Shown: in pieces, positions 1-64,000 of the stretch
How the letters are laid out: each line of letters opens with the position of its first letter
How positions within the stretch are numbered: the first letter of the stretch is position 1
Assembly: GCA_018831195.1 (NCBI GenBank)
Contig: JAHJDP010000042.1
Span: forward strand, 188,292-252,291
Length of the DNA: 64,000 bases
Direction: 5' to 3'
From: Candidatus Eisenbacteria bacterium
GTDB lineage: Bacteria > Eisenbacteria > RBG-16-71-46 > CAIMUX01 > JAHJDP01
Program-made: the position numbers and the translations under genes
The notes under the pieces: generated by a model
Told to the model about the DNA's origin: nothing
Database searches by the model: none
What the model saw: the letters and a program-made list of their open reading frames with translations, nothing else

Positions 1-239
1 GCCCCGGCGCGACACGCACCGAGTTTCACCAACGGGCGGGGATCTCCAAGAAGGGACCCGATATAAAATACGAAGATCCCTCAGATGTGGCCCGGCATGC
101 ATTGGATGCCGCCCTTGCCGGCCGGAATCTGTATGTCTCCGGCCGCCTCAATTGGCTGGTGACGCAGTTCCCGCGGTTTGCGCCCCGGAAACTGACGGCC
201 TGGATTATGGAACGGGTGCGCAGGCCGAAGGGTGTATAG
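1..239 (+). CDS. Short-chain dehydrogenase/reductase, C-terminal fragment
   Basis: The only frame that stays open from the left edge, starting in frame at base 3, ends at a TAG at 237-239. It encodes about 78 residues beginning PGATRTEFHQRAG and ending RRPKGV. The PG-x-T-x-T-E-F segment is the substrate-loop motif that follows the catalytic Tyr/Lys region in classical SDR oxidoreductases, and the rest resembles the short C-terminal tail of DltE/YqjQ-like members. The Rossmann core and active site lie outside the window, so substrate cannot be judged. It converges on the next gene, with only 23 bases between the two stop codons. Confidence 0.7.
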   Translation, partial: PGATRTEFHQRAGISKKGPDIKYEDPSDVARHALDAALAGRNLYVSGRLNWLVTQFPRFAPRKLTAWIMERVRRPKGV

Positions 240-262
240 CCTTGGAGCGGTGAATAGACCGG

Positions 263-1027
263 CTATTTATACAATGACTTGAAGCCGCCCCAAGTGGCCA
301 GCTTGATCTTTTCCGCCGGACCGCTGACCGATGCCGTCGACAGCGTCTGTACACATATTCCCAAGGACTGAGTCGGATCCCAGACGAGTGAAGGATTCTG
401 CCAGCCGGATGGGTATTCGAGATTCTCAGCTATTTTTGTGCGAGGACCCTTGATGCTCCCCGGCCCATCCAGATCCGCGGCGATAAAGAATCGGGGGATG
501 TCGTCGATCCAGCTGCCCCAGTAGCCGATCCAAAAGAGCATGGGAACCGGAATAGGACCGGGGAAGGGGATATTATGCTCGCTGATTCCCGGCCATTCCG
601 CCGGAGAACCGGGATCCATCCCGGATAGACAAACGATGGCGTTCCCCGGCCGGCCGCCGTCATCCTCCCAGCAATAAAGCTCCATCTGCGGGCCACACGC
701 ATAGTTTCCGATTTGTGAAAGATAGAGAGTGATGCCGGTCGCGAAAGGCGCCGCCGGAGCCTCATATGATTCCGCAAAGGCGCCGAAATCGGGAGCGGCG
801 ACACCGGCGTAGGCCCAGGCATAGGCGTTTTCAAAGGTTCCGTCATGGTTGCCGAGTGTCTCGCCGCGGAGGGCCGGAACTTTGATTCCCGGTTTGATCA
901 CGCCTGTGCAGAGCGCTTGTTCCCTTGCCGCCGCCGGAATTCGTGCGGAATCGATCCTTGTTTCCGCGATAGACCGGCTGCTGAAGACAATCATGATGAA
1001 AATTGCAAGGTTCATGATGCTGTTCAT
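263..1027 (-). CDS. Secreted protein of unknown function
   Basis: A 254-residue protein with an N-terminal signal peptide (MNSIMNLAIFIMIVFSSRSIAE, cleavage near residue 21). I do not recognise the family. The mature part is rich in Gly, Pro and Trp, has five Cys that could form disulfides in the periplasm, and contains short beta-prone segments such as GITLYLSQIGNY and MELYCWEDDGG, so it is probably an all-beta exported domain. The ATG at 1027 is preceded by GTGGAGG at about 8 nt. An in-frame ATG at 1042 overlaps that ribosome site and is less likely. It is a single gene with about 200 bases on its 5' side. Export is well supported; function is unknown. Confidence 0.7.
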   Translation of the reverse strand: MNSIMNLAIFIMIVFSSRSIAETRIDSARIPAAAREQALCTGVIKPGIKVPALRGETLGNHDGTFENAYAWAYAGVAAPDFGAFAESYEAPAAPFATGITLYLSQIGNYACGPQMELYCWEDDGGRPGNAIVCLSGMDPGSPAEWPGISEHNIPFPGPIPVPMLFWIGYWGSWIDDIPRFFIAADLDGPGSIKGPRTKIAENLEYPSGWQNPSLVWDPTQSLGICVQTLSTASVSGPAEKIKLATWGGFKSLYK

Positions 1028-1231
1028 TGCAGGCCTCCACATGATGATGAAGCGAAGCTGGTTCTTACTCGCGGGCCGATCTCCACATATATGAGGTTAT
1101 CGACGAGACGGCGATATTGAGGAGATAGAAAGTTAAATTCCAGAGGCGCGGAGTGGATGGAACCCACAGCGCAAGATCATGGTCTTCGTGGGAGACGATG
1201 TTTTTTATGGGATTCTTGAATTAAAAGTGAA

Positions 1232-3406
1232 TCAATCCCCGGTCTCCTGAGATTTCAGATCCTCTGGTTTCTCGAAATGAGACGGATCGATCCCAGGGTT
1301 TATTTCCACCTCTTTCATCAACAACCTCATGAGATCTTCTCCGTTATGCCGCACTTCCATGCTTCTGGGGAAGCGAATACCGCCGGTCGGCTCCCAATCA
1401 GTGAAGATGGAGGTCGCGGAGACAGGGCCGGTGCGGCTCTGGGCTTTGTAATCCATTCTCTCTATTTGATGATTTTCAGGATTGAGGTAGATGACCCAAT
1501 CGGCCACCTGCCGGCTGGGGATGTGAACAAGATCATAGTCCGATCCATCGACTGTTTTCCGGCCCAGAGATTGGGCCGTGAGCTGGGAGTGATGCGATAG
1601 GAAATAGACCGGATCACGAACAAGATCGGCTTTCATATCCTCGATTTGTGAAAGAGGAAGCGGCCGGTTGCCCATCGGGGTCTCCACCCAGCCTTCATCG
1701 CCATCGAGAACCTGGATCATCGCGCCGAAGGGCAGGGTCTGTTCCAGCCGCATTCTATTGGGAAAGATGGTCCAGATCACAGCATCGATTGTAAGGCTGT
1801 TCCCGCCCTGCGTGATGGATCCCTGATATGACATCCGTAAAGACGAGATACTTTTAAGGGCCGCGCTTCCGCCGAGAGCCTCCGCCGCGCCTGCCAGTAA
1901 TCGCTGTCCCTCCGCGAGGGTTTCAGCGGTGGGAACCGGAATGTCGATGGTGGAGGGAGGATCCGGGATGGTCAAATCGATTTCCTTTACAGGGAAACCC
2001 AGATTCGACAGGGGTTCGTCGAATCGCTCTTGATCCCCGACAACCAGGATCTGGAATTCATCCGGCCGGATGCGTCTCTTGGCGATATCCCGCAGGTCTT
2101 TCACGGTAACGCCCCGCACCGCGTCTTGATATTTCAGCAGAAAATCCGGCGGATAATTGTTAAACTCACAAAACGCCATGCGGTTCAGAACGGAGCTCTC
2201 CGATGAGAAATCGAAGACGAGCCCATTGAGGATCCCCTCTTTGGCCGCACGGAGTTCTTCTTCCGTCACGCCCTCTTCTCTGATCTTCCGTATTTCTTCG
2301 AGAACAGCTTCCGTCGTCTTGACCGTCGAGTCGATGCGGGTTTCGACACCCGCTCGGAAAATCCCCGGATGATGAAAGGAGACCCCATCATCCGAATGCA
2401 CCGAATAGGCCAGCCCCATGCGGCTGCGAATTCCGGTGAATAGCCTCGACGAAAATCCCTCCCCGAGGATTCTATTCAGAACCTGCATGGCGGCGTAATC
2501 GGGATCATCGGCCCGAAAACTCAAATGGCCCATCGAAATGGAGCTGCTGGTCGTGCCCTCTTTGTGGGCATAGGTGACAAGCGGGGAGGGGGAACCGGGC
2601 ATCGGTGGATCGGCCGGCCGCGTCCCGTAACGAGGAGACCAGTCGCCCAGAAGATTTTCCATTTTGCTCTTTATCATTTCCAGGGAAAAGTCACCATAAA
2701 CGGTCATGATCATGCCGTCGGGGCCCAGATAGGATTTGTAAAACTCCATGAGGTCGTTTCTAGAGATGGAGGCAATGGTTGTGTATTCCGTATGCCACCC
2801 GTAGGGGGAATTTTCGCCATAGATGATCTTGCGGAATTCCCGGCGAAGGATGGCAGCCGGTTCATCATTGCGTGAAGAGACATCGGTTCTCATTTGCACT
2901 TTGCCGAGATCGATTTTGTCCTCAGGGAATATGGGGCGCCTGAGGACATCGGCAAGGATATCAAGACCCTGGTCCAAGTTATCGGTGAGTGTGGAGAGGG
3001 ACAGCGTTCCGTATGTATCAGCGATTCGAATCTCCAAGCGGGAGCCGGTCGACTCCAAGATCAGATCAAGCTCATCGCCGGGATACTTTTCACTGCCGCC
3101 GGATCGCATCACCTCGCCCATCAACCAGGCCAGACCGGCTTTATCTTTCGATTCGTAAATTGAACCGGTGCACAGTTGCGCCTGAATATCGACAAGCGGA
3201 AAATCATGATTCTCAAGAAAATAGACAATAATGCCGTTGGAAAGCTCGATGCGCTCGGGCGCCGGCACCTTGATATCGCCCAAGGGGGGAAACTTCATTT
3301 TTTTTATGCGCTCTTCCGTTCCCCCGGCGAAAACGGCCGTGGCAACGAGCGCCAGCAGGGATAGCGCGGCGACCGCCGGTCTCCATGGCTCGAACCTTGA
3401 TAGCAT
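1232..3406 (-). CDS. M16 family peptidase-like protein lacking the zinc motif, with LolA-like C-terminus
   Basis: A 724-residue exported protein (signal peptide MLSRFEPWRPAVAALSLLALV...). Residues about 45-480 carry two M16 (pitrilysin/MPP-like) domains. Where active members have HxxEH this one reads WLMGEV, so it should be the non-catalytic partner. The neighbouring gene, 63 bases upstream in the same direction, has an intact HMFEH. Such M16B pairs form heterodimers with one catalytic and one inactive subunit (family knowledge). The last ~220 residues (from GAAEALGGSAALKS) resemble a LolA-like or outer-membrane-lipoprotein-sorting half-barrel. The start at 3406 is set by AAGGAGG with 6-nt spacing; an upstream in-frame start at 3466 lacks such a site. 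Confidence 0.88.
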   Translation of the reverse strand: MLSRFEPWRPAVAALSLLALVATAVFAGGTEERIKKMKFPPLGDIKVPAPERIELSNGIIVYFLENHDFPLVDIQAQLCTGSIYESKDKAGLAWLMGEVMRSGGSEKYPGDELDLILESTGSRLEIRIADTYGTLSLSTLTDNLDQGLDILADVLRRPIFPEDKIDLGKVQMRTDVSSRNDEPAAILRREFRKIIYGENSPYGWHTEYTTIASISRNDLMEFYKSYLGPDGMIMTVYGDFSLEMIKSKMENLLGDWSPRYGTRPADPPMPGSPSPLVTYAHKEGTTSSSISMGHLSFRADDPDYAAMQVLNRILGEGFSSRLFTGIRSRMGLAYSVHSDDGVSFHHPGIFRAGVETRIDSTVKTTEAVLEEIRKIREEGVTEEELRAAKEGILNGLVFDFSSESSVLNRMAFCEFNNYPPDFLLKYQDAVRGVTVKDLRDIAKRRIRPDEFQILVVGDQERFDEPLSNLGFPVKEIDLTIPDPPSTIDIPVPTAETLAEGQRLLAGAAEALGGSAALKSISSLRMSYQGSITQGGNSLTIDAVIWTIFPNRMRLEQTLPFGAMIQVLDGDEGWVETPMGNRPLPLSQIEDMKADLVRDPVYFLSHHSQLTAQSLGRKTVDGSDYDLVHIPSRQVADWVIYLNPENHQIERMDYKAQSRTGPVSATSIFTDWEPTGGIRFPRSMEVRHNGEDLMRLLMKEVEINPGIDPSHFEKPEDLKSQETGD

Positions 3407-3469
3407 GAGGAACCTCCTTATGGGCGGCGCCGCCATAAGACATTTAATCATTGGACATTTAATCATCGG

Positions 3470-5002
3470 CTATGATGATTCACCCGGCTCGGGCCGCTTT
3501 AGTATGCCAACCGTTCTATTGCGCTTTTTAAAGACTTCTGATGCGACCCTCTGGATATCTCCCGGTGTTATCCCGCTATAATGATCCAAAACATTGAATA
3601 ACCGCCTTCCGTCGCCGAATTCCGTTTCGAATATCGCGAGTTGGTAGGCCATGCCCCAGTTTGACCTGAGGCGGCGGACAAATCCGGATTTGATGCGGCT
3701 GCGGACCTTGTCCAATTCTTCCTGTGTCACGCCGTCCTTCACCAAGCGGTCAATCTCTTGATAAATGGCTTCTTCCACCTCGAGCGGTTTGTGGCCCTCG
3801 GCGACGATGGCGAAGATGGAAAACAGATTGGGATATTTGTCCCCGGGTGTGCCGACACTCGCCCCGATACGGCCGACCATCTTGTCTCGTTTGGAGATCG
3901 CTTCGTTCAGCCGGCTCGTTCTGCCGGAGCCGAGAATATCGGCCAGCAATTCGTATGTGTACCAATCAGGGTGCCGTTTGGAGGGGATGTGATACTCGAT
4001 CATGACCACCGGCTGAGCCTCTTCCTCCATGATGACGCGCCGTTCAGCCGCCTGTTCTGGTTCGATGGTGTCGACATAGGGAGGATGGGGGCCCGAAGGG
4101 ATTTTGGAGAAATATTTCTTGGCCAGTTTTTCGACAGTCTCAAAGTCAACATCGCCTACCAAGGCAATCACCATGTTGTTGGCGATATAGTATGTTTTAT
4201 AAAATTCCCTTGCATCGTCGCGTGTGAAACTCTCAAGGTCGGAACGATGACCGATAATGCCGTCGCGGTACGGATGGGCAAGGAAGGCGACCGATAAGGT
4301 CTCATTGTATAACCGGCCGAGGGGGGTCGATTCGGATCCCCGGCGCCGCTCTTCAATCACGACATCCCGTTCCTTATAAAATTCCCGCAGAACTGGGTTC
4401 GCGAACCGGTCGCTTTCCAATAGGGCCCAAAATTCCAGTTTATTCGACGGCAGGCTGTAGAAATAGCCGGTCATATCGGTTCCGGTAAAGGCATTGAGAC
4501 CGCGGCCGCCATATTCCTCAATCAGTTCGGGAAAGCGGTTCGTCGTGACATAACGGCCCGCCTCTTCCCTGGCCTCTTTAAAGGCGGCATCCAGATCCTC
4601 GAGGCGTTCGGGATCGGCAAGAATTCCCTTGCGATGTTCCGAGAGCCAGGCGTCAAAAGCCTCATCCGTTTTCTGCATGGCTTGCATCTCGGCCTTGAAG
4701 TCGGTGGCCCCCAGGCTCGTTGTGCCCTTGAACGCCATATGCTCGAACATATGGGCCAAGCCGGTATTCCCGCCGCTTTCATCAACGCCTCCGACATTAA
4801 CCAGTGTGAAAAATGTGAAGACCGGGGCGTCGTGCCGTTCGAGGACCAGAAAACGAAGGCCGTTCTCCAGTTCGAATCGCTGAACTTGCCCGGCCAGTTC
4901 CTCAAATGAGGAATCAGCGGCTGTTGATGAAAGGGGACCCACAAGCCCAATGACGAGAAGGGCCGGCAGGCAACTTTTCAGGATTCTTTCTCTGACCTTC
5001 AT
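3470..5002 (-). CDS. M16 family zinc peptidase, catalytic subunit
   Basis: A 510-residue exported insulinase-type metallopeptidase. After a signal peptide (MKVRERILKSCLPALLVIGL...), the zinc-binding motif H84-M-F-E-H88 sits in GLAHMFEHMAFKGT. The downstream glutamate region (VVIEERRRGSES) that supplies the third zinc ligand in this family is also present. A second M16 domain follows (YHIPSKRHPDW..., AISKRDKMVG). It probably degrades peptides in the periplasm together with the inactive M16 protein directly downstream. The ATG at 5002 is preceded by AAGGAGG; the frame stays open to 5095, but that part lacks a signal peptide. It is transcribed divergently from argS, so the ~110 bases between them must hold both promoters. 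Confidence 0.93.
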   Translation of the reverse strand: MKVRERILKSCLPALLVIGLVGPLSSTAADSSFEELAGQVQRFELENGLRFLVLERHDAPVFTFFTLVNVGGVDESGGNTGLAHMFEHMAFKGTTSLGATDFKAEMQAMQKTDEAFDAWLSEHRKGILADPERLEDLDAAFKEAREEAGRYVTTNRFPELIEEYGGRGLNAFTGTDMTGYFYSLPSNKLEFWALLESDRFANPVLREFYKERDVVIEERRRGSESTPLGRLYNETLSVAFLAHPYRDGIIGHRSDLESFTRDDAREFYKTYYIANNMVIALVGDVDFETVEKLAKKYFSKIPSGPHPPYVDTIEPEQAAERRVIMEEEAQPVVMIEYHIPSKRHPDWYTYELLADILGSGRTSRLNEAISKRDKMVGRIGASVGTPGDKYPNLFSIFAIVAEGHKPLEVEEAIYQEIDRLVKDGVTQEELDKVRSRIKSGFVRRLRSNWGMAYQLAIFETEFGDGRRLFNVLDHYSGITPGDIQRVASEVFKKRNRTVGILKRPEPGESS

Positions 5003-5113
5003 CCCAACCTCCTTCAGCTGTGGACACGGCCGATCTCCCAGAGTGTCAGCATCCCGGGGTAGGGTCAAATGGGATGGCTTTCTTTCCCGATCCATCTCGC
5101 GTATTCTGCCCGC

Positions 5114-7123
5114 ATGTCTAAAATCCAGAAATTATCCGAGCCGCGGCACCCGGTGGAACGCTTTTACCAGGCCATTATCGCAGCGCTTCTGGCGCCGCTG
5201 GCGCTCCCATCCGGCTGGCTGGAAAGCCTGGATCCTCCTTTAGAGCCGGTCACTCCGCCGAAACCGGAGATGGGTGATCTCGCCCTGCCCTGTTTCCCCC
5301 TGGCCAAATCGCTGAAGAGAGCTCCGGCCGAGATCGCGGCGACGATTGCGGCGGCCCATCCCACCGGGATCCCCGCTGACCGGATGGCTTCGCTTATGGG
5401 GCGCCCTTCAGCTCCCGGTCTAACCGGGATCGCGGCGGCGGGCCCCTATGTCAATTTCAAGCTCGACACGGGTGGGTTGGTTTCCTGGCTGTTACCGATG
5501 ATCTTGGAAGGGGAGGCGCCCTATGGCGCTCCACTGCCCCCCACCGGGCGCAAAATTGTCTTGGAGTATTCGGGACCCAACACAAACAAACCGCTTCACC
5601 TCGGGCATGTCAGGAACAATGTTCTGGGGATGAGTCTCAGCAATATCCTCGCAGCGACGGGCGAGAATGTCGTTCGGGTGAACATTGTCAATGACCGGGG
5701 CATTCACATCTGCAAATCAATGATCTCCTACCGGCGCTGGGGAAAGGGTCTGACACCGCAGGATGAGAAGATAAAGCCGGATCACTTTGTCGGCAATCTT
5801 TATGTCCTCTTCGATCAAAAACTAAAAGGGGAACGGGCCGAGTGGGAGAAAAACCATCAGTCCTCTGCATCGGCGGCGGATGAAGCGGCCGATGAGTGGC
5901 GCAGTGACGCCGAAGCGGCGGAGGATGAATTTTTGGCGCAATCATCTTTAATGCATGAGGCGCGGGAATGTCTCCGGGCTTGGGAAGCGGAGGACCCCGA
6001 AACGCGCCGTCTGTGGAAGAGAATGAACGATTGGGTCTACGAGGGCTTCCGCGAGACGTACAAACGGATGGGTTGCACTTTCGAAAACTGGTATCGTGAG
6101 AGTGAAACGTATAAGCTGGGGAAGGAGGTCGTCGATAAGGGCCTCGAACAGGGCGTTTTCTACCGCAAATCCGACGGATCGGTTTGGGCTCGGCTGGAAT
6201 CCGAGGGATTGGACGATAAGTTGCTGCTGCGATCCGACGGGACCAGCATCTATATCACCCAGGATCTGGGCACGGCGGTGAAGCGTTATGAAGACGAGCA
6301 GATGGATCGTTCCCTCTATGTCGTAGGGAGTGAACAAGTCCATCATTTCAAAACTCTTTTCGCTATCTTAAAGATCTTGGGATATCCCTGGGCCGGCGGC
6401 TGCCACCATGTGCGCTATGGTCTTATCAATCTTCCCCGGGGCATGGGAAAACTAAAATCGCGTGAAGGCCGCCGGGTCGACGCCGATACCCTTCTCGATC
6501 AATTGCGTGACATGGCGGTGGAGAAAATTGAAAGCGCAATAGAAGAAGGGAAAATGGATCGCAGCGAGGTCGGCGATTTGCTCGAAGCGGCGGAAAGGGT
6601 TGGACAGGCGGCGCTGAAGTTATATCTCCTGCAAGTGAGCGCCGACAAGAATATTGTTTACGATCCCGATGCGACGCTGCAATTCGCCGGGGATACCGGA
6701 CCCGCCATTCAATACAGCCATGCAAGGATCCACGGCATTTTGCGCAAGGGGATCGCGCAGGGTCTGGTTTCTGAAGAGGATCTTGATCGCGAGAGCACGA
6801 ACGGCTTCGCCTCCATACGGGTCCGCGGTGATGCGGTGAATCCGGCCTTGCTTACCGATCCCCATGAACGAGCCCTGCTCATGCAACTCATGGCTTATCC
6901 GGCCGCCATCGATCTGGCGGCGCGGACCCTCTCTCCCTCGCCGGTAGCGAATTATCTGCTGGAGCTTACAAAAATGTTCGCCCGCTTCTATCACAATTGC
7001 CCTGTGCTGAAGGCCGACACAAAAGAGCTGGTGCTGACGCGACTGCAGTTATGTCTGGCGACGGCCGGTCTCTTGAGGCGGGGGCTGGCCCTCTTGACGG
7101 TGGAGGCGCCGGAGCGGATGTAG
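5114..7123 (+). CDS. argS: Arginyl-tRNA synthetase
   Basis: A class I aminoacyl-tRNA synthetase that charges tRNA-Arg in the cytoplasm. Seen: an N-terminal Add1-like domain (residues about 10-110), the HIGH-type motif in SGPNTNKPLHLGHVRNN, a KMSKS-like loop in RGMGKLKSREGR, and a C-terminal DALR anticodon-binding domain ending in LRRGLALLTVEAPERM. At about 669 residues it is longer than E. coli ArgS (577). The extra length includes an acidic helical insertion (SSASAADEAADEWRSDAEAAEDEF...) in the catalytic domain. The start is uncertain: the ATG at 5114 (MSKIQKLSEP) begins at the family-like N-terminus but lacks a clear ribosome site, and an ATG at 5069 is also possible. Confidence 0.93.
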   Translation: MSKIQKLSEPRHPVERFYQAIIAALLAPLALPSGWLESLDPPLEPVTPPKPEMGDLALPCFPLAKSLKRAPAEIAATIAAAHPTGIPADRMASLMGRPSAPGLTGIAAAGPYVNFKLDTGGLVSWLLPMILEGEAPYGAPLPPTGRKIVLEYSGPNTNKPLHLGHVRNNVLGMSLSNILAATGENVVRVNIVNDRGIHICKSMISYRRWGKGLTPQDEKIKPDHFVGNLYVLFDQKLKGERAEWEKNHQSSASAADEAADEWRSDAEAAEDEFLAQSSLMHEARECLRAWEAEDPETRRLWKRMNDWVYEGFRETYKRMGCTFENWYRESETYKLGKEVVDKGLEQGVFYRKSDGSVWARLESEGLDDKLLLRSDGTSIYITQDLGTAVKRYEDEQMDRSLYVVGSEQVHHFKTLFAILKILGYPWAGGCHHVRYGLINLPRGMGKLKSREGRRVDADTLLDQLRDMAVEKIESAIEEGKMDRSEVGDLLEAAERVGQAALKLYLLQVSADKNIVYDPDATLQFAGDTGPAIQYSHARIHGILRKGIAQGLVSEEDLDRESTNGFASIRVRGDAVNPALLTDPHERALLMQLMAYPAAIDLAARTLSPSPVANYLLELTKMFARFYHNCPVLKADTKELVLTRLQLCLATAGLLRRGLALLTVEAPERM

Positions 7124-7141
7124 CGGGTCTTTCCGCCCGCT
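7122..7141 (+). terminator. Possible weak terminator after argS
   Basis: AGCGGG and CCCGCT form a 6-bp stem around TCTTTCCG, starting at the argS stop codon, followed by T-containing sequence (GGTCCTCGTTT). The stem is short and the T run is interrupted, so this is tentative. Confidence 0.25.
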
Positions 7142-7150
7142 GGTCCTCGT

Positions 7151-7720
7151 TTAACCTGCTCCCAACAATTCCAGCGCCATCTTCACGATCTCGCCCGGGT
7201 CGGACATCCGGCCCCGGCCGCCGCCTTCCCAATGCGCGGCCAGCTTCCCTTCAACGGGCCCGATAAAATGAATCCCCCTTTTTGTTAAAGCCGCTTCGTT
7301 TTCCTGGACGATCCGGCTTTCGTACATCGCGGGATTCATGGCGGGGGCGATCAGGATCGGGGCGCGTGTCGCCATGGCGATGACCGAGACAAGGTCATCC
7401 GCCAGGCCGTGGGTTATCTTCCCAATGACATTGGCGGTGCAGGGGGCGATAAGGTATAGGGCGGCCGACTGGGCCAATTCGATGTGGGGAACCTGCCGCG
7501 GCTCCGGCGGATCGAACATATCCACCAGGGGCGGAATTCCCGTGAGGGCGTGAAATGTCAGAGGCGTGATAAACCGGGCGCCCGACTCGGTCAGGATGAC
7601 CTGAACACGAAGGTCGTGCTCCATCAAACCTCTGGCAATATCACAAGCCTTGAAAGCGGCGATGCTTCCCGTCACACCGAGAAGAACCAAGGGCCGGGGA
7701 TCGGAATGTGGATCCGTCAT
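7151..7720 (-). CDS. HFCD-family flavoprotein (CoaC/PPC-decarboxylase-like), stand-alone
   Basis: A 189-residue flavoprotein of the homo-oligomeric flavin-containing Cys decarboxylase family. Seen: the FMN loop GVTGSIAAFKA (15-25), the catalytic-type His79 in VPHIELAQSA, the phosphate site APCTANVIGKITHGLADD, and the PxMNxxMY substrate clamp APAMNPAMY (125-133). It resembles the CoaC half of bifunctional CoaBC but has no CoaB synthetase domain. At the position of the essential cysteine (usual LACGxxGxGRM) it reads LAAHWEGGGRGRM. It may therefore not perform the complete phosphopantothenoylcysteine decarboxylation. The start has GGGAGGG 8 nt upstream. It lies convergent to argS, 27 bases away. 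Confidence 0.8.
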   Translation of the reverse strand: MTDPHSDPRPLVLLGVTGSIAAFKACDIARGLMEHDLRVQVILTESGARFITPLTFHALTGIPPLVDMFDPPEPRQVPHIELAQSAALYLIAPCTANVIGKITHGLADDLVSVIAMATRAPILIAPAMNPAMYESRIVQENEAALTKRGIHFIGPVEGKLAAHWEGGGRGRMSDPGEIVKMALELLGAG

Positions 7721-7801
7721 GGCGTTTCCCTCCCTCCGGGCCTGTCAGCCTCTCGCTGTCTGCATCTCGGATGAGGTCTATCGGCCCGTCTGCCGGTCTG
7801 A

Positions 7802-9259
7802 TCAATCCCGATTTTCATCGGGCGGCGTCACGGGAGCATCGACGGGGCCGACTTTGGATTGGGTCCCGCCTCCCGTTCCGCCGGCGTTGTCATGATTCTC
7901 CAGCTCATCATGCGTTGACCGGTGATTCCGCTTTTCTCGAGGCCGGAAACGCGCGCCGGTTCGCACGGATGTCTTGCGGCGGTGATGAATACCGCCTTCC
8001 GAAGGGTTCTGTGTGCGTTCCTGCCCATCCGGCTTGAACCAACCCAAGGCGCTGATCACATCCTTTGGATTCGGCGAAAGTACATTTTGCGGAGGACCCG
8101 TTTCCTCACGATAGACTCTCGGGGCGTCATTCTCTTCGAGCGGCCCCGCGGCGACGGGTTCAATGCGGTCTTCATATCCGTTCCGTTGCCGGGGTGGCGG
8201 TGAAACAGGTGAGGGTATCGCTCGCGATGAGTCCCGGGTTGAGTCGCGGCTCTCAGTTAAAGGAGGGCGGCTCTCGACGATCGGGCGCTCCTCAAGATGT
8301 TCAGGCGGAGCCTCCCGGTCGAGACGGAAATCCCGATTCCTTGTTTCGGAGGAGCGTGGCGTCTGTCTCCGATGATCTGAGGAGTGGGAGTTTCTATCAT
8401 TATTAAATGAGCGCGAGGATTCTTGTTGTGGCTCTCCTCGCCGCGATGACCTGTAGGGTTTCGGCTGATCAACCGATGGTGTCTCGTTCCAGCTCCGGTC
8501 TAAAGCTTCCGGAGCCCCGGTTTGTGGACCCGCGGCCGCTTGGTCACCATCCGACGGACGGCTTCTTCTCCTGGTGCTTGTCCGTCGCCGGCTACTCGAT
8601 CGACGGGGGGAGGACTGGGCCTCGGAAGGGCTGTCCATCGCCGGCGGGGGGGAGGGCCTTCGATCCCGGCCCGGCGAGCGCCGGGTGTCGGACCGGCCCC
8701 TGGATGATCCGTGATCACGGGATGAACTACCGCGGTCGCGTGAAGAGGATCCGCGGCCACGGGATGAGCCATAGCGTTCTCGCGATGATGAGCTGCTCCG
8801 CCGCCCCCGTGTCGAGGGTCTTTCCTCTTGTCCGGGCTTGGTGTGTGATGAACCGGTGGGTAGCGTCAGCTTGCTTATGGTGTTGGGGCTGTAGATGGCG
8901 ACCCATCCGATGACACCCAGAATCAGGCCGCGGGCCCCGTCGATCATGAGAAAGATCGGCATTTGGAAACGAAGCCACATGACGACCGATGAGGCCACCA
9001 GCCAGATGGCAAAGCTCAATCCGATCCGGTATCCATCTTCATTTTCTTGCCGGATCCATAGGATGGCTTGTACTTGAAGATAGGAGAAGAAAAGCAGGAC
9101 GAGACCAAGAAGAAATCCCATCATCTGGGCGGTGCCGCCGAGGGTGCTTCCGTTGAGAAAGAACGAGGTGAAGCTACTCCAACCAGCTATCGCCCAGATA
9201 CCAAGTGCTGCGTCAACCAGGCCCGAAATGGCCAGGAGTACCAAAAATATAGTGATCAT
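7802..9259 (-). CDS. Four-helix membrane protein with long Arg/Ser-rich cytoplasmic tail
   Basis: A 485-residue protein in two parts. Residues 1-125 hold four hydrophobic helices (MITIFLVLLAISGLV..., GTAQMMGFLLGLVLLFFSYL, IGLSFAIWLVASSVVMW, FLMIDGARGLILGVIGWVAI). Residues ~140-485 are a low-complexity tail, first with RS/RG-rich blocks (for example SSRGRGSSSRDRGSSSRD), then mixed-charge sequence ending TPPDENRD. The tail keeps the same frame, uses varied codons and contains acidic, non-repetitive stretches, so it does not look like out-of-frame translation. I know no named family for the whole protein. The ATG at 9259 is preferred over 9265 because AGGAG lies 7 nt from it but only 1 nt from 9265. 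A promoter and long leader lie upstream. Confidence 0.7.
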   Translation of the reverse strand: MITIFLVLLAISGLVDAALGIWAIAGWSSFTSFFLNGSTLGGTAQMMGFLLGLVLLFFSYLQVQAILWIRQENEDGYRIGLSFAIWLVASSVVMWLRFQMPIFLMIDGARGLILGVIGWVAIYSPNTISKLTLPTGSSHTKPGQEERPSTRGRRSSSSSRERYGSSRGRGSSSRDRGSSSRDHGSSRGRSDTRRSPGRDRRPSPPPAMDSPSEAQSSPRRSSSRRRTSTRRRSRPSDGDQAAAGPQTGAPEALDRSWNETPSVDQPKPYRSSRRGEPQQESSRSFNNDRNSHSSDHRRQTPRSSETRNRDFRLDREAPPEHLEERPIVESRPPLTESRDSTRDSSRAIPSPVSPPPRQRNGYEDRIEPVAAGPLEENDAPRVYREETGPPQNVLSPNPKDVISALGWFKPDGQERTQNPSEGGIHHRRKTSVRTGARFRPREKRNHRSTHDELENHDNAGGTGGGTQSKVGPVDAPVTPPDENRD

Positions 9260-9740
9260 TGACATGCTCCTTACAACGAGCGTGTCGCCGTGAAACGGTT
9301 CGCCGACCTGTCGGCGCTCTATCCGTTGATCGGGGCCCGAAGATATGGTGAACCGACAAACTACCGGAACTTGGCATCGGTGGGCTCACCGGCGTGAGGT
9401 TTGGTTGGGCTGGAGCCTTTAGGGCTGGGAGGGTGGCGTTCGGCGCGGTTGCGATACAGCTAAACACCCTAATCCTCTCTACCAGAATACCTTGCCACGC
9501 GGTTTCCGCGGCGGTCCTCTCCGTAACCTGCTACCCAGGCCCGGGGACCCTGGCCGCTATCGGGCCGGAAATCCTTATAAGTCTCGGCGGCACATCGAGT
9601 TTCGTGTTTATCCAATCCTTTGATTGGCGCCGTGTGGGACAGTTTCTGTCCTGGTCACACTGTAGGCGAGTTGGACCTAAGTGTCAACGTGACCGATTTG
9701 GCTCCTGTAGCGGCCTTTGCTTCTGGGTTAGAATTTCATC
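9260..9740. other. 481-base intergenic region with minus-strand leader and hairpins
   Basis: No convincing coding frame. It holds a good minus-strand promoter near 9659-9687. A ~390-nt GC-rich stretch downstream of it would be the leader of the Arg/Ser-tail gene. Two perfect short hairpins lie just after the predicted start site: CCAATC-CTTT-GATTGG at 9612-9627 and GGACAG-TTT-CTGTCC at 9637-9651. I compared the sequence by eye with RNase P RNA, tmRNA, 6S RNA, SRP RNA and common riboswitch cores and recognised none of them. Confidence 0.45.
9653..9694 (-). promoter_or_regulatory. Sigma70-like promoter inside an inverted repeat
   Basis: On the minus strand, a perfect TTGACA (9687-9682), a 17-nt spacer and TACAGT (9664-9659, 4 of 6 matches to TATAAT) point toward the membrane-protein gene at 9259. 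The element is bracketed by GGTCAC (9653-9658) and GTGACC (9689-9694), a 6-bp inverted repeat that could be an operator. The predicted transcript would start near 9652. Confidence 0.5.
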
Positions 9741-11357
9741 ATGAATCGATGGCGATATAGGGTCCCCCTCCCGATGGGGTCCTGCCGGCGCCGCCTGGGT
9801 CTGTTGGTCATTCTCATGGCCGGATGCTCTACTTGTGCTCCTCAGACAGAGATTGAAACCCTCACTCTGGCGGATGGGAATGTGACGATCCAGAAAGAGG
9901 GCTCTTTCTATACTTTTCGCAGGAATCAGTGGTCTTTTTATTCCTGGATCCATGGAGCGACAAATACCCATCATCCGAGGGATGAGATTCAAGGAACCAC
10001 CCCGCCCGTTCTGATTCATTTTGATGCCCACAGCGATATGCATCCCGCTCCCAGCTGCGCTGAGCCGGAAAGCCTTCGGGCGGGATCTCTCCCGTCTGCG
10101 GAGCGGTACACCATCCGGCTTTCGATTTCGAATTTCATTCTTCCGACCCTCTACTATGGAGTTGTTCGTGAGGTTTATTGGGTCCAACCGCCTATCTCAG
10201 CCTACCAGGGCGGGATGGAGACCGTCCCCTTTGATTTGGAGGAAAGGGACGGCTGGATACGGATTGTCCCCAAACCGGGGGCGCAGCCCCTCGATACGGC
10301 CGCTTGGAGCATCCGTTCCTATCGCGGAGAGAGTGTTCCGCGCAACCTGGATGTCGCCGTTGCGGCGGGGATGGCGGCGGAGGACTGGGCGGCGGGCCCG
10401 TATACCCTGCATTGTCTGAGCTTTGAACAGCTGATCGCCCTTGAGAAGGAGGGGCGTTTTGATGGAATCGAGACGGTGTTCGATCTCGATCTCGACTATT
10501 TTGGGACGAGCGGTTCCTTGCGGGGCTATGGCTATCTGGCTTTCACAAAGGGAAGCCATATCGCCCTGGGCGCCTTGGGTGGAACACTGCCTGTCTTCTA
10601 TCGTTCTCTGAAGGATTTGGAAAGCGAAGCGGGGATCCTTCGGGATTTCATACGCCGCCTCTCCCCCCAGGTCGTCGCCATGGCCGAGTCTCCCGATCAT
10701 GCCCACCGGGGGATGATCCCCAGTTTGGAGGGATGGATCGAAACAGATCTCTTGCCGGGCCGGCGGGAACGGCCCCTCCTCGGCCTTGTCTCACTTCGGA
10801 CCGGGGAATCCCTTACGGATCTCTCACCCGATTGTCCCGTCTCCGTCAATTTAAAAGGGGCGGCGTCCTTCACGGTGGATCTGTCCCGGGGGCCGGAGGT
10901 GGGGGAGGCCCTGGAGATGGCGCTCTATCACAATCCCCACTCTTCCGACGATCAACTCGTCTGGAGGAAGGATTTGGCGGCCGGAGCCTCCTCGGTTGAA
11001 TGCCCGCTCGCCGCTTTCTTCTCCAACGGCCCTGAACCCCTCGGTGCGGGATGGGATCTTGAAATCCGGCAGAAGGCCACCGGATTTCTTCTTTGGAGCT
11101 CCGAGTTTTGTCTTGATGATGACGGATGGCTGCTGCGCTCGACCCTGGAGGATCTTGTTCAATCGGGGCGTCTGGTGGAAGACAATCCGGCGCATTATAT
11201 ATCCATGGCGCCCTCCAGGATTATTGCAGAGGGACGGCGGAACGGCCTGAATCGAAATGAGATTCATCGCCTTCTGCTGGCTCATCCCGGGGTGTGGGAG
11301 CATCAGTGCCGGAATTTACAATCCTTCCGTGAACAAGGTGGCTTGGTGGGGAGGTAG
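9741..11357 (+). CDS. Lipoprotein with UPF0489-like (arginase-fold) domain
   Basis: A 538-residue predicted lipoprotein (lipobox ILMAGC, Cys29). The body shows two motifs typical of UPF0489 proteins: LIHFDAHSDMHP (residues about 91-102, HFDxHxD) and TVFDLDLDYFG (DxDLDYF, about 245-253). These Asp/His clusters resemble the manganese ligands of the arginase/deacetylase fold. As far as I recall, UPF0489 includes peptide arginases of the OspR type that convert Arg to Ornithine in ribosomal peptides; applying that here is inference. DHAHRGMIP may add further ligands. The C-terminal ~200 residues include a beta-rich segment I do not recognise. A lipid-anchored, extracytoplasmic member is unusual for this family. 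No strong ribosome site is visible. No evident operon partner. Confidence 0.65.
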   Translation: MNRWRYRVPLPMGSCRRRLGLLVILMAGCSTCAPQTEIETLTLADGNVTIQKEGSFYTFRRNQWSFYSWIHGATNTHHPRDEIQGTTPPVLIHFDAHSDMHPAPSCAEPESLRAGSLPSAERYTIRLSISNFILPTLYYGVVREVYWVQPPISAYQGGMETVPFDLEERDGWIRIVPKPGAQPLDTAAWSIRSYRGESVPRNLDVAVAAGMAAEDWAAGPYTLHCLSFEQLIALEKEGRFDGIETVFDLDLDYFGTSGSLRGYGYLAFTKGSHIALGALGGTLPVFYRSLKDLESEAGILRDFIRRLSPQVVAMAESPDHAHRGMIPSLEGWIETDLLPGRRERPLLGLVSLRTGESLTDLSPDCPVSVNLKGAASFTVDLSRGPEVGEALEMALYHNPHSSDDQLVWRKDLAAGASSVECPLAAFFSNGPEPLGAGWDLEIRQKATGFLLWSSEFCLDDDGWLLRSTLEDLVQSGRLVEDNPAHYISMAPSRIIAEGRRNGLNRNEIHRLLLAHPGVWEHQCRNLQSFREQGGLVGR

Positions 11358-11382
11358 ACCGGGACTTCAAATCTTCAAATTC

Positions 11383-11411
11383 TTGACACCCCCCACGCGC
11401 CCGACCATAAT
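11383..11411 (+). promoter_or_regulatory. Strong sigma70-like promoter
   Basis: TTGACA (11383-11388), a 17-nt spacer and CATAAT (11406-11411, 5 of 6 matches). It lies 25 bases after the stop of the UPF0489-like gene and points to the membrane protein at 11637, giving a predicted 5' untranslated region of about 220 nt with no obvious ORF. Confidence 0.6.
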
Positions 11412-11636
11412 TCGGTTACCTTGGCTGGTCGGGTAAGCCTTCTCACATGGCACTGCACGACCGATTGACATTCTGCGCGCTTCAAGAGGCGATCTCCCCT
11501 TCCTGCTCCGGACGGGGTCAAGGTAGAAGGACTCCCCTTCGCCGCCTTCAGGCATACCCTACGCCGATATGGATCCTTCCATCCACGCCGTCGCACAAGA
11601 CCCGTGCTCTTCATCCGGTGATACAAGGAGGCAAGC

Positions 11637-12146
11637 ATGCAGATTTCCGGGCATAGATTCGGATTTCTTGTGGCGGTCAATAGCATCGTCTTTGTCGGAT
11701 TGTCGATGCTTCTCCTGGGATCTCTGTTCCAGATGACAAGATCCGATCAATCGATGCGACTGGGGCTGCTCTGTCTTGTTATGATCTCTTTCTTCGGTCT
11801 CATCGGGCTGGTGCAGAGCAGGCTCCCGGCCATAAAAATGACGAGGGAAGGCCGGCAAAGCAGTGTGGAGCGCTCCATCAACAGGGTGCGGACGACAATC
11901 GGAATTTGGATGAATTCCTCACAGAAGACACCCAAAGCGGTCGCCGCCGATATAAATTTATTGATCAAAGAAGAACCGAAGCTTCCAATTCAGATAAGAG
12001 AACTTCTTCTTCGCGTGAGAGAGGAGGGCGATAAGCTTGAGGAGGAGATTATGAGGGAAGTCATCTACTGGGATCGATCAACAAACAAAGTTTCCTCGAG
12101 GGCCAGGGAAGAACTTGATACCTATTTGAGGGAGGCGGCTTTGTAG
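11637..12146 (+). CDS. Two-helix membrane protein with cytoplasmic helical domain
   Basis: A 169-residue protein of unknown function. Residues 8-30 (FGFLVAVNSIVFVGLSMLLLGSL) and 43-60 (GLLCLVMISFFGLIGLVQ) are membrane helices joined by a short loop. The remaining ~105 residues are charged and helical (EEPKLPIQIRELLLRVREEGDKLEEEIMREV...), compatible with a coiled coil on the cytoplasmic side. The ribosome site AAGGAGG is ideally placed before the ATG at 11637. It sits behind its own strong promoter and precedes the carbonic-anhydrase-like gene by 92 bases in the same direction, so the two may be co-transcribed. Confidence 0.65.
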   Translation: MQISGHRFGFLVAVNSIVFVGLSMLLLGSLFQMTRSDQSMRLGLLCLVMISFFGLIGLVQSRLPAIKMTREGRQSSVERSINRVRTTIGIWMNSSQKTPKAVAADINLLIKEEPKLPIQIRELLLRVREEGDKLEEEIMREVIYWDRSTNKVSSRAREELDTYLREAAL

Positions 12147-12238
12147 GGCTCCTGGCGCCGCCGCCCCGATAATACAATTGGTATGGGAGAGTGTCATGCG
12201 CATCGCTCTCTCATTCCCATCATTGCAGAGAGGTGATC

Positions 12239-12625
12239 ATGGCGAGCTTTTGTACAACGATAAACTGCATGGACGGCAGAGTTCAGCTGCCGGTTATTCA
12301 TTATCTCAAAGAGAGATTTGGTGCCGATTATATCGATTCGATAACGGAACCGGGTCCCGTACGGATCCTCGCTGAGCAGACAAAAACCCTCCTGATAGAG
12401 TCGATCTTCGCAAGATTGACGATATCGGTCGAGAGCCACAAATCCAGGGCGGTGGCGGTGGTCGGGCATCATGATTGTGCCGGCAATCCCGCGCCGAAAG
12501 AGGAACAACTCGAGCAGATTGCACAGTCTATCCGATTCATCAAACAACGATTCAATTCCATCCAGGTCATCGGTCTCTGGGTGGATGAGAATTGGGACGT
12601 GATGGAATGGAGGCCCTCCAAATAG
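12239..12625 (+). CDS. Minimal beta-carbonic-anhydrase-like protein
   Basis: A 128-residue cytoplasmic protein with the zinc-site signature of beta-carbonic anhydrases: Cys10-x-Asp12-x-Arg14 (INCMDGRVQ) and His77-x-x-Cys80 (VVGHHDCAGN). True beta-CAs are about 190-220 residues. This one lacks much of the N-terminal arm and the C-terminal helices, so CO2 hydration is possible but not certain; it may be a relative that binds zinc for another role. The ATG at 12239 has GAGAGGTGAT upstream, while an in-frame start 48 bases earlier lacks a ribosome site and adds a non-conserved extension. Confidence 0.65.
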   Translation: MASFCTTINCMDGRVQLPVIHYLKERFGADYIDSITEPGPVRILAEQTKTLLIESIFARLTISVESHKSRAVAVVGHHDCAGNPAPKEEQLEQIAQSIRFIKQRFNSIQVIGLWVDENWDVMEWRPSK

Positions 12626-12834
12626 GACGGATCCTATCAGGGCAGAGTTAATCCCACCAAACAGCTATCTTTACCTTTCGATGATCGGCTGATTTTGGCC
12701 TGCTGTCATAACTCTATTTCTATCAGCCAGTTAAAGTGTCTGTCGCCGCCGGTGTTTTTCTTGCTTTTGCTCCAGAAGGGCCCCGGATTGCCGATACCTG
12801 ATATATCCGTCTGTATCTGACACTTGGGGGAATT

Positions 12835-14499
12835 ATGAACGAGGTCTTTCAAACGCATCTTTCATTCCTGGATGACCATATTGGCGGCTTCCTCAGCGGG
12901 AAAGCCTACCTTGCCTTTGGTGAGGGGGGATCAGGGAAATCCATCATGGGACTCCAGTACGCGCTCGGCGCCGTCAAAAACGGCGAGGCGGCGGTTTATA
13001 TGGTCATGGAAAGACCCGCTGATCTCATCGCACAGGGCATGAGCCTCGGTCTTGGTCTCGATCCTGCTGTTAAGAGTGGGCGACTTATCTTTCTTGAGTA
13101 TGACAGGGATGTGACAAGCCGGATCATGCGATTCGGCTGGAAGCCCTTCCTTGAACAACTGGAACCCCTTCGTCAGGAAGGGGAGATCCGGCGGATTGTT
13201 TTTGATCCTATCCATCCTCTTTTCGCCGGAACGACCGAAGAAGGGCGACTACGCTACGATCTCCGCTATTTAGTGGAGACATTACAGGAATGGAATTGGA
13301 CACCGCTATTCCTGAATGATCGAGGAGCGACGCAGGGCCATCCGTCATTTTATCGGGTTTTTACGGAAGTCTGCTACGGTGTCTTTGAGCTGCAAGACGA
13401 GATTGAGAATCTTGAATCGAACAAATACCTCTTCATTCACAATATCAGGCAGTCATCAGATCGGATGCGGAAAATCCCCTTTCAGATTGTGGCGGACAGG
13501 GGAATTGTTGAACGATCCATCAGCAGGCCTGATGTGATTGAGATTCCGGTGGCTGTTCAGGGAAAGGAAGAGGAAGAACCGGCTATGCCGACCGTGCTCT
13601 TCGCTGACGATGATCCATTTGTCCGATCCATTCTCAAGAAGGCGCTGCGGAAGGAGTTTAACATTATATTGGCGGAGGACGGCGCCGAAGCCGTGACATT
13701 CGCGTTGAGTGAAAAACCGGATGTCGTTGTGCTTGATGTGGAAATGCCGCGATTTTCAGGATTTGAAGTCTGCCGCACTTTGCGAGCGAGAGGATTTGAT
13801 CGCGCGATCATCTTCATCTCCGCCGCCGGAAGCCAGGAAGAACGGGTCAAAGGGTTATCTCTGGGAGCCAACGATTTTATCACAAAACCGTTTGATTTGC
13901 TGGTGGTCCAAGAAAAGATCCGCAATGCAAGCCGTATCCGGGTGACCAGCGCCGGCCCGCGGCAGCAGAATATTCCATTGGAAACCTTGTTGGATACGGC
14001 CCACGGAACCCGGTTGTCAGGCGCCGAATTCAGAATGAGATTAGCCAGAGCTTGTGAAGGTATCGAGAAATTCGATGTCCCGATCGGCATTGTTCAATTA
14101 AATTGGGATGCGGAACAGCTGGGTGAAGATGCCGTACAAAGAATCCATTCGGATCTTGAAAACTGGAGCCGGCCCGAGGATCTCATGACCTTTAATGATC
14201 ATAATGAAGCCCTTGTCGTCCTCAATGCCGAGGGCCGCAGCGGGACAATAGCCTATATACGGAAACTTCGCCGGTTTTGGGTGCAAAATCTCGGTCCAGA
14301 GAACGCGGCCGGGTTCCTAAGCCAAATCAAGGTCTCCTTCGGTATTGTACAATCTACCGGGAAGAAAGCGCTCACACCCAAAAGGGCGCTGGCTTTTGTG
14401 GAGAATCAACAGGCTAATCTTTATGGCGATCCAATGTTCCAACGATCCTCTGATGGGGAATCCGGGGATTCTTCAACGTCGACCGGAACCGATGGATGA
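12835..14499 (+). CDS. KaiC-like ATPase fused to response-receiver and degenerate GGDEF domain
   Basis: A 554-residue cytoplasmic regulator. Residues 1-235 form a KaiC/RecA-type ATPase with Walker A GEGGSGKS (29-36) and a Walker B-like IRRIVFDP (Asp124). Residues 251-365 are a receiver (REC) domain with acidic pocket DDD (258-260), phosphoacceptor Asp301 in VVVLDVEMP, Ser329 and Lys351 (TKPFD). Residues ~390-530 look like a diguanylate-cyclase fold whose GGDEF signature is replaced by NDHNEA (RPEDLMTFNDHNEALVVL), so cyclase activity is unlikely. It is the first gene of an apparent exopolysaccharide operon whose next gene begins within a few bases of its stop. GGGGGAATT precedes the ATG. A role as phospho-controlled regulator of polymer synthesis is inference. 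Confidence 0.85.
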   Translation: MNEVFQTHLSFLDDHIGGFLSGKAYLAFGEGGSGKSIMGLQYALGAVKNGEAAVYMVMERPADLIAQGMSLGLGLDPAVKSGRLIFLEYDRDVTSRIMRFGWKPFLEQLEPLRQEGEIRRIVFDPIHPLFAGTTEEGRLRYDLRYLVETLQEWNWTPLFLNDRGATQGHPSFYRVFTEVCYGVFELQDEIENLESNKYLFIHNIRQSSDRMRKIPFQIVADRGIVERSISRPDVIEIPVAVQGKEEEEPAMPTVLFADDDPFVRSILKKALRKEFNIILAEDGAEAVTFALSEKPDVVVLDVEMPRFSGFEVCRTLRARGFDRAIIFISAAGSQEERVKGLSLGANDFITKPFDLLVVQEKIRNASRIRVTSAGPRQQNIPLETLLDTAHGTRLSGAEFRMRLARACEGIEKFDVPIGIVQLNWDAEQLGEDAVQRIHSDLENWSRPEDLMTFNDHNEALVVLNAEGRSGTIAYIRKLRRFWVQNLGPENAAGFLSQIKVSFGIVQSTGKKALTPKRALAFVENQQANLYGDPMFQRSSDGESGDSSTSTGTDG

Positions 14500-14507
14500 G
14501 GGGATTG

Positions 14508-15797
14508 ATGAAGCCTCTGATGCGCGCATCCTTGATCCTGTTCTTCTGGATCTCCGTTTTTTCCGGCGCCTCGGGGTATCCATTGCCGGCCAATATGGCG
14601 GCAGGCGACAGCCTTCTGGCGGCGGCCCGGGAAGCCCTTTGGAGCGGCGATGAAAAGGGAGCGGTTTCAGACTTCAAGGCCTACTTAACGATCCGGCCCC
14701 AGGATCATTCCGCCCGTTTTGATCTGGCGAACGCGCTGGCCTGGTCGGGGAACCCCAATCAGGCTGTCCCATTATATGATGAACTCCTCAAGGGAAGCCC
14801 CCAGGATACGTCCTACATCAGGGCGCGGGCCAATGCGCTCCATTGGGCCGGGCGGAATGAAGAAGCGATGCTGGAATTGTGCTCTCTGCTGTCTGTGATG
14901 GGTGAGGATCCGGAATCGAGTCCGCAAATCCGCCGGATCCGAAGGCTTTTGGATCCGGAGAGAACCGGCGAAACAGAGTACTTTCATGATTCCGGCGGGA
15001 TGACGGCGGTGCGTACGCAATGGGTCCATCAAGTGATCGGATCGGTCATGCGGAATATATCGATGGATGCCGCATTGGAGTGGATCTCCGACGGCGACAA
15101 CGAATTCACGGGCACCGAGCTTGTCGCCGGCGTGACGCATGTATTTTCCGGGGGCCATACACTAAGAAGCCGGACAGGCGGTGTGTTTTATAATGACGAT
15201 GGATCAGAGCCGAGAATCGACCTGCGTTTTCTTTCACGCCCTGTGTCAAGGCTCACAACCAATGTGCAGTTGAACTATCGCGATCGAGCGTACGAACTCA
15301 AAAGCTATAGAGCCCACCGGCAATCAGTGCGCGGGTGGGAGGGGCTTCTCTCATCTTATATGAGCTTTCCCGGAGACCGAGGCATTTTCGCACAGATTCG
15401 CGCGGGCCGGTATGATGATCGAAATATTGTGCGATCGATGGATCTCTCTCTTGAAGTTCCAATCCACAAAACGTTCTTGTTGGTCGGGTCGGCATATGGA
15501 ATCGACTATCAAAACATCTCGGAGAATTACTGGTCCCCCGAGAAGGAATGGAATCTCGCGGCAAAACTGATAAAGCAGTTATCATTGTCTCAGTCCTCTT
15601 CCTTGAAATTGGCGCTATGGGGCGGCGGTATCGGAAATGAATATGGCCGGGGCCGCATGACCGGCGCGAGTGCGGAGTTATCGCTTAGACCCGCAACAAG
15701 GCTGGAGATCTTCGGGTCGGCTGAATATCATTCTTCGCGCCGTGAAACGACGTATCTGTGGCGGGTCTTTACTTTTGCCCTGCGATGGAGCCCATAA
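14508..15797 (+). CDS. TPR-containing outer-membrane beta-barrel protein (YaiO/PgaA-like)
   Basis: An exported protein of about 430 residues. A signal peptide (MKPLMRASLILFFWISVFSGASG) is followed by TPR-like helical repeats (residues ~30-130: GDEKGAVSDFKAYLTIRPQD, NPNQAVPLYDELLKGSPQD, NEEAMLELCSLL). A C-terminal barrel of alternating beta-strands runs to the terminal LRWSP and resembles YaiO-type barrels. TPR plus barrel is the architecture of PgaA, the exporter and deacetylase partner for poly-GlcNAc, but this protein is only about half PgaA's length. The first in-frame ATG (14496) overlaps the stop of the KaiC-like gene; the ATG at 14508 has GAGGGG 5 nt upstream and is preferred. The glycosyltransferase follows after one base. 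Confidence 0.78.
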   Translation: MKPLMRASLILFFWISVFSGASGYPLPANMAAGDSLLAAAREALWSGDEKGAVSDFKAYLTIRPQDHSARFDLANALAWSGNPNQAVPLYDELLKGSPQDTSYIRARANALHWAGRNEEAMLELCSLLSVMGEDPESSPQIRRIRRLLDPERTGETEYFHDSGGMTAVRTQWVHQVIGSVMRNISMDAALEWISDGDNEFTGTELVAGVTHVFSGGHTLRSRTGGVFYNDDGSEPRIDLRFLSRPVSRLTTNVQLNYRDRAYELKSYRAHRQSVRGWEGLLSSYMSFPGDRGIFAQIRAGRYDDRNIVRSMDLSLEVPIHKTFLLVGSAYGIDYQNISENYWSPEKEWNLAAKLIKQLSLSQSSSLKLALWGGGIGNEYGRGRMTGASAELSLRPATRLEIFGSAEYHSSRRETTYLWRVFTFALRWSP

Positions 15798-15798
15798 T

Positions 15799-17112
15799 AT
15801 GCTCAAGAGGACGACAAGCTATTTCGCCCTGTTTATCTTTCTGGCCGCCTTTTTATCTTTGGCCGGTTACCTCATTTTTGCACTCGTTTTTAAAGAGCCC
15901 CTTCCGGTTATGCCGATCCTCATTCGCGGCGCCGGAGGATTCTTCTTCGGTTTCATGTGCCTGCTGCTGCTGCGTTATCTTTTCTTGATGTGGTTTGCCT
16001 ATCTGGACCAGGTGGAGGGCTCCTTGGAGAAAACGCCGGAATCGACACCCGGCGTCAGTATTATTGTACCAGCCTTCAACGAGGGGGCCGGAATCGAGGC
16101 GGCTATCCGCTCGCTGCTGGAACTCGATTACCCGACCTATGAGATTATCGTGGTGGATGACGGCTCAACGGATGATACGTATCAGAGAGCCCAATCGATG
16201 GAGGGGCGGTATTCCGGGGTGCGCATCCGCGTTTTACACAAGCGAAACGGGGGCAAGGCGAGCGCATTGAATCTCGGTATCGCGGCGGCAGATGAAGAAT
16301 TGATTCTCTGTGTTGATGGCGATTCCAAGTTGGCGCCCGGCAGTCTTAGATCGGCGATGATCCATTTCGCTGATCCGGATGTAGGGGCGGTGGCTGGAAA
16401 TGTTAAAGTGGTCAACCGGCGCAATATGATTACTCGTCTGCAGGCTTTGGAATATATCGAAGGTTTGAATATGGTCCGGAGGGCGCAGGCCTTCTTCCGG
16501 TCGGTGAATATCATTCCAGGGCCTTTCGGGATCTTTCGGCGGCGGGTGATACTCGAGGCGGGCGGCTATACGACCGACACATTCGCCGAGGATTGCGATA
16601 TTACCCTGAAGATTCTTGAGCGCGGCTGGAAGATCCGCTATGAGCCGCATGCCATTGCTTTCACTGAAGCGCCGGAGAACATGCAGGACCTCATCAAGCA
16701 GCGTTACCGCTGGACAAGAGGGGTGCTGCAGGCTCTCAAAAAGCGCTGGGCAGCGGCCTTGAGCTTTAGAAATAGAGGACTTTCCTTTGCGGTTCTGTAC
16801 CTCTCATTCGAAGGATTGATCTGGCCTGCGGTCAATGTCGCGGCGCATCTCTTCCTCATCTATGTGACGGGATTATACGGAGGCGGGGCGCTCCTCGTTC
16901 TATGGTGGGCGCAACTCACGGTATTGGATCTGGTGGCGGCGCTCTACTGCATTGTTGTAGAGGAGGAGCGGTTGTCGCTGATTCCCTACGCCATCGTATA
17001 CCGGCTTTTCTTTGCTTTAGCCTTGGATATCTGCAAACTCGCCGCCTCGGTGGAGGAACTCTTCGCGGTTGAGATGAGCTGGGGGAAGGTCGAACGCCGG
17101 GGACGAATCTAA
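15799..17112 (+). CDS. Processive family-2 glycosyltransferase (PgaC/IcaA-like)
   Basis: A 437-residue inner-membrane polysaccharide synthase. Two N-terminal helices (TTSYFALFIFLAAFLSLAGYL; IRGAGGFFFGFMCLLLLRYLF) are followed by a GT2 core with VDDGSTDDT, the DxD site in VDGDSK, the catalytic AED (FAEDCD) and QRYRW. The QxxRW motif is the hallmark of processive enzymes that make cellulose, hyaluronan or poly-GlcNAc. C-terminal membrane helices complete the expected topology. With the neighbouring polysaccharide deacetylase it most resembles poly-beta-1,6-GlcNAc systems; substrate identity is inference. The ATG at 15799 has GGAG 8 nt upstream, inside the end of the previous gene. Confidence 0.92.
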   Translation: MLKRTTSYFALFIFLAAFLSLAGYLIFALVFKEPLPVMPILIRGAGGFFFGFMCLLLLRYLFLMWFAYLDQVEGSLEKTPESTPGVSIIVPAFNEGAGIEAAIRSLLELDYPTYEIIVVDDGSTDDTYQRAQSMEGRYSGVRIRVLHKRNGGKASALNLGIAAADEELILCVDGDSKLAPGSLRSAMIHFADPDVGAVAGNVKVVNRRNMITRLQALEYIEGLNMVRRAQAFFRSVNIIPGPFGIFRRRVILEAGGYTTDTFAEDCDITLKILERGWKIRYEPHAIAFTEAPENMQDLIKQRYRWTRGVLQALKKRWAAALSFRNRGLSFAVLYLSFEGLIWPAVNVAAHLFLIYVTGLYGGGALLVLWWAQLTVLDLVAALYCIVVEEERLSLIPYAIVYRLFFALALDICKLAASVEELFAVEMSWGKVERRGRI

Positions 17113-17150
17113 CAGGGCGTCAAGTCCTTTAGATTCATGGAGGATGTACA

Positions 17151-17378
17151 ATGAGTCTCATTCCTTTCTTTTCAACGGTGATCCTGGTGGCGACTATCGC
17201 CTCGATCATCCTCGCGATAGCGTCTTACCTTGCCTACAAGGCGAGGGAGCGGAGAAATCCGAATAGGGAATTTAATGAAGCGGAGAGGCGCGAAGCCGTC
17301 TTTTTCCACCGGTACGTGCCGACGCAGATTCAAGCCACTGGGACCGATGATGAGCCGATGGAGACGCCGGATATTTGA
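17151..17378 (+). CDS. Small single-helix membrane protein in exopolysaccharide operon
   Basis: A 75-residue protein with one membrane helix (residues 4-28, IPFFSTVILVATIASIILAIASYLA) and a charged cytoplasmic tail (YKARERRNPNREFNEAERREA...). It lies 38 bases after the synthase and 26 bases before the deacetylase, so an accessory role to the synthase, as PgaD or IcaD have, is plausible. I see no sequence similarity to PgaD, which has two helices. GAGGATGTACA precedes the ATG. Confidence 0.6.
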   Translation: MSLIPFFSTVILVATIASIILAIASYLAYKARERRNPNREFNEAERREAVFFHRYVPTQIQATGTDDEPMETPDI

Positions 17379-17404
17379 GGACCTTTAAAAAAGGAGTGAA
17401 TGAT

Positions 17405-19267
17405 ATGCCATCTCCTTTGGGAACCCGTCGGGTAACGAGACCGCGGATTACAAGAAGCCAGGTGCTTCTGGCGGGGCTTCTGATGGCCTTTCTGGCCGTT
17501 ATCGCCACGATAGGGCTCCTTCGCATTTATCCTCCCGGGCCCATGCAACCGTCACTGAAGCCGGCGGAGAGCCCGGCGGCTTCAGAAATTGAAAACCTTG
17601 AAATTGTGATTTTGTCCACTGAGGCGAATCATTCCTATTTCAAATCGTTTGGAGGCGATGAGACGATCATCCTCCAGCCATGGCAGGATCTTTTCAGAAA
17701 GCTTGGTATCAGAAACCGATTGATCCCCTCACTGGATGATTGGCAGGGGGAAGTGCTTCTGCTTCCGCACGCTTTCTGCCTTTCCGATCAAGAGTGCCTG
17801 CAGATTGAGCAGGGGATCGAAGATGGGGAAGGCGTCATCTTCGCCGGCGCCGCCGGTGTCAGGAATCCCAATGGAAGCTGGCGTGGGTGGGATCGGATGA
17901 AATCACTTCTCGGATGCACAGAGATCCGGGAATTCGAGTTGCAAGAAACGTCATTTATTTATATATCGCCTGACGGCCCAATCGGTACACGGTCTTTGTC
18001 CGGATATAGAATCGCATTGGACAAGCGTCCCTCGCAATGGGGGATTACGGGACTGCCCTCCGCCGCAGTCTGGTCTAATTGGATGCGCGAACCAAATCCA
18101 TACTCAAGCAAGCCTTTTTCAGCCGCCGCTGTTGGAGTGAAGGGAGCGGGCAGAATTGCGTGGGTCGGTTTTGATCCCGATCTCCCGACAGCGCAGGCCG
18201 ATAATATCAAAACGTCTTTAACATTTTTGCGGGAGATGATTCTTTGGTGCTCCGGAACTCCTGTCTCTGAACCGGATCTCTGGCCGGGCGGAAAGAAGAT
18301 GGCTTTGCTGGTGGTCACCGACACCGAGCATGAATTCGCCAATGCCCGGCATATCGATACTGTTCTCACATTCTATGGGATCCGCGGCGGCTTCATGTGC
18401 CTGAGTGATCTAGCCAAGAAGTATCCCGACATAGTCGAATCCCTTGCTGAGAGGCATGATATCGGCAGTCACAGTGATGATCATCAGCGATTTGACGGGC
18501 AGCCTTTCAAACAACAGATAGAACGCCTTCACCGCAGCTCGAAGGATCTCTCGCGTATAATTGGCCGGCCCATTCTCGGCTTTCGTCCGCCGCAAGAGGG
18601 ATTCGATCAGGCGACCATCAAGGCCATGGCTCAAACAGGATTCCAATATCTCCTGGGGAGCGGAAACATCGCCAGTGCGATGCCAGAGATTCTTCCCGCA
18701 CCGACAGCGGAGAATCCCAATGCCTTCGTTATCACTATTCCACGCGCCCAGCGGGATGATTACCAATTGCTTGAAAAGGAAGATGGTACTGAGATCGGTG
18801 TCCTTAAAAAGCTCCGGTTTGATTTTGAGAAGACCCGTTGTTTCAATGGGATTGATTATGTCAGCCTTCATACACAAGTCATGGGGAAGACCGAAAATAT
18901 AGAGGATCTTGAACAATTCCTTGCGTCGATTCCGCTCGAGGAACTTTGGATCAGCGGGCCCGATGGCTTGGCGAAATGGTGGATCCAAAGGCATGGCGTA
19001 AAAACATCGATACGGCGCGGGAATGATGAGTTTGCTCTCTTTATTGAGAATGGGGCTTCAGATGTTGTGGAGGGTCTCTGCGTGTGGGTCTGCCTGCCGG
19101 GAAACCCTGATCACCTCCAGGTAGAGGGAGAGATCAAGAATCTCCAGGGCCCCGACCCCCGCGGCGCCTATCGGATTGATTGCGGAACGATTCAATCCCG
19201 AGAAATGAGAATCATTCGATTGAAATCAGGATCGGGGGATTGGGCTTCGATGACAGAATTACCATGA
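17405..19267 (+). CDS. Membrane-anchored polysaccharide deacetylase (CE4-like) with N-terminal amidotransferase-like domain
   Basis: A 620-residue protein. One N-terminal helix (SQVLLAGLLMAFLAVIATIGLL) anchors it to the inner membrane facing the periplasm. Residues ~60-300 resemble a glutamine-amidotransferase-like or flavodoxin-type fold (VILSTEANHSYFKSFGG..., GEGVIFAGAAGV). Residues ~300-520 are a divergent NodB/CE4 deacetylase: VVTDTEHE replaces TFDDG, GSHSDDH gives the metal-binding HSxxH, GFRPPQEGF is motif 3 and YVSLHTQ the late His motif. A beta-rich tail follows. In the operon it would de-N-acetylate the polymer made by the GT2 enzyme, as PgaB does. The start at 17405 has AAGGAG upstream; an earlier TTG at 17375 is unlikely. 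Confidence 0.82.
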   Translation: MPSPLGTRRVTRPRITRSQVLLAGLLMAFLAVIATIGLLRIYPPGPMQPSLKPAESPAASEIENLEIVILSTEANHSYFKSFGGDETIILQPWQDLFRKLGIRNRLIPSLDDWQGEVLLLPHAFCLSDQECLQIEQGIEDGEGVIFAGAAGVRNPNGSWRGWDRMKSLLGCTEIREFELQETSFIYISPDGPIGTRSLSGYRIALDKRPSQWGITGLPSAAVWSNWMREPNPYSSKPFSAAAVGVKGAGRIAWVGFDPDLPTAQADNIKTSLTFLREMILWCSGTPVSEPDLWPGGKKMALLVVTDTEHEFANARHIDTVLTFYGIRGGFMCLSDLAKKYPDIVESLAERHDIGSHSDDHQRFDGQPFKQQIERLHRSSKDLSRIIGRPILGFRPPQEGFDQATIKAMAQTGFQYLLGSGNIASAMPEILPAPTAENPNAFVITIPRAQRDDYQLLEKEDGTEIGVLKKLRFDFEKTRCFNGIDYVSLHTQVMGKTENIEDLEQFLASIPLEELWISGPDGLAKWWIQRHGVKTSIRRGNDEFALFIENGASDVVEGLCVWVCLPGNPDHLQVEGEIKNLQGPDPRGAYRIDCGTIQSREMRIIRLKSGSGDWASMTELP

Positions 19268-19303
19268 GTCCTGATGGCGCTAACTCCAGAGGAAAGTATG
19301 CAA

Positions 19304-19336
19304 AGAGCCTGGCGGCCGAATGGGCCGCCGGGCTCT
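19304..19336 (+). terminator. Strong hairpin between convergent genes
   Basis: AGAGCC-T-GGCGGCC pairs with GGCCGCC-G-GGCTCT around a GAATG loop, giving 13 base pairs with one mismatch. It lies 37 bases after the deacetylase stop and 34 bases beyond the end of the convergent ExbB-like gene. The T tract is poor on either strand (TTGACC; TTTGC), so it may work as a bidirectional but imperfect intrinsic terminator or as an mRNA 3' stabiliser. Confidence 0.6.
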
Positions 19337-19369
19337 TGACCACTTTAGATGCAATTTCCGAAGCACAAC

Positions 19370-19747
19370 CTAAATCTCGAGTTTCCTTCGCCTTCGCTCT
19401 TCATGATTCTGCAGCACAAACCAGATAATGGCCGAAAAGAAGAGAAGATGGAGTCCCCAAAGCGTTGTGCCGAGACTCTCCCTATATCCCTGAGCCATGA
19501 TATTCGGCGAAACCTCCCTAGCTCTCATAATGGCGCCCATCGCATTGTAGAGTCCCTGGCACTGGCCGAGAATCCCCAGAATGGCGCTGATCGCGCCCCA
19601 GAAGAGGATGGCATGATGCCCGGTACCGGGAGCCCCCTTCTTTAAGAAGGTACAGTAGATCCGCCAGAGTGACAGGAAGATCAGGGTGATCGTGAGGGCC
19701 AGGAGAGGCCATGCATAAACGCCGCATTCCATAAAAAACTTCGACAT
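19370..19747 (-). CDS. Short MotA/TolQ/ExbB-like membrane protein
   Basis: A 125-residue protein with three hydrophobic helices. The segment LFWGAISAILGILGQCQGLYNAMGAI followed by SPNIMAQGYRESLGTTLWGLHLLF follows the ExbB/TolQ pattern (GLLGTVxGM..AF ... P..la.GI.eAL.tTa.GL). These proteins form the proton channel of TonB/Tol-type motors. It is shorter than ExbB (about 240 residues), having one helix before the core, and no ExbD-like partner is adjacent, so its motor function is uncertain. GGAGG lies 7 nt before the ATG. It follows the PadR/HAAS pair in the same direction. Confidence 0.65.
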   Translation of the reverse strand: MSKFFMECGVYAWPLLALTITLIFLSLWRIYCTFLKKGAPGTGHHAILFWGAISAILGILGQCQGLYNAMGAIMRAREVSPNIMAQGYRESLGTTLWGLHLLFFSAIIWFVLQNHEERRRRKLEI

Positions 19748-19786
19748 AAAAGACCTCCAATAGTGACCGCGTTAGAATACGCTTTG

Positions 19787-20551
19787 TTAAATTCCATTTG
19801 GAGTTTGCCACCCCAATAAGCCATCGGCTTCGGCGCGTACGATACGGGTGACACTGCTTGATAGAAGAAACCAAATAAGCCCCGTTATGACGGCCGCGAA
19901 CAGGCAGACAATCCCGGCGGCTGCGCTCTGCCGCACGGCTTCAGCCATTCCGGTGCCCGACGGTTTTATATATAGAGTCATGAATAGGTATGAGGCGGTC
20001 AGCGTCACAAGAAAGGCGATGACCCCCACAAAGGCGTTGAGTCCGGCCATAACCAGTAAAGGCGTCAGGCCTGAATGCAGGTTGCGGACCCTGTAGTCCT
20101 TCTTGATGAAAAGAGTGTAAATTTTCTTAAGCATCAGATAGATCGTTGCGGTAGAGGTTCCCAGAACCGGCCAGACCATGGGACCGGCATCGGCGAAGGG
20201 CCGGGCGGTCAGTAAAATATGTCCGGTGGTCACACCCATAAACAGAAGCAGAATAATCAGTGTGGTTTGTTCCCAGCGGGATTGGGCTTGAGACGATAAG
20301 CGATCCAGGAATCTCTTGATCGGTGATTGATGAACCTCGATCAGGTCGGCGAGGGCTTCATCGGAAATATTGAGTATCCCGGCGACCCGCTCTTCGGCCT
20401 CCCGCTCGGATAAGCCGCTCTCCCTGTAATGACGGTGCAACTCTTCCATGTCGGCGGCGATCTCAAGAATGATTCTCGACTTCACCGGTTGCGGCAAATC
20501 CAGGCGTTCATGTATCCGCCGGAGATGTTCGGCGTATCGATATTCCGTCAT
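19787..20551 (-). CDS. HAAS/DUF1700-like membrane protein, PadR partner
   Basis: A 254-residue protein. The first ~85 residues are helical and charged (YRYAEHLRRIHERLDLPQPVKSR..., HYRESGLSEREAEERVAGIL), like the HAAS domain that in other bacteria sits on membrane proteins encoded next to PadR regulators. Four hydrophobic helices follow (TTLIILLLFMGVTTGHILL, WPVLGTSTATIYLML, LVMAGLNAFVGVIAFLVTL, IVCLFAAVITGLIWFLL). Its ATG overlaps the PadR stop by four bases (ATGA), showing translational coupling. In related pairs the membrane protein is regulated with, or acts as a partner of, the PadR protein; the exact role here is unknown. Confidence 0.7.
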   Translation of the reverse strand: MTEYRYAEHLRRIHERLDLPQPVKSRIILEIAADMEELHRHYRESGLSEREAEERVAGILNISDEALADLIEVHQSPIKRFLDRLSSQAQSRWEQTTLIILLLFMGVTTGHILLTARPFADAGPMVWPVLGTSTATIYLMLKKIYTLFIKKDYRVRNLHSGLTPLLVMAGLNAFVGVIAFLVTLTASYLFMTLYIKPSGTGMAEAVRQSAAAGIVCLFAAVITGLIWFLLSSSVTRIVRAEADGLLGWQTPNGI

Positions 20552-20883
20552 TTCTCCTCCACAATGTTAAAGAAAATTTCGAAAAAGCCCCGCCAGGCTT
20601 CCCGCAGAAGCCGGGCTTCTTTCTGCCCTTTGGAGGTCAATGAGTAACTCTTGCGCTGTCTCTTCCCGTCGCCCGGTGTCCAAGATCCTTTGATCAGTCC
20701 GTCTTTTTCCAGTTTGTGCAGGATGGGGTAGAGGGTTCCGTGATTGAATCGGAAATGGCCCCGGCTCTTTTCCTCGATTTCCAGGGCCAGTTGATAACCG
20801 TGCCGGGGGCCGGATGACAAAATGGCCAGGAGTAGAATTTCATTGCAGCTCTTCGTCAGGTTTTGGATCTCGAGCGCGGACAC
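20548..20883 (-). CDS. PadR family transcriptional regulator
   Basis: A 111-residue winged-helix regulator. The core LLLAILSSGPRHGYQLALEIEE, FRFNHGTLYPILHKLEKDGLIKGSW and RKSYSLTSKGQKEARLL is the standard PadR signature (HGY, GTLYPxLxxLExxGLI, YxLTxxG). The C-terminal helix is short, as in subfamily-2 PadRs. It starts at a GTG at 20883 with GGAGG 8 nt upstream. It is co-transcribed with the HAAS-like membrane gene it overlaps and is probably autoregulated through the palindrome at 20909-20927. Confidence 0.9.
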   Translation of the reverse strand: MSALEIQNLTKSCNEILLLAILSSGPRHGYQLALEIEEKSRGHFRFNHGTLYPILHKLEKDGLIKGSWTPGDGKRQRKSYSLTSKGQKEARLLREAWRGFFEIFFNIVEEK

Positions 20884-20908
20884 TGGGAAATCCTCCCCAT
20901 GAGTACTT

Positions 20909-20927
20909 ATATATAGTCTCTATATAT
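20909..20927. promoter_or_regulatory. Palindromic AT-rich operator, likely PadR site
   Basis: ATATATAG-TCT-CTATATAT is a perfect 8-bp inverted repeat about 25-45 bases upstream of the PadR start codon, in the promoter position. PadR proteins bind AT-rich dyads of this size, so autoregulation is likely. A TATAAT on the plus strand at 20938-20943 may belong to the divergent gene at 21150, but I see no matching -35 box. Confidence 0.55.
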
Positions 20928-21149
20928 CGACTATCTATATAATCGCCCCAGCCTCCATATCTGTCAAGCGGGGGCCGTGACTTTTTTTCAAATGGGCCGA
21001 CCGTGGGGCGCCTTTTAATCTCAAGGTACGCAAAAAGATACGCCGGGCCTTGTCAGTCCCCTCGATTCCGGGAACAATTCCCTCTGACCGTGTTAGGAAG
21101 GGGGGCGTCCCAAGATCTTGGAGGTCAACAAAATCCAGGGGGTCTGTGA

Positions 21150-22271
21150 ATGAGCGGTTCAGCGCATCGTTTTATCGGTTTTCCCATCCAACGGCCGACC
21201 CTTCTCCTCGATGAAGCGCGGGCGAAGCGGAATATCGCCCGGATGGTGGAGAAGGCCCGCCGCGCCGGCGTGCATTTGAGACCGCATTTCAAGACGCATC
21301 AATCGGTGGAAATCGGTGCGTGGTTCAAAGCCATGGGCGTTGAATCGATCACTGTCTCTTCGGTTGAGATGGCCGAGGCTTTCGCTGAGGCCGGCTGGAC
21401 CGATATCACCATTGCCTTCCCGGTCAATCTTCCGCAGCTCGATTCCATCCGGACCTTGGCTTCAGAGATTGATCTCGGACTTCTCGTCGATGCCGAGGCA
21501 TCGGCGATCGCGCTATCCGAGATCCCCTCTTCTGGGCTCAATGTCTGGATCAAAATTGATGCGGGTTATGGCCGGGCGGGTGTCCCCTGGGATGACACTG
21601 AAAAGATCGCCGTCATCGCAGGCATTCTGCGGCGATCTCCGAAAACGCATTTCGAGGGTATCCTGACTCACAGCGGCCACAGTTATCATCAGAGGTCCCG
21701 TGATGGAGTTCTGGCCATTCATACAGAATCGGCGAATCGAATGAAATCGGTTAAGACAGCGCTGTTGGAGCGGGGCCATACCGGGTGCAAAATTTCGATC
21801 GGCGACACGCCGACCAGTGTGCTTGCGGATGATTTTTCAGGAATCGATGAAATCCGGCCCGGCAATTTTGTCTTCTATGATCTTATGCAGCGGGCCATCG
21901 GTTCTTGCGGTGATGATGAGATCGCGGTCGCCGTTGCCTGTCCCGTTGTCGGAAAGTATCGACATCGCCGCCAGATTCTCATCTATGGCGGTGCGGTGCA
22001 TCTTTCCAAAGAGCACCTTTTGGTAGATAATGAACAAGATATCTTCGGTTGCCTCTCTTTGATCCCTGCTGAATCGCTTGGATCTCCCGATTGGCGGGCG
22101 CCGTTGGTCTCCCTTTCACAAGAACATGGATTGGTGGAAGTAACAGAGGAAATTTTCAATGATCTGTCAATCGGCGATGTTGTTCTTGTACTACCGGTCC
22201 ACTCATGTCTGACCTGTGACCTCCATAGGGAATACTGGACGCTGGGTGGAGCCCGAATATCGAGGATATAA
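21150..22271 (+). CDS. PLP-dependent D-threonine aldolase / D-serine dehydratase-like enzyme
   Basis: A 373-residue fold-type III PLP enzyme (alanine-racemase-like barrel plus C-terminal beta domain). The PLP lysine is Lys48 in LRPHFKTHQS. The barrel strands SITVSSVEMAEAF, LNVWIKIDAGYGRAGV and ILTHSGHSY match this family. The C-terminal VLPVHSCLTCDLH holds the His and Cys that bind the divalent metal in D-threonine aldolases and eukaryotic-type D-serine dehydratases. It acts on a D-3-hydroxy amino acid; which one cannot be read from the sequence. It has GC-rich codon use like its neighbours and is followed by a beta-lactamase-family gene 35 bases downstream. Confidence 0.85.
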   Translation: MSGSAHRFIGFPIQRPTLLLDEARAKRNIARMVEKARRAGVHLRPHFKTHQSVEIGAWFKAMGVESITVSSVEMAEAFAEAGWTDITIAFPVNLPQLDSIRTLASEIDLGLLVDAEASAIALSEIPSSGLNVWIKIDAGYGRAGVPWDDTEKIAVIAGILRRSPKTHFEGILTHSGHSYHQRSRDGVLAIHTESANRMKSVKTALLERGHTGCKISIGDTPTSVLADDFSGIDEIRPGNFVFYDLMQRAIGSCGDDEIAVAVACPVVGKYRHRRQILIYGGAVHLSKEHLLVDNEQDIFGCLSLIPAESLGSPDWRAPLVSLSQEHGLVEVTEEIFNDLSIGDVVLVLPVHSCLTCDLHREYWTLGGARISRI

Positions 22272-22306
22272 TCACACGGAAACCGGGAACGCTCTCCGGA
22301 GGATTT

Positions 22307-23440
22307 ATGAAACGCATTGTTTCAGGTCTCCTAAGACCCGTTTGTATTGTCTTGTTGTTATCAGCGGCCGCGATGTCCTGTCCGGCCCAGGCTGACCTAT
22401 CGACCGACTCCAAGGATTCGTATGCTCGGGCGATAAGTCAGAGCCGGGAAGCGATCCGGAAGATGATGGAATCTTCCGGTGTCCCTGGTGTGAGTGTGGC
22501 GGTTTTCATCGATGATCGTGAAATTTGGTCCGAACCGTTTGGATTTTCGGATATCGAACAAAAAATTCCGGTGACAAAAGAGACCAAGTTTGGTATCGGC
22601 AGCATCTCAAAGGTGCTGACGACGGCTCTTTGCGCCCGGCTGGTCGATGAGGGGAAACTGGATTGGGATGCTCCAATCGAAAAATATCTGCCCGGTTTTG
22701 AGCATGGGGGTCACGGGATCTCGATCCGGCAGATCGCATCTCATCTGAGCGGCCTGCCCACTGGTTTTGATAAGGAATATATGTATACCACTCGGCACTT
22801 CGAGACGACGCAAGAGGTGCTGGATCTTTATCTTCAACAACCGCTGGAAGATATCCCGGGAGAGCGGGTTCTCTACGCAACGACCTCTTATACCGTTATC
22901 GCCGCCGTTATTGAGAGTGTCCTGAAGAAGAACTTCCTGAGCTGCATGGATGAATTCCTGCTGCAGCCCTTGAAGCTGACCCATACGGTGCCGAATGACA
23001 GGCTGAAGGAGATACCAAACTGCACAGAGTTCTATGTGGGCAATCGGAAAAAGGAAATATCCAAGGCCGACTTCCATGATCCGAGCTATAAATGGGCCGG
23101 CGCCGGCTATCTATCCACCGCTGATGATATGGCCCGCTTCGGATCGGCGCTTCTGAACTCAGACTATCTCCGGCCTGAAACGGTGCAAGATATCTTCAAC
23201 CGCCAATTGACCAATGAGGGGGGACTGACCCGCTATGCCATTGGATGGGAGATAGGAACCGCTGAGAAGGGGAAAAAGATCCTCATAAAATCGGGCGGCG
23301 GCCCCGGGATTTCTTCTTATCTCGCCGTTTATCCCGAGGAGGGCATGGTGGTGGCCATCCTCTCGAATATGTCAAAGGCGCCGGTAAGCGGGCGGCTCTT
23401 CAAGCAGATCTCTGATGCTTTTCTGGAAGCAAAAGAATGA
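22307..23440 (+). CDS. Secreted beta-lactamase-family (class C/PBP4*-like) serine hydrolase
   Basis: A 377-residue exported serine hydrolase. After a signal peptide (MKRIVSGLLRPVCIVLLLSAAAMS), the catalytic Ser99-x-x-Lys102 lies in FGIGSISKVLT. A Tyr motif lies in VLYATTSYTVIAA, and the third box is IKSGGGPGISSY, corresponding to the H/KSG motif of class C enzymes and D-Ala-D-Ala peptidases or esterases. Without the R61-type context the substrate is open: peptidoglycan peptide, D-amino-acid peptide or ester. CCGGAGG precedes the ATG. The next gene overlaps by four bases (ATGA), so translation is coupled. Confidence 0.87.
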   Translation: MKRIVSGLLRPVCIVLLLSAAAMSCPAQADLSTDSKDSYARAISQSREAIRKMMESSGVPGVSVAVFIDDREIWSEPFGFSDIEQKIPVTKETKFGIGSISKVLTTALCARLVDEGKLDWDAPIEKYLPGFEHGGHGISIRQIASHLSGLPTGFDKEYMYTTRHFETTQEVLDLYLQQPLEDIPGERVLYATTSYTVIAAVIESVLKKNFLSCMDEFLLQPLKLTHTVPNDRLKEIPNCTEFYVGNRKKEISKADFHDPSYKWAGAGYLSTADDMARFGSALLNSDYLRPETVQDIFNRQLTNEGGLTRYAIGWEIGTAEKGKKILIKSGGGPGISSYLAVYPEEGMVVAILSNMSKAPVSGRLFKQISDAFLEAKE

Positions 23441-23814
23441 GTGAGGCGCCGAGCCGATACATTGGGGAAACGATCGAAGTCGGCTTTGACAAGAAACCTG
23501 AGTTTGAGAAGAAGCCCGGATGTCCCAAACGATTTATCTGGCGCAGCCGTCCGTATGAAATTGCGGCATTGTTAAAGGAATGGCATGACTACAGGCGCAG
23601 GGATCGAATGGCCCACAATATGCGCCCTAGTCACGCCGCGGCGGCCGAGAGCCGCGGGTCGTGGGGTGTCGGGCGGGATTATTTCCGGGTGCGGACCGCA
23701 TCAGATCGAATTTTTGATATCTATTTCGACCGGGCGCCAAGGGGCACGGCGCAGCGCAAAGGGATCTGGCGGCTATTCCGTGAAGTTTTTAATGAAGAGG
23801 AAGAATGTCCATGA
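23437..23814 (+). CDS. DUF6504-like protein
   Basis: A 125-residue basic protein. The pattern RYIGETIEV near the N-terminus, PKRFIWRSRPYEIAALLKEWHDY in the middle and DYFRVRTASDRIFDIYFDRAP toward the end matches the small DUF6504 family, which in other bacteria is sometimes found near Y-family DNA polymerase genes. Its function is not established. It has no signal or membrane helix. It overlaps the stop of the serine hydrolase by 4 bases and is followed by the YedF-like gene after 28 bases. Recalling the DUF number is from memory and would need a profile search. Confidence 0.6.
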   Translation: MSEAPSRYIGETIEVGFDKKPEFEKKPGCPKRFIWRSRPYEIAALLKEWHDYRRRDRMAHNMRPSHAAAAESRGSWGVGRDYFRVRTASDRIFDIYFDRAPRGTAQRKGIWRLFREVFNEEEECP

Positions 23815-23842
23815 CGCATCTTGAAAAGGAGAAAGGCAGTTT

Positions 23843-24220
23843 ATGACCGGACAAGCGAAATCAAACGGTGTAACCGGAGCCGATGCGGCCGTCCTCGCCA
23901 TATCGAGTGATACAATGGGCCGGGGCGACGAGGCATTGGGCGCGATTCTGATCCGCAGTTTCTTCCATACGGTGGGCGAAGCGGAACAGGATCCCGGCGC
24001 TGTTATCTTCTACAACACAGGCGTCAAGCTGGTCATCGAGGGATCCCCGATTCTCGATGATCTTCAAAAACTCGCCGGCAGAGGAGTCAAGATATTGGCG
24101 TGCGGCACCTGTCTTGGACATTTTGGCCTCAAAGAAAAAATCGTCGTGGGGGAGATATCCAACATGTATGCGATCACCGAGATACTGATGGGACCCGGGA
24201 AGGTTGTAAACCTAGGATAG
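23843..24220 (+). CDS. YedF-like C-terminal (DsrE-type) domain protein
   Basis: A 125-residue cytoplasmic protein matching the C-terminal half of the 'selenium metabolism' protein YedF. Seen: VLAISSDTMGRGDEALGAILIRSFF, AVIFYNTGVKL, and the conserved cysteine loop ILACGTCLGHFGLKEKI followed by GEISNMYAITEIL. Typical YedF has an N-terminal TusA domain with a persulfide-carrying Cys-Pro motif; that half is absent. A role in sulfur or selenium relay is family inference. AAGGAG lies upstream of the ATG. It converges on the FlgD-tailed secreted protein, about 70 bases away, with no clear terminator between. Confidence 0.8.
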   Translation: MTGQAKSNGVTGADAAVLAISSDTMGRGDEALGAILIRSFFHTVGEAEQDPGAVIFYNTGVKLVIEGSPILDDLQKLAGRGVKILACGTCLGHFGLKEKIVVGEISNMYAITEILMGPGKVVNLG

Positions 24221-24289
24221 ATCTTCATTCTGGGCTAAAGGTCATGTTCCCCGCGCCTTGTGCTAACGATCCCTTGGACAGACGGCGTT

Positions 24290-26590
24290 CTATCTCTCCA
24301 ATACGATCTTTTGAACGGCTTGTTGATCCCCCGATTGGCAGCGGCAGAAGTATATTCCCGATGCCATCTCATGGCCGGCGATGTCCCGTCCGCTCCACTG
24401 TACAACGTGGCCGCCCGGCGGAAGCATCTCATCGAGAAGGGTATTCACGAGGCGGCCCCGGACATCATAGAGAGCTATCCGGGCCCGGCCCGCCTTTGGG
24501 ATGTTGAAGACGATGGAGGTCATGCTGTTAAAGGGGTTTGGAGCGGCTCCGGCAATGAAGAGTCTCGACGCGGCGGCTCCATCCACCGGCGCATCGCTGG
24601 CGCCCGTTGCGGTCTCGAAATACCAGAGCGCCGCCGTCGCCAAGGGGCGGTCTTCGATATCAAGCGCTCCGCGCTCAACCTCAACTGTATAGATTGTCTC
24701 GGCCTGCAAAAATTCACCGGGACGGTATTTCAGATGCTGATTCGAATCACTCCACTCCCATGTGCCGCCGGGACCCGGCTCCGGTGAGATGACAATGGCC
24801 GCTTCGGTCGATGACGAGTCCATCGATTTGTTGAAGTAAATATCAATTGTCGCGTGAAGCGGGACCTCATCCCCAATGGGAGAGAAATCGATCACCAACG
24901 GCTCGTCGGAACATTTTACCGCATCCCTCCAGAGAAGATCGACAAGCAGCGTCCGGTCGACTCCATACCCCGCCCACTGATAAAATTCGTAGGAAGAGGA
25001 GTCACCGGGAGCGAGGTTTCCGAAGCGTTTTTCAAAAAAGAGGTTTTCCATGTCGGCGCAGGAGCCCGAAGGATAGATCGGGTATTCACCGGTGAAGTTC
25101 CCCAAGGGGGGATTGCAGAGGAAGTAGCTATAGGTCGGCATAAACTCGGTGGTGCGGTCGGGAAGAATAACGCCGATCGAATAGAATGAGGTGCGATCGT
25201 AGGCGGCAAACCAATTGCCGTCGATTTCCGCCGCGGTCATTCCAGCCTCACCACTGTATGCGCCGGTATCATTAGGAAGCAGGCCCCGATCATCCTCCTC
25301 CCGATCCGATCCCGCGGCGCTTCCATAAAGCCACTGTTCCCGTCCCCAGACAAAATCAAAATCGTGGGCCACGGCGTCGATGTTTCGAATGACATAGCGA
25401 TGGCGGAACATCCGGCTGTCGTTGTAAAATTGCACGGTCTTCGTTACCGCAACCTTATTACGGAGTCCGTAGAGCCCTCCTGAGGACATTTTAAATGTCA
25501 ACGATTCCAAATCGCCGGAGAGCAGCCAAGAGAGGGCATCTCCGGTCCATTTGATATTGCTGGGATAAGTTCCTGTTCCGTCGTTATAAGCGCTGTGGTC
25601 GAGATGCACGGCAACCCGCTCCATGCAATCAACCGTATGGGGCTCGCCGGTTTCAAGATCAGTGACGTGCAGATCGACAACACAGCCCGGCCCATGCGGC
25701 GAGGAATAGTCCGACCCGAGGATTCCCGTGTGGATATATTGATTCCAAATGAGATAGCCGTTGCGGAAGTCCCTTAAGCCCATATCTCCTGTGTGATAGC
25801 GATCAATGAGGGTTCCGGCCAGGCCGCTCGGGGCGTCAAATTCGATGGTCACGCGGGCGACCGACGCTAATGTCATATCACAAATGAATTCGATGATATT
25901 ATCTTGAACCGAGATACTTGAAACACCCTCGCCCTGGACGATCACATTCTCGATGCTGTTCGCTTTCGGCAGAATCGGGATCCGGATCAGAGCGTCATTG
26001 ACGGCTGAGGAACGAATGAGGCCGAAATCGCTTATTGTATGATGCCACCCCGCACCCAAACCATTCGATTCCACGGCAAACCCTGTATAGGAATCGTAGG
26101 CATCCTGCCCGGCGCCGGTCGTGATGCCGGTCCACCGTCGCACGGTATAAAGAGAGAAGAAGGGAGAGAGGCCGCTGCCACCGGAAGCATCGCGATAGGC
26201 CGTGACGTTCAGCTGATAATTACCGGTGGGGCGCGCCTCACCGGTGATACCCCCCACATGAAAGAATCCGGTATATGTGCCGTCTCCCGAAGTCAGATCC
26301 GGTGGAACACCGTCATCGAATAAATGATCACGGACAGCTGGATTGACGATTCCCATCACGACCACTGAATCACAGTCGGTGACGGGCAATCCGTCGAGTG
26401 TGACATCGGCGTTGATAAGGATATTACCGAACCAGGAATAGGAAGATTTATCGATGCTGATATCCAATGAAAATAGATCCTGTCGAAGATCCGCCGCATG
26501 CGCTGTCATGGCAACGAGGAGGGGCGCAAGAAGAGCGGTGATTATGTATAAGAACCGGTTCAGATTTTCATCCCCCCTCTGGATGCACAA
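24290..26590 (-). CDS. Large secreted protein with Big_5 domain and FlgD-like C-terminal sorting domain
   Basis: About 766 residues. A signal peptide (FLYIITALLAPLLVAMTAHAA) is followed by an Ig-like domain containing SGDGTYTGFF, a ~350-residue beta-rich region I do not recognise, and a Big_5-like domain (VIDFSPIGDEVPLHATIDIYFNKSM). It ends in a FlgD-like Ig domain (APNPFNSMTSIVF...RIALYDVRGRLV...MASGIYF) at the very C-terminus, the position used as a secretion or sorting signal in Bacteroidetes-related phyla. A surface location is inferred. The start is doubtful: TTG at 26590 is the first in-frame start after the upstream stop, and the best ribosome site (AGAGGGGGG) precedes only a CTG a few codons later. 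Confidence 0.8.
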   Translation of the reverse strand: MCIQRGDENLNRFLYIITALLAPLLVAMTAHAADLRQDLFSLDISIDKSSYSWFGNILINADVTLDGLPVTDCDSVVVMGIVNPAVRDHLFDDGVPPDLTSGDGTYTGFFHVGGITGEARPTGNYQLNVTAYRDASGGSGLSPFFSLYTVRRWTGITTGAGQDAYDSYTGFAVESNGLGAGWHHTISDFGLIRSSAVNDALIRIPILPKANSIENVIVQGEGVSSISVQDNIIEFICDMTLASVARVTIEFDAPSGLAGTLIDRYHTGDMGLRDFRNGYLIWNQYIHTGILGSDYSSPHGPGCVVDLHVTDLETGEPHTVDCMERVAVHLDHSAYNDGTGTYPSNIKWTGDALSWLLSGDLESLTFKMSSGGLYGLRNKVAVTKTVQFYNDSRMFRHRYVIRNIDAVAHDFDFVWGREQWLYGSAAGSDREEDDRGLLPNDTGAYSGEAGMTAAEIDGNWFAAYDRTSFYSIGVILPDRTTEFMPTYSYFLCNPPLGNFTGEYPIYPSGSCADMENLFFEKRFGNLAPGDSSSYEFYQWAGYGVDRTLLVDLLWRDAVKCSDEPLVIDFSPIGDEVPLHATIDIYFNKSMDSSSTEAAIVISPEPGPGGTWEWSDSNQHLKYRPGEFLQAETIYTVEVERGALDIEDRPLATAALWYFETATGASDAPVDGAAASRLFIAGAAPNPFNSMTSIVFNIPKAGRARIALYDVRGRLVNTLLDEMLPPGGHVVQWSGRDIAGHEMASGIYFCRCQSGDQQAVQKIVLER

Positions 26591-26660
26591 GCCCTTGTAA
26601 TTCTATCACAAATTCTTGGTGAATTGGAGGGGGCATTGTCCGGATGTGCTGAACGAGTCT

Positions 26661-28550
26661 TTACGAACCGATATAGCCTAGTGAGCGGAGCCTTTCCAGC
26701 ATTTCGCCGTCCACGCCGGAGGGCCGCTCTGGATCATCCGGAACCGGCCGCAGGCCGTAGCTGGGGATTGCCACCGGCGGATGCCGCTCCGCATGGCCGG
26801 GTTCAATTATTTCAAGGACAGGACGCCCGCCCAGATCATTCGCCAGCGGGAGGCCCATGAGATACATGCAGGTCGCGGCGGCATCGGCCAGACTATACCG
26901 ATTCTCTGAAATAGCTCCAGACTGTACATTGGCGCCGCTGACAATCAGCCAGCCATCCTCGTTTTCCTCTTTCCAGCCGGGAAGGATGAGGATGATCTTG
27001 ATGGCTCCCTGATCCCCGGCTGCTTGTCCCCGGTATGTCAGGAGATCCGTCAGGGGCTCTGAAATGAAATCGATATACGCATTCAATTCCCGGTTGAACG
27101 GTGACTCCCACTCCTCGATTTTGCCCTTGGACAGGACCCGCTTCATGACATCCGGTCCCGGCAGATAGAGCATGAGTAGATCCGGATCGAGTTTTCTTTG
27201 AAGATAGGCGGAGGCGGCGGCGTAGAGATGGTCGGATGTATAGAGCGTAGAGGATAATTCCGGAGAAACAGATTCCGGCGCTGCTTTCATTAAGGGCGCC
27301 AATTCAAAGAGCAGACTTGCCGGGTAGGTTTCACCCGCCAGTTGATGGGCGCCGGATGGATCCCATGCCGGAGCCGCCGGAGAATCGGCATCCGGCGAAG
27401 AGTCCCCGCGCTCCTGTATGAGCTGTTGAAGCTTGAGAAAGGCATGATCGGTAATCATTGCGCCGCGGATCTGATCGGCCGGCCAGGTGGCCCACCATCC
27501 CGCCACAACATTCGATCGCCCCACCTCATCCTCCAGATCCCACAATGCCTTGGATTGGCGCATATGGCTTCTGATGGCCAGACTCTGCGTCAATCGAAAG
27601 AAGGGAAGGACATGATTAAAAGCCTCATAGAGCCCGACCTGGCCGGGCCTGACAATCAAGGGCGTCCGCAAACCGCGGAGCGTCTCTATTTTATAATCGG
27701 CGATTCCGTGGCGCTGATAACTTTCTCCAGTCGCCAAACTTGTCCATTGAATCGGCGGGATAAGGCCGGTTCCCGGATCGAGACGGACCCAGGCGCCGGT
27801 CTCAAGCACATTGTTAAATCCGGGGATATCCTTCCGGGCGCGTAATTCCTGCAGGCGGGCCCGGGTCATCCCGTCAATCCCCACAATCACCAGGGGGCGG
27901 CCGCTGGGATCGACCTGCGTCATATCGAGTTTAACATTGTCTGTTGTTCCGGGTGATGTTGTCGCCCGGAGAACGAGCATGAAGAGAATGACGGCGAAGG
28001 CAAAATATCCAAGAATGAAAAAGGCCTTCTTCCAGTCTCCTTTGCGGGCCTTGTGGGGTTTTTTCCAATAAACGATGAGAATATACATGGCATAGGTGAA
28101 AATCCGGCTGAGGATGAGACTGGCACCCAGAACCAGGGCGTAGATCGGCAAGGCGCGGACGCTGATCAGGACCTCTCGTGAGGCGCCGCCGACGCCGTTC
28201 CAACGGCACCAGAAGATCCCGTAGACGGCGACCAGAAGGAAAAAGAACAAACCCATGGCGAAGGCCGCCGTTTTTGTATCGCTGAGTCGTTTCTTTTGAA
28301 AGAGAAAATAGATCGTTTTTAGTAGGGCGCCGGAGAGCCCGATCCCCAGCGCCAGGATGCTGTAGACACCCAACAGGGTTGTCGAGAGAAGGACCAGATC
28401 TTGAAAGGATCCAAGGAAACCCGGGTGAAGGACAAGCGTTGTCGCGATCATGAGAGAGCCGACGGCGCCGCCGCCGATGATGCCGATGGAGATTCCGATG
28501 AGGATGTTGCTTCTTAGCTCTTGGGCAAGATCGCTCCAGGTATTTCTCAT
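26661..28550 (-). CDS. Membrane protein with alkaline-phosphatase-superfamily (type I phosphodiesterase) domain
   Basis: A 629-residue protein. Residues 1-200 hold five or six hydrophobic helices (for example NILIGISIGIIGGGAVGSLM, TTLLGVYSILALGIGLSGALL). The rest is an AlkP-fold domain beginning LVIVGIDGM (metal Asp) with a nucleophile-type Thr in PIQWTSLATGESYQRHGI, and ending LERLRSLGYIGS, as many bacterial phosphodiesterase or sulfatase relatives do. However, the usual SDHG metal motif before the last strands reads ILILPGWKEEN, and the D-x-x-x-H site reads PDVMKRV. Both histidines are therefore missing and catalysis is doubtful. It sits downstream of the SLC13-like gene in the same direction. 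Confidence 0.75.
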   Translation of the reverse strand: MRNTWSDLAQELRSNILIGISIGIIGGGAVGSLMIATTLVLHPGFLGSFQDLVLLSTTLLGVYSILALGIGLSGALLKTIYFLFQKKRLSDTKTAAFAMGLFFFLLVAVYGIFWCRWNGVGGASREVLISVRALPIYALVLGASLILSRIFTYAMYILIVYWKKPHKARKGDWKKAFFILGYFAFAVILFMLVLRATTSPGTTDNVKLDMTQVDPSGRPLVIVGIDGMTRARLQELRARKDIPGFNNVLETGAWVRLDPGTGLIPPIQWTSLATGESYQRHGIADYKIETLRGLRTPLIVRPGQVGLYEAFNHVLPFFRLTQSLAIRSHMRQSKALWDLEDEVGRSNVVAGWWATWPADQIRGAMITDHAFLKLQQLIQERGDSSPDADSPAAPAWDPSGAHQLAGETYPASLLFELAPLMKAAPESVSPELSSTLYTSDHLYAAASAYLQRKLDPDLLMLYLPGPDVMKRVLSKGKIEEWESPFNRELNAYIDFISEPLTDLLTYRGQAAGDQGAIKIILILPGWKEENEDGWLIVSGANVQSGAISENRYSLADAAATCMYLMGLPLANDLGGRPVLEIIEPGHAERHPPVAIPSYGLRPVPDDPERPSGVDGEMLERLRSLGYIGS

Positions 28551-28624
28551 CCGTTACATGTCCTGCTTTCGGGAAGATTCAGATCCGGTCCGGCTTCCGT
28601 TCAGACTCGTCTAATTCAGCCCCA

Positions 28625-30091
28625 TTAATTCAGACCGACCAGGGGCCAAAAGTAACGCACCCAAAGCAGTATGACCGTCCAGGAAACCAGGTGCAAGATG
28701 ACCCCGGGAAGCAGCAGGTCGCTTACTTTCAATTGCTTGGAAGAGAAGATGATGGCGATAGGCGGAGCGCCCATCGGGAAGATGTAGACGAGTCCCGCGG
28801 CGACGGCGATGAGGTAGGCCAGATGGCGGGCGGGAAGTCCTAAGGGCGTGGCAAAACCGATAGCGAGAGGTAGTAAAAAGGCGACAACGGCGGCGCTCGA
28901 CATCCCCTCGGTGAGGATGGCGGCAAGAACGACCAGTACGGCGACCAGAACGAGGGTCGGCGCCCCCCAGGGCAGTATGGATGAGGCGATCCATTCTGCG
29001 GCGCCTGTTTCCGACAGGGCGGTTCCCAGCGCGATGGCCCCGCCGTACATGAGAATGATTCCCCAGTTGACGTATTCCTCGGTATCGGCCCAATTGACCA
29101 GCCGGAAGACAAAGAGAGCCACGGAAGCGAGGATGGCTGTTGTTGAGAGATCCACCATGCCGCTGAGAAAAATCCAGCAAAGGACGGTGAGGAGAAAGAT
29201 CATCGCAATCCCCTTTTCCCGCCGGCTGATCGGCCCCAGCCCCGCCAGCCGCTCCGAGAGTTTCCGGCAAGCTTGGGAGACATCGGGGCGATCCCCGCTG
29301 AAAAAGATGAAAAGGATCGCAATGGAAACAGGAATCATGGCGACGGTGACCGGAAAGACAACGCGGGTCCATTCAATAAAGGAGATCTCTTCACCGGAGA
29401 GGCGCCGCAGAATCCCGAGCGCCAGGGGGGCTCTCGCACCGCCGAGAAGGGTCCCCGTCCCGCCGACAACGGCGCCCCATCCCAACGCAATGAGAAGCCC
29501 CTTGCCGTAACGGCTCCCGCCCGATTTCTCACCGACGGCCCGGCTGATTTCTAAAACAACAGGGATGAGAACGGCGGCGACCGCATGTTCAGAAATAATC
29601 AGGGAGAGGCTCCAGGCGATGAGAAAGACACCGGCCAGCAGGAGCCGCGGAGAGCGGCCGAAACGCATCAGGATGAAGAGCGCGAGACGCTGGGAGAGCC
29701 CCGACTTCATGATGGCGGCGGCGAGAATGAAGGAGCCGAGGATAAAAAAGATCGCCGTATTTCCGAAAAGGGCAAAGGCCTCCGTCGCCGTAAAGACGTG
29801 GAATAAAGAAAGAAGCGAGATGGCAAGGAGACCGGTTACAGCGAAGGGGATGGCGGCAGTGATCCAGAGGCCGAAACAGGTGACGAAAATCGCGATGGCC
29901 CGGAAGCCTTCCTGCGACAATCCTTTCGGCGGCGGGAGGGCCAGGAAGATCAGGAGGGTGACGAGCGCCAGTTGCAGAATGATGGTGTTCCAGGAACTTT
30001 CCCAGAGGAATGTGTAAGCCCCGCCGAGCGGTTTAACACCGTGCGATGGCTTCCCTTCCGGGTCTTGTTCCAGGGATGGTTTATCGCGCAT
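28625..30091 (-). CDS. SLC13/DASS-type anion transporter
   Basis: A 488-residue inner-membrane transporter with about 11 hydrophobic helices and the divalent-anion:sodium symporter layout: two inverted halves, each with a re-entrant hairpin. Substrates in the family are dicarboxylates, citrate, sulfate or phosphate. The Ser-Asn-Thr tips that bind Na+ and substrate are altered: residues 167-169 read SEH (LIISEHAVAAVLIPV) and 398-400 read SSA (TEGMSSAAVVAFLLP). Coupling or substrate may thus differ. The ATG at 30091 follows GTGAGGGCGG. Its neighbours, the outer-membrane barrel upstream and the AlkP-fold protein downstream, give no clear pathway. Confidence 0.88.
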   Translation of the reverse strand: MRDKPSLEQDPEGKPSHGVKPLGGAYTFLWESSWNTIILQLALVTLLIFLALPPPKGLSQEGFRAIAIFVTCFGLWITAAIPFAVTGLLAISLLSLFHVFTATEAFALFGNTAIFFILGSFILAAAIMKSGLSQRLALFILMRFGRSPRLLLAGVFLIAWSLSLIISEHAVAAVLIPVVLEISRAVGEKSGGSRYGKGLLIALGWGAVVGGTGTLLGGARAPLALGILRRLSGEEISFIEWTRVVFPVTVAMIPVSIAILFIFFSGDRPDVSQACRKLSERLAGLGPISRREKGIAMIFLLTVLCWIFLSGMVDLSTTAILASVALFVFRLVNWADTEEYVNWGIILMYGGAIALGTALSETGAAEWIASSILPWGAPTLVLVAVLVVLAAILTEGMSSAAVVAFLLPLAIGFATPLGLPARHLAYLIAVAAGLVYIFPMGAPPIAIIFSSKQLKVSDLLLPGVILHLVSWTVILLWVRYFWPLVGLN

Positions 30092-30168
30092 CCGCCCTCA
30101 CCCCTTGTAAAGGCCGGGCGGATCCTTTGGAGAACCCGCCCGATAATCAACGCCCTCTCGGTGCGATC

Positions 30169-31107
30169 CTAGAAGAGGAGGTCTAATCCCAAAAACGCCT
30201 GGTAGTCAAAGGCGGATAATTCCGGGCTTTGCAAATTGACAACCAAAGCGCCGCTAACGAAAATATTGGGCGCCGCCTTAAACCTCAAGCCGGGAGATAT
30301 ATCCAAATATGTCTCGCCGTCACTCACCGAGGCCAGAACTTCGCCACTGAGACCGACCTTGGCGCCGACGGCATAGACGGCTGAGGCGTCGAAGGACAGG
30401 CTGGTATCATAGTTCTCATCCGAGGGGATGGAAACACTGGCATCCCCGTGAAGATTCCAGCGACCTCTACGATGGCTGCCCGCGATGCCGGCGGTCCAGA
30501 TCGTGCCCTCAATGCCCACCTCGTCATCGCCGGTGGGAAGAGTGATTAATCCGAACAGAGCCACCCGGGTTCGTCCGAGTTCCTGTTTCCAGAGTTGGTA
30601 TTTTGAGTAGAGCTTCAGGTCGCCGAAACCGGAGATCGATTCGGAGGTGGAAGTGTCGATGGAGGCGCCCTGGTATGAAAAGGTGATATCGTGATCGATA
30701 TCATAATTCAGCATCGGATAGAGATAACCTCCAACGGTGAGCTTTTCGGTTAAACCATAGAAAGCGGACACCGTCATCTGTGTGCTGGTTAGCGTGACTT
30801 CGTCATCACCGCGGATATAGGCGTACGGGAATCCATAGTCATCAAATATAGGAATATAATCTACCGATGTGTCCTTAAGCTCCCCATAAATAAAATAGGT
30901 GCCAAGGGTAAGTTGTCCTTTATCTAAAACATAACCCGACTCCGTCAGTACAGGCCCGCGATGGTACATGTCGTCACCCGCACCTCCGCCGAAGGATCCC
31001 CCGATGGCGCCGATCTGAGCGGCCGCTGTTTGCGGTATCAAGACCAGTCCCAGCATGATCCCAAGAGAAATGATGCAGTGCAGCCTTTGCAAATGGCACA
31101 AAGACAT
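30169..31107 (-). CDS. Outer-membrane beta-barrel protein
   Basis: A 312-residue exported protein: signal peptide ending TAAAQ, then a Gly-rich linker and about a dozen amphipathic beta-strands (QLTLGTYFIYGEL, TSTQMTVSAFYGLTEKLTVGGYLYP, GDLKLYSKYQLW, RVALFGLITLPTGDD). It ends in Phe (AFLGLDLLF), as outer-membrane proteins assembled by BamA do. It resembles small transporter-like barrels but no specific family is certain. AGGAGG precedes the ATG. It lies 12 bases after the stop of the second FHA protease, so it is the last gene of the kinase/phosphatase/protease operon and could be a partner or target of the periplasmic proteases. Confidence 0.78.
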   Translation of the reverse strand: MSLCHLQRLHCIISLGIMLGLVLIPQTAAAQIGAIGGSFGGGAGDDMYHRGPVLTESGYVLDKGQLTLGTYFIYGELKDTSVDYIPIFDDYGFPYAYIRGDDEVTLTSTQMTVSAFYGLTEKLTVGGYLYPMLNYDIDHDITFSYQGASIDTSTSESISGFGDLKLYSKYQLWKQELGRTRVALFGLITLPTGDDEVGIEGTIWTAGIAGSHRRGRWNLHGDASVSIPSDENYDTSLSFDASAVYAVGAKVGLSGEVLASVSDGETYLDISPGLRFKAAPNIFVSGALVVNLQSPELSAFDYQAFLGLDLLF

Positions 31108-31119
31108 CGGATCTTCCTC

Positions 31120-32688
31120 CTATCCCTTCCTGTAGACCATGACGGAGCTGCCGACCTTGATGGTGTCACCCGGTTGCATTGTCGTTTCCTGAATCGAACG
31201 CTCGTTGACATGCGTCGGATTGGTGCCGCTGAGGTTCTTTACCATGATGGCGCCGGCGTTGTCGGCAAAGACAATGGCGTGCTCCCTCGAAACGGTCTCT
31301 TCGTTGATGACGATTTGGCATTTGGCGGCATCGCGCCCGATACGGATGCCATCGACGGTGATGGGGAAAGTATTGCCCTTCAGTGGACCTGTTTGCACAA
31401 CAAGCTGGCCGAGATCGGCGCCGGCCTTCGGTTTTTTGGCCACCGCCGCCGCGCCTCCACCACGGCGGGTCCGCATGATACCTGTAACGATGAGGATGAT
31501 TCCGATAAGGACGACCAGACCGATAATGAGCGTCGTTGTGGAAAAGCCGCCGCTTTCGCCGCCGCCGCCGCCCGACATCGCCTCACGCTGGAGCTTGGTC
31601 GCATCTTGAAGATCGGGCATCAACCGAAGGACTTCGGTGAACTTCGCAATGGCTTCCTGCGATTTTCCCTGATAGTACAAGTTTAGTGCGTCGGCCCAGG
31701 CTCGATCAAAGAGACTCGGGCTCGTATCAACGCCGGCCGCGCGGATGAATTCCTTCACGACATTGGAAGGGACGGCGAAGTTAAATCCCTGAATCGCCTG
31801 CTGTCCCTGATGAATGCTGATAAAGGTCGCCATCCCGATCACGTCGCCGTTGTCGTTGAAGACAGGACCGCCGCTGTTACCCCAGGTCACCGGAGCGTCG
31901 AATTGCAGAACATTGCTTCCCTTGACATCGAGTTTGAGGCTCGAGATCTGCCCCGTTGTGAAGCTCGCTTCCAGAACCGATTCAGGATTCAGGTAGGTGT
32001 GTTCCATGACGACGCCTGGATAACCGGCGACGTGTACGGCGGCGCCGATCTGCATGGTTCCCGAATCACCGATGCGGACCGTGGGAAGATCACGCCCTTC
32101 GATTTTTAGGACTGCAACATCCTTGCCGGTTTCCCAGGATTCCCAGGGAATCGAAGTCTTCCCCGGACGTCCGCTCATGGGAGGACTAAACTCCTTCACC
32201 TCCGCGGAATATTTCTTCCAATTCTGAAGATAGACGTCCAAATCCTTTTTGACGGAAATCTCAGCCGCAGAAAGAAACTGCTGGAAGAGGGCGACCTTCT
32301 CCTCGCTGGTCAATGGGCGGCCTTGCTTCTGTTCCGCTCCCGGAAAGACATTTTCCTCCAGGGCCCGCCACAACATCTGAGACTTCAATTGCTCATCGTT
32401 ATTGTCGTGGTAGGTATCGACGACATGCCCGTTGGTCACGAGATATCCGTCGGCCGAGATAATCCATCCCGATCCCGAGCTGCTCATTTGGGTCTGCATT
32501 TCAATCGGACCCTGCTCGGTCTGAATCGTGATTTGGGCTTGAACGGACAGCCAAACCAAGACAACCGCCGGCTTGACGGAGTAATAGAGATGTTGACGCT
32601 GCTGGGCGTCGAGATCCGCATCAGCCGTTTGGAATGCGAAAAGTCCAAGGATGATTAAAGTGAGCGTGATTCCCAGCTTCCGGAACAT
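31120..32688 (-). CDS. Membrane-spanning trypsin-like protease with cytoplasmic FHA domain (copy 1)
   Basis: A 522-residue protein. A signal sequence (MFRKLGITLTLIILGLFAFQ) is followed by a trypsin/HtrA-like periplasmic protease with His88 (VTNGHVVD), Asp190 (GKDVAVLKIEG) and Ser272 (WGNSGGPVF). A helical, TPR-like stretch (AWADALNLYYQGKSQEAIAKF) leads to a membrane helix at ~383-404, and a cytoplasmic FHA domain (428-520) has Arg452, Ser467-Arg-x-His470 and the NxxGT...N pattern. FHA domains bind phosphothreonine, so kinase signals inside could control proteolysis outside. The start at 32688 has AAGGAGG. It is a close tandem paralogue of the next gene upstream and lacks a PDZ domain. Confidence 0.9.
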   Translation of the reverse strand: MFRKLGITLTLIILGLFAFQTADADLDAQQRQHLYYSVKPAVVLVWLSVQAQITIQTEQGPIEMQTQMSSSGSGWIISADGYLVTNGHVVDTYHDNNDEQLKSQMLWRALEENVFPGAEQKQGRPLTSEEKVALFQQFLSAAEISVKKDLDVYLQNWKKYSAEVKEFSPPMSGRPGKTSIPWESWETGKDVAVLKIEGRDLPTVRIGDSGTMQIGAAVHVAGYPGVVMEHTYLNPESVLEASFTTGQISSLKLDVKGSNVLQFDAPVTWGNSGGPVFNDNGDVIGMATFISIHQGQQAIQGFNFAVPSNVVKEFIRAAGVDTSPSLFDRAWADALNLYYQGKSQEAIAKFTEVLRLMPDLQDATKLQREAMSGGGGGESGGFSTTTLIIGLVVLIGIILIVTGIMRTRRGGGAAAVAKKPKAGADLGQLVVQTGPLKGNTFPITVDGIRIGRDAAKCQIVINEETVSREHAIVFADNAGAIMVKNLSGTNPTHVNERSIQETTMQPGDTIKVGSSVMVYRKG

Positions 32689-32740
32689 GTCGGCCTCCTT
32701 CCTTGGTTCATTGAGGTGCATAGGCCCTGGAGTTCTTCAT

Positions 32741-34306
32741 CTATGAGCTTTGATAAACCAGGACCGAGGTGCCGATCTTGATCGCATCTCCCGGCTTGAT
32801 GACCGATTCCTGGATGGGCCGGTCATTCAAGTGAGTGGGGTTCGTTCCACTGAGATTCTTGATCATGACCTCGCCGCTATCCGACAGATAGATGAAGGCT
32901 TGCTCCCGCGAGATCGTCTCTTCGCTCAAGACGATTTTGCATTTTTGTGGATCGCGCCCGATGCGGATCCCTTCCGCCGTCATTGGAAAGCGGTTCCCCG
33001 CCAGCGGCCCTTCCCGGACGATGATCTGCCCCATCTCTTTGCCTGCCTTGGGTTTTTTCACGGCGGCCTTTCCTCCCGATCCTTTGCTCCGCATCAAACC
33101 GACAACAACAAGAATGATTCCAAGAATAATGACCAGGCCGATGATCATAGTTGTTGTTGAGAGACCGCCGCCACCGCCGCCGGCAGGGGCCGACATCGCC
33201 TCTCTCTGCAATTTGACGGCATCCGGCAGATCCGGCATCAGCCGGAGAGCTTCATCGAATTTTGCGATGGCTTTGTTCTTTTTACCGGAATAGTAAAGTT
33301 GAAGCGCATCACTCCATGTTCTATCAAAAAGGCTCGGGCTTGTATCAACACCGGCGGCGCGAACAAATTCCCGCACGACATTGGAAGGGACGGCGAAATT
33401 AAATCCCTGAATGGCCTGGGTGCCCTGGTGAATAGAGCCGAAGGTCGCCATCCCGATGACTTGGCCTTCATCATTGAAAACGGGACCACCGCTGTTGCCC
33501 CAAGTTGTCGATGCGTCCATTTGGAGAACATTACTGCCCTTGACATCCAGCTTGAGGCTGGAGATCTGTCCTCGTGTAAAGCTCGCTTCCAAGACCGATT
33601 CAGGATTGAGGTAGATGTGTTGCATGACGACGCCGGGATAACCGGCGACGTGAACAGTGGCGCCCAATTGAACCGTTCCGGAATCGCCGATTCGAACGGT
33701 AGGGAGATCCCGTCCTTCAATTTTTAAGATGGCGACATCTTTGCCGGTTTCGCTGCTGTCCCAAGGAAGAGCCAGCTTGCCGGCCTGTCCACTCATCGGC
33801 GGGCTATATTCCTTGACCTCGGCGGCGTACTTCTTCCAGTTCTGAAGATAGACGCTGAGGTCTTTCTTTAGGGTGATCTCCGATTGGGGCAGGAATGCCT
33901 GGAATAGCGCGAACTTCTCTTCATCAGTGAATTGCCGGCCTTCTTTTGCCTCAAGGGATGGGAAAATGCTTTCGGCGAGCGCTTGGTATAACAATTGCCT
34001 TTTTAGCTGTTCCTCGTTGTCGTCGTGGTAAAGCTCCGCCACGTGCCCATTCGTCACGAGATATCCATCCGCGGAGATCAGCCACCCCGAGCCGGATCCG
34101 GACATTTGCGATTCCAATTGCAGCGGACCCGTTTCGGTTTGGATATTGATCTGGGCCTGCACTGAGAACCAAACCAGGACAACGGCCGGCTTTACTTTAT
34201 AATAAAGCCTTTGTCGGGCATCGGCATCGAGATCCGCCTGCACAGCCTGTGACATGAATAGGATCAAAACGACGAAAGATATGATCGTTCCCAATTTTCT
34301 AAACAT
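32741..34306 (-). CDS. Membrane-spanning trypsin-like protease with cytoplasmic FHA domain (copy 2)
   Basis: A 521-residue tandem paralogue of the preceding entry, with most positions identical in the protease core. The catalytic triad is His88, Asp190 and Ser272 (WGNSGGPVF); the Gly-rich linker and membrane helix (TTTMIIGLVIILGIILVVVGLM) are conserved. In the FHA domain Arg451 and Ser466-Arg are kept but the conserved His reads Gln (SREQAF), which may change phosphopeptide affinity. AAGGAG lies upstream of the ATG at 34306. Operon position: directly after the zinc-ribbon FHA gene and before copy 1. Proteolysis would occur in the periplasm; targets are unknown. Confidence 0.9.
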   Translation of the reverse strand: MFRKLGTIISFVVLILFMSQAVQADLDADARQRLYYKVKPAVVLVWFSVQAQINIQTETGPLQLESQMSGSGSGWLISADGYLVTNGHVAELYHDDNEEQLKRQLLYQALAESIFPSLEAKEGRQFTDEEKFALFQAFLPQSEITLKKDLSVYLQNWKKYAAEVKEYSPPMSGQAGKLALPWDSSETGKDVAILKIEGRDLPTVRIGDSGTVQLGATVHVAGYPGVVMQHIYLNPESVLEASFTRGQISSLKLDVKGSNVLQMDASTTWGNSGGPVFNDEGQVIGMATFGSIHQGTQAIQGFNFAVPSNVVREFVRAAGVDTSPSLFDRTWSDALQLYYSGKKNKAIAKFDEALRLMPDLPDAVKLQREAMSAPAGGGGGGLSTTTMIIGLVIILGIILVVVGLMRSKGSGGKAAVKKPKAGKEMGQIIVREGPLAGNRFPMTAEGIRIGRDPQKCKIVLSEETISREQAFIYLSDSGEVMIKNLSGTNPTHLNDRPIQESVIKPGDAIKIGTSVLVYQSS

Positions 34307-34346
34307 TCCTGTCTCCTTCCCGGCACAGCCTGAATCACGCATGTGA

Positions 34347-34868
34347 TTAACTTTCCCACTGAACGAATTTGAATATCCATTCGGAGGAGCCGAATGAGAC
34401 CTGATCTCCGTCGGCCAATTTCTGACGGGCGATTTTTTTTCCGTTGATCATTGTTCCATTCGTGCTGTCGAGGTCCGTCAAAGTGAAACAGCCGTCAGCG
34501 AAACGGAGGCTGGCATGCTGATCGGAGGCATGAGAGTCGGTGAGACGGATATCGCAACCGGCGGCCGCTCCCAGCGTGGCCTTCTCGCTCTGGACGGTGT
34601 GGATCGTTCCTTGTGACGCGCCTTTGATCGAAACAAACCAGCCGACTCCATTGATGGCGGGTTTCGTACGGAGAATCTCGGTCTTTCTGACTTCCGGCCG
34701 CGGGGGTGGAGGCGGTGGCGTCTTCTTCACATCTTCCACTCTGACGGTCTTTGCCAGATCCGGGGAGCCCGTTCTGTCGCTGGGACAATAAGGGCAGACC
34801 TCCCAGGCTGGATCCATCAGATGCCCGTTGGGGCACATCTTCTTCGTTTTTCCCATATCGTCAGACAT
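34347..34868 (-). CDS. Zinc-ribbon FHA-domain protein
   Basis: A 173-residue soluble protein. Residues 1-35 contain CPNGHLMDPAWEVCPYC, a small zinc-ribbon-like site (one Cys-x-x-x-H, one CxxC). A Pro-rich linker (TPPPPPPRPEVRKTEIL) with possible phospho-Thr sites follows, then a FHA domain: KATLGAAAGCDIRL, DQHASLRF, DLDSTNGTMINGKKI. The usual first FHA motif GR is GA here. In bacteria such small FHA proteins are typically kinase substrates or adaptors, and its kinase, phosphatase and two further FHA proteins are encoded next to it. The ATG at 34868 has GGAGG; the GTG just before it is less likely. Confidence 0.82.
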   Translation of the reverse strand: MSDDMGKTKKMCPNGHLMDPAWEVCPYCPSDRTGSPDLAKTVRVEDVKKTPPPPPPRPEVRKTEILRTKPAINGVGWFVSIKGASQGTIHTVQSEKATLGAAAGCDIRLTDSHASDQHASLRFADGCFTLTDLDSTNGTMINGKKIARQKLADGDQVSFGSSEWIFKFVQWES

Positions 34869-34882
34869 CACCTTGTCCTCCT

Positions 34883-36343
34883 TTATTCCGGAATAGAGTC
34901 CGGTTCGCTCACGATGACACTATCCGCCGCCGAGCTGGATGGGTCGCCCCCCATGCCTGCGGTTGATGGATCATCTGTCAAGGGGTCGGATGTTACCCGC
35001 TCCGATCCGGTTCCGGGGGGTGTACCCGCCTCTTTCACCTCCGGCGGCGAATCGATGGGTCGGGATTCTGTACTTCCATCGAGTGTGGCGCCCAAGCGCC
35101 GGATGAGTTCTTGCGCCCCGGGATCGACCGGCGTTCGGGGCAGCCGATTGAACAAAACTCTTTGTGCCTCTTTTTCCTGCCCTTCACTCAGCAGCGTCAA
35201 TACCTGGCCATCCGCGAGGGCGTCAAAAATCATCTGAAGTTCCGCGGACGCCTTCTCTTTGTCTGTTTTGTGAATAAAGGTGAACCAGGCCACAGTGCCG
35301 GCCGCCAATATGACAATAGCCAGGCCGATCCAGATCAGGGTGCGGGGCCATTCCCGCCAACGGAAGCGGCGTTCCAGCGGCCCCAGTTGTCTGGCGGCGG
35401 CTCTTTCAAATGGCGATGGCATAGAGAGTGAGGATCCCGGATCGGTGTCGGCGATGGCGGCGTCGTATTTCGGCCCGGCATAGACTTCAGCATAGGGGTC
35501 CTCAGGGGAACCTCCGCGGGGCTTCATTTGTGGAGCCGTTATCACTCCGGCCGTGCTGGAGTCGAGATGAATCGCAATCACCGTGATATTGTCGGGACCG
35601 CCCGCTTCGTTGGCCATCCTGACAAGCCTGCCCGCCGCGGTCTGGGGCGGTTCTTCCATAAGCACCCGGGCCAGGGTTTTATCATCGACCTGTCCATGGA
35701 GACCGTCGCTGCAGAAAAGATACCGGTCGCCTGATTGCACAATCTCATGCCGTGTAAAAACATCGAGGCGGGTTTCCATCCCCAAGGCCTGGGTTAACAG
35801 ATTCCGTCGCGGATGTTGAGCTTCCTCTTCCGCGGTCAGCAAACCGGCTTTTCGCTGTTGGGCGACCCAGGAATGATCTTCCGTGAGCTGTTCAAATACG
35901 CCGTTCCTCAATCGATAGCAACGGGTATCGCCGACATGGGCGAGCAAAAGATCGCTGCCCCGGATAATACCTAATGTTAAAGCGCATCCCATTCCCCGGT
36001 CGAGTCCCCGCTCTTTGGCCAGGCGCATCATGCCGTGGTTGACCTCGGTCAGGAGGGCCGAGAGATAGGAAAGGATACGATCGGACTCCTCTGGATGGGA
36101 GGCGTTGGAATCGGTAAGGGCTTCTTCGACCGCTTTGACCGCGTACTGGCTGGCGATATCCCCCGCATCGTGCCCGCCCATCCCATCCGCCACGACAAAA
36201 ATGCCGTCAGCGAATGATCTTTGAGTTTCCCCTGGATAGGGCAGATTCAGGTAATAGGCATCCTCATTGCGATCCCTCTGCCGTCCTGTGTCTGTTTTAA
36301 ACCCAACGGAAAGGGTCCAGGGATTCTTGCTCGATGCAGACAT
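34883..36343 (-). CDS. PP2C-family serine/threonine phosphatase with C-terminal membrane helix
   Basis: A 486-residue protein. Residues ~8-255 form a PP2C (PPM) phosphatase with the metal-binding motifs RDRNEDAYY, VVADGMGGHDAGDIAS, LAHVGDTRCYRL, FCSDGLHGQV and GGPDNITVIAI. A linker leads to a membrane helix (TLIWIGLAIVILAAGTVAWFTFI, ~355) and an acidic, Pro/Ser-rich extracytoplasmic tail. It would reverse phosphorylation by the kinase encoded immediately upstream. Its ATG at 36343 is one base past the kinase TAA, so translation is coupled; the ORF extends upstream to 36451 but that part is inside the kinase gene and not conserved. Confidence 0.92.
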   Translation of the reverse strand: MSASSKNPWTLSVGFKTDTGRQRDRNEDAYYLNLPYPGETQRSFADGIFVVADGMGGHDAGDIASQYAVKAVEEALTDSNASHPEESDRILSYLSALLTEVNHGMMRLAKERGLDRGMGCALTLGIIRGSDLLLAHVGDTRCYRLRNGVFEQLTEDHSWVAQQRKAGLLTAEEEAQHPRRNLLTQALGMETRLDVFTRHEIVQSGDRYLFCSDGLHGQVDDKTLARVLMEEPPQTAAGRLVRMANEAGGPDNITVIAIHLDSSTAGVITAPQMKPRGGSPEDPYAEVYAGPKYDAAIADTDPGSSLSMPSPFERAAARQLGPLERRFRWREWPRTLIWIGLAIVILAAGTVAWFTFIHKTDKEKASAELQMIFDALADGQVLTLLSEGQEKEAQRVLFNRLPRTPVDPGAQELIRRLGATLDGSTESRPIDSPPEVKEAGTPPGTGSERVTSDPLTDDPSTAGMGGDPSSSAADSVIVSEPDSIPE

Positions 36344-36344
36344 T

Positions 36345-38612
36345 TTAGTGGGTGTCTCCAAGGCTTTGAATCTCAGTGATCCACCAGCGTTTGCCGTCAA
36401 AGGCCAGCTTCCAGGCTTCTTCGCCCTCTTCCGTAACCTTTGAGCCATCAAGCTTGCTGGTTAAGGTAAACCGGGAACTCATCCAGACATTTGCATGCCG
36501 GTTGTCATCGAAATCGACGTCGAGATTCAGCAGACGGATATCCGAGATTTTGAAATATTCAAAGGTCTGTTTGAGTATGGGTTCGTATTCCTTCCGGATT
36601 CGACTTGAGGCGTCTGCCAGGGCTTTGCTGACATTGCCCTCTTGTAAGGCCTTCTTCTGCCGGTCGATAATCGAGCGGATGAGCTGACGGGCGCCGGCCT
36701 CATCGAACAGGTCTTGAGGCGGTTTGGTGTTCTCCGGCGCAACCGGTGTTTCCTCGACCGGTGGTTTTACAATCACCTTGTCCTCTTTGGGCTTCTCCTC
36801 TTCCGACTTCTCTTCATCCGCCGGATCCTTCTCCTCCTCAACATAGCCGTCCGATTCGGAATAGCTATCCGCCCAGTCTGTGGCGTCTTCATCTTCGGTG
36901 TCTTCAGCCTCGGAATCGCCTTCCTCCGTGGCGCCGTCTTTTTCTCCCGCCAGCTTTGCGATGGCGTCCTTTTCCTTTTCGGTCAGAACGCGGGGTTTGG
37001 GCTGTTGTGTATTCGGGATCTGCCGGTCGGAAACCGGCTGCGACTCTGTTCCCGACGTCAGGCCGGATGACATTTCATTGGATGAGAGAAAGGGATCGAT
37101 GGGAGTCCGGGAGCAGAGTGGCTTCAAGAGAAGAATGAGCAAGGCGAGGAGAATAATCCCAACGCCGATCCAAAGATAACGTGCGGCGGGTGAACCCCCG
37201 CTACGGAATGGAGCGAAAAGCCGCCCCATGAGCGTCGGGGTGACACCGGGAACATGCTCCGCCGCCCGCGCGACACCCTCGGCCGCGACCCTTGCGCCGT
37301 CTTTGGCGATACGAGCTCCACCCTCAGCCGCGGCGTCGAGTCCTTCACGCGCCGCTTTGATACCGTGGCCTAATCCGTCGGCGGCGGCTTTCGCCCCCCC
37401 CTTGACGATTTTGGCGCCGCCCTCCGCCGCCGCATCGAACCCCTCGCGCGCCGCCTGGAGCCCCTCTTTTGCCACCTGCTTGGCGACCTGCCGCCCCTTA
37501 TCCACGGCCCTTTGCGGATCCTTCGGCAGCGGTTCACCCGGTGCTCTCCGCGGGGGTGGCGCAGGGATAGCCATGGACGGATCGGAAATCGACGCCGGCG
37601 TTCTACAGAAGGGGCACTCCGGTGACAGGGGATCATATTGTTGTCCGCACTTCACACATGATCTGCGGATCGCCCGTCCGCATTTGGGGCAGGTAAGAAA
37701 TTCACTCTTCAGAGGCGTGTGGCACTCGGGGCAGATCTGTTCCCCGGCTTTGGCGGATGGGGAGGCCGCCTGCCGCCGAAGAGCCATCCCGGGAGTCATC
37801 CCAAGATCCAGCATGAGAAGGGCTTCTTGTACTTCTCTGGCGGATGAATACCGGTCGCCGGGAGCCTTCTCGATCATCCGGTGAACGATGGCGCAGAGGC
37901 TTGCCGGCAGATCGGCTGCGACGGAATTCAGAGGAGTGGGCGCCTCCTGAATATGCTTCAGGGCAACGGCAAGGGGGTCATCAGCGCTGAAGGGGACATG
38001 GCCGCAGAGCATCTCATAAAGAACGATGCCGAGTGAATAGAGATCGCTGGCGGCGGAGACGGTTTGGCCGCGGGCCTGTTCAGGAGAAATATAGAGTGGC
38101 GTCCCCAGGAAGAGCCCGGTCTGCGTTTTGAATTTGGTGTCCCGCATATGGGCGATTCCGAAATCGGTCAGTTTCGGCTGCCCCGCCGTCGAGAAGAGGA
38201 TATTGTCGGGCTTAATGTCCCGGTGAATGATCCCCTGGTGATGCGCTGCAGCGAGGGCATCCGCCAGCCGGGTGGCGATATCGCGGGCGTGCGCGGGATT
38301 GATCCGCCTTTGGACTTGCAACAGGGAGGAGAGGGAACCGCCGGAGACCAGCTCCATAATAATGAAGTGGGCGTCATCCTGTTCCTCAATATCGTAAATA
38401 TGGACGATATTCTCATGAGCAAGACGGGCGAGGGTCTCAGCTTCCCGCTGGAAGCGGGCGAGATATTCCTTCGAGAGAGCGAGATGCGGCGGCAGCATCT
38501 TAACGGCAACGGTTCGATTAAGGGTGACCTGCGTCGCCTTATAGACGACCCCCATCCCCCCCCGGCCGATTTCAGCAGTAATTTGATATCGCCCGACCCG
38601 CTTACCGATCAT
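36345..38612 (-). CDS. Hanks-type Ser/Thr protein kinase with zinc ribbons, tandem repeats and membrane anchor
   Basis: A 755-residue kinase (numbering from the ATG at 38612). The kinase domain is at 5-270: GRGGMGVVYK, Lys38 (VAVKML), HRDIKPDN (130-137), DFG (150-152) and the activation loop up to GTPLYISPEQA. Two zinc ribbons follow (CPECHT..CPKC, CVKC..CPFC, 294-336), then two 33-residue Ala/Glu/Gly-rich amphipathic repeats (384-449), a membrane helix (~480-498), a very acidic stretch (EEGDSEAEDTEDEDATDW) and a C-terminal NTF2-like domain outside. The latter is the likely sensor. An alternative start at 38654 adds 14 residues. First gene of a six-gene operon with phosphatase and FHA effectors. 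Confidence 0.92.
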   Translation of the reverse strand: MIGKRVGRYQITAEIGRGGMGVVYKATQVTLNRTVAVKMLPPHLALSKEYLARFQREAETLARLAHENIVHIYDIEEQDDAHFIIMELVSGGSLSSLLQVQRRINPAHARDIATRLADALAAAHHQGIIHRDIKPDNILFSTAGQPKLTDFGIAHMRDTKFKTQTGLFLGTPLYISPEQARGQTVSAASDLYSLGIVLYEMLCGHVPFSADDPLAVALKHIQEAPTPLNSVAADLPASLCAIVHRMIEKAPGDRYSSAREVQEALLMLDLGMTPGMALRRQAASPSAKAGEQICPECHTPLKSEFLTCPKCGRAIRRSCVKCGQQYDPLSPECPFCRTPASISDPSMAIPAPPPRRAPGEPLPKDPQRAVDKGRQVAKQVAKEGLQAAREGFDAAAEGGAKIVKGGAKAAADGLGHGIKAAREGLDAAAEGGARIAKDGARVAAEGVARAAEHVPGVTPTLMGRLFAPFRSGGSPAARYLWIGVGIILLALLILLLKPLCSRTPIDPFLSSNEMSSGLTSGTESQPVSDRQIPNTQQPKPRVLTEKEKDAIAKLAGEKDGATEEGDSEAEDTEDEDATDWADSYSESDGYVEEEKDPADEEKSEEEKPKEDKVIVKPPVEETPVAPENTKPPQDLFDEAGARQLIRSIIDRQKKALQEGNVSKALADASSRIRKEYEPILKQTFEYFKISDIRLLNLDVDFDDNRHANVWMSSRFTLTSKLDGSKVTEEGEEAWKLAFDGKRWWITEIQSLGDTH
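37266..37463 (-). repeat. Two tandem 99-bp units coding 33-residue amphipathic repeats
   Basis: Inside the kinase gene, unit 1 begins GLQAAREGFDAAAEGGAKI and unit 2 begins GIKAAREGLDAAAEGGARI; each is 33 residues. They resemble 11-mer apolipoprotein-type helices, which can lie on a membrane surface. Confidence 0.75.
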
Positions 38613-38710
38613 ATAACGAAAGGCCTCTTCCCAAGATATCCCAGAACAGCTCATCCCAGGATGGTGTGATATGGCCGTTTACACGCTAATCAAACTCTAA
38701 AAATACCCAT

Positions 38711-38726
38711 ACAAATCGAGATTTGT
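38711..38726. promoter_or_regulatory. Inverted repeat upstream of the kinase operon
   Basis: ACAAATC-GA-GATTTGT is a perfect 7-bp dyad about 100 bases upstream of the kinase start, with an additional GATTTG half-site at 38731-38736. Candidate operator; the regulator is unknown. Confidence 0.35.
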
Positions 38727-38961
38727 CTTCGATTTGAGGGCATCCAATATCAATGTTGAGAATTCCGCTCCTGATCTTCCAGATCTCCCGAATCCATCCT
38801 CCAGCGCTAGGATAGATATACTGCAAAGCCCTAAATAATAATTGGTTAGGTTCGGACCCCTGTCAACCCTTTTGAGAGCAGGAATTCTGTGGGAAAGCGA
38901 GATCTTTACGACCTGGCGGAGAATTCCGAGCGTTGTCCATCCGACAGTTAGTTGGAGATCC

Positions 38962-38990
38962 TTGAATGAACGGTTCTTTTGTCGTATAAT
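38962..38990 (+). promoter_or_regulatory. Sigma70-like promoter for the lamin-tail protein gene
   Basis: TTGAAT (38962-38967), a 17-nt spacer and a perfect TATAAT (38985-38990). Transcription would begin near 38997, giving a leader of about 116 nt before the ATG at 39113. Confidence 0.6.
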
Positions 38991-39112
38991 GGTTGAGACT
39001 CAGAGGATATCCCCGGTCGTCGAGATTTCGACATCCGGCGGATTTCTCTGCGTTTCAAGACAACATGTTGTCCTTAATTACACATCTTTGGGAATGGGGA
39101 GGCAACAACCCT

Positions 39113-40357
39113 ATGAAAAAGGTTCAACTCTTGGTTCTTGGATTAACGGCGCTCCTGATGGTTGGATCCGCTGTTGCCCAAGAAATAGTCATCAACGAGA
39201 TATACTATGACAGCATTAGAGACGAGGGTTGCTTTACAGAGCTCAAAGGCACACCCGACATGTCTCTGGATGGATTCTCGCTGGTAGGCGTCAATGGAAA
39301 TGGTGGCGCCATCTATGCGACGATCGATCTGGCTGGCTACTCAGTTCCTGCTGATGGGTATTTCGTCGTATGTATGGATGCCACGGTCCCTGAAGCCGAT
39401 ATGATCGCTCCTCTTGCCGATTGGCAGAATGGCGCTGATCAAGTCCAGCTGGTCTTCACAGGCCAGGTCACTGAGATTATCGACTCCATCTGCTACGGTG
39501 GCACCGTGGATCTGGTTTGCGAAGGCGACCCCGGTCCCGACGTATCGGCCGGATCCAGCACCTCTCGTTGTCCAGATGGATCGGACACGAACGACAACGC
39601 GTTTGATTGTTATGCGGATGACACTCCGACTCCCGGCGTCATGAACGATGCCGATTGTGCACCTCCGGTGCCGACCGAGTATAGTTTGTGCGAAATCATG
39701 GAGATCGATGTTGATGGATTCCCGGTACACTTCGGTGAATTCGTTCACATCACGTCACCTGTAAGAACACTCAACGAGAACCTCATCTATTCAGCTGGCC
39801 GCTTGGAAGTCGGGGTAACCGACCTCGAATGCTGTTCGCTGCTCTTTGATTACAACTACACCGCACCCTATCCTGCCGGAACGGTCTTTGATGTGACGGG
39901 TACCGTTGATTTCTATAACGGTAAGATCGAACTCGCATCTCTGACCCTTATCGAGCAGGGGAATGATGTGCTGCCGGATCCGTATGAGATCACGACGGGT
40001 GAAGTGGCCATGTACGGTGAGACGTATGAATCCTGTCTGATCTGGATCTGCGGTCTGGCCATCACAGAGGGCGCGTGGCCTGTGGACGGCGTCGACGCCA
40101 ACCTGGTGGTTGATGACGGCTCCGGTCCGACAACCTTGCGGATTGACAAAGACACCGATATCGATGGCTCGGCCGCTCCTGTAGAGCCGTTCACCGCTGT
40201 CGGTATCCTCGGTCAGTATGATAGCACCGGTCCGTACTTTGATGGCTACCAGTTCCTCCCGAGGAACTTGGGTGACATCTATTCCGGTTTGGATTGTCCT
40301 CAGCCCACACCGACGCGGCAGACCACTTGGGGTCAGATTAAGACGACCTATAAGTAA
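39113..40357 (+). CDS. Secreted lamin-tail-domain protein with OB-like domain
   Basis: A 414-residue exported protein (signal peptide MKKVQLLVLGLTALLMVGSAVAQ). Residues 24-170 look like a lamin-tail domain (IVINEIYYDS, TELKGTPDMSLDGFSLVGVNG, GYFVVCMD, DTPTPGVMND), common in secreted proteins of uncultured Gram-negative phyla. Residues ~180-395 are beta-rich with an OB-fold-like stretch (GTVFDVTGTVDFYNGKIELASLTLIE). It contains many cysteines. It ends PTPTRQTTWGQIKTTYK, a proline-threonine linker plus a short basic tail that could be a sorting tag. Own promoter and strong terminator mean it is monocistronic. GGGAGG lies 10 nt before the ATG. Role on the surface is unknown. Confidence 0.75.
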   Translation: MKKVQLLVLGLTALLMVGSAVAQEIVINEIYYDSIRDEGCFTELKGTPDMSLDGFSLVGVNGNGGAIYATIDLAGYSVPADGYFVVCMDATVPEADMIAPLADWQNGADQVQLVFTGQVTEIIDSICYGGTVDLVCEGDPGPDVSAGSSTSRCPDGSDTNDNAFDCYADDTPTPGVMNDADCAPPVPTEYSLCEIMEIDVDGFPVHFGEFVHITSPVRTLNENLIYSAGRLEVGVTDLECCSLLFDYNYTAPYPAGTVFDVTGTVDFYNGKIELASLTLIEQGNDVLPDPYEITTGEVAMYGETYESCLIWICGLAITEGAWPVDGVDANLVVDDGSGPTTLRIDKDTDIDGSAAPVEPFTAVGILGQYDSTGPYFDGYQFLPRNLGDIYSGLDCPQPTPTRQTTWGQIKTTYK

Positions 40358-40393
40358 TCAGCTTCGCTCGGCGTGAGTGCCGGAATCTGGTTA

Positions 40394-40421
40394 GGGGGCG
40401 GGATATCATCCCGCCCCCTTT
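40394..40421 (+). terminator. Rho-independent terminator
   Basis: GGGGGCGGGAT pairs with ATCCCGCCCCC around an ATC loop (11 perfect base pairs), followed by TTT. It lies 37 bases after the stop of the lamin-tail gene. Confidence 0.85.
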
Positions 40422-40545
40422 CTGCGGCCGGTCAATTTATTTTCTGCTCTCCCTCATTTCCGCATTCAAGCTGATGACTTAAACGATCTATCGACGTACA
40501 ATAGCCGGACGATGGCGGAACAAGGACACAGCCAGGAGGTTCAAA

Positions 40546-41889
40546 GTGACCCGATTTAAAGAAGTTAAGATACCGGAAGGCGATCTCATTGAAATCAAGA
40601 ATGGGAAGTTGAGTATCGGAGATCGGCCGATCATCGGCTATTTAAGGGGGGATGGGATCGGCCTCGATATAACACCCGCCATGCAAATGGTCGTCGATGC
40701 GGCGATTGAAAAGGCCTACGGCGGGAAACGATCGATTGCCTGGTGTCCGCTGTATGCCGGATTGGAAGGTTTGCAGAGATACGGCAGCGAATTCCCCGAG
40801 GAGACGGTGGATGCGATCCGTCATTTGAAAATCGCGATCAAGGGGCCCTTCACAACGCCCATTGGGGAAGAGACCCATGTCTGTCTCCATTGCGCCCATC
40901 AGCAATATCATGCGGGGACCTGCGATAAATGCAAAAAGGATGACGGGGTTTGTGAGAGATTCCGTTCGATCAATGTGCGTTTCCGCCAGCATCTTGATCT
41001 CTATGCTTGTGTGCGGCCGATTCGCTATATTGAAGGCGTTCCTTGTCCGAACAAATATGCCGATAAAGTAAACTTTATCATTTTCCGCGAGAATACTGAA
41101 GATGTCTATGCCGGCTATGATTTTGAGAAGGGCAGTGATATCGCCATGGCGATTATCGATCTCATCAAGGAGAAGACAGGACGTGAGATCCGGCCGGATT
41201 CAGGTATCGGGATCAAGCCGATCTCCCTTTTCGGCACGACGCGGCTTGTACGAAAAGCGATCCAATGGGCCGTCGATCGGAAGCTTTCCTCTGTCACCAT
41301 AGTACATAAGGGAAACATCATGAAGTTTACCGAGGGGTCGTTCTGCAAATGGGGATATGAGCTGGCCGCGAAGGAATTCGGCGATTGTACCCTATCCGAG
41401 AAGACTCTCTGGGATGAACTCGACGGCAAGATGCCGGCAGGCAAGATCCTGATCAAGGACCGGATCGCCGATTCGATCTTCCAGCAGATCCAGACACGGC
41501 CCGACGAGTACAGCGTCATGGCCCTGCCCAATCTAAACGGCGACTATCTTTCGGATGCCAGTATTGCGCTGGTCGGAGGCCTGGGTCTTGGACCGGGGGC
41601 GAATATGTCTGATGATATCGCGCTCTTCGAAGCGACGCACGGCACGGCCCCGAAGTACACTGGAATGGATAAAGTCAATCCGGGATCCCTCATCCTTTCC
41701 GCCGTAATGATGCTCGAGCATATGGCCTGGGATGAGGCCGCCCGTCTTATCGACAAGGGTATGGCCGCCGCCATCAAAAATGGTGTCGTCACCTATGATC
41801 TGGCGCGTCTCATGCAGCAGGAGGGCCGCAAGGATGTCAACGAAGTCTCCTGTTCGGGGTTCGGGAGGGCGATTGTTGAAAGGATGTAA
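40546..41889 (+). CDS. icd: NADP-type isocitrate dehydrogenase with zinc-ribbon-like insertion
   Basis: A 447-residue TCA-cycle enzyme converting isocitrate to 2-oxoglutarate. It closely follows the E. coli Icd sequence pattern: substrate loop RSINVRFR (Ser141 corresponds to E. coli Ser113), YACVRPIRY, FRENTEDVYAG, VHKGNIMKFTEG and NLNGDYLSDA. The NADP-selective ATHGTAPKY...V and TYDLARL (Lys/Tyr, Val, Tyr, Arg) are also kept. Unusual: about 26 extra residues between TTPIGEE and RSINV contain Cys113-x-x-Cys116, Cys126-x-x-Cys129 and Cys136, a zinc-ribbon spacing absent from E. coli Icd. GTG start at 40546 with AGGAGG 6-7 nt upstream. A TACAAT -10 box at 40497-40502 lacks a good -35. Confidence 0.95.
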   Translation: MTRFKEVKIPEGDLIEIKNGKLSIGDRPIIGYLRGDGIGLDITPAMQMVVDAAIEKAYGGKRSIAWCPLYAGLEGLQRYGSEFPEETVDAIRHLKIAIKGPFTTPIGEETHVCLHCAHQQYHAGTCDKCKKDDGVCERFRSINVRFRQHLDLYACVRPIRYIEGVPCPNKYADKVNFIIFRENTEDVYAGYDFEKGSDIAMAIIDLIKEKTGREIRPDSGIGIKPISLFGTTRLVRKAIQWAVDRKLSSVTIVHKGNIMKFTEGSFCKWGYELAAKEFGDCTLSEKTLWDELDGKMPAGKILIKDRIADSIFQQIQTRPDEYSVMALPNLNGDYLSDASIALVGGLGLGPGANMSDDIALFEATHGTAPKYTGMDKVNPGSLILSAVMMLEHMAWDEAARLIDKGMAAAIKNGVVTYDLARLMQQEGRKDVNEVSCSGFGRAIVERM

Positions 41890-41920
41890 GTGCCGGCAGG
41901 TTCCAGCCGAATCTGAAAAG

Positions 41921-41950
41921 GAGGGTGGGATTTCGATCCCACCCTCTTTT
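41921..41950 (+). terminator. Bidirectional rho-independent terminator
   Basis: GAGGGTGGGAT pairs with ATCCCACCCTC around a TTCG tetraloop, followed by TTTT on the plus strand; on the minus strand the stem is followed by CTTTT. It separates convergent icd and the porin-cytochrome operon and should end both transcripts. Confidence 0.9.
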
Positions 41951-41969
41951 GGCGATAGTTGTTTGCCGT

Positions 41970-42995
41970 TTATTTGCCGCCGTTTGGATCACCGGTCGTC
42001 ATAAAGTTAATCGAGGACTGCAGCAGGCCCTTGGCATATTCGGTATTGTGGATTCCAAGCGACCGGTCTTCTTCGACAAATACGAGATTATAGACGGCGC
42101 CGGAGGAATCGGCGTCGGTGACGACACGGTCGGCCATCGGTGCGCCCTCTTCATCGAGCAGGCCGGCGCCGGTCAGAATCTCCTTTAGCTCCGACAACAG
42201 CGCTTCCATCTCTTCCTGGAGGCCGTCCCGATCGAATGTCGTGATGGTGTTGCTGCCGGTATGGCAACCGGCGACGTTGCAGCCGGCGAGGTTTTCAATC
42301 TCGTGGCCTTCGTCCCGCATATTGAAACTATGACCGCCCACCGCTTCATTAATCGCGGCCGACATATGGCAATCGATGCATCCATTGAGGGCGGTGCTGG
42401 TATGGGCCGAGCTGCCGTAGCTATAACCGGCATACTCATAAGCATTCCGGCCCTCCAGCATATCCGCCTGGTTGCTGTGATGGGGCCCGAAGCGTGAATC
42501 CAGGGTCAGGGTATCAACGACGGTTGTGGAGGCATCCGACCGGCTCTGGTGGCAACGGGCGCAGAGGTTTGAAGCACCTCGATCATAGATGTCCCCATTG
42601 GCCAGGGTGACCGTGCCGGTGACGCGCACATCGAGATTTCCGTTGGTATGCGGCATATGGCAGGTGAAACACCCGATCGATGTGAAGTGGTCCCCTGACG
42701 CCGGCACCCCGGTCACGGACGCCACAAATCCTTCAGCCGTGTGGCAGGGCTCGCACGATTCGTAACGGCTCGAATAAAGCCGGTTCCGGTTGACGTTGGC
42801 GCCGGATCCATGGGTCGACTCTTCCCACTGTCTTTGTGCGGCCACGAGATCGAGTTCGTTGTCGTCGTGGCAAGTGAAGCAAGTGGAGAGCTCGGCACCG
42901 GTCTTGACTTCGGTGACCACTTCCCGATCGCATCCCGCAAAGAGAATGAGGACGGCGGCCAGTGTAAAGATTCCCAAAACACATGATTGCTTCAT
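41970..42995 (-). CDS. Multiheme c-type cytochrome lipoprotein (six heme sites)
   Basis: A 341-residue lipoprotein (signal MKQSCVLGIFTLAAVLILFAGC, lipobox Cys22) with five CxxCH motifs (CFTCH, CEPCH, CFTCH, CARCH, CIDCH) and one CxxxxCH (CNVAGCH), so up to six covalent hemes. Several distal His are present (HMPHTN, HHSN). The C-terminal ~100 residues have no heme motifs and include an acidic helix (EEMEALLSELKEIL) and a segment resembling the final helix of NapC-independent octaheme proteins. As the third gene of the operon, after a periplasmic cytochrome and an outer-membrane barrel, it is the candidate surface-exposed terminal electron carrier. ATG at 42995 with AAAGGAG; 11 bases after the barrel stop. 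Confidence 0.9.
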   Translation of the reverse strand: MKQSCVLGIFTLAAVLILFAGCDREVVTEVKTGAELSTCFTCHDDNELDLVAAQRQWEESTHGSGANVNRNRLYSSRYESCEPCHTAEGFVASVTGVPASGDHFTSIGCFTCHMPHTNGNLDVRVTGTVTLANGDIYDRGASNLCARCHQSRSDASTTVVDTLTLDSRFGPHHSNQADMLEGRNAYEYAGYSYGSSAHTSTALNGCIDCHMSAAINEAVGGHSFNMRDEGHEIENLAGCNVAGCHTGSNTITTFDRDGLQEEMEALLSELKEILTGAGLLDEEGAPMADRVVTDADSSGAVYNLVFVEEDRSLGIHNTEYAKGLLQSSINFMTTGDPNGGK

Positions 42996-43006
42996 AACCC
43001 TCTCCT

Positions 43007-44581
43007 TTAGAAACTCAGATCCCTCGAGAGACTGATTTCCCATAAGTTCGCGGTGTCGTACCGGTCACTTGCCAGAAAATCATCGAAGTTGTGAACATTA
43101 TATTTTGTGATGAAGTGATAAACTCCGGCGATGCGGACGTCGCCGGAAAAATTGAGATTGAAACTCTCTGCATCCAAATCCCGCCGGCTCCGGTAATAAA
43201 TCGCCCCGAAACCGAGAACGAGATTTCTGTACTCTTTGGTTTCCAGATTCCCTTGGAGCGTCTGTTCCGTGAACTCAAAGGCCAAGGCATCATCGATATT
43301 GTCATAGTCGCCGATGGAATATGTATATCCGGCCGACATTACCCCGAGCTTCGGGCATGTTGCGCTGAGATTGGCTGAAAACCGCTTGAAGTCGATGATG
43401 TGGTCCAGTCTTTCGTTTTCGCGGCGCCGGCTTTCATATTTGAGCGACAGCATGCCCGAATCGCAGCACCTCAAACGGCCGGTGATCCGCCAGCGATTGA
43501 GATCCTCGTCGCCAAGAAGGCGCTGGCCCTCATTGACCTCTTCGCTTCGGTTTCCAAATTCCCCCTGCAGCCGGACCCGCTCGAAAGGCAGGACCCAGCC
43601 GGAGAAATAGAAGGAGTTGGCTTCAACCTCATCCTCAAAGTCATCATTGAGGTCGTGCTGATACCCTATCGTTCCCCCGGCGGTTTTAGAGCCGGCATAT
43701 CCGGCATAAAAGGCGTTCGAAATATTGTCGGTATTGATAGTATCGTTGTCATCGCCGGCGCGGTTGAAGCGGACGTCGGCCCTCAATGAGAATCCCTTTG
43801 GAAAAGCGATATTCGCGCCTCCCCATCCAGTATTTGAGAAGATCTCCGCCTTGGAATGATCGAATCGGCTTTCATATCTCGATAAGCCGCCGAAGACTGC
43901 GAGGAACTCATATCTTGGAATGGGCGTGTACAGATTCGCTCGCAGCCGGCGGCGCGATTGGTCCCGGGTTGGGTCAATGTCGTCGGCATAATCGATCGTG
44001 CGGAGATCGACTTGGAGCATGCGGCCCTTGTGGTTCAAACGCACGCCTCCGTGAAGATCGGCCTGATTGTAATCGTGACGTATCGTGGGATCTTCATCGG
44101 CGTTGGCCAAGAGGCTGAGGTCGGATAGGGCCACCGCGGTCCCTTCCCGTTCGGTATTTGCGGCGCCGCCGTAAAACCGAATGAAAGCAGCCGGAGCAAA
44201 CCAGAATGTTCCGCCGACCTGTTCCCTCTCTGTGGAATCGAATCCCTCCGCGTCATAGATGCGGCGATAATGACGCTCGTTGATATCGAACCCGAACAGG
44301 CGGGATCGGGTGAAACCCAATTGGGCGCTTCTGTTTTCAAGTCCGATATTTCGCAGATCGGCCTTAATTCGATTTCCGTTCTTGAATGTATAATTGAACC
44401 TTTCCATCGAGAGATTGAAACCTTCATAATAATTAAAGGTGCCATAATCGACGGAGCGGTTTCCCTCTGTGTCGAGAATGAGATAACCGGCTCTTAGTGA
44501 ACCGCTTCCTGACGCTTCCCCCGCTGCCGGGAGACCGGAGAGACAAAGCACCAAAAGGAATAGAATTGCGGATCTCATCAT
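43007..44581 (-). CDS. Outer-membrane beta-barrel, MtrB/porin-cytochrome type
   Basis: A 524-residue exported protein (signal ending PAAGEA) made of about 20 or more alternating amphipathic strands with large charged loops (for example NYTFKNGNRIKADLRNIGLENRSAQLGFTRS), ending WEISLSRDLSF with the C-terminal Phe. It lies between two multiheme cytochrome genes with 11-base gaps on each side, the arrangement of porin-cytochrome conduits (MtrCAB, PioAB, Omb-Oma-Omc), where the barrel sheathes a heme wire across the outer membrane. It is shorter than MtrB (about 700 residues) and lacks the N-terminal CxxC of Shewanella MtrB. GGGAGAGAGG precedes the double ATG at 44581/44578. Confidence 0.8.
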   Translation of the reverse strand: MMRSAILFLLVLCLSGLPAAGEASGSGSLRAGYLILDTEGNRSVDYGTFNYYEGFNLSMERFNYTFKNGNRIKADLRNIGLENRSAQLGFTRSRLFGFDINERHYRRIYDAEGFDSTEREQVGGTFWFAPAAFIRFYGGAANTEREGTAVALSDLSLLANADEDPTIRHDYNQADLHGGVRLNHKGRMLQVDLRTIDYADDIDPTRDQSRRRLRANLYTPIPRYEFLAVFGGLSRYESRFDHSKAEIFSNTGWGGANIAFPKGFSLRADVRFNRAGDDNDTINTDNISNAFYAGYAGSKTAGGTIGYQHDLNDDFEDEVEANSFYFSGWVLPFERVRLQGEFGNRSEEVNEGQRLLGDEDLNRWRITGRLRCCDSGMLSLKYESRRRENERLDHIIDFKRFSANLSATCPKLGVMSAGYTYSIGDYDNIDDALAFEFTEQTLQGNLETKEYRNLVLGFGAIYYRSRRDLDAESFNLNFSGDVRIAGVYHFITKYNVHNFDDFLASDRYDTANLWEISLSRDLSF

Positions 44582-44592
44582 CGCCTCTCTCC

Positions 44593-45594
44593 CTAATTTC
44601 CAAAGGAATGGCAGCCGGATTGAAAGCAGTCGGGGAATAGTTTGACGCCCAATTGCGGATCAAGAAATCTCGAGTCTTCGTAGGAACCGTGAATCTCGCT
44701 GTGGCAATCGATGCACTGCAGCCGGACGCCGAGGCCGCTATGCGCCAGTTGGTGCCCGGGAGGGATTCCATGGCACTGATTGCAGAGACCGTTCCCTGGC
44801 TGCTTTAACAGGCGATCATTGCCCGATCCGTGAGGTTCGTGACATTCAATGCATCCGCCGCCGTTGACCAGATGTTTGTTGACGACATCGTGTTCAAAGG
44901 GGAATGGTCCCGAATGCTCGGCATGGCATTCTTGACAACGCCAATCAAAACCGATCGCGGTTAACGTGTTCCCGGCCATCCCTAATTCATGGCAATCGGT
45001 GCATTCGAGATATCCGGCTTCAAGGGGATGGGATGATCGGCGATGGAATTCAACGATGATACTATTGTGGCACCTGGCGCAGGGCCCACCCTTCATTTGT
45101 GAAAACTTTTGTGAACGCTCTTGTGAACGCTCTTGTGACGGGGCGTCGATCTCCAGCCGCCCATGGATCCCGTGGCAATCGGAACAGGTGATATTGGCGA
45201 GGGCGTGCGGGTCGGGTCCGGCCATTTGGACTTGGTGAGGCGTCATATGGCACCGGCCGCAGAGGGTCACCTGCCCGGCAGGGGTCATTTCCCTGGGGGT
45301 GGTTATGTTGTCCCGAGACGGATCTTCCAGATGGTTGCGCCAGCCCACATGACAGGACATGCAGGTCGCACCCTCGGGATCCGCGCCATCCTTCCGGACT
45401 CCGCTGATTTGGTGCGCGGTTCCAACGAGTGATTGATCCAATCCTTCGTGACACCCCAAGCACTCATCGATCTGTTCAGCAATGAGGCCGGGGGAGGAGG
45501 AGGGCTGCGCGGCCACGCTCCCCGGGCCACCCATCACCGCACAGACGAAACCCACCACGATGATCGTTGCGCCGATGCGCTTTCCGATTCGCAT
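44593..45594 (-). CDS. Periplasmic decaheme-type c cytochrome (MtrA/DmsE-like)
   Basis: A 333-residue exported protein (signal MRIGKRIGATIIVVGFVCAV...VAAQ). It has ten CxxCH motifs (CLGCH, CMSCH, CGRCH, CSDCH, CARCH, CTDCH, CQECH, CIECH, CNQCH, CIDCH) and a final CxxxxCH (CFQSGCH), hence up to eleven hemes. Length and the even spacing of motifs with distal His (HGIHG, HEPHGSG, HSEIHG) match MtrA/DmsE decahemes, which insert in an outer-membrane barrel. Between hemes 4 and 5 is a SQER repeat linker. First gene of the operon: it would take electrons from the periplasm. The ATG at 45594 is chosen because the signal peptide begins there; the open frame runs back to 45777 without export features. 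Confidence 0.92.
   Translation of the reverse strand: MRIGKRIGATIIVVGFVCAVMGGPGSVAAQPSSSPGLIAEQIDECLGCHEGLDQSLVGTAHQISGVRKDGADPEGATCMSCHVGWRNHLEDPSRDNITTPREMTPAGQVTLCGRCHMTPHQVQMAGPDPHALANITCSDCHGIHGRLEIDAPSQERSQERSQKFSQMKGGPCARCHNSIIVEFHRRSSHPLEAGYLECTDCHELGMAGNTLTAIGFDWRCQECHAEHSGPFPFEHDVVNKHLVNGGGCIECHEPHGSGNDRLLKQPGNGLCNQCHGIPPGHQLAHSGLGVRLQCIDCHSEIHGSYEDSRFLDPQLGVKLFPDCFQSGCHSFGN
45109..45132. repeat. Two perfect 12-bp tandem copies
   Basis: TTGTGAACGCTC occurs twice back to back and is followed by a partial third copy (TTGTGAC). On the coding (minus) strand it encodes the SQERSQERSQ linker between hemes 4 and 5 of the periplasmic cytochrome. Confidence 0.8.
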
Positions 45595-45974
45595 AGGTAC
45601 CTCACTCTGGCGACCAACGGACAATAAGTTCATTTCATGATATGCAAAGAGCTGGTGTCGACGCACAAGATAGATATCGTCAGAAGATCGTGGTTCATTA
45701 GAAATGACTAGTATTTTAATAGGATATAACCAACACGCCTTCAGTGGGCAATTATACGGCAAGAGGAAGAAATACAATTAATATTTTAAATTTCAATAAC
45801 CGATAACCCACTGAATAGCTGCTAACTGGATCTAGTAATATGACTTATTGAGATCTGGTCCTGATATCCTCTCATTCGATCGAGGGGGAGGGATCAGCAA
45901 TAAATTGAGCGGGGGGGGCTTCTCTAACTACACTGGGGCTGGAGAGTTATGAACTGATCGCGGAGGGGAGCGAT
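45595..45974. other. 380-base divergent, AT-rich intergenic region
   Basis: It separates the cytochrome operon (minus) from the SppA-like gene (plus). It is clearly richer in A/T than the rest of the window (45700-45850 especially), typical of promoter DNA. I see a minus-strand -10 box at 45751-45756 and, near the right end, the ribosome site GGAGGGGAG of the plus gene. No credible ORF. Confidence 0.5.
45751..45777 (-). promoter_or_regulatory. Candidate promoter of the porin-cytochrome operon
   Basis: On the minus strand a perfect TATAAT (45756-45751) is preceded, 15 bases upstream, by TTGTAT (45777-45772). The spacing is shorter than the 17-nt optimum, so an activator may be needed. The predicted leader is about 150 nt. 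Confidence 0.4.
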
Positions 45975-48605
45975 ATGAAACAAATCCGGATTTCAAGATT
46001 TTGCGGCCGACCGGCCGTCCGCCTTTGCCTCAGGCTCATGGTCATGACGGTCCTTCTCCTCCCGCTTTTCCACACCCCGGTTCCCGCGGACCATCTGGTG
46101 GGGGAGGGGCTTCTCGCGCGCATCGCCGCGGTCGCTCTGGAGGATGATGCCGGCGCCAATCTAATCAATCCGGCGGGTCTGGGATGGTCGACCGGGCAGG
46201 ATCTCTACCTGATCCTGAGTGAGTTGCACCGGCAAGTGCCCTCACCGGCCGGCACGGTGGGATCTCCGTCGGTCGATGATCAACGGCGGCGTCTGCTTGG
46301 GGCTGGAGGGCAATATAGAAGAGTGGGAATAGCCTTTGAACGCCTTGATAGCGGCGGCCGTTCCCGTGTCGACCAGTGGACGCTGGGGTTTTCACAATCG
46401 ATGCGGCGTTGGCTTTCGACCGGATACAGTCTATCAAGGCTTCATGTCGGTGACATCTCGGCCTGGCGCTTCAAGGTGGGACTGCTGGCCCGCCCGCATG
46501 ACGCCGTTTCGATTGGTTGTACTATCTCAGACCTATTTCAATCCCGTATCGACCCCGATGTCCTGCATCGTTCGTATCGCGCGGGCCTCGGCCTTCGTCC
46601 CCTGCCGGGCCGATTGAGGGAGAGATGGACCTTGTTTGCGGAGATCGAGGGGGATGAGCAAGAAAAATGGATCGATGACGCCATCCTCGCCACCGGCTTC
46701 CGCATAGAGCCGTTATCCGGCATCCATCTCTCAGCCGCCCTCTCCAATCCCTTGAATGAGTTCGGCGACGATCCCCAATTCCATGTCGGTCTGGCGGTTC
46801 AGTTTTCGACCTCCCGGATCGAAGGCGTTTATGGGTGGCATGCCGATGATGACACGACGCGCTCCGCCGGCGGCGCCTTGCATCTGCTGGGCGACCGTCC
46901 ACGGACACTCTCCAAAAACCCTGTTTTTACCTCTCTGGCGTTGAGGGGATCCTTGTCGGATGAAACCCGAAGCGGGATCCCCCTGCCGATCCCCTTTGTT
47001 GGGGGAGGGCGCCGCACCGGTGTCGGTTCGATCATGACCGCGCTGAAAAATGCCCGCGAGGATTCCGACATCCGCGGTGTTTTGTTAAAGATTGGATCCG
47101 TCTCCGGCGGCAGCCATCTGGACGAGATCCGTCATCAGATCCAACAGATTCAGGCGTTGGGCAAACCGGTCATAGCCTATATCGAAGAGGGGGGATCGCA
47201 TAACGGATACGGTCTCGCGACGGCGTGCGACGGTATTGTACTGGCCCCCGGGTCCGCTCTTTATCTGCTGGGTGTGCGCTCCGACATCCTCTATCTCGGC
47301 GAGATGATGGACAGTCTCGGCATCGGGATGAGCAGGATTGCGAGTGGGGAATTCAAAACAGCTTATGAGCGATACGAGCTGGGTTCAGCGAGCCCCGGTT
47401 TTCGTGAGGAGATGGAAGCGCTCTTCGATGATCACTGGTCCCGGTGGGTTGAGGCGGTCGCCGCCGGCCGGAATCTTGATCCCGCAAGGGTGCGCGAGCT
47501 GGCGGATGGCCGCGTTCTGAGAGCCGAGGAGGCCATGATCGCCGGCCTGGTCGATTCGGTGGGAACGGTCGATCTGGCCCGGCGGTGGCTCTCTACTATG
47601 GCCGGCATGGATGATGGGGAAGCGCCGCTGACGAGCACCATCCATCGGCGCCTTCGGCGGACCGCTTGGGGGCCGCAGCCCATCGTTGCCGTCTATTACA
47701 TGAATGGTTTTGTTTCCGTCGGTTCCTCGCGCCGCCCGATCTTTGGGGACAAGATTCTGGGTGCTGATACGGTTCGGCGGGATTTGAAGGCGCTGGCGGC
47801 GAACAAGGCGGTCAAGGCGGTCGTCCTGCGCGTCGAATCGGGTGGAGGTTTGGGGCTCGGCGGAACTTTGATCCGCGAGGCGGTCCTGGATCTCAAGGCC
47901 TCCGGCAAGCCGGTTATCGTCTCGATGGGGCGTGTGGCCGCTTCCGCCGCCTATCATTTCTCGGCGGCGGCCGATTATCTCTTCGCTTCCCCAGGCACCT
48001 ACACCGGCTCGATCGGCGTCATCCTGGTTCGCCCCGATTATGCCGGGCTCCTCAATCGTCTGCATATCCACCCCGAGACGATTGAGAGGGGCGACCGGAT
48101 GGGTTTGTGGACCCAGGTCCGACCGCTGACGGATGAAGAGCGGGAGATGGCCGGGGGGTGGGTTCGGGCCGAGTACGAAGATTTTATTGCCGATGTCGCC
48201 GAAGATCGCGCGATGACGCCGGATTCTGTGAACAGTATCGCCAAGGGGCGGGTTTGGACCGGCCGGCAGGCGTTGGAGCGGGGTCTGATCGACGAGATCG
48301 GCGGGCTGGAGGATGCGATAGGAGCGGCGCGTGAGAGGGCCGGTCTTTCCGCGAGGGCGAAGATTGTCCCGATCGTCCGCCCCAGCCACCGTTCCATCAT
48401 GAATCTCGCCCGGGGATTTCTATTCAGGACGGTTTGGGGCGATCAAGAATCGGCGGCCGAAGAATCCCGCTTTTGGGCATCCGCCGGTCTTATACCCGGC
48501 ACAGAAATTTTAATCGACCCCGCTTCTTTGTTTCCACATGGGATGGGAAGCTCTATCCTTCCCCTTGAGTATTCCCCGATTGGAGATCTGCTACTTAAAG
48601 AATGA
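45975..48605 (+). CDS. SppA-type signal-peptide peptidase with outer-membrane-protein-like N-terminal region
   Basis: An 876-residue protein. After a signal peptide, residues ~40-310 resemble PorV/UPF0164-like barrels (LINPAGLGW, then alternating strands such as VGIAFERLDSGGRSRVDQWTLGFSQ). Residues ~320-860 hold two S49 domains as in E. coli 67-kDa SppA. The catalytic Lys lies in the first (ASGEFKTAYERYE), the Ser nucleophile in the second (MGRVAASAAYHFSAA), and GTYTGSIGVI and ALERGLIDEIGG complete it. SppA normally has an N-terminal membrane helix and cleaves leftover signal peptides; here the front end suggests outer-membrane or periplasmic action. GGAGGGG precedes the ATG. It is followed by a Yip1-like membrane gene after 17 bases. 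Confidence 0.88.
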   Translation: MKQIRISRFCGRPAVRLCLRLMVMTVLLLPLFHTPVPADHLVGEGLLARIAAVALEDDAGANLINPAGLGWSTGQDLYLILSELHRQVPSPAGTVGSPSVDDQRRRLLGAGGQYRRVGIAFERLDSGGRSRVDQWTLGFSQSMRRWLSTGYSLSRLHVGDISAWRFKVGLLARPHDAVSIGCTISDLFQSRIDPDVLHRSYRAGLGLRPLPGRLRERWTLFAEIEGDEQEKWIDDAILATGFRIEPLSGIHLSAALSNPLNEFGDDPQFHVGLAVQFSTSRIEGVYGWHADDDTTRSAGGALHLLGDRPRTLSKNPVFTSLALRGSLSDETRSGIPLPIPFVGGGRRTGVGSIMTALKNAREDSDIRGVLLKIGSVSGGSHLDEIRHQIQQIQALGKPVIAYIEEGGSHNGYGLATACDGIVLAPGSALYLLGVRSDILYLGEMMDSLGIGMSRIASGEFKTAYERYELGSASPGFREEMEALFDDHWSRWVEAVAAGRNLDPARVRELADGRVLRAEEAMIAGLVDSVGTVDLARRWLSTMAGMDDGEAPLTSTIHRRLRRTAWGPQPIVAVYYMNGFVSVGSSRRPIFGDKILGADTVRRDLKALAANKAVKAVVLRVESGGGLGLGGTLIREAVLDLKASGKPVIVSMGRVAASAAYHFSAAADYLFASPGTYTGSIGVILVRPDYAGLLNRLHIHPETIERGDRMGLWTQVRPLTDEEREMAGGWVRAEYEDFIADVAEDRAMTPDSVNSIAKGRVWTGRQALERGLIDEIGGLEDAIGAARERAGLSARAKIVPIVRPSHRSIMNLARGFLFRTVWGDQESAAEESRFWASAGLIPGTEILIDPASLFPHGMGSSILPLEYSPIGDLLLKE

Positions 48606-48622
48606 AAAGTTGAGGAGGCATA

Positions 48623-49141
48623 ATGACATTCACCGAATCGATCAAGGAATCCTTGGAAATCGTAAAGCTTAACCGCGAGGCTTACCGGCGGACGGCGGAA
48701 AACCCCGAGACGTTCACTTGGGCTCTTGTTATCACGGCGATCGCCGGTGTTTCCAGCGGGCTTGGGCCCGGAATGATCGGCAGCGCCGGTTTTGTTTGGC
48801 TCCCCATCGCCGCCCTCGCCGGACTCTTCATCGGTGTCGGAATCATGCATCTCCTCGCCATGCTCTTCGGCGGCCAAGGCGATTTCATGGGTTTTGTTAA
48901 AGTCTGCGGGTTCGGCAGGATCGTCGGCTGGGCGGGTGTTATCCCCTTTGTGGGCGGATTGGTTCAGCTCTGGATGCTTCCCATCGTTTTCATCGCGCTC
49001 CAAGAGCATCACAAGTTGGATACGGCCAAGGCGGTCATCGTCCTCTTGATCCCGACCGTTGTCTTCGGTCTGTTGGCGATCATCATGGGCGCCTTCATTG
49101 GAGCCGCGATACTGGGTGGAGCCTTCCTGGGAGGCCACTAA
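48623..49141 (+). CDS. Yip1-like integral membrane protein
   Basis: A 172-residue protein with a short charged N-terminus (ESIKESLEIVKLNREAYRRTAENPETF) and about five hydrophobic helices (TWALVITAIAGVSSGL, WLPIAALAGLFIGVGIMHLLAMLF, VGWAGVIPFVGGLVQLWML, AVIVLLIPTVVFGLLAII, GAFIGAAILGGAFL). The order NxxxF..ENP..f and FGGQGDFMGFVKVCGFGRIV resembles the Yip1/YIP domain, whose bacterial function is unknown. GAGGAGG lies before the ATG; it is in one direction with sppA and ychF, within 20 bases of both. Confidence 0.7.
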   Translation: MTFTESIKESLEIVKLNREAYRRTAENPETFTWALVITAIAGVSSGLGPGMIGSAGFVWLPIAALAGLFIGVGIMHLLAMLFGGQGDFMGFVKVCGFGRIVGWAGVIPFVGGLVQLWMLPIVFIALQEHHKLDTAKAVIVLLIPTVVFGLLAIIMGAFIGAAILGGAFLGGH

Positions 49142-49159
49142 TCAACGGCGGGTTCAGCC

Positions 49160-50260
49160 ATGGGATTACGCATCGGTATCCTGGGACTCCCCAATGTCGG
49201 GAAGTCGAGTCTTTTGAATGCCCTCACCTCCGCCGGTGTCGAGGCCTCGAACTATCCCTTCACGACGATCGAACGCAATGTGGGGATGGTTTCCGCGCCC
49301 GATCCGCGGCTGGAAATCCTGGCCGCGACGTTGGAGCCCGATGAAGTCATTCCGGCCTCCGTCACGTTTGTCGATATCGCCGGATTGATTGAGGGGGCCA
49401 GCCGGGGCGAGGGTCTGGGCAACAAATTTCTCGCCCATATCAGAGAGGTTGATGCGCTGGCGCATGTCGTTCGCTGCTTTAACGACGAGAATGTTGTTCA
49501 TGTCCACGGCGTCGTCGATCCGATCGCCGACCTGGAGATAGTCGAAACGGAACTTCTGCTGGCCGACCTTGATCGCGTCGAGAGGACGGCCGAAAAGATA
49601 AAGAAGGTTTTCAAGGCCAAGCCCACCGCCGCCCTGCCGCTGATGGAGATCCTTGATATGGCGGCCGGCCGGTTAAGGGGCGGTGAACCCGGCCGCCGCT
49701 GGCCGCGGGAGCTGCTGGAATCCCTGCGCCGCGAGGAAGCATTTCAGGATCTGCATCTGCTCACGGCAAAACCGGTGGTCATCGTGGCGAATGTACAAGA
49801 AGATCATCTCGATGGCGAGCCATGGATCAGCCGCCTGCGGGAACGGCTGGGGGTTGCTGAAGAGGTGATCCCGATCCCGATTAAGCTTGAAGCCGAAATC
49901 TCCGAACTGCCGGAGGATGAAGCGGCCGAATTTCTAAAGGAACTCGGCGCAGGGGAACGGGGATTGGACCGGCTTGTTCGGACCGGCGCCAGGCTGCTCA
50001 AGCTGATCACCTTTTATACAATCGCTAATGATAAACTTCAGGCCTGGAATATCCCTGAAGGGACCCGGGCGGTTGACGCCGCCGGGAGAATTCATACCGA
50101 TATGGCGAAAGGATTCATCCGGATGGAGGTTATGGCCTATAAAGACCTGGTCGATACGAGGTCCCGGGTGGAGTTGCACCGCAAGGGGCTCATCCGGGCC
50201 GAGGGAAAGGATTACCGCATTGCGGATGGGGATGTTTGCCAGGTTCTGTTCAAGGTTTGA
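49160..50260 (+). CDS. ychF: Redox-regulated/ribosome-binding ATPase YchF (Obg-like)
   Basis: A 366-residue cytoplasmic P-loop protein. Walker A GLPNVGKSS (9-17), switch TTIERNVGMV, Walker B DIAGLIEGASRGEGLGNKFL, and NVQED in place of NKxD, the change that makes YchF/OLA1 prefer ATP over GTP. A coiled-coil insertion (LADLDRVERTAEKIKKVFK) and a C-terminal TGS domain (LITFYTIANDKLQAWNIPEGTRAVDAAGRIHTDM) are intact; the C-terminus ...YRIADGDVCQVLFKV is the family's standard end. Length equals that of E. coli YchF (363). It overlaps no gene; the DUF885 gene begins 16 bases later with a GTG. Confidence 0.95.
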   Translation: MGLRIGILGLPNVGKSSLLNALTSAGVEASNYPFTTIERNVGMVSAPDPRLEILAATLEPDEVIPASVTFVDIAGLIEGASRGEGLGNKFLAHIREVDALAHVVRCFNDENVVHVHGVVDPIADLEIVETELLLADLDRVERTAEKIKKVFKAKPTAALPLMEILDMAAGRLRGGEPGRRWPRELLESLRREEAFQDLHLLTAKPVVIVANVQEDHLDGEPWISRLRERLGVAEEVIPIPIKLEAEISELPEDEAAEFLKELGAGERGLDRLVRTGARLLKLITFYTIANDKLQAWNIPEGTRAVDAAGRIHTDMAKGFIRMEVMAYKDLVDTRSRVELHRKGLIRAEGKDYRIADGDVCQVLFKV

Positions 50261-50275
50261 CGAGGGGGAAAGCCC

Positions 50276-51928
50276 GTGACGAAGAATGCCAACAAGGAGT
50301 TTGATCGTCTGGCCGGCCGGATTTTTAAAGCGGCGATGACGTTGAATCCGACAGAAGCGAGCTGGCTCGGGGTGCACGGCGCAAATGACCGCAAGCTGCC
50401 GGACCGCTCCGCCGCGGCGTGCAAGCGGGAACGGGCTCAGATAGAGGCGTTCATTAAAGCACTCGATCGATTCAAGGGTTCTGAACTGTCCATGGAACGG
50501 TCTGTCGATCTGAAATTGACCCGGGGCGGCTTATCAGCGCAGAAGGCGATGATCGATAAATTTCCCTACTGGCAGCTGATGCCGCAGCATTATGTCGATG
50601 AGGTCATCTTTGGAATCTATGTCCCCATGATCCGCAATTACGCTCCGGTGGGAAGGCGGGCCGAAGATATCCTCGGCCGGATGAAAGCGATCCCGCACTT
50701 CTTCCGACAAGCCGGGCGGAACATCAAGCGACCGCCCCGTGTCTTTACCGAGACGGCGATCCTCTCGGCGCGGGGGGCGTTGGATTTTCTCGACACGGCC
50801 TTGGCGGGTTTTATCAATGATCTGCGGGATCCCGCCTTGAAGAAGAAATTGAAGGCGGAGATGGTGCGAACCCGCGCGGCGACGGAAGCTTATCTGAAGG
50901 AATTGCAGGGACCGATTCTTTCCCGTTCGACAGGCCGGTACGCTGTGGGAAAGGTATTGTTCAAGAAGCTTCTCCGGGACCGCCACGGCATTTCTTATGA
51001 TCCCGACGACCTCCTCAAAATCGGTTGGAAAGTCTATCGCCGGACCATCCGGGAGATGAAATCGGTCGCGGCGGAGATTGACAAGCAGAAAAATTGGCAC
51101 CAGATCATCGCCGGTTTGAGGGATGATCACCCGACCGCCCGAGGGCTTGTCCCCGCCTATTTCAAGGCGATGGATCAAGCGCGGCGGTTTGTGCGGAAGA
51201 AAAGATTGGTCTCGTTTCCAGAGGGGGAATCGATCCAGGTCGTGCCGACACCGGCTTTTGCCCGGCCGATCCTGCCCTATGCCGCCTATTTGAGCCCGGC
51301 GCCCTTTGAAAAGGAACAGAAGGGCACCTTCTGGGTGACACCGCCTGACGCCTCTTTGCCGAAAGAGCATCAAAAGGTGATGTTGCAGGGTCATATGCGC
51401 CCCGGTATCGCGGTGACCGCGCTCCATGAGGCCTACCCCGGGCATCATCTTCAGCTTTCGGTCGCCAACCGTCTCTCCCATCCCCTCCGGCACCTATTCG
51501 AAACAAGCGTCTTCGCCGAGGGATGGGCCCTTTACTGTGAAGAGATGATGTACGAACAGGGCTTTTACAAATCCAAGGAATCGCGGCTTTTACAATTGAA
51601 AGATCTTTTATGGAGGTCCTGCCGGGTTATCATTGATGTCAGCCTGCACACCCGTAACATGAGTTTTGACGAGGCGGTCGATTTTCTTATTAAAAAAGCC
51701 CATCTTGTCAGGCCGAACGCCGACGCTGAGGTGCGCCGTTATTGTGCAACGCCGGCGCAGCCGATGAGTTATATTATGGGCAAGATTTTGATCCTCGACC
51801 TGTTGGAAGATTACAAGCGGTGGAAGGGACCGGCTTTCGACCTGCGCACGTTCCATGATGATCTACTGAGCCACGGCACGATCCCCGTCGGGCTCGTCCG
51901 CCGGGAGATGGGTGTGCCCGGCCGCTAA
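50276..51928 (+). CDS. DUF885 family protein, likely zinc peptidase
   Basis: A 550-residue mostly helical protein. DUF885 members carry HExxH-type metal sites; here ALHEAYPGHHLQ (residues ~383-394) supplies His-Glu...His-His, and VFAEGWALYCEEMM supplies the second conserved Glu region. The C-terminal CATPAQPMSYIMGKILILDLLEDY is another family block. No signal peptide is present, so it is predicted cytoplasmic. Substrate is unknown; the fold is related to M32/M2-type carboxypeptidases. GTG start with AGGGGG 6-7 nt upstream. Its stop overlaps the stop of the convergent CotH protein gene by four bases. Confidence 0.87.
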   Translation: MTKNANKEFDRLAGRIFKAAMTLNPTEASWLGVHGANDRKLPDRSAAACKRERAQIEAFIKALDRFKGSELSMERSVDLKLTRGGLSAQKAMIDKFPYWQLMPQHYVDEVIFGIYVPMIRNYAPVGRRAEDILGRMKAIPHFFRQAGRNIKRPPRVFTETAILSARGALDFLDTALAGFINDLRDPALKKKLKAEMVRTRAATEAYLKELQGPILSRSTGRYAVGKVLFKKLLRDRHGISYDPDDLLKIGWKVYRRTIREMKSVAAEIDKQKNWHQIIAGLRDDHPTARGLVPAYFKAMDQARRFVRKKRLVSFPEGESIQVVPTPAFARPILPYAAYLSPAPFEKEQKGTFWVTPPDASLPKEHQKVMLQGHMRPGIAVTALHEAYPGHHLQLSVANRLSHPLRHLFETSVFAEGWALYCEEMMYEQGFYKSKESRLLQLKDLLWRSCRVIIDVSLHTRNMSFDEAVDFLIKKAHLVRPNADAEVRRYCATPAQPMSYIMGKILILDLLEDYKRWKGPAFDLRTFHDDLLSHGTIPVGLVRREMGVPGR

Positions 51929-54660
51929 TCGCCGAGATAGATGATTTTTGCGGCGCGGAATCCCGGCCGTACGGATCTGAGGGGCCGGATCCAATAGATC
52001 CCCGGCGACGGCCGGGGCCGGAGATCCTTAAGCCGGATGGTGGTTGAAGGGGGCGTACCCTCGAGTTCGATAACGGCCACGCGGCGCCCGGCGGCGTCAT
52101 AAATTCCAAGCGGCGCCCGGGCGGTGACCATGGAAGCCTCTTTAAACAGTAATGTTAAAGTTACCCGGTCGGTGACCGGATTGGGTGCGATTCTTATGGA
52201 TGGGACGGCCGCCGTGGCCTGCCGGGGCTCACTGGATGAAGCCGGGTCATTATTGTCACCGGGTGTCGGAGTGGTCGAATAGACCCAATCTCCAAAACCA
52301 TCCGGCATTCTCGCCAATGAGACATCTTCTGTCTGCTGGCCGAAGTCGAGGTGATCCAGCAGGACATTTCCGTCTTCATCGGACTCCCACAAGGCGACCG
52401 TTTCACCGTCGGCATCGAGTTTGAAAGTGGCGTGGAGTGGTCCCTGTTCGGGATCGTTGTCCGCCCAGACCAGGAGATAACCGGCCGACGGGATGATCGT
52501 ATCCGGGAAAGCCCATTTCCGCGGATTGCGGAGATCATCGGAAAGCCGCATTCCGCCAAGATCAATAGGGTGATCCGATATATTCATCACCTCAATCCAA
52601 TCCTCATATTCCCCGAATTCATCACGGATCGTGGTTTCATTCTTGGCCATGAACTCATTCAATCGAAGACCGGGATCGAGATCGGGGCTGTAGGATGCGG
52701 CCGCCGTGAGAAGGAAAGCGTGCCGTTGTTCAATATAGTTCTCAATACGTCCGGCATGCTCCGCCTGCAGGCCGCTGGTTTCCCATCCCCATTTGTGAAA
52801 GTCGGCGTCGACATCCGCGGCGATCTCATCAAGCTGGGCCTGTAATTCATCGCGCCAATCTTGAAGCGCGTAGGGGCCATTCAGCAGATCGGTTATACGT
52901 TTTGCAATCATCCACCGGAATTGGGGAAACTGAAGAAGGCGGTTTATCAATCCGTTGAATCCACGGACATCGGGATGCGCTTCTGTTCCGATGTCGATCG
53001 GTGTGTAGGGATCGAAGGTGTGGAGATAGGTTCCCGAGCTTCCGTAGGTGACATCCAGGTCCCAGGGGATGAAGAACCAGCGATCCCGGCTTTCGTCCAA
53101 AACGGCGTAGAAATTGTGCGTTGCGAAATCACGGTTCCCATTGAGAACCTGAAAGGCATACCAATTCGCAAGATATACCAGATCAACGGCACCGGAGATA
53201 ACCTCGGGAAATTCATCATCCGGCGTGTTATGAATCGTATCAATCAGATCGATGATCGGTTGTAGATCCGTACTGTCTCCCGTGCCGCGGATATACCAGT
53301 TTTGATATTCGTACTCAGGGAGGATATGCAGGCCGGCATAACATTTGAAGACCGGTGAGGATTCAGGAATGTCCCGTGTTTGCAGCCAATCCTCATCGAT
53401 CTGCTCGATCTGTGTGTGAAGGCCGCGGTGCCGGCCGTTCAGGTAAAGATTGATTCGCCGTGTCCGGCAGGTCGGGCTCCCGGCAAGTTCCGCCATCCGG
53501 AACCCAAACGCTTCGCGGATCAAGGAGGGATCGGCATAGCCGCTGTTCAGATTCACGCGGTCTTGACCCTCAAGCGAGCCTTCGAAGAGAGCCACCTTCC
53601 AATTCTTTTTGGGGCCGTAGATATTCGATTTTCCACGGTAGCGGACCCCCGCCTCTTCCCAGTAATGGGTGCCCCACTGAAAATCGATCGGAATATAATC
53701 ATCAGAGAGGATGTTTTGATTCAACAAAATCAGATGAGGTTCCAATGCAAAGATTTCATAGTCGCGGAGCTGTGATTCATAACGGTGGCGGACCGTGCCG
53801 GAAAGCGGCGGGCAGGGATTGGAGGACGATCCGGCTAGATCGACGGCGCTGATACGGTAGGAAAACTCATCGCCTCCTTGAACATTCTCGTCGATATAAC
53901 GGGTCATGAGAAATTCCGGCTCTTGGACGGTATGCCAGAGCGCTGATGATTGTCTCCGGCGTTCAACCCGGTACCCTTTGAGATTTGAGATATCAACGGG
54001 ATCCCAATCAACGATCATGCAATCATAGCCGGGGATCACGCGCAGGTTTGCCGGCGGGCCCGGAGGGCCGGGAGCCGCGCCGGCCGTAACAATCTCGAGG
54101 GCGCAAACCTGCGCAAATCCTTGCTCCGGGGTGAAGTTTATGTTCATTAATTCGTCGGTGACCTCTACCAGGAACCGGGTGTCGAGGGCATAGCAGCGTT
54201 CAACAAACTCAAAAATGTCAAAGCCGGTAAGAAGCGCGACACCTTCGCATTCAAGGCGCATCGCGCTCATTCCATACCAATGATTGATGACATCGGAAAA
54301 ATGGAGGGTGACCTCGTATAGGCCGTTGGGAACGTTAAAGTAATAATCAAAGGCGAAGTTGCTGCTTCGGACGGTGCGATAGAGAATCGAATCAGGCGCG
54401 CCGCCGATCGGATTCCATGACCCGGCGGAATATCCTCCCACGTAACCCCAGGAAACGCCGTCCCAGGGTTGATCGGCCAGGAAGGTTCGGCCGCTGCCGC
54501 CGGCAAGGCTGTCGCCGCCGCAATTCACGGCGATCTCGAATGTCGCGCCGGCGGGCAGGGACAACCCAACGAGGAGGAGGGCCATCAGAAGCATCACGAG
54601 CCGGACGAGCGTCCCGCACGGCGGATGGCCGATCCGGCATTTTGAATTCACACATCCCAT
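51925..54660 (-). CDS. Secreted CotH-kinase protein with malectin-like, FN3, lamin-tail and C-terminal sorting domains
   Basis: A ~911-residue exported protein. Order: signal peptide, malectin-like carbohydrate-binding domain (AVNCGGDS...FADQPWDGVSWGY, residues ~43-190), FN3 (~205-300), a CotH atypical kinase (~330-690: NWKVALFEGS, RVNLNSGYADPSLIREAFGFRM, WFFIPWDLDVTYG), a lamin-tail domain (LRLNEFMAKNETTI...WAFPDTIIPSAGYLLVWADND) and a C-terminal sorting Ig domain (APNPVTDRVTLTLLF...IYDAAGRRV). CotH proteins phosphorylate secreted proteins or remain structural; activity here is unproven. A TATAAT (54664-54659) overlaps the ATG at 54660, so either that box is chance or the true start is the next GTG or Met codons. 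Confidence 0.85.
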   Translation of the reverse strand: MGCVNSKCRIGHPPCGTLVRLVMLLMALLLVGLSLPAGATFEIAVNCGGDSLAGGSGRTFLADQPWDGVSWGYVGGYSAGSWNPIGGAPDSILYRTVRSSNFAFDYYFNVPNGLYEVTLHFSDVINHWYGMSAMRLECEGVALLTGFDIFEFVERCYALDTRFLVEVTDELMNINFTPEQGFAQVCALEIVTAGAAPGPPGPPANLRVIPGYDCMIVDWDPVDISNLKGYRVERRRQSSALWHTVQEPEFLMTRYIDENVQGGDEFSYRISAVDLAGSSSNPCPPLSGTVRHRYESQLRDYEIFALEPHLILLNQNILSDDYIPIDFQWGTHYWEEAGVRYRGKSNIYGPKKNWKVALFEGSLEGQDRVNLNSGYADPSLIREAFGFRMAELAGSPTCRTRRINLYLNGRHRGLHTQIEQIDEDWLQTRDIPESSPVFKCYAGLHILPEYEYQNWYIRGTGDSTDLQPIIDLIDTIHNTPDDEFPEVISGAVDLVYLANWYAFQVLNGNRDFATHNFYAVLDESRDRWFFIPWDLDVTYGSSGTYLHTFDPYTPIDIGTEAHPDVRGFNGLINRLLQFPQFRWMIAKRITDLLNGPYALQDWRDELQAQLDEIAADVDADFHKWGWETSGLQAEHAGRIENYIEQRHAFLLTAAASYSPDLDPGLRLNEFMAKNETTIRDEFGEYEDWIEVMNISDHPIDLGGMRLSDDLRNPRKWAFPDTIIPSAGYLLVWADNDPEQGPLHATFKLDADGETVALWESDEDGNVLLDHLDFGQQTEDVSLARMPDGFGDWVYSTTPTPGDNNDPASSSEPRQATAAVPSIRIAPNPVTDRVTLTLLFKEASMVTARAPLGIYDAAGRRVAVIELEGTPPSTTIRLKDLRPRPSPGIYWIRPLRSVRPGFRAAKIIYLGD

Positions 54661-54769
54661 TATACTTTAATTGTATGCCAAATAAGGAGATAGTTCAAGT
54701 CCGAACTGTTTGTTTCCTCGATCTGGTTCCATTAATAGGACTTGCGGGACTCAATCTTATCCGGCGGTT

Positions 54770-55804
54770 TTAATATGGATTCCCCTTTCTTTGGAACCGG
54801 GCCGCCTCTGGATCGCAGTCCCTGAGGTAGGCGGCGGCCATCTCCGGTGGGACGCTGTTGACGAAGATTCCGGTGCCGATCTCGAAGCCGGCGGGGGTTG
54901 TGATCCTGGGGAGGACGACAAAATACCAGTGATACTCATCGGCGTCGCCGTTCCCCGCCGGAGCCGAGCGGATCAGATAATTGTAGTTCGGCACACCGAG
55001 GCAGAGGTGAATGCGCGCCATCGTTCGCTGAAGAATCCGCGCAAAGGCCGTGACTTCATCTTCGCTTATCAATGTGAAAGATGGAGCATGCCGCTTCGGA
55101 TAGATACGGGTTTCGAAAGGGGTATGTGAAGCGAAGGGGCAGAAGGCGACAAAATGCTCATTTTGATCGAGAATGCGGACGGATTGGCTCAGTTCCTCTT
55201 CGAGAATGGCGCAGAATACGCAATGCTTGTTGTCGCGAAAGTATTCCCGCGCCTTTTGTATCGGGTCATCGACATGGGGCGGTACGATTGGTGTCGCGAT
55301 CAACTGTGAGTGGGGATGCTCAATGGATGTTCCCGCCAGCGGGCCGTAATTCCTGAAGATGGTGACGAGACGGATGTCCGGCTTGGCCTCCATGCTCAGC
55401 GCCCGGGTTTTATAGGCTTGTACAATTCTTGCGACCTCGGAATCTTCCATTGATGCGATCGTGAGATCATGCCGCGGGGTTTCAATGACAACTTCGGCGA
55501 TGCCATAGCCGCCCGCCTTGAGAAAACACCCTTCATTTATCGCCGTATGATCCTGCGCTTCGCTGAGCGCGGCGAATTTGTTGGGGACGACCCGGAGGCT
55601 CCAGTGGTCGTTGGTTGACAGCGTGAAGACCGATGTGGGTGTCGCCGCTTCATTGCCCGGGCAGAAGGGGCAATCGGAGCGGCGGTGAGGGATCGGGTCC
55701 TGCGGTCCGCGCAGGGGGGGCGTGAAATCCTCAGGCTTCAGAGATGATTCCCGGGCAATGATGACCCATTCACGGGTCGCGAGGTTTTGCCTGAATTCAG
55801 GCAC
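54770..55804 (-). CDS. galT: Galactose-1-phosphate uridylyltransferase
   Basis: A 344-residue HIT-superfamily enzyme of the Leloir pathway that swaps UMP between UDP-glucose and galactose-1-phosphate. Seen: N-terminal PEFRQNLATREWVIIA (family start), zinc-site CPFC (45-48), the active-site GTSIEHPHSQLIAT with the HPH nucleophile His, and the C-terminal substrate site EYHWYFVVLPR. The GTG at 55804 is chosen because GGAGG precedes it by 6 nt and it begins at the conserved N-terminus. The open frame reaches 55969 inside the upstream gene. It is the last gene of a five-gene minus-strand run and lies 25 bases past the phosphatase gene. Confidence 0.92.
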   Translation of the reverse strand: MPEFRQNLATREWVIIARESSLKPEDFTPPLRGPQDPIPHRRSDCPFCPGNEAATPTSVFTLSTNDHWSLRVVPNKFAALSEAQDHTAINEGCFLKAGGYGIAEVVIETPRHDLTIASMEDSEVARIVQAYKTRALSMEAKPDIRLVTIFRNYGPLAGTSIEHPHSQLIATPIVPPHVDDPIQKAREYFRDNKHCVFCAILEEELSQSVRILDQNEHFVAFCPFASHTPFETRIYPKRHAPSFTLISEDEVTAFARILQRTMARIHLCLGVPNYNYLIRSAPAGNGDADEYHWYFVVLPRITTPAGFEIGTGIFVNSVPPEMAAAYLRDCDPEAARFQRKGNPY

Positions 55805-55829
55805 GTTTATCCTCCAAGTGATATTGATG

Positions 55830-56630
55830 TCAACCCCCTGATGGAGCGGGGGATCCGTTCCAGATGGATAGAACTTCGTCATGAAGCCTTCCATTCGTGG
55901 CCAAAGCAGAACCGTTATATATTGAAGGTTGGCCGGACAGATCGGTGAACCGCCCTCCCGCTTCTTCAATAATAATCTTGAAGGGCGCGATATCCCAGGG
56001 ATGGATTCCGGTTTCCAGCATCATCTCGGCCCGCCCCAAGGCCACGAGTTGATGGCCGTAATAATCGCCGAAACTCCGCTGCCGGTCGGTCTTATTCATC
56101 AGAGCCAAAAAACGTTTCTCAGACTCCGGCTGCAAAAGCCCGTTGATCCCACCGAACAGGAAAAAAGCCTGTTGCAGGGAATCGACATCAGAAACTCTGA
56201 CCGGTCGATCATTGCAGCGGCATCCCAGGCCGCGCGCGGCCGATGTCATATCACCCATCGCCGGAGCATATGAGGCGCCCACGACACACTCCCCATCCCG
56301 TTCGAGAGCGACCAGTGTGGCGAAAATCGGAATCCCCTTTATAAAATTGCGTGTGCCGTCAATCGGGTCGACGATCCAGCGGGATCCCGTCGCGGCCTGA
56401 TCGGGCGAGCCGCCGCCCATCTCTTCACCCAGCACGGGAACACCCGGCATGCCTTCCTCAAGAACGTTGCGGATCGCCTTCTCGGCGCTGATATCGGCAT
56501 CGGTGACCGGCGATCCGTCGGGCTTCCGCCTGGCATCGATTCCCTTGCGGAAATGATACAGGGCCAGCTGCCCGCCGGTTCTGGCGGCGCGCTCGGCCAA
56601 TTTTAAAGCCTGCTCTAGATCCTGGCTCAC
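55830..56630 (-). CDS. Inositol-monophosphatase family phosphatase
   Basis: A 266-residue Mg2+-dependent phosphatase. Metal-binding motifs: LGEEMGG (Glu pair), WIVDPIDGTRNF (DPIDGT), and WDIAPFKIIIEEAGG near the C-terminus; SRWIVDPIDGT is the IMPase signature. Members of this fold act on inositol phosphates, histidinol phosphate (HisN type) or PAP (CysQ type), and sequence alone does not decide. It starts at a GTG (56630) four bases inside the end of the MscS gene (GTGA), with GGAGG 6 nt upstream, and precedes galT. Confidence 0.9.
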   Translation of the reverse strand: MSQDLEQALKLAERAARTGGQLALYHFRKGIDARRKPDGSPVTDADISAEKAIRNVLEEGMPGVPVLGEEMGGGSPDQAATGSRWIVDPIDGTRNFIKGIPIFATLVALERDGECVVGASYAPAMGDMTSAARGLGCRCNDRPVRVSDVDSLQQAFFLFGGINGLLQPESEKRFLALMNKTDRQRSFGDYYGHQLVALGRAEMMLETGIHPWDIAPFKIIIEEAGGRFTDLSGQPSIYNGSALATNGRLHDEVLSIWNGSPAPSGG

Positions 56631-57766
56631 GCGGAACCTCCACCGGCATCCGCCCCGGGCCCGTTGAGAACATGTTCGGCGTCGGTGTCAACCGATTCCA
56701 GATAGATGGAGCGTGTGGGGAAAGCGACCTCCAATCCCATCGATTCCAGATATTGCATAATCCGCGTTAGGAGCTTCTGCCGCGCTTCAAGATGATCGGC
56801 CCACGCCGTTGTTTTTGTGAAACAGTAAACCAGAATATCCAAACTCGACGCGCCGAAGTCTGTGAAGTTGACAAGGAAGAAATCATCATGAATCTCAGGC
56901 ATCTCCTTGATAATGCCCCGGATGCCTTCAACGGCCCGATTCATCTCGTCGGCGGAGGTTTTATAGGTGACGCCCAGAGTGAATTTGATCCGCCGGCGCG
57001 GCATGCGGCTGAAGTTGTTGATGGTCATATTGGCCAGCGCTTGATTGGGTATCGAAACCTGCGTTTTAGCAAAGGTGCGGATACGTGTGCTGCGGAAGCC
57101 GATTTCCTCAACGACCCCTTCAAACCCATCTCCCGCGATCCAATCCCCAACCGAGAAGGGGTGATCGAAGAGGATGGCGACCGATCCGAACACATTGGCC
57201 AGAGTATCTTTCGCCGCCAAACCGACCGCCAATCCGCCGATCCCTAATCCGGCCAAAAGACCGGACACCGAATATCCCATATTTTGTATAAGCATGACGA
57301 AGGCGAGAATGCCGATGAAGACTTTGAACGATTTGCGAAACAGGGGAATCAGGTTGTCATCCAGCCGGCTCTCGGTCTTTTCCGCCGCCTTGAGGAGGTA
57401 GGTTGAGAGGGCGTCGAGGATCCGAAAAATCAACCACAAGATATCGAGGGTTATCAAAACCTTCATCAAGATCGTCGCCGTGGCTCGCAGATTGTAAGGT
57501 TCTATGGGCAGTTCGAGGAGCATAAGCGCGACGCCGAGCCCGATGATGACAATGAGGTATTCGACGGGACGGTGAATCGCCTCCAGCAGAATGTCGTCGA
57601 GCTCTGTCTTGGTGCGGGCGGCGAGACGCCGGACGGCGCTGAACAAGACCGTCCCCAAGAACCTTTTCAAAGAGAAGACGAAGACGACGATCAGGAAGGA
57701 AAGCCCGAGTTGCTTCACCGTGTAGCCTAAGAGCGGGTAATCGAGGATCGTGTTAATGAATTCCAT
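56627..57766 (-). CDS. MscS-family mechanosensitive channel
   Basis: A 379-residue inner-membrane channel. Four membrane helices in the first ~180 residues (GLSFLIVVFVFSLKRFLG, VEYLIVIIGLGVALMLLEL, ATILMKVLITLDILWLIF, FKVFIGILAFVMLIQNM), then the Gly/Ala-rich pore helix LAGLGIGGLAVGLAAKDTLANVFG and the cytoplasmic vestibule (DHPFSVGDWIAGDGFEGVVEEIGFRSTRIRT, QVSIPNQALAN). It releases solutes on hypo-osmotic shock (family role). AGGATGCAGG precedes the ATG; translation is coupled to the phosphatase gene that overlaps its stop. Confidence 0.93.
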   Translation of the reverse strand: MEFINTILDYPLLGYTVKQLGLSFLIVVFVFSLKRFLGTVLFSAVRRLAARTKTELDDILLEAIHRPVEYLIVIIGLGVALMLLELPIEPYNLRATATILMKVLITLDILWLIFRILDALSTYLLKAAEKTESRLDDNLIPLFRKSFKVFIGILAFVMLIQNMGYSVSGLLAGLGIGGLAVGLAAKDTLANVFGSVAILFDHPFSVGDWIAGDGFEGVVEEIGFRSTRIRTFAKTQVSIPNQALANMTINNFSRMPRRRIKFTLGVTYKTSADEMNRAVEGIRGIIKEMPEIHDDFFLVNFTDFGASSLDILVYCFTKTTAWADHLEARQKLLTRIMQYLESMGLEVAFPTRSIYLESVDTDAEHVLNGPGADAGGGSA

Positions 57767-57806
57767 GCCTGCATCCTATCTTTGCCTGGATCGCTGCTCG
57801 TTTCCG

Positions 57807-58658
57807 TCAGGGAATTTGGAGATTTTCGTTTCGGATGATACCACTCATACAGGTAACATCCAAACCACGGGATATCAGCTCTTCTGCAAAAGGATTGATT
57901 CCCAGTGAGTCTCCCGTCATATGGCCGATCACAATGAGGTTTCGACCCTGGTCGTGAAAGTCTTGGTTCAAACGACGGGAATCGGGACCGGAACAATGGA
58001 TATAGATGACGGTATCGACCCCGTGGTTGTAGAGCGCCCGGGCGACCGGGATGCCACCATTGGTTCCCGCCGCGTGGATCACCGCCGCGTGTCCGATCGG
58101 ATGGGATGCCAGCCCCACACGCAGTTCTATTTCCGTTGCAGCGGCGCGGCATTCCGGGAGTCGATGCTCAAAAGCGCCGAGCAGTTCCTTCACGGTCGCC
58201 GCCGGATCGAGAGAATCAACAACAGCAACCATCCGCTTTCGGCCGATTTCATCCAAGGGGAGGTGGATATTCATATAGGGAATCTGCAGGCGGCGCGCCA
58301 TCGATGGAGCCCGGTCATAATTGGCGGCCTGCGCTTGGCACCGGGCATCATAGATCAATTCCCCAACGGCATCGCGGGCGACCGGCTCGGGGACACCATG
58401 GGCGGTCATGAATTCAACGTGCCGGCTCAGGACATCGGCAAACCGGAGCAGCGCCCCGCCTCCCTTGGGGTGATGGCTGATCACCAGATCGAACCCCTCC
58501 TGTTTGGCCAGGAGAAGTTCAGGCGCCTCCATATCAATCCCGATGATGATGCGACGGATATTCTCTCCCGGGAAATAGATCGCTGAGTCGGCCGGCGTTT
58601 CGGAAAATCCGGCCATGTCCAGGGCGATTTTCAGCACGTCAGCGGTTGTTACTGCCAT
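57807..58658 (-). CDS. NIF3-like (DUF34) protein
   Basis: A 283-residue protein of the NIF3/YbgI family, conserved in all domains but of uncertain biochemical function. Family metal-binding residues are visible: VISHHPKGGG (His pair), and the C-terminal VIGHMTGDSLGINPFAEELISRG (His and Glu). The middle ELRVGLASHPIGHAAV and AAGTNGGIPVARALYNHGVDTVIYIHC resemble its inserted domain. The ATG at 58658 is set by GGAGGA with 6-nt spacing. Its start lies inside the stop of the kinase-like gene (10-base overlap), implying coupled expression with that protein. Confidence 0.85.
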   Translation of the reverse strand: MAVTTADVLKIALDMAGFSETPADSAIYFPGENIRRIIIGIDMEAPELLLAKQEGFDLVISHHPKGGGALLRFADVLSRHVEFMTAHGVPEPVARDAVGELIYDARCQAQAANYDRAPSMARRLQIPYMNIHLPLDEIGRKRMVAVVDSLDPAATVKELLGAFEHRLPECRAAATEIELRVGLASHPIGHAAVIHAAGTNGGIPVARALYNHGVDTVIYIHCSGPDSRRLNQDFHDQGRNLIVIGHMTGDSLGINPFAEELISRGLDVTCMSGIIRNENLQIP

Positions 58659-59371
58659 GCCATCTCCTCCAGGTGCCTGCGGAGTCTGGACATCGTGGGG
58701 AATTTGTCCAGGATCAGGCTTGTTTTGAGACCGCTGCAAATATACTTAACCGCTTCCGGGTGCTTGGCGTAGGCGGGGGCGCCGCCAAGGACATCGTAGA
58801 ACATCCGGATGACATCACAGACATCGACGCGCCGGTTGTTGACTTTGGATCCTCCCAAGTGGAACAGGTCGAGCAGTTTTAAATCGAATCGCAGGCCGTA
58901 GCGGCTCACGATGATATTGTCCGAGTGAAGGTCGCCGTGATATTCATTCGCGCGATGGACTTCCTCCATCCCCAGGCTTAAAGCGTAAAGGAAGTGCAGG
59001 GCTTCAAAGGGATGGAGCCGGCGCCTCGGCAGCTGCTTGACAAAGTCGGAGAGCATCTCCCCTTCGACATACTCGGATATCAGCGCCACAACATCGATGC
59101 CCCGAAACGTGAAAACTTCCTCGGTTTGATAGTGAATCAACATGGAGCAGTGTCTGAGTTTGTATAGTTTTTTCGCGTAGGAACGCGATGTGCGATGACC
59201 GATATTCCGGTGCGGGAAAAAGAGTTTTGCGGCTCTCTCGATGCCCGTACCGACCTCAACGACCCGGTAGACCTCACCCTCCCAGCCGGCGCCGACCATG
59301 GCGAGAACGCGGTATTTCCTTGCCAGGACCCGGTTGAGCCTGAGATCAAATGAATCGATTCGATTTTTCAC
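58649..59371 (-). CDS. Small eukaryotic-like protein kinase (Kdo/LPS-kinase or RIO-like)
   Basis: A 240-residue soluble protein, essentially a bare kinase domain. P-loop VGAGWEGEVYRV, ATP lysine in RAAKLFF, hinge ISEYVEGEML, catalytic loop EYHGDLHSDNII and metal Asp in LKLLDLFHLGG (DLF for DFG). HGDLHxxN instead of HRDxxxxN places it with lipopolysaccharide, antibiotic and RIO-type kinases rather than with the Hanks-type enzyme in this window, so it may phosphorylate a small molecule or sugar lipid. GTG start at 59371 with CGGAGG 9 nt upstream; TTG at 59404 is less likely. First gene of the run that ends with galT. Confidence 0.8.
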   Translation of the reverse strand: MKNRIDSFDLRLNRVLARKYRVLAMVGAGWEGEVYRVVEVGTGIERAAKLFFPHRNIGHRTSRSYAKKLYKLRHCSMLIHYQTEEVFTFRGIDVVALISEYVEGEMLSDFVKQLPRRRLHPFEALHFLYALSLGMEEVHRANEYHGDLHSDNIIVSRYGLRFDLKLLDLFHLGGSKVNNRRVDVCDVIRMFYDVLGGAPAYAKHPEAVKYICSGLKTSLILDKFPTMSRLRRHLEEMAWQ

Positions 59372-59540
59372 GGCGTCTATCCTCCGGAGTGATGCCTTGA
59401 TCAATATACAGCAATAGGTCCGGCACTTCGAATCAGAATGAGATCGATGAAGTCCTTCCGGCCTATCCTCAGATCGAAGGAAATCGGGGCGGTTGGATCG
59501 CTTGAATCAACAATCTTCCTAATTCCGGAAAGAAGAATCG

Positions 59541-59569
59541 TTGACAGCAAGCCGGGACTTACCTAGATT
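59541..59569 (+). promoter_or_regulatory. Promoter of the ATP synthase operon
   Basis: Perfect TTGACA (59541-59546), a 17-nt spacer and TAGATT (59564-59569, 4 of 6). The predicted start is near 59576, about 60 bases before the first gene. Confidence 0.65.
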
Positions 59570-59634
59570 TGCGAGGTTACGGAACGCGGTTTCCTTATGC
59601 CTCGAGAAAGATGAGGTGGGTTCCCCGGAACCTT

Positions 59635-59874
59635 ATGAAAGATGACCGGGAACAAAGAGGACGATATCTTCGACTGGTGGGATCTCTGTCGATGGTGCCG
59701 TTTCTTATGGCCACTGGGCCTATTGTCGGGTATTTTCTCGGCAAGTGGCTGGATTCGGTTTTCGGCACAAAGCCGATTCTTAGTTTTGTCTTTGTAGCTC
59801 TTGGGTTTATTGCGGGAATCCGGGAGATGGTGCGACTCGTCCGGCGGGCCAGCCGCGATATGGACCGTATGTAA
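59635..59874 (+). CDS. atpZ: AtpZ/AtpI family protein
   Basis: A 79-residue membrane protein with two hydrophobic helices (GSLSMVPFLMATGPIVGYFLGKWLD; PILSFVFVALGFIAGIREMVRLV). The motif GPIVGYFLGKWLDSVFGTKP...GFIAGIREM is characteristic of AtpZ, which with AtpI heads F-type ATP synthase operons and is linked to c-ring assembly or Mg2+ supply. Start is uncertain: ATG at 59635 fits the family length, with alternatives at 59611 and 59569. It follows the operon promoter and precedes atpI by 16 bases. Confidence 0.82.
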   Translation: MKDDREQRGRYLRLVGSLSMVPFLMATGPIVGYFLGKWLDSVFGTKPILSFVFVALGFIAGIREMVRLVRRASRDMDRM

Positions 59875-59890
59875 TAGGGAATCGCCTGCG

Positions 59891-60316
59891 ATGATCCGTG
59901 ACCAAGAATTGGATCCGGCATTTATCCGCCGGACCGTCCTTGCCACTATGTTGACGGGGATCATCGTCGCTCTCGCGGCCTGGGCTTACAAGGGTCCGGC
60001 TGCCGGAGGCGGTTGTCTCGCGGGGGCTGTTTTAGGGGCCGCGAATCTTTGGTTTCTCTGGAATCTGATCCATATGGTTCTGGCGCCGGTGCGTGGGTCC
60101 AATAAGGCCATCGTGGTCGCGGTTTTCCTCAAGGTCGGGCTTGTCTACGGAGCGGGGGCGGCCCTGTTGATATGGGGCAAGGTGTCGGCGATATGGTTCT
60201 TGATCGGCTTCACCCTTCTTTTTGTTGTACTGGTGCTCAAGGTGGCCGGACGATGGATCACGTCGGATGAAAACAAAGGCCGCTCCATCGACCGACCGGT
60301 CGATCGATCCGGCTGA
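59891..60316 (+). CDS. atpI: ATP synthase assembly protein I
   Basis: A 141-residue integral membrane protein with four hydrophobic helices (VLATMLTGIIVALAAWAY, GGCLAGAVLGAANLWFLWNLI, AIVVAVFLKVGLVYGAGAALL, IWFLIGFTLLFVVLVLKV), the standard topology of AtpI, an assembly factor for the c-ring. AtpI sequences vary greatly, so the call rests mostly on topology and position between atpZ and atpB. The C-terminal tail is hydrophilic and rich in Arg/Asp. Confidence 0.78.
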   Translation: MIRDQELDPAFIRRTVLATMLTGIIVALAAWAYKGPAAGGGCLAGAVLGAANLWFLWNLIHMVLAPVRGSNKAIVVAVFLKVGLVYGAGAALLIWGKVSAIWFLIGFTLLFVVLVLKVAGRWITSDENKGRSIDRPVDRSG

Positions 60317-60382
60317 CACCGGGGATCGGTGCCCATCCATGGAATGGAAATGAGGGCTGTGCGTGTGCTGAAGAAGGTACCG

Positions 60383-61267
60383 ATGCGGATTGGATCGAAA
60401 CTCCCGCCATCTTTGGGTTCCCTTGCCCTTCTTCTGACAGCGATTTTTCCGGGGAGCGCGTGGGCTTCTTCCGAGGAAGGCGAAATTTCCACCCATCTCC
60501 CCACGATTATAACGATTCTCGAAAAGATTTTTGGATCGACCGGCTGGATCGGTTTTCTTCATAAATGGGAAAATGTTCTCTTCGCGCTGGTCGTCGTGGT
60601 TTTTATGGTCGTGATGTCCCATCTCGCAATTCGGAAGAGGGCATTGATTCCCGGCCCCCTTCAGAACCTGGTTGAGATGATGGTCGAGAAATTCGCCGAT
60701 TTTATTGAAGGGATTTTGGGCAAAGAGGGACGGCATTTCGTTCCGTTTCTCGGCACCCTCTTCTTCTATATCCTTTTCATGAATCTGTTGGGGCTTATTC
60801 CCCTGATGAAATCGTCGACATCGGTCTTCAATACGACGATCGCCCTCGCCATATCCGTCTTTGTCTATGTTCAATACACCGGTATCCGCCGTTTGGGGAT
60901 TGTAAAGTTTCTGCATCATCTCGCCGGTGAGCCCGAGGATGTGATAGGATGGTCGATGGTGCCGCTCATGCTGCCCTTGCACATTATCGGTGAGTTCGCC
61001 AAACCAATGAGTTTAGGGCTTCGACTTTTCGGCAATATCATGGGCGAGGATATCCTGCTCGCCGTTTTCCTCGGTCTCGGTGTCATGACGCTGAAGTTTC
61101 TGCCGATTCCGGTGGGGGTGCCGTTTCATCTTCCCTTTATTTTCCTGGCCATCCTCACCAGCGCGGTGCAGGCATTGGTCTTCACACTTTTGAGCACGAT
61201 CTATATTTCCCAGGTTTTACCTCATGATCATGAGGATGAACATGAACATGAGCATGAGGCGCCTTGA
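60383..61267 (+). CDS. atpB: ATP synthase F0 subunit a
   Basis: A 294-residue membrane subunit that forms the two proton half-channels. Essential Arg is in MSLGLRLFGNIMGEDI; other conserved segments are RKRALIPGPLQNLVEMMVE, YILFMNLLGLIPLM and PFIFLAILTSAVQALVFTLLSTIYIS. It begins with a signal-like hydrophobic segment (LALLLTAIFPGSAWASSEE), as subunit a does in several FCB bacteria, and ends in a His/Glu-rich tail. ATG at 60383 is preferred (AAGAAGGT ribosome site); in-frame starts lie upstream at 60350 and 60329. Confidence 0.93.
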   Translation: MRIGSKLPPSLGSLALLLTAIFPGSAWASSEEGEISTHLPTIITILEKIFGSTGWIGFLHKWENVLFALVVVVFMVVMSHLAIRKRALIPGPLQNLVEMMVEKFADFIEGILGKEGRHFVPFLGTLFFYILFMNLLGLIPLMKSSTSVFNTTIALAISVFVYVQYTGIRRLGIVKFLHHLAGEPEDVIGWSMVPLMLPLHIIGEFAKPMSLGLRLFGNIMGEDILLAVFLGLGVMTLKFLPIPVGVPFHLPFIFLAILTSAVQALVFTLLSTIYISQVLPHDHEDEHEHEHEAP

Positions 61268-61336
61268 TAGAAGGAGGCAGGTGTTTGCCAGCCATGTCTC
61301 GATAAGCGGTGGATCACGGAACAGGAGGAGCGATAG

Positions 61337-61561
61337 ATGAACTGGTTAGGTCTGGCCCTGCCTTTGGGTCTTGCCATCGCGGCGTTCGGATCGGCACTCG
61401 GCCTCGGCCGGGCGGTTTCGGCGGCGATGGAGGCGATCGGACGCCAACCGGAAGCGGCCGGGAAGATTCAGGTGGCCATGGTGATTGGCGCCGCATTCAT
61501 TGAAGCTTTGACGATTTATGCCCTCGTCACCGTCTTCGTCCTTATGGGCAAACTTCACTAG
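61337..61561 (+). CDS. atpE: ATP synthase F0 subunit c
   Basis: A 74-residue hairpin of two helices forming the proton-driven ring. The polar loop is [12 protein letters not shown], and the ion-binding Glu lies in helix 2 ([14 protein letters not shown]). Compared with Na+-type rings (Ilyobacter), the helix-1 Gln is Leu and the Ser-Thr after the Glu are Ala-Leu, so a proton ring is predicted although the Tyr is retained. GGAGGAGCGATAG precedes the ATG. The 69-base gap after atpB holds only this ribosome site. Confidence 0.95.
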
Positions 61562-61595
61562 GTCAACCTATAAGGCCAATCAATAAGGTCAAACT

Positions 61596-62081
61596 ATGGA
61601 TCTTGTATGGAGTGAAGTCGTAACCCAGATCATCGGATTCATTCTGGCGGTCTGGATACTGCACAAATTCGCCTGGAAACCGATACTCGGCCTGCTCGAT
61701 AGCCGCCGGCGCGGCATTGAAAACGCGCAACAGGAGATTAAAGAGCAGCGGGAGGAGGTCGCGGGTCAAAAGGCTCATTACGAGCAGGAGCTGAGGAATA
61801 TCGAGGCTCGGGCCCGGGAACGCATCCAGGAAGCGGTGCGGGAGGCCAATGATATTGCGGCCCGGATTCGTGAGCAGGCGCAGGAAGAGCGGCGGCAGCG
61901 GCTCAGCCGGGCGGAGGATGAAGTCGCCCGGATTCAAGAGTCGGCGACTGAAGAGGTGCGCCGTCAGACGGTGAATCTCGCTGTGGCCGCCGCGGAAAAA
62001 ACGATACGGGAGCATTTGGACGATGAGCGGCACCGGAAATTGATCCGGGAGTTTATTGATAAGGTGGAGACGGCGTCGTGA
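61596..62081 (+). CDS. atpF: ATP synthase F0 subunit b
   Basis: A 161-residue stator subunit: one N-terminal membrane helix (VVTQIIGFILAVWILHKFAW) and a long charged coiled coil (SRRRGIENAQQEIKEQREEVAGQKAHYEQELRNIEARARE...), ending in the delta-binding AEKTIREHLDDERHRKLIREFIDKV. A single b gene is present with no b' copy. Its stop overlaps the GTG start of atpH by four bases. Confidence 0.93.
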   Translation: MDLVWSEVVTQIIGFILAVWILHKFAWKPILGLLDSRRRGIENAQQEIKEQREEVAGQKAHYEQELRNIEARARERIQEAVREANDIAARIREQAQEERRQRLSRAEDEVARIQESATEEVRRQTVNLAVAAAEKTIREHLDDERHRKLIREFIDKVETAS

Positions 62082-62623
62082 AAGAGTGGGCGCTGGCCCG
62101 GCGATACGCCGAGGCCCTGTTCATGGCCGCTCTGGATCGCGGGATCCTGGATCCCGTCAGTGAGGATGCCGGCGCTCTGGTCAAGCTCCTGGAGTCCGAT
62201 CCTCGCCTGCTGCGTTTTCTCGAATCGCCGCAGATTCTAGCAGATGAAAAGGAAAAGGTTGTACAAAAGACTCTTCGTGAGCAAGTCCAGCCACTGCTCT
62301 GCGATTTTATACTTTTGCTTCTGAGCAAACAGAGGGTGGCGCTTCTGCTGGATATTCTGGATGTGTTCAAAGACCGGGTGGAAGAGCATCGGGGAATTGT
62401 TTCGGCGCAGGTCTTCACCGCCGTTCCCCTGCCGGGGGATATGGAATCGGCGCTCCGGCAGCGCTTGGAAGCCAAGGTCGGTCTCAAAGTGAGGCTGGAG
62501 AAGTCGGTGGATTCCGATGTTATCGGAGGGGTGAAGGTCGTCATCGGCAACCGTGTCATTGACGGCAGTGTTCAAAACGAACTCAGAGAGCTGAAACAGC
62601 AGCTCTTGAAAGCCACTCTGTAG
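62078..62623 (+). CDS. atpH: ATP synthase F1 subunit delta
   Basis: A 181-residue stator subunit that links the b dimer to the top of F1. Recognised by the N-terminal helical bundle ARRYAEALFMAALDRG..LLESDPRLLRFLESPQI and the C-terminal GGVKVVIGNRVIDGSVQNELRELKQQLL, the family signature. GTG start overlapping the atpF stop (GTGA). Confidence 0.93.
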   Translation: MKEWALARRYAEALFMAALDRGILDPVSEDAGALVKLLESDPRLLRFLESPQILADEKEKVVQKTLREQVQPLLCDFILLLLSKQRVALLLDILDVFKDRVEEHRGIVSAQVFTAVPLPGDMESALRQRLEAKVGLKVRLEKSVDSDVIGGVKVVIGNRVIDGSVQNELRELKQQLLKATL

Positions 62624-62704
62624 ATTTTAAATCGGATCACACCTTGCGACAAATCTGGTTTTTGGTAACGGCCGGATGGCCGCCGAATAACATCGGGGAG
62701 AGTC

Positions 62705-64000
62705 ATGGCGTTTAAACCCGAAGAGGTCAGCTCTGTTCTACAAAAAGAACTGGAGCGGTATGAAGGCAAGCTCGAGGTTGTCTCAGCCGGATCCGTCCTG
62801 CAGGTCGGTGACGGTATTGCCCGTGTCTGGGGGCTGGAAGATGCGATGGCCGGTGAGCTGTTGGAGTTCCCGGGCGGCATCAAGGGGATGATCCTCAATC
62901 TCGAACAAGATAATGTGGGCGTCGTGCTGTTCGGTTCCGATCAGGGGATCCGCGAAGGCGACACGGTTCGCCGGACCGGCAAGGTTATCGAGGTCCCGGT
63001 TGGAGCGGCCCTGCTCGGGCGGGTCGTCACGCCGTTGGGCGAGCCGGTCGACGGCAAAGGGCCCATCGCGACGAAAGAGTTTATTCGTCTTGAGACCCTT
63101 GTTCCCGATGTCATTTCACGCCAGCCGGTGAAGCAGCCGGTGCAAACCGGGCTCAAGGCGGTCGATTCGATGATCCCCATCGGACGAGGCCAGCGTGAGT
63201 TGATTATCGGCGACCGCCAAACAGGTAAGACGGCGCTCGCGATTGATACGATCATCAACCAGAAGGGCAAGAATCTTTGGTGCATCTATGTAGCGATCGG
63301 CCAGAAGGAATCAACGGTGGCGCAGACCGTCAAGATTCTGGAAGACCAGGGCGCCATGGAGTATACCATTGTTGTCGACGCTTCCGCATCGGGCGCCGCA
63401 CCCCTTCAATACATCGCCCCCTATGCCGGATGCTCCATGGGTGAATACTTCCGTGATCGAGGCGAACACGTTCTATGCATCTATGACGACCTCTCGAAGC
63501 ACGCCGTGGCCTACCGGCAATTGTCTCTTCTTCTGCGCCGGCCGCCGGGACGCGAGGCTTTCCCGGGCGATGTTTTCTATCTCCACAGCCGCCTGCTGGA
63601 ACGCGCCGCCAAGCTTGAGGAGCATTACATCCTTGTGAAGCAAGATGCGCCCGCCGAAACCGCTGCAGGCGTTGATGGCAAGGATTACCGCGGCGAGAAG
63701 GGTTTCAAAGAGGCGCAAGAGGCCCTGAAGGGGCTCGGAAAATCGGGCTCGCATGATATCAGGATCAAACCCGGGACGGGCGGATCCCTCACAGCGCTTC
63801 CCATTATTGAGACACAGGCGGGGGATGTGTCGGCCTATATCCCGACAAATGTGATCTCCATCACCGACGGCCAGATCTATTTGGAAACCGATCTCTTTAA
63901 CAGCGGTGTCCGGCCCGCTATCAATGTCGGTCTCTCGGTGAGCCGTGTCGGCGGCAACGCACAGACGAAGGCGATGAAGAAGGTCGGCGGAAAGCTGCGT
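62705..64000 (+). CDS. atpA: ATP synthase F1 subunit alpha, N-terminal 432 residues (cut by window end)
   Basis: Nucleotide-binding but non-catalytic subunit of F1. Seen: beta-barrel region ([21 protein letters not shown]), Walker A GDRQTGKT (169-176), [19 protein letters not shown], the crown [67 protein letters not shown], and [14 protein letters not shown]. Between RAAK and GSLTALP lie about 57 residues where E. coli has 19, an insertion of ~38 residues with a charged, helical make-up ([21 protein letters not shown]). The remainder of the protein lies beyond 64000. Confidence 0.96.

Follow-up and report, generated by a model that had tools for sequence, protein, structure and literature searches.

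The window, the 64,000-nt stretch of DNA that was analysed, comes from an uncultured bacterium of the Eisenbacteria type and carries a three-gene operon that probably encodes a trans-outer-membrane electron conduit, with an MtrA-type wire (cytA), an MtrB-type barrel, and a putative surface hexaheme cytochrome (cytC). The computed basis comprises two homologies (cytA with MtrA, the barrel with MtrB), the linkage of the three genes, the 11 heme motifs and 11 conserved histidines of cytA, and the affinity of cytC to NrfA and OcwA. An electron conduit had been proposed in an earlier note on this DNA, and the proposal was supported by the MtrB fold of the 26-strand barrel and by conservation of the operon in 12 named loci. 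The features of the locus are as follows.

44593..45594, minus strand: cytA, from ATG at 45594 to stop at 44593, 333 aa; 10 CxxCH and 1 CxxxxCH, 11 hemes predicted
44608..44628, minus strand: eleventh heme motif of cytA, CFQSGCH, at the C-terminus (motif count and alignment of relatives)
43007..44578, minus strand: mtrB-like barrel, 523-524 aa, alternative ATG at 44581; 26 strands (AlphaFold2), short acidic outer loops
41970..42995, minus strand: cytC, ATG at 42995, 341 aa; lipoprotein hexaheme assigned to the NrfA/OcwA/OmhA superfamily
42930..42944, minus strand: lipobox of cytC, LFAGC; 12 homologues all keep Cys22 and Arg24
42477..42488, minus strand: GPHH motif of cytC; His172 invariant, motif aligned with the His-His of OcwA heme 5 and the GVHH of OmhA
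42261..42281, minus strand: sixth heme motif of cytC, CNVAGCH; CxxCH in most relatives
41994..42230, minus strand: C-terminal helical region of cytC, with a D-x-S-x-G-x-H-N motif; corresponds to the NrfA/OcwA helix bundle
45595..45974, no strand: intergenic region between cytA and a divergent sppA-like gene, from the gene layout; predicted as the probable operon promoter region

Inspection of the reading frames gave the order cytA, barrel, cytC on the minus strand, with gaps of 11 bases. Coordinates and motif counts confirmed the three genes, the gaps, the heme-motif numbers, and the lipoprotein as first described. A scan of all frames in the window found no other with at least two CxxCH motifs. 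Shuffling of the cytochromes (20,000 trials) produced mean CxxCH counts of 0.11 for cytA and 0.02 for cytC, with maxima of 4 and 2, respectively.

By sequence, cytA is an MtrA/DmsE homologue and not an Oma-type protein. In the family scan it matched TIGR03508 (E = 1.6e-42, 145.8 bits, below the curated cut-off of 192.2) and the GSU2203 family NF041028 (E = 6.9e-35, also under the curated cut-off), and its best family score was with the DmsE family. Among PDB entries, the MtrA structure 6r2q_A was matched with E = 3.6e-23 in a sequence search and 2.1e-47 using a profile, and all ten MtrA heme motifs aligned with cytA. The C-terminal CxxxxCH was invariant in all 14 cytA relatives and occurred in none of the 10 MtrAs compared, nine from the class and that of 6R2Q. 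Eleven non-motif histidines were conserved in all 14 homologues versus ten in MtrA; nine positions were common to both, one was lost (after heme 6), and two were gained (H120 and H285). cytA is therefore predicted to carry 11 hemes, matched by 11 conserved extra histidines.

The barrel is identified as a remote MtrB on its modelled fold, a profile-profile match, and the family matches of its relatives. Direct sequence searches with the window barrel alone found no family-model match and no PDB sequence match, so its identity depended on fold and profile-profile comparison. The AlphaFold2 model of the chain alone, without cytA, has 26 strands (pLDDT 86). Its top PDB fold match was MtrB (6r2q_B, E = 1.9e-16, TM 0.77), with the runner-up at ~0.47, and the barrel profile matched MtrBs of the same class with E = 9.9e-15 (hhalign). 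At E up to 0.1, family models were matched by several of the 15 related barrels: PF11854 by seven, the GSU2204 model (NF041027) by six (best 3.9e-9), and TIGR03509 by one. In the model, the first four strands are shorter than the other 22 (means of 12 versus 15 residues), the periplasmic turns are tight, and the outer loops have a net charge of -21. Short first strands, tight periplasmic turns, and acidic outer loops are MtrB traits according to Edwards et al. (PMC7198977).

The barrel is, as had been remarked, shorter than MtrB, at ~520 aa; this is because its outer loops are short, and the number of strands is not reduced. With 26 strands and MtrB as the best PDB match, the barrel would have a lumen of MtrB size by homology, and the absence of a lumen, raised earlier as an argument against a conduit, was not borne out. 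A small-pore barrel of the Pcc type was ruled out by the strand count. Together, fold and sequence comparisons place cytA and the barrel in the MtrA-MtrB/PioA-PioB/DmsE-DmsF superfamily. The earlier note had recognized no clear published family, which did not hold. Its comparison with Mtr, Pio, and Omb/Oma/Omc conduits held for this superfamily but not for the Omb/Oma/Omc type.

The third protein, cytC, has the lipobox LFAGC, five CxxCH motifs, and CNVAGCH. The CxxxxCH of this sixth motif is a local spelling, as most relatives have CxxCH at the position. Both cytochromes of the window end their heme series in CxxxxCH, as had been noted; this extended to the relatives of cytA but not to most of those of cytC. 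The best matches of the cytC profile were OcwA (6I5B, 5.9e-12) and OmhA (6QVM, 9.8e-7), which are surface reductases (PMC6703420, PMC7829351). The alignment covers their last five hemes, the HH motif, and the C-terminal helices. In it, the second heme of cytC falls on heme 5 of OcwA, which is five-coordinate, and the invariant His172 on the OcwA active-site His-His. On these alignments, cytC is a member of the NrfA/OcwA/OmhA superfamily of Gram-positive surface reductases, and, at the level of sequence, the profile match together with the aligned HH motif points to a possible OcwA/OmhA-type surface reductase.

Other assignments of cytC were considered and rejected. A match to PF22113 (6.5e-8) would suggest MtrC, but it is barely above cut-off and spans only part of the protein, and whole-profile matches go to OcwA, OmhA, and NrfA instead. 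For NrfA proper, the whole pentaheme core was not matched, the similarity being confined to the last two hemes and the C-terminal helices, and the motif check found no CxxCK, so that cytC would be without an NrfA-type lysine-ligated heme. Some NrfAs use CxxCH, and nitrite-reductase activity is compatible with a missing CxxCK. The AlphaFold2 model of cytC was poor (pLDDT 59), and a fold search with this weak query returned nothing significant.

We propose that the elongated 11-heme cytA is inserted in the 26-strand barrel such that heme 1 lies in the periplasm and the C-terminus at the outer face, where the eleventh heme would lengthen the wire. Lipid-anchored cytC would dock at this face, in the place of MtrC, and pass electrons outward to an extracellular acceptor, either a mineral or a small molecule. 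Electrons would probably be supplied from quinol through an NrfH/NapC-like membrane cytochrome and a small tetraheme c554-like cytochrome to cytA.

The last step could take another form. A nitrite-reductase-like partner had been named as an argument against a conduit, and the affiliation of cytC with the NrfA/OcwA superfamily partly bears this out, offering an alternative for that step. The conduit might feed a dedicated surface enzyme, with cytC reducing a soluble compound of N or S, such as nitrite or hydroxylamine, at an open heme, much as DmsEF feeds an extracellular DMSO reductase. The superfamily of cytC, the top DmsE score of cytA, and the resemblance of the second heme and His172 to the site in OcwA, which reduces nitrite and hydroxylamine, all favour such an enzyme. 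The missing CxxCK and the restricted likeness to NrfA argue against it, and OcwA is itself a broad mineral and shuttle reductase, so the pocket is no proof of one substrate; we consider this reading unlikely. Electron uptake from Fe(II) or a solid donor, as in PioAB/MtoAB, also seems improbable. MtrA/MtrB homologues do work in both directions (PMC12203936), and genomes of Eisenbacteria and Krumholzibacteriota have been suggested to encode Cyc2-type iron oxidation (PMC9769843). However, mtr clusters for Fe(II) oxidation tend to be without an outer-membrane cytochrome gene (Shi et al., PMC4245776), whereas the operon here always has one, and the nearest relatives of cytC are reductases.

It is very unlikely that there is no conduit at all, with cytC facing the periplasm and the set storing or exchanging electrons inside the envelope, or with another transport role for the barrel. 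Two observations would fit: cytC has Asp at +2 of its lipobox, and order-mates also have solitary cytC-like lipoproteins with no barrel. In E. coli, Asp at +2 signals inner-membrane retention, a rule that may not hold in this phylum. The solo proteins bear collagen-like stalks, which suggests a reach away from the membrane, and the barrel fold and its strict linkage with an MtrA homologue likewise argue for a conduit.

A survey of gene order in related genomes, as the earlier note had envisaged, found the three genes in the same order in all 12 named loci (Zixiibacteriota, Eisenbacteria, Krumholzibacteriia, and others). The operon, complete or partial, occurred in 5 of the 47 genomes of the class. 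Classical MtrB occurred in 11 of the 47 and this barrel in five, with zero overlap; this hints at mutual exclusion but falls short of significance (probability of ~0.25 by chance). No match to TIGR03507 (MtrC/OmcA) was over the cut-off in any of the 47. The composition of the locus gave no sign of recent transfer. In the tree and by sequence identity, the operon falls beside the Zixiibacteriota copies.

At one locus (L058) the operon is flanked by NrfH-like and tetraheme genes; of the two, a tetraheme gene is present at L057 and an NrfH-like gene at L067. Homologues also lie side by side in another cluster of the source genome. Of the five genomes in the class that carry the operon, four yielded no NrfH-like homologue; the proposed supply chain is therefore not general, and a class-wide link between the NrfH-like gene and the operon was tested and failed.

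Surveys based on MtrB and MtrC models would miss this system, as the window barrel matches no library model and the class has no MtrC-family protein above cut-off. The operon extends a coherent Mtr-like conduit type to several uncultured phyla (Eisenbacteria, Zixiibacteriota, Krumholzibacteriia). It also suggests that a protein of a nitrogen-cycle/Gram-positive reductase superfamily can take the place of the surface terminal, which speaks for modularity in extracellular electron transfer, and the extra heme, with two histidine positions gained and one lost, provides a test case for wire extension. More tentatively, and less likely than not, the operon may represent a separate conduit lineage in uncultured FCB-group phyla, combining an 11-heme MtrA wire, a minimal-loop MtrB barrel, and an OcwA-type reductase with an open catalytic heme. 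One complex might then reduce both solids and soluble compounds, the latter by multiple electrons, outside the cell, with the added heme and cytC taking over from the long loops by which MtrB traps MtrA.

Shewanella MtrCAB (6R2Q) resembles this system in its MtrA homologue, 26-strand MtrB-fold barrel, lipoprotein cytochrome, and acidic outer loops. The operon differs in its 11 rather than 10 hemes in the A subunit, its ~520-aa short-loop barrel, its hexaheme cytC unrelated to MtrC, and its A-B-C gene order. With no decaheme of the MtrC/OmcA family and eleven hemes in the A subunit, it is, as judged from the predicted proteins, not MtrCAB proper. DmsEF and PioAB/MtoAB belong to the same superfamily in their A and B subunits (TIGR03508, PF11854, TIGR03509), whereas the operon is without DMSO reductase genes and has an extra heme and cytC. 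The Geobacter GSU2203 (OmcK)/GSU2204 pair, little studied but up-regulated on hematite and magnetite (PMC4070692), is linked by the NF041028 and NF041027 matches, although cytA is under the curated cut-off and the window barrel itself has no match. OcwA (Thermincola) and OmhA (Carboxydothermus) share with cytC the last five hemes, the HH motif, and the C-terminal helices, but have 9 or 11 hemes versus six, and belong to a Gram-positive cell wall where cytC would be lipid-anchored beside a barrel. Geobacter Omb/Oma/Omc (Pcc) conduits share the layout of barrel, periplasmic cytochrome, and outer cytochrome; their barrels are predicted to have 18-22 strands and have been called phylogenetically unrelated to Mtr (PMC4245776), whereas the barrel here has 26 modelled strands and cytA is of MtrA type. 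The system is thus most likely a variant of the Mtr/Pio/Dms porin-cytochrome kind, new in the extra heme of cytA and in its unrelated surface cytochrome.

Analysis of the locus confirmed all three genes of the operon proposed in the earlier note, for an exported cytochrome (cytA), an mtrB-like outer-membrane barrel and a lipoprotein cytochrome (cytC), on the minus strand and separated by 11-base gaps. The heme-motif counts of both cytochromes also held, with far lower counts in shuffled sequence. That the operon is an Mtr-type conduit, in a new variant, is well supported. The genes and their neighbours are as follows.

40546-41889, plus strand: isocitrate dehydrogenase gene, convergent neighbour of the operon
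41970-42995, minus strand: cytC; start at 42995, lipobox present
43007-44578, minus strand: barrel; alternative starts at 44578 or 44581
44593-45594, minus strand: cytA; ATG at 45594, signal sequence MRIGKRIGATIIVVGFVCAVMGGPGSVAAQ
45975-48605, plus strand: S49-peptidase gene, divergent neighbour of the operon

Elsewhere in the window (31120-34342), a tandem gene pair encodes proteins of 533 aa that each combine a trypsin-like with an FHA domain. Genes for a PP2C phosphatase and for a Ser/Thr kinase lie close by, possibly as a signalling cluster with the pair.

The proposed kinship of the barrel with MtrB emerged from family models only through homologues. The window protein itself had no match in any scan of the family libraries; among 15 homologues, PF11854 matched seven (best 9.9e-6), the GSU2204 family six (best 3.9e-9) and TIGR03509 one (0.00049). 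The barrel profile aligned with nine MtrBs of the window's class (47 genomes) at E 9.9e-15 (hhalign). AlphaFold2 with the 15 homologues gave a confident 26-strand barrel (pLDDT 86.1, pTM 0.73), for which Foldseek ranked MtrB, chain B of 6R2Q, first among PDB structures (TM 0.77 normalised to the query length, E 1.9e-16), followed by TonB-dependent receptors at TM ~0.47.

For cytA, the NCBIfam matches were TIGR03508, the model of DmsE-family decahemes (1.6e-42), and the model of the GSU2203 family (6.9e-35), both scores lying under the curated cut-offs. Its sole PDB relative at E < 0.01 was 6R2Q chain A (3.6e-23), by entry MtrA of the Mtr complex, though the file labels it cystathionine beta-synthase. 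When 14 homologues were aligned with 6R2Q and with nine MtrAs from the class that carry ten hemes, each of the ten MtrA motifs had its counterpart in the cytA group, and a C-terminal CxxxxCH was extra to that group. The CxxxxCH that the earlier note saw at the end of both heme series is shared by 14/14 cytA homologues; in cytC it occurs in the copies of the window and of L058, from Zixiibacteriota, among 12 sequences, with CxxCH elsewhere. Eleven histidines outside the heme motifs were conserved in the cytA group, nine of them in 14/14 rows, H61 and H88 in 13/14; one sequence is truncated at its N-terminus. Relative to MtrA, nine were kept, one was lost (after heme 6) and two were gained (H120, H285). 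With as many candidate distal ligands as motifs, eleven of each, the sequences favour eleven bis-His hemes. Since the C-terminus and heme 10 of MtrA point outwards (PMC12203936; PMC7198977), the eleventh heme should lengthen the wire at its outer end.

The cytC profile (12 homologues) matched 6I5B (5.9e-12) and 6QVM (9.8e-7), and then, over a shorter stretch, NrfA and octaheme nitrite reductases. We take 6QVM to be OmhA of Carboxydothermus ferrireducens. Its database row reads just 'Multiheme cytochrome cf', and the paper on OmhA (PMC7829351) does not give the code. 6I5B is the Thermincola surface reductase OcwA (PMC6703420), whose hemes 5-9 align with cytC hemes 2-6. The first of these OcwA hemes, heme 5, is five-coordinate and accompanied by a His-His pair (residues 380/381). 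Assuming a 29-residue numbering offset, the pair falls at PDB-chain 351/352, where it aligns with a histidine that is invariant in cytC, His172 (GPHH); 6QVM has GVHH at the corresponding position, making an open heme in cytC plausible.

The third gene was longer in the Zixiibacteriota copy L057 (12 CxxCH and two CxxxxCH) and in locus L059 (16 CxxCH), and in locus L061 it had eight CxxCH. Order-mates also carry cytC-like six-heme lipoproteins, some with collagen-like stalks, without an adjacent barrel or MtrA. Solo forms with GxxGxx stalks occur in three order-mates (L102:8188-9375, L103:3462-4568, L104:2303-3385), and a similar stalked gene lies a little downstream of the operon in L061 (9939-10955).

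In L058 the operon adjoins two further cytochrome genes, one for a c554-like tetraheme and one for a membrane protein like NrfH/NapC; of these, L057 has the tetraheme and locus L067 the NrfH-like gene. The window's genome encodes homologues of the L058 tetraheme and NrfH-like proteins (40% and 37% identity) side by side, within a second large cluster of cytochrome genes. These genes make a quinol-to-surface route plausible; the NrfH-like gene was absent from the other four operon-bearing class genomes at the threshold used.

That second cluster (G000:C65 ~44000-72000; L036, L037) includes a tetraheme, an NrfH-like protein, a 19-heme b561-type membrane protein, a 17-heme HmcA-like protein, an 11-heme protein with a cytochrome b561/formate-dehydrogenase-gamma-like domain, a 1038-aa protein with 42 CxxCH, and a 725-aa protein without family match, possibly a barrel. 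The genome also holds genes like those of menaquinone reductase (Qrc) (L043:3813-6713, G000:C34; QrcA 7.7e-64, QrcB-like molybdopterin-type subunit) and an 875-aa protein with 32 CxxCH running to a contig edge (L038:1-2626, G000:C93).

A cytA-profile scan of the genome collection gave 12 loci of this type, in records titled Zixiibacteriota, Eisenbacteria, Krumholzibacteriia and Gemmatimonadota, among others. The gene order cytA-barrel-cytC recurred in 12/12; a thirteenth and distant match, L069, was without such a barrel. Within the class, 5/47 genomes had the barrel and eleven others had classical MtrB, adjoining a ten-heme MtrA wherever that flank is covered. None of the operon-bearing genomes examined had a strong MtrB match. 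In a maximum-likelihood cytA tree, a long branch split the 14 homologues from the MtrAs (support 98/99), and the window's copy grouped with the Zixiibacteriota copies (100/99). Identities of the window copy to L057/L058 were 46-47% (cytA), 39-41% (barrel) and 55% (cytC), against 33-35%, 18-25% and 29-46% within its own class. This greater nearness to Zixiibacteriota suggests that the operon passed between phyla.

Pcc clusters were surveyed by Shi et al. 2014 (PMC4245776), mtrCAB clusters are described from three phyla (Baker et al. 2022, PMC8805035), and a Zixibacteria genome with Geobacter-like porin-cytochrome operons is reported with FeGenie (PMC7005843). In a limited search of the open-licence literature, no paper turned up that describes an 11-heme MtrA paired with an OcwA-type protein; priority is thus not proven. 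Reported traits of MtrB are that its first four strands are short, its turns on the periplasmic side tight and its outer surface negatively charged (PMC7198977). In the window barrel model, strands 1-4 are shorter than the others, periplasmic turns span 2-7 residues, and the outer loops comprise 85 residues in all and carry a net charge of -21. Whereas the outer loops of MtrB are long and folded, narrowing the pore and trapping MtrA there, those of the window barrel are short, so that a cap may instead be formed by cytC together with the C-terminal part of cytA.
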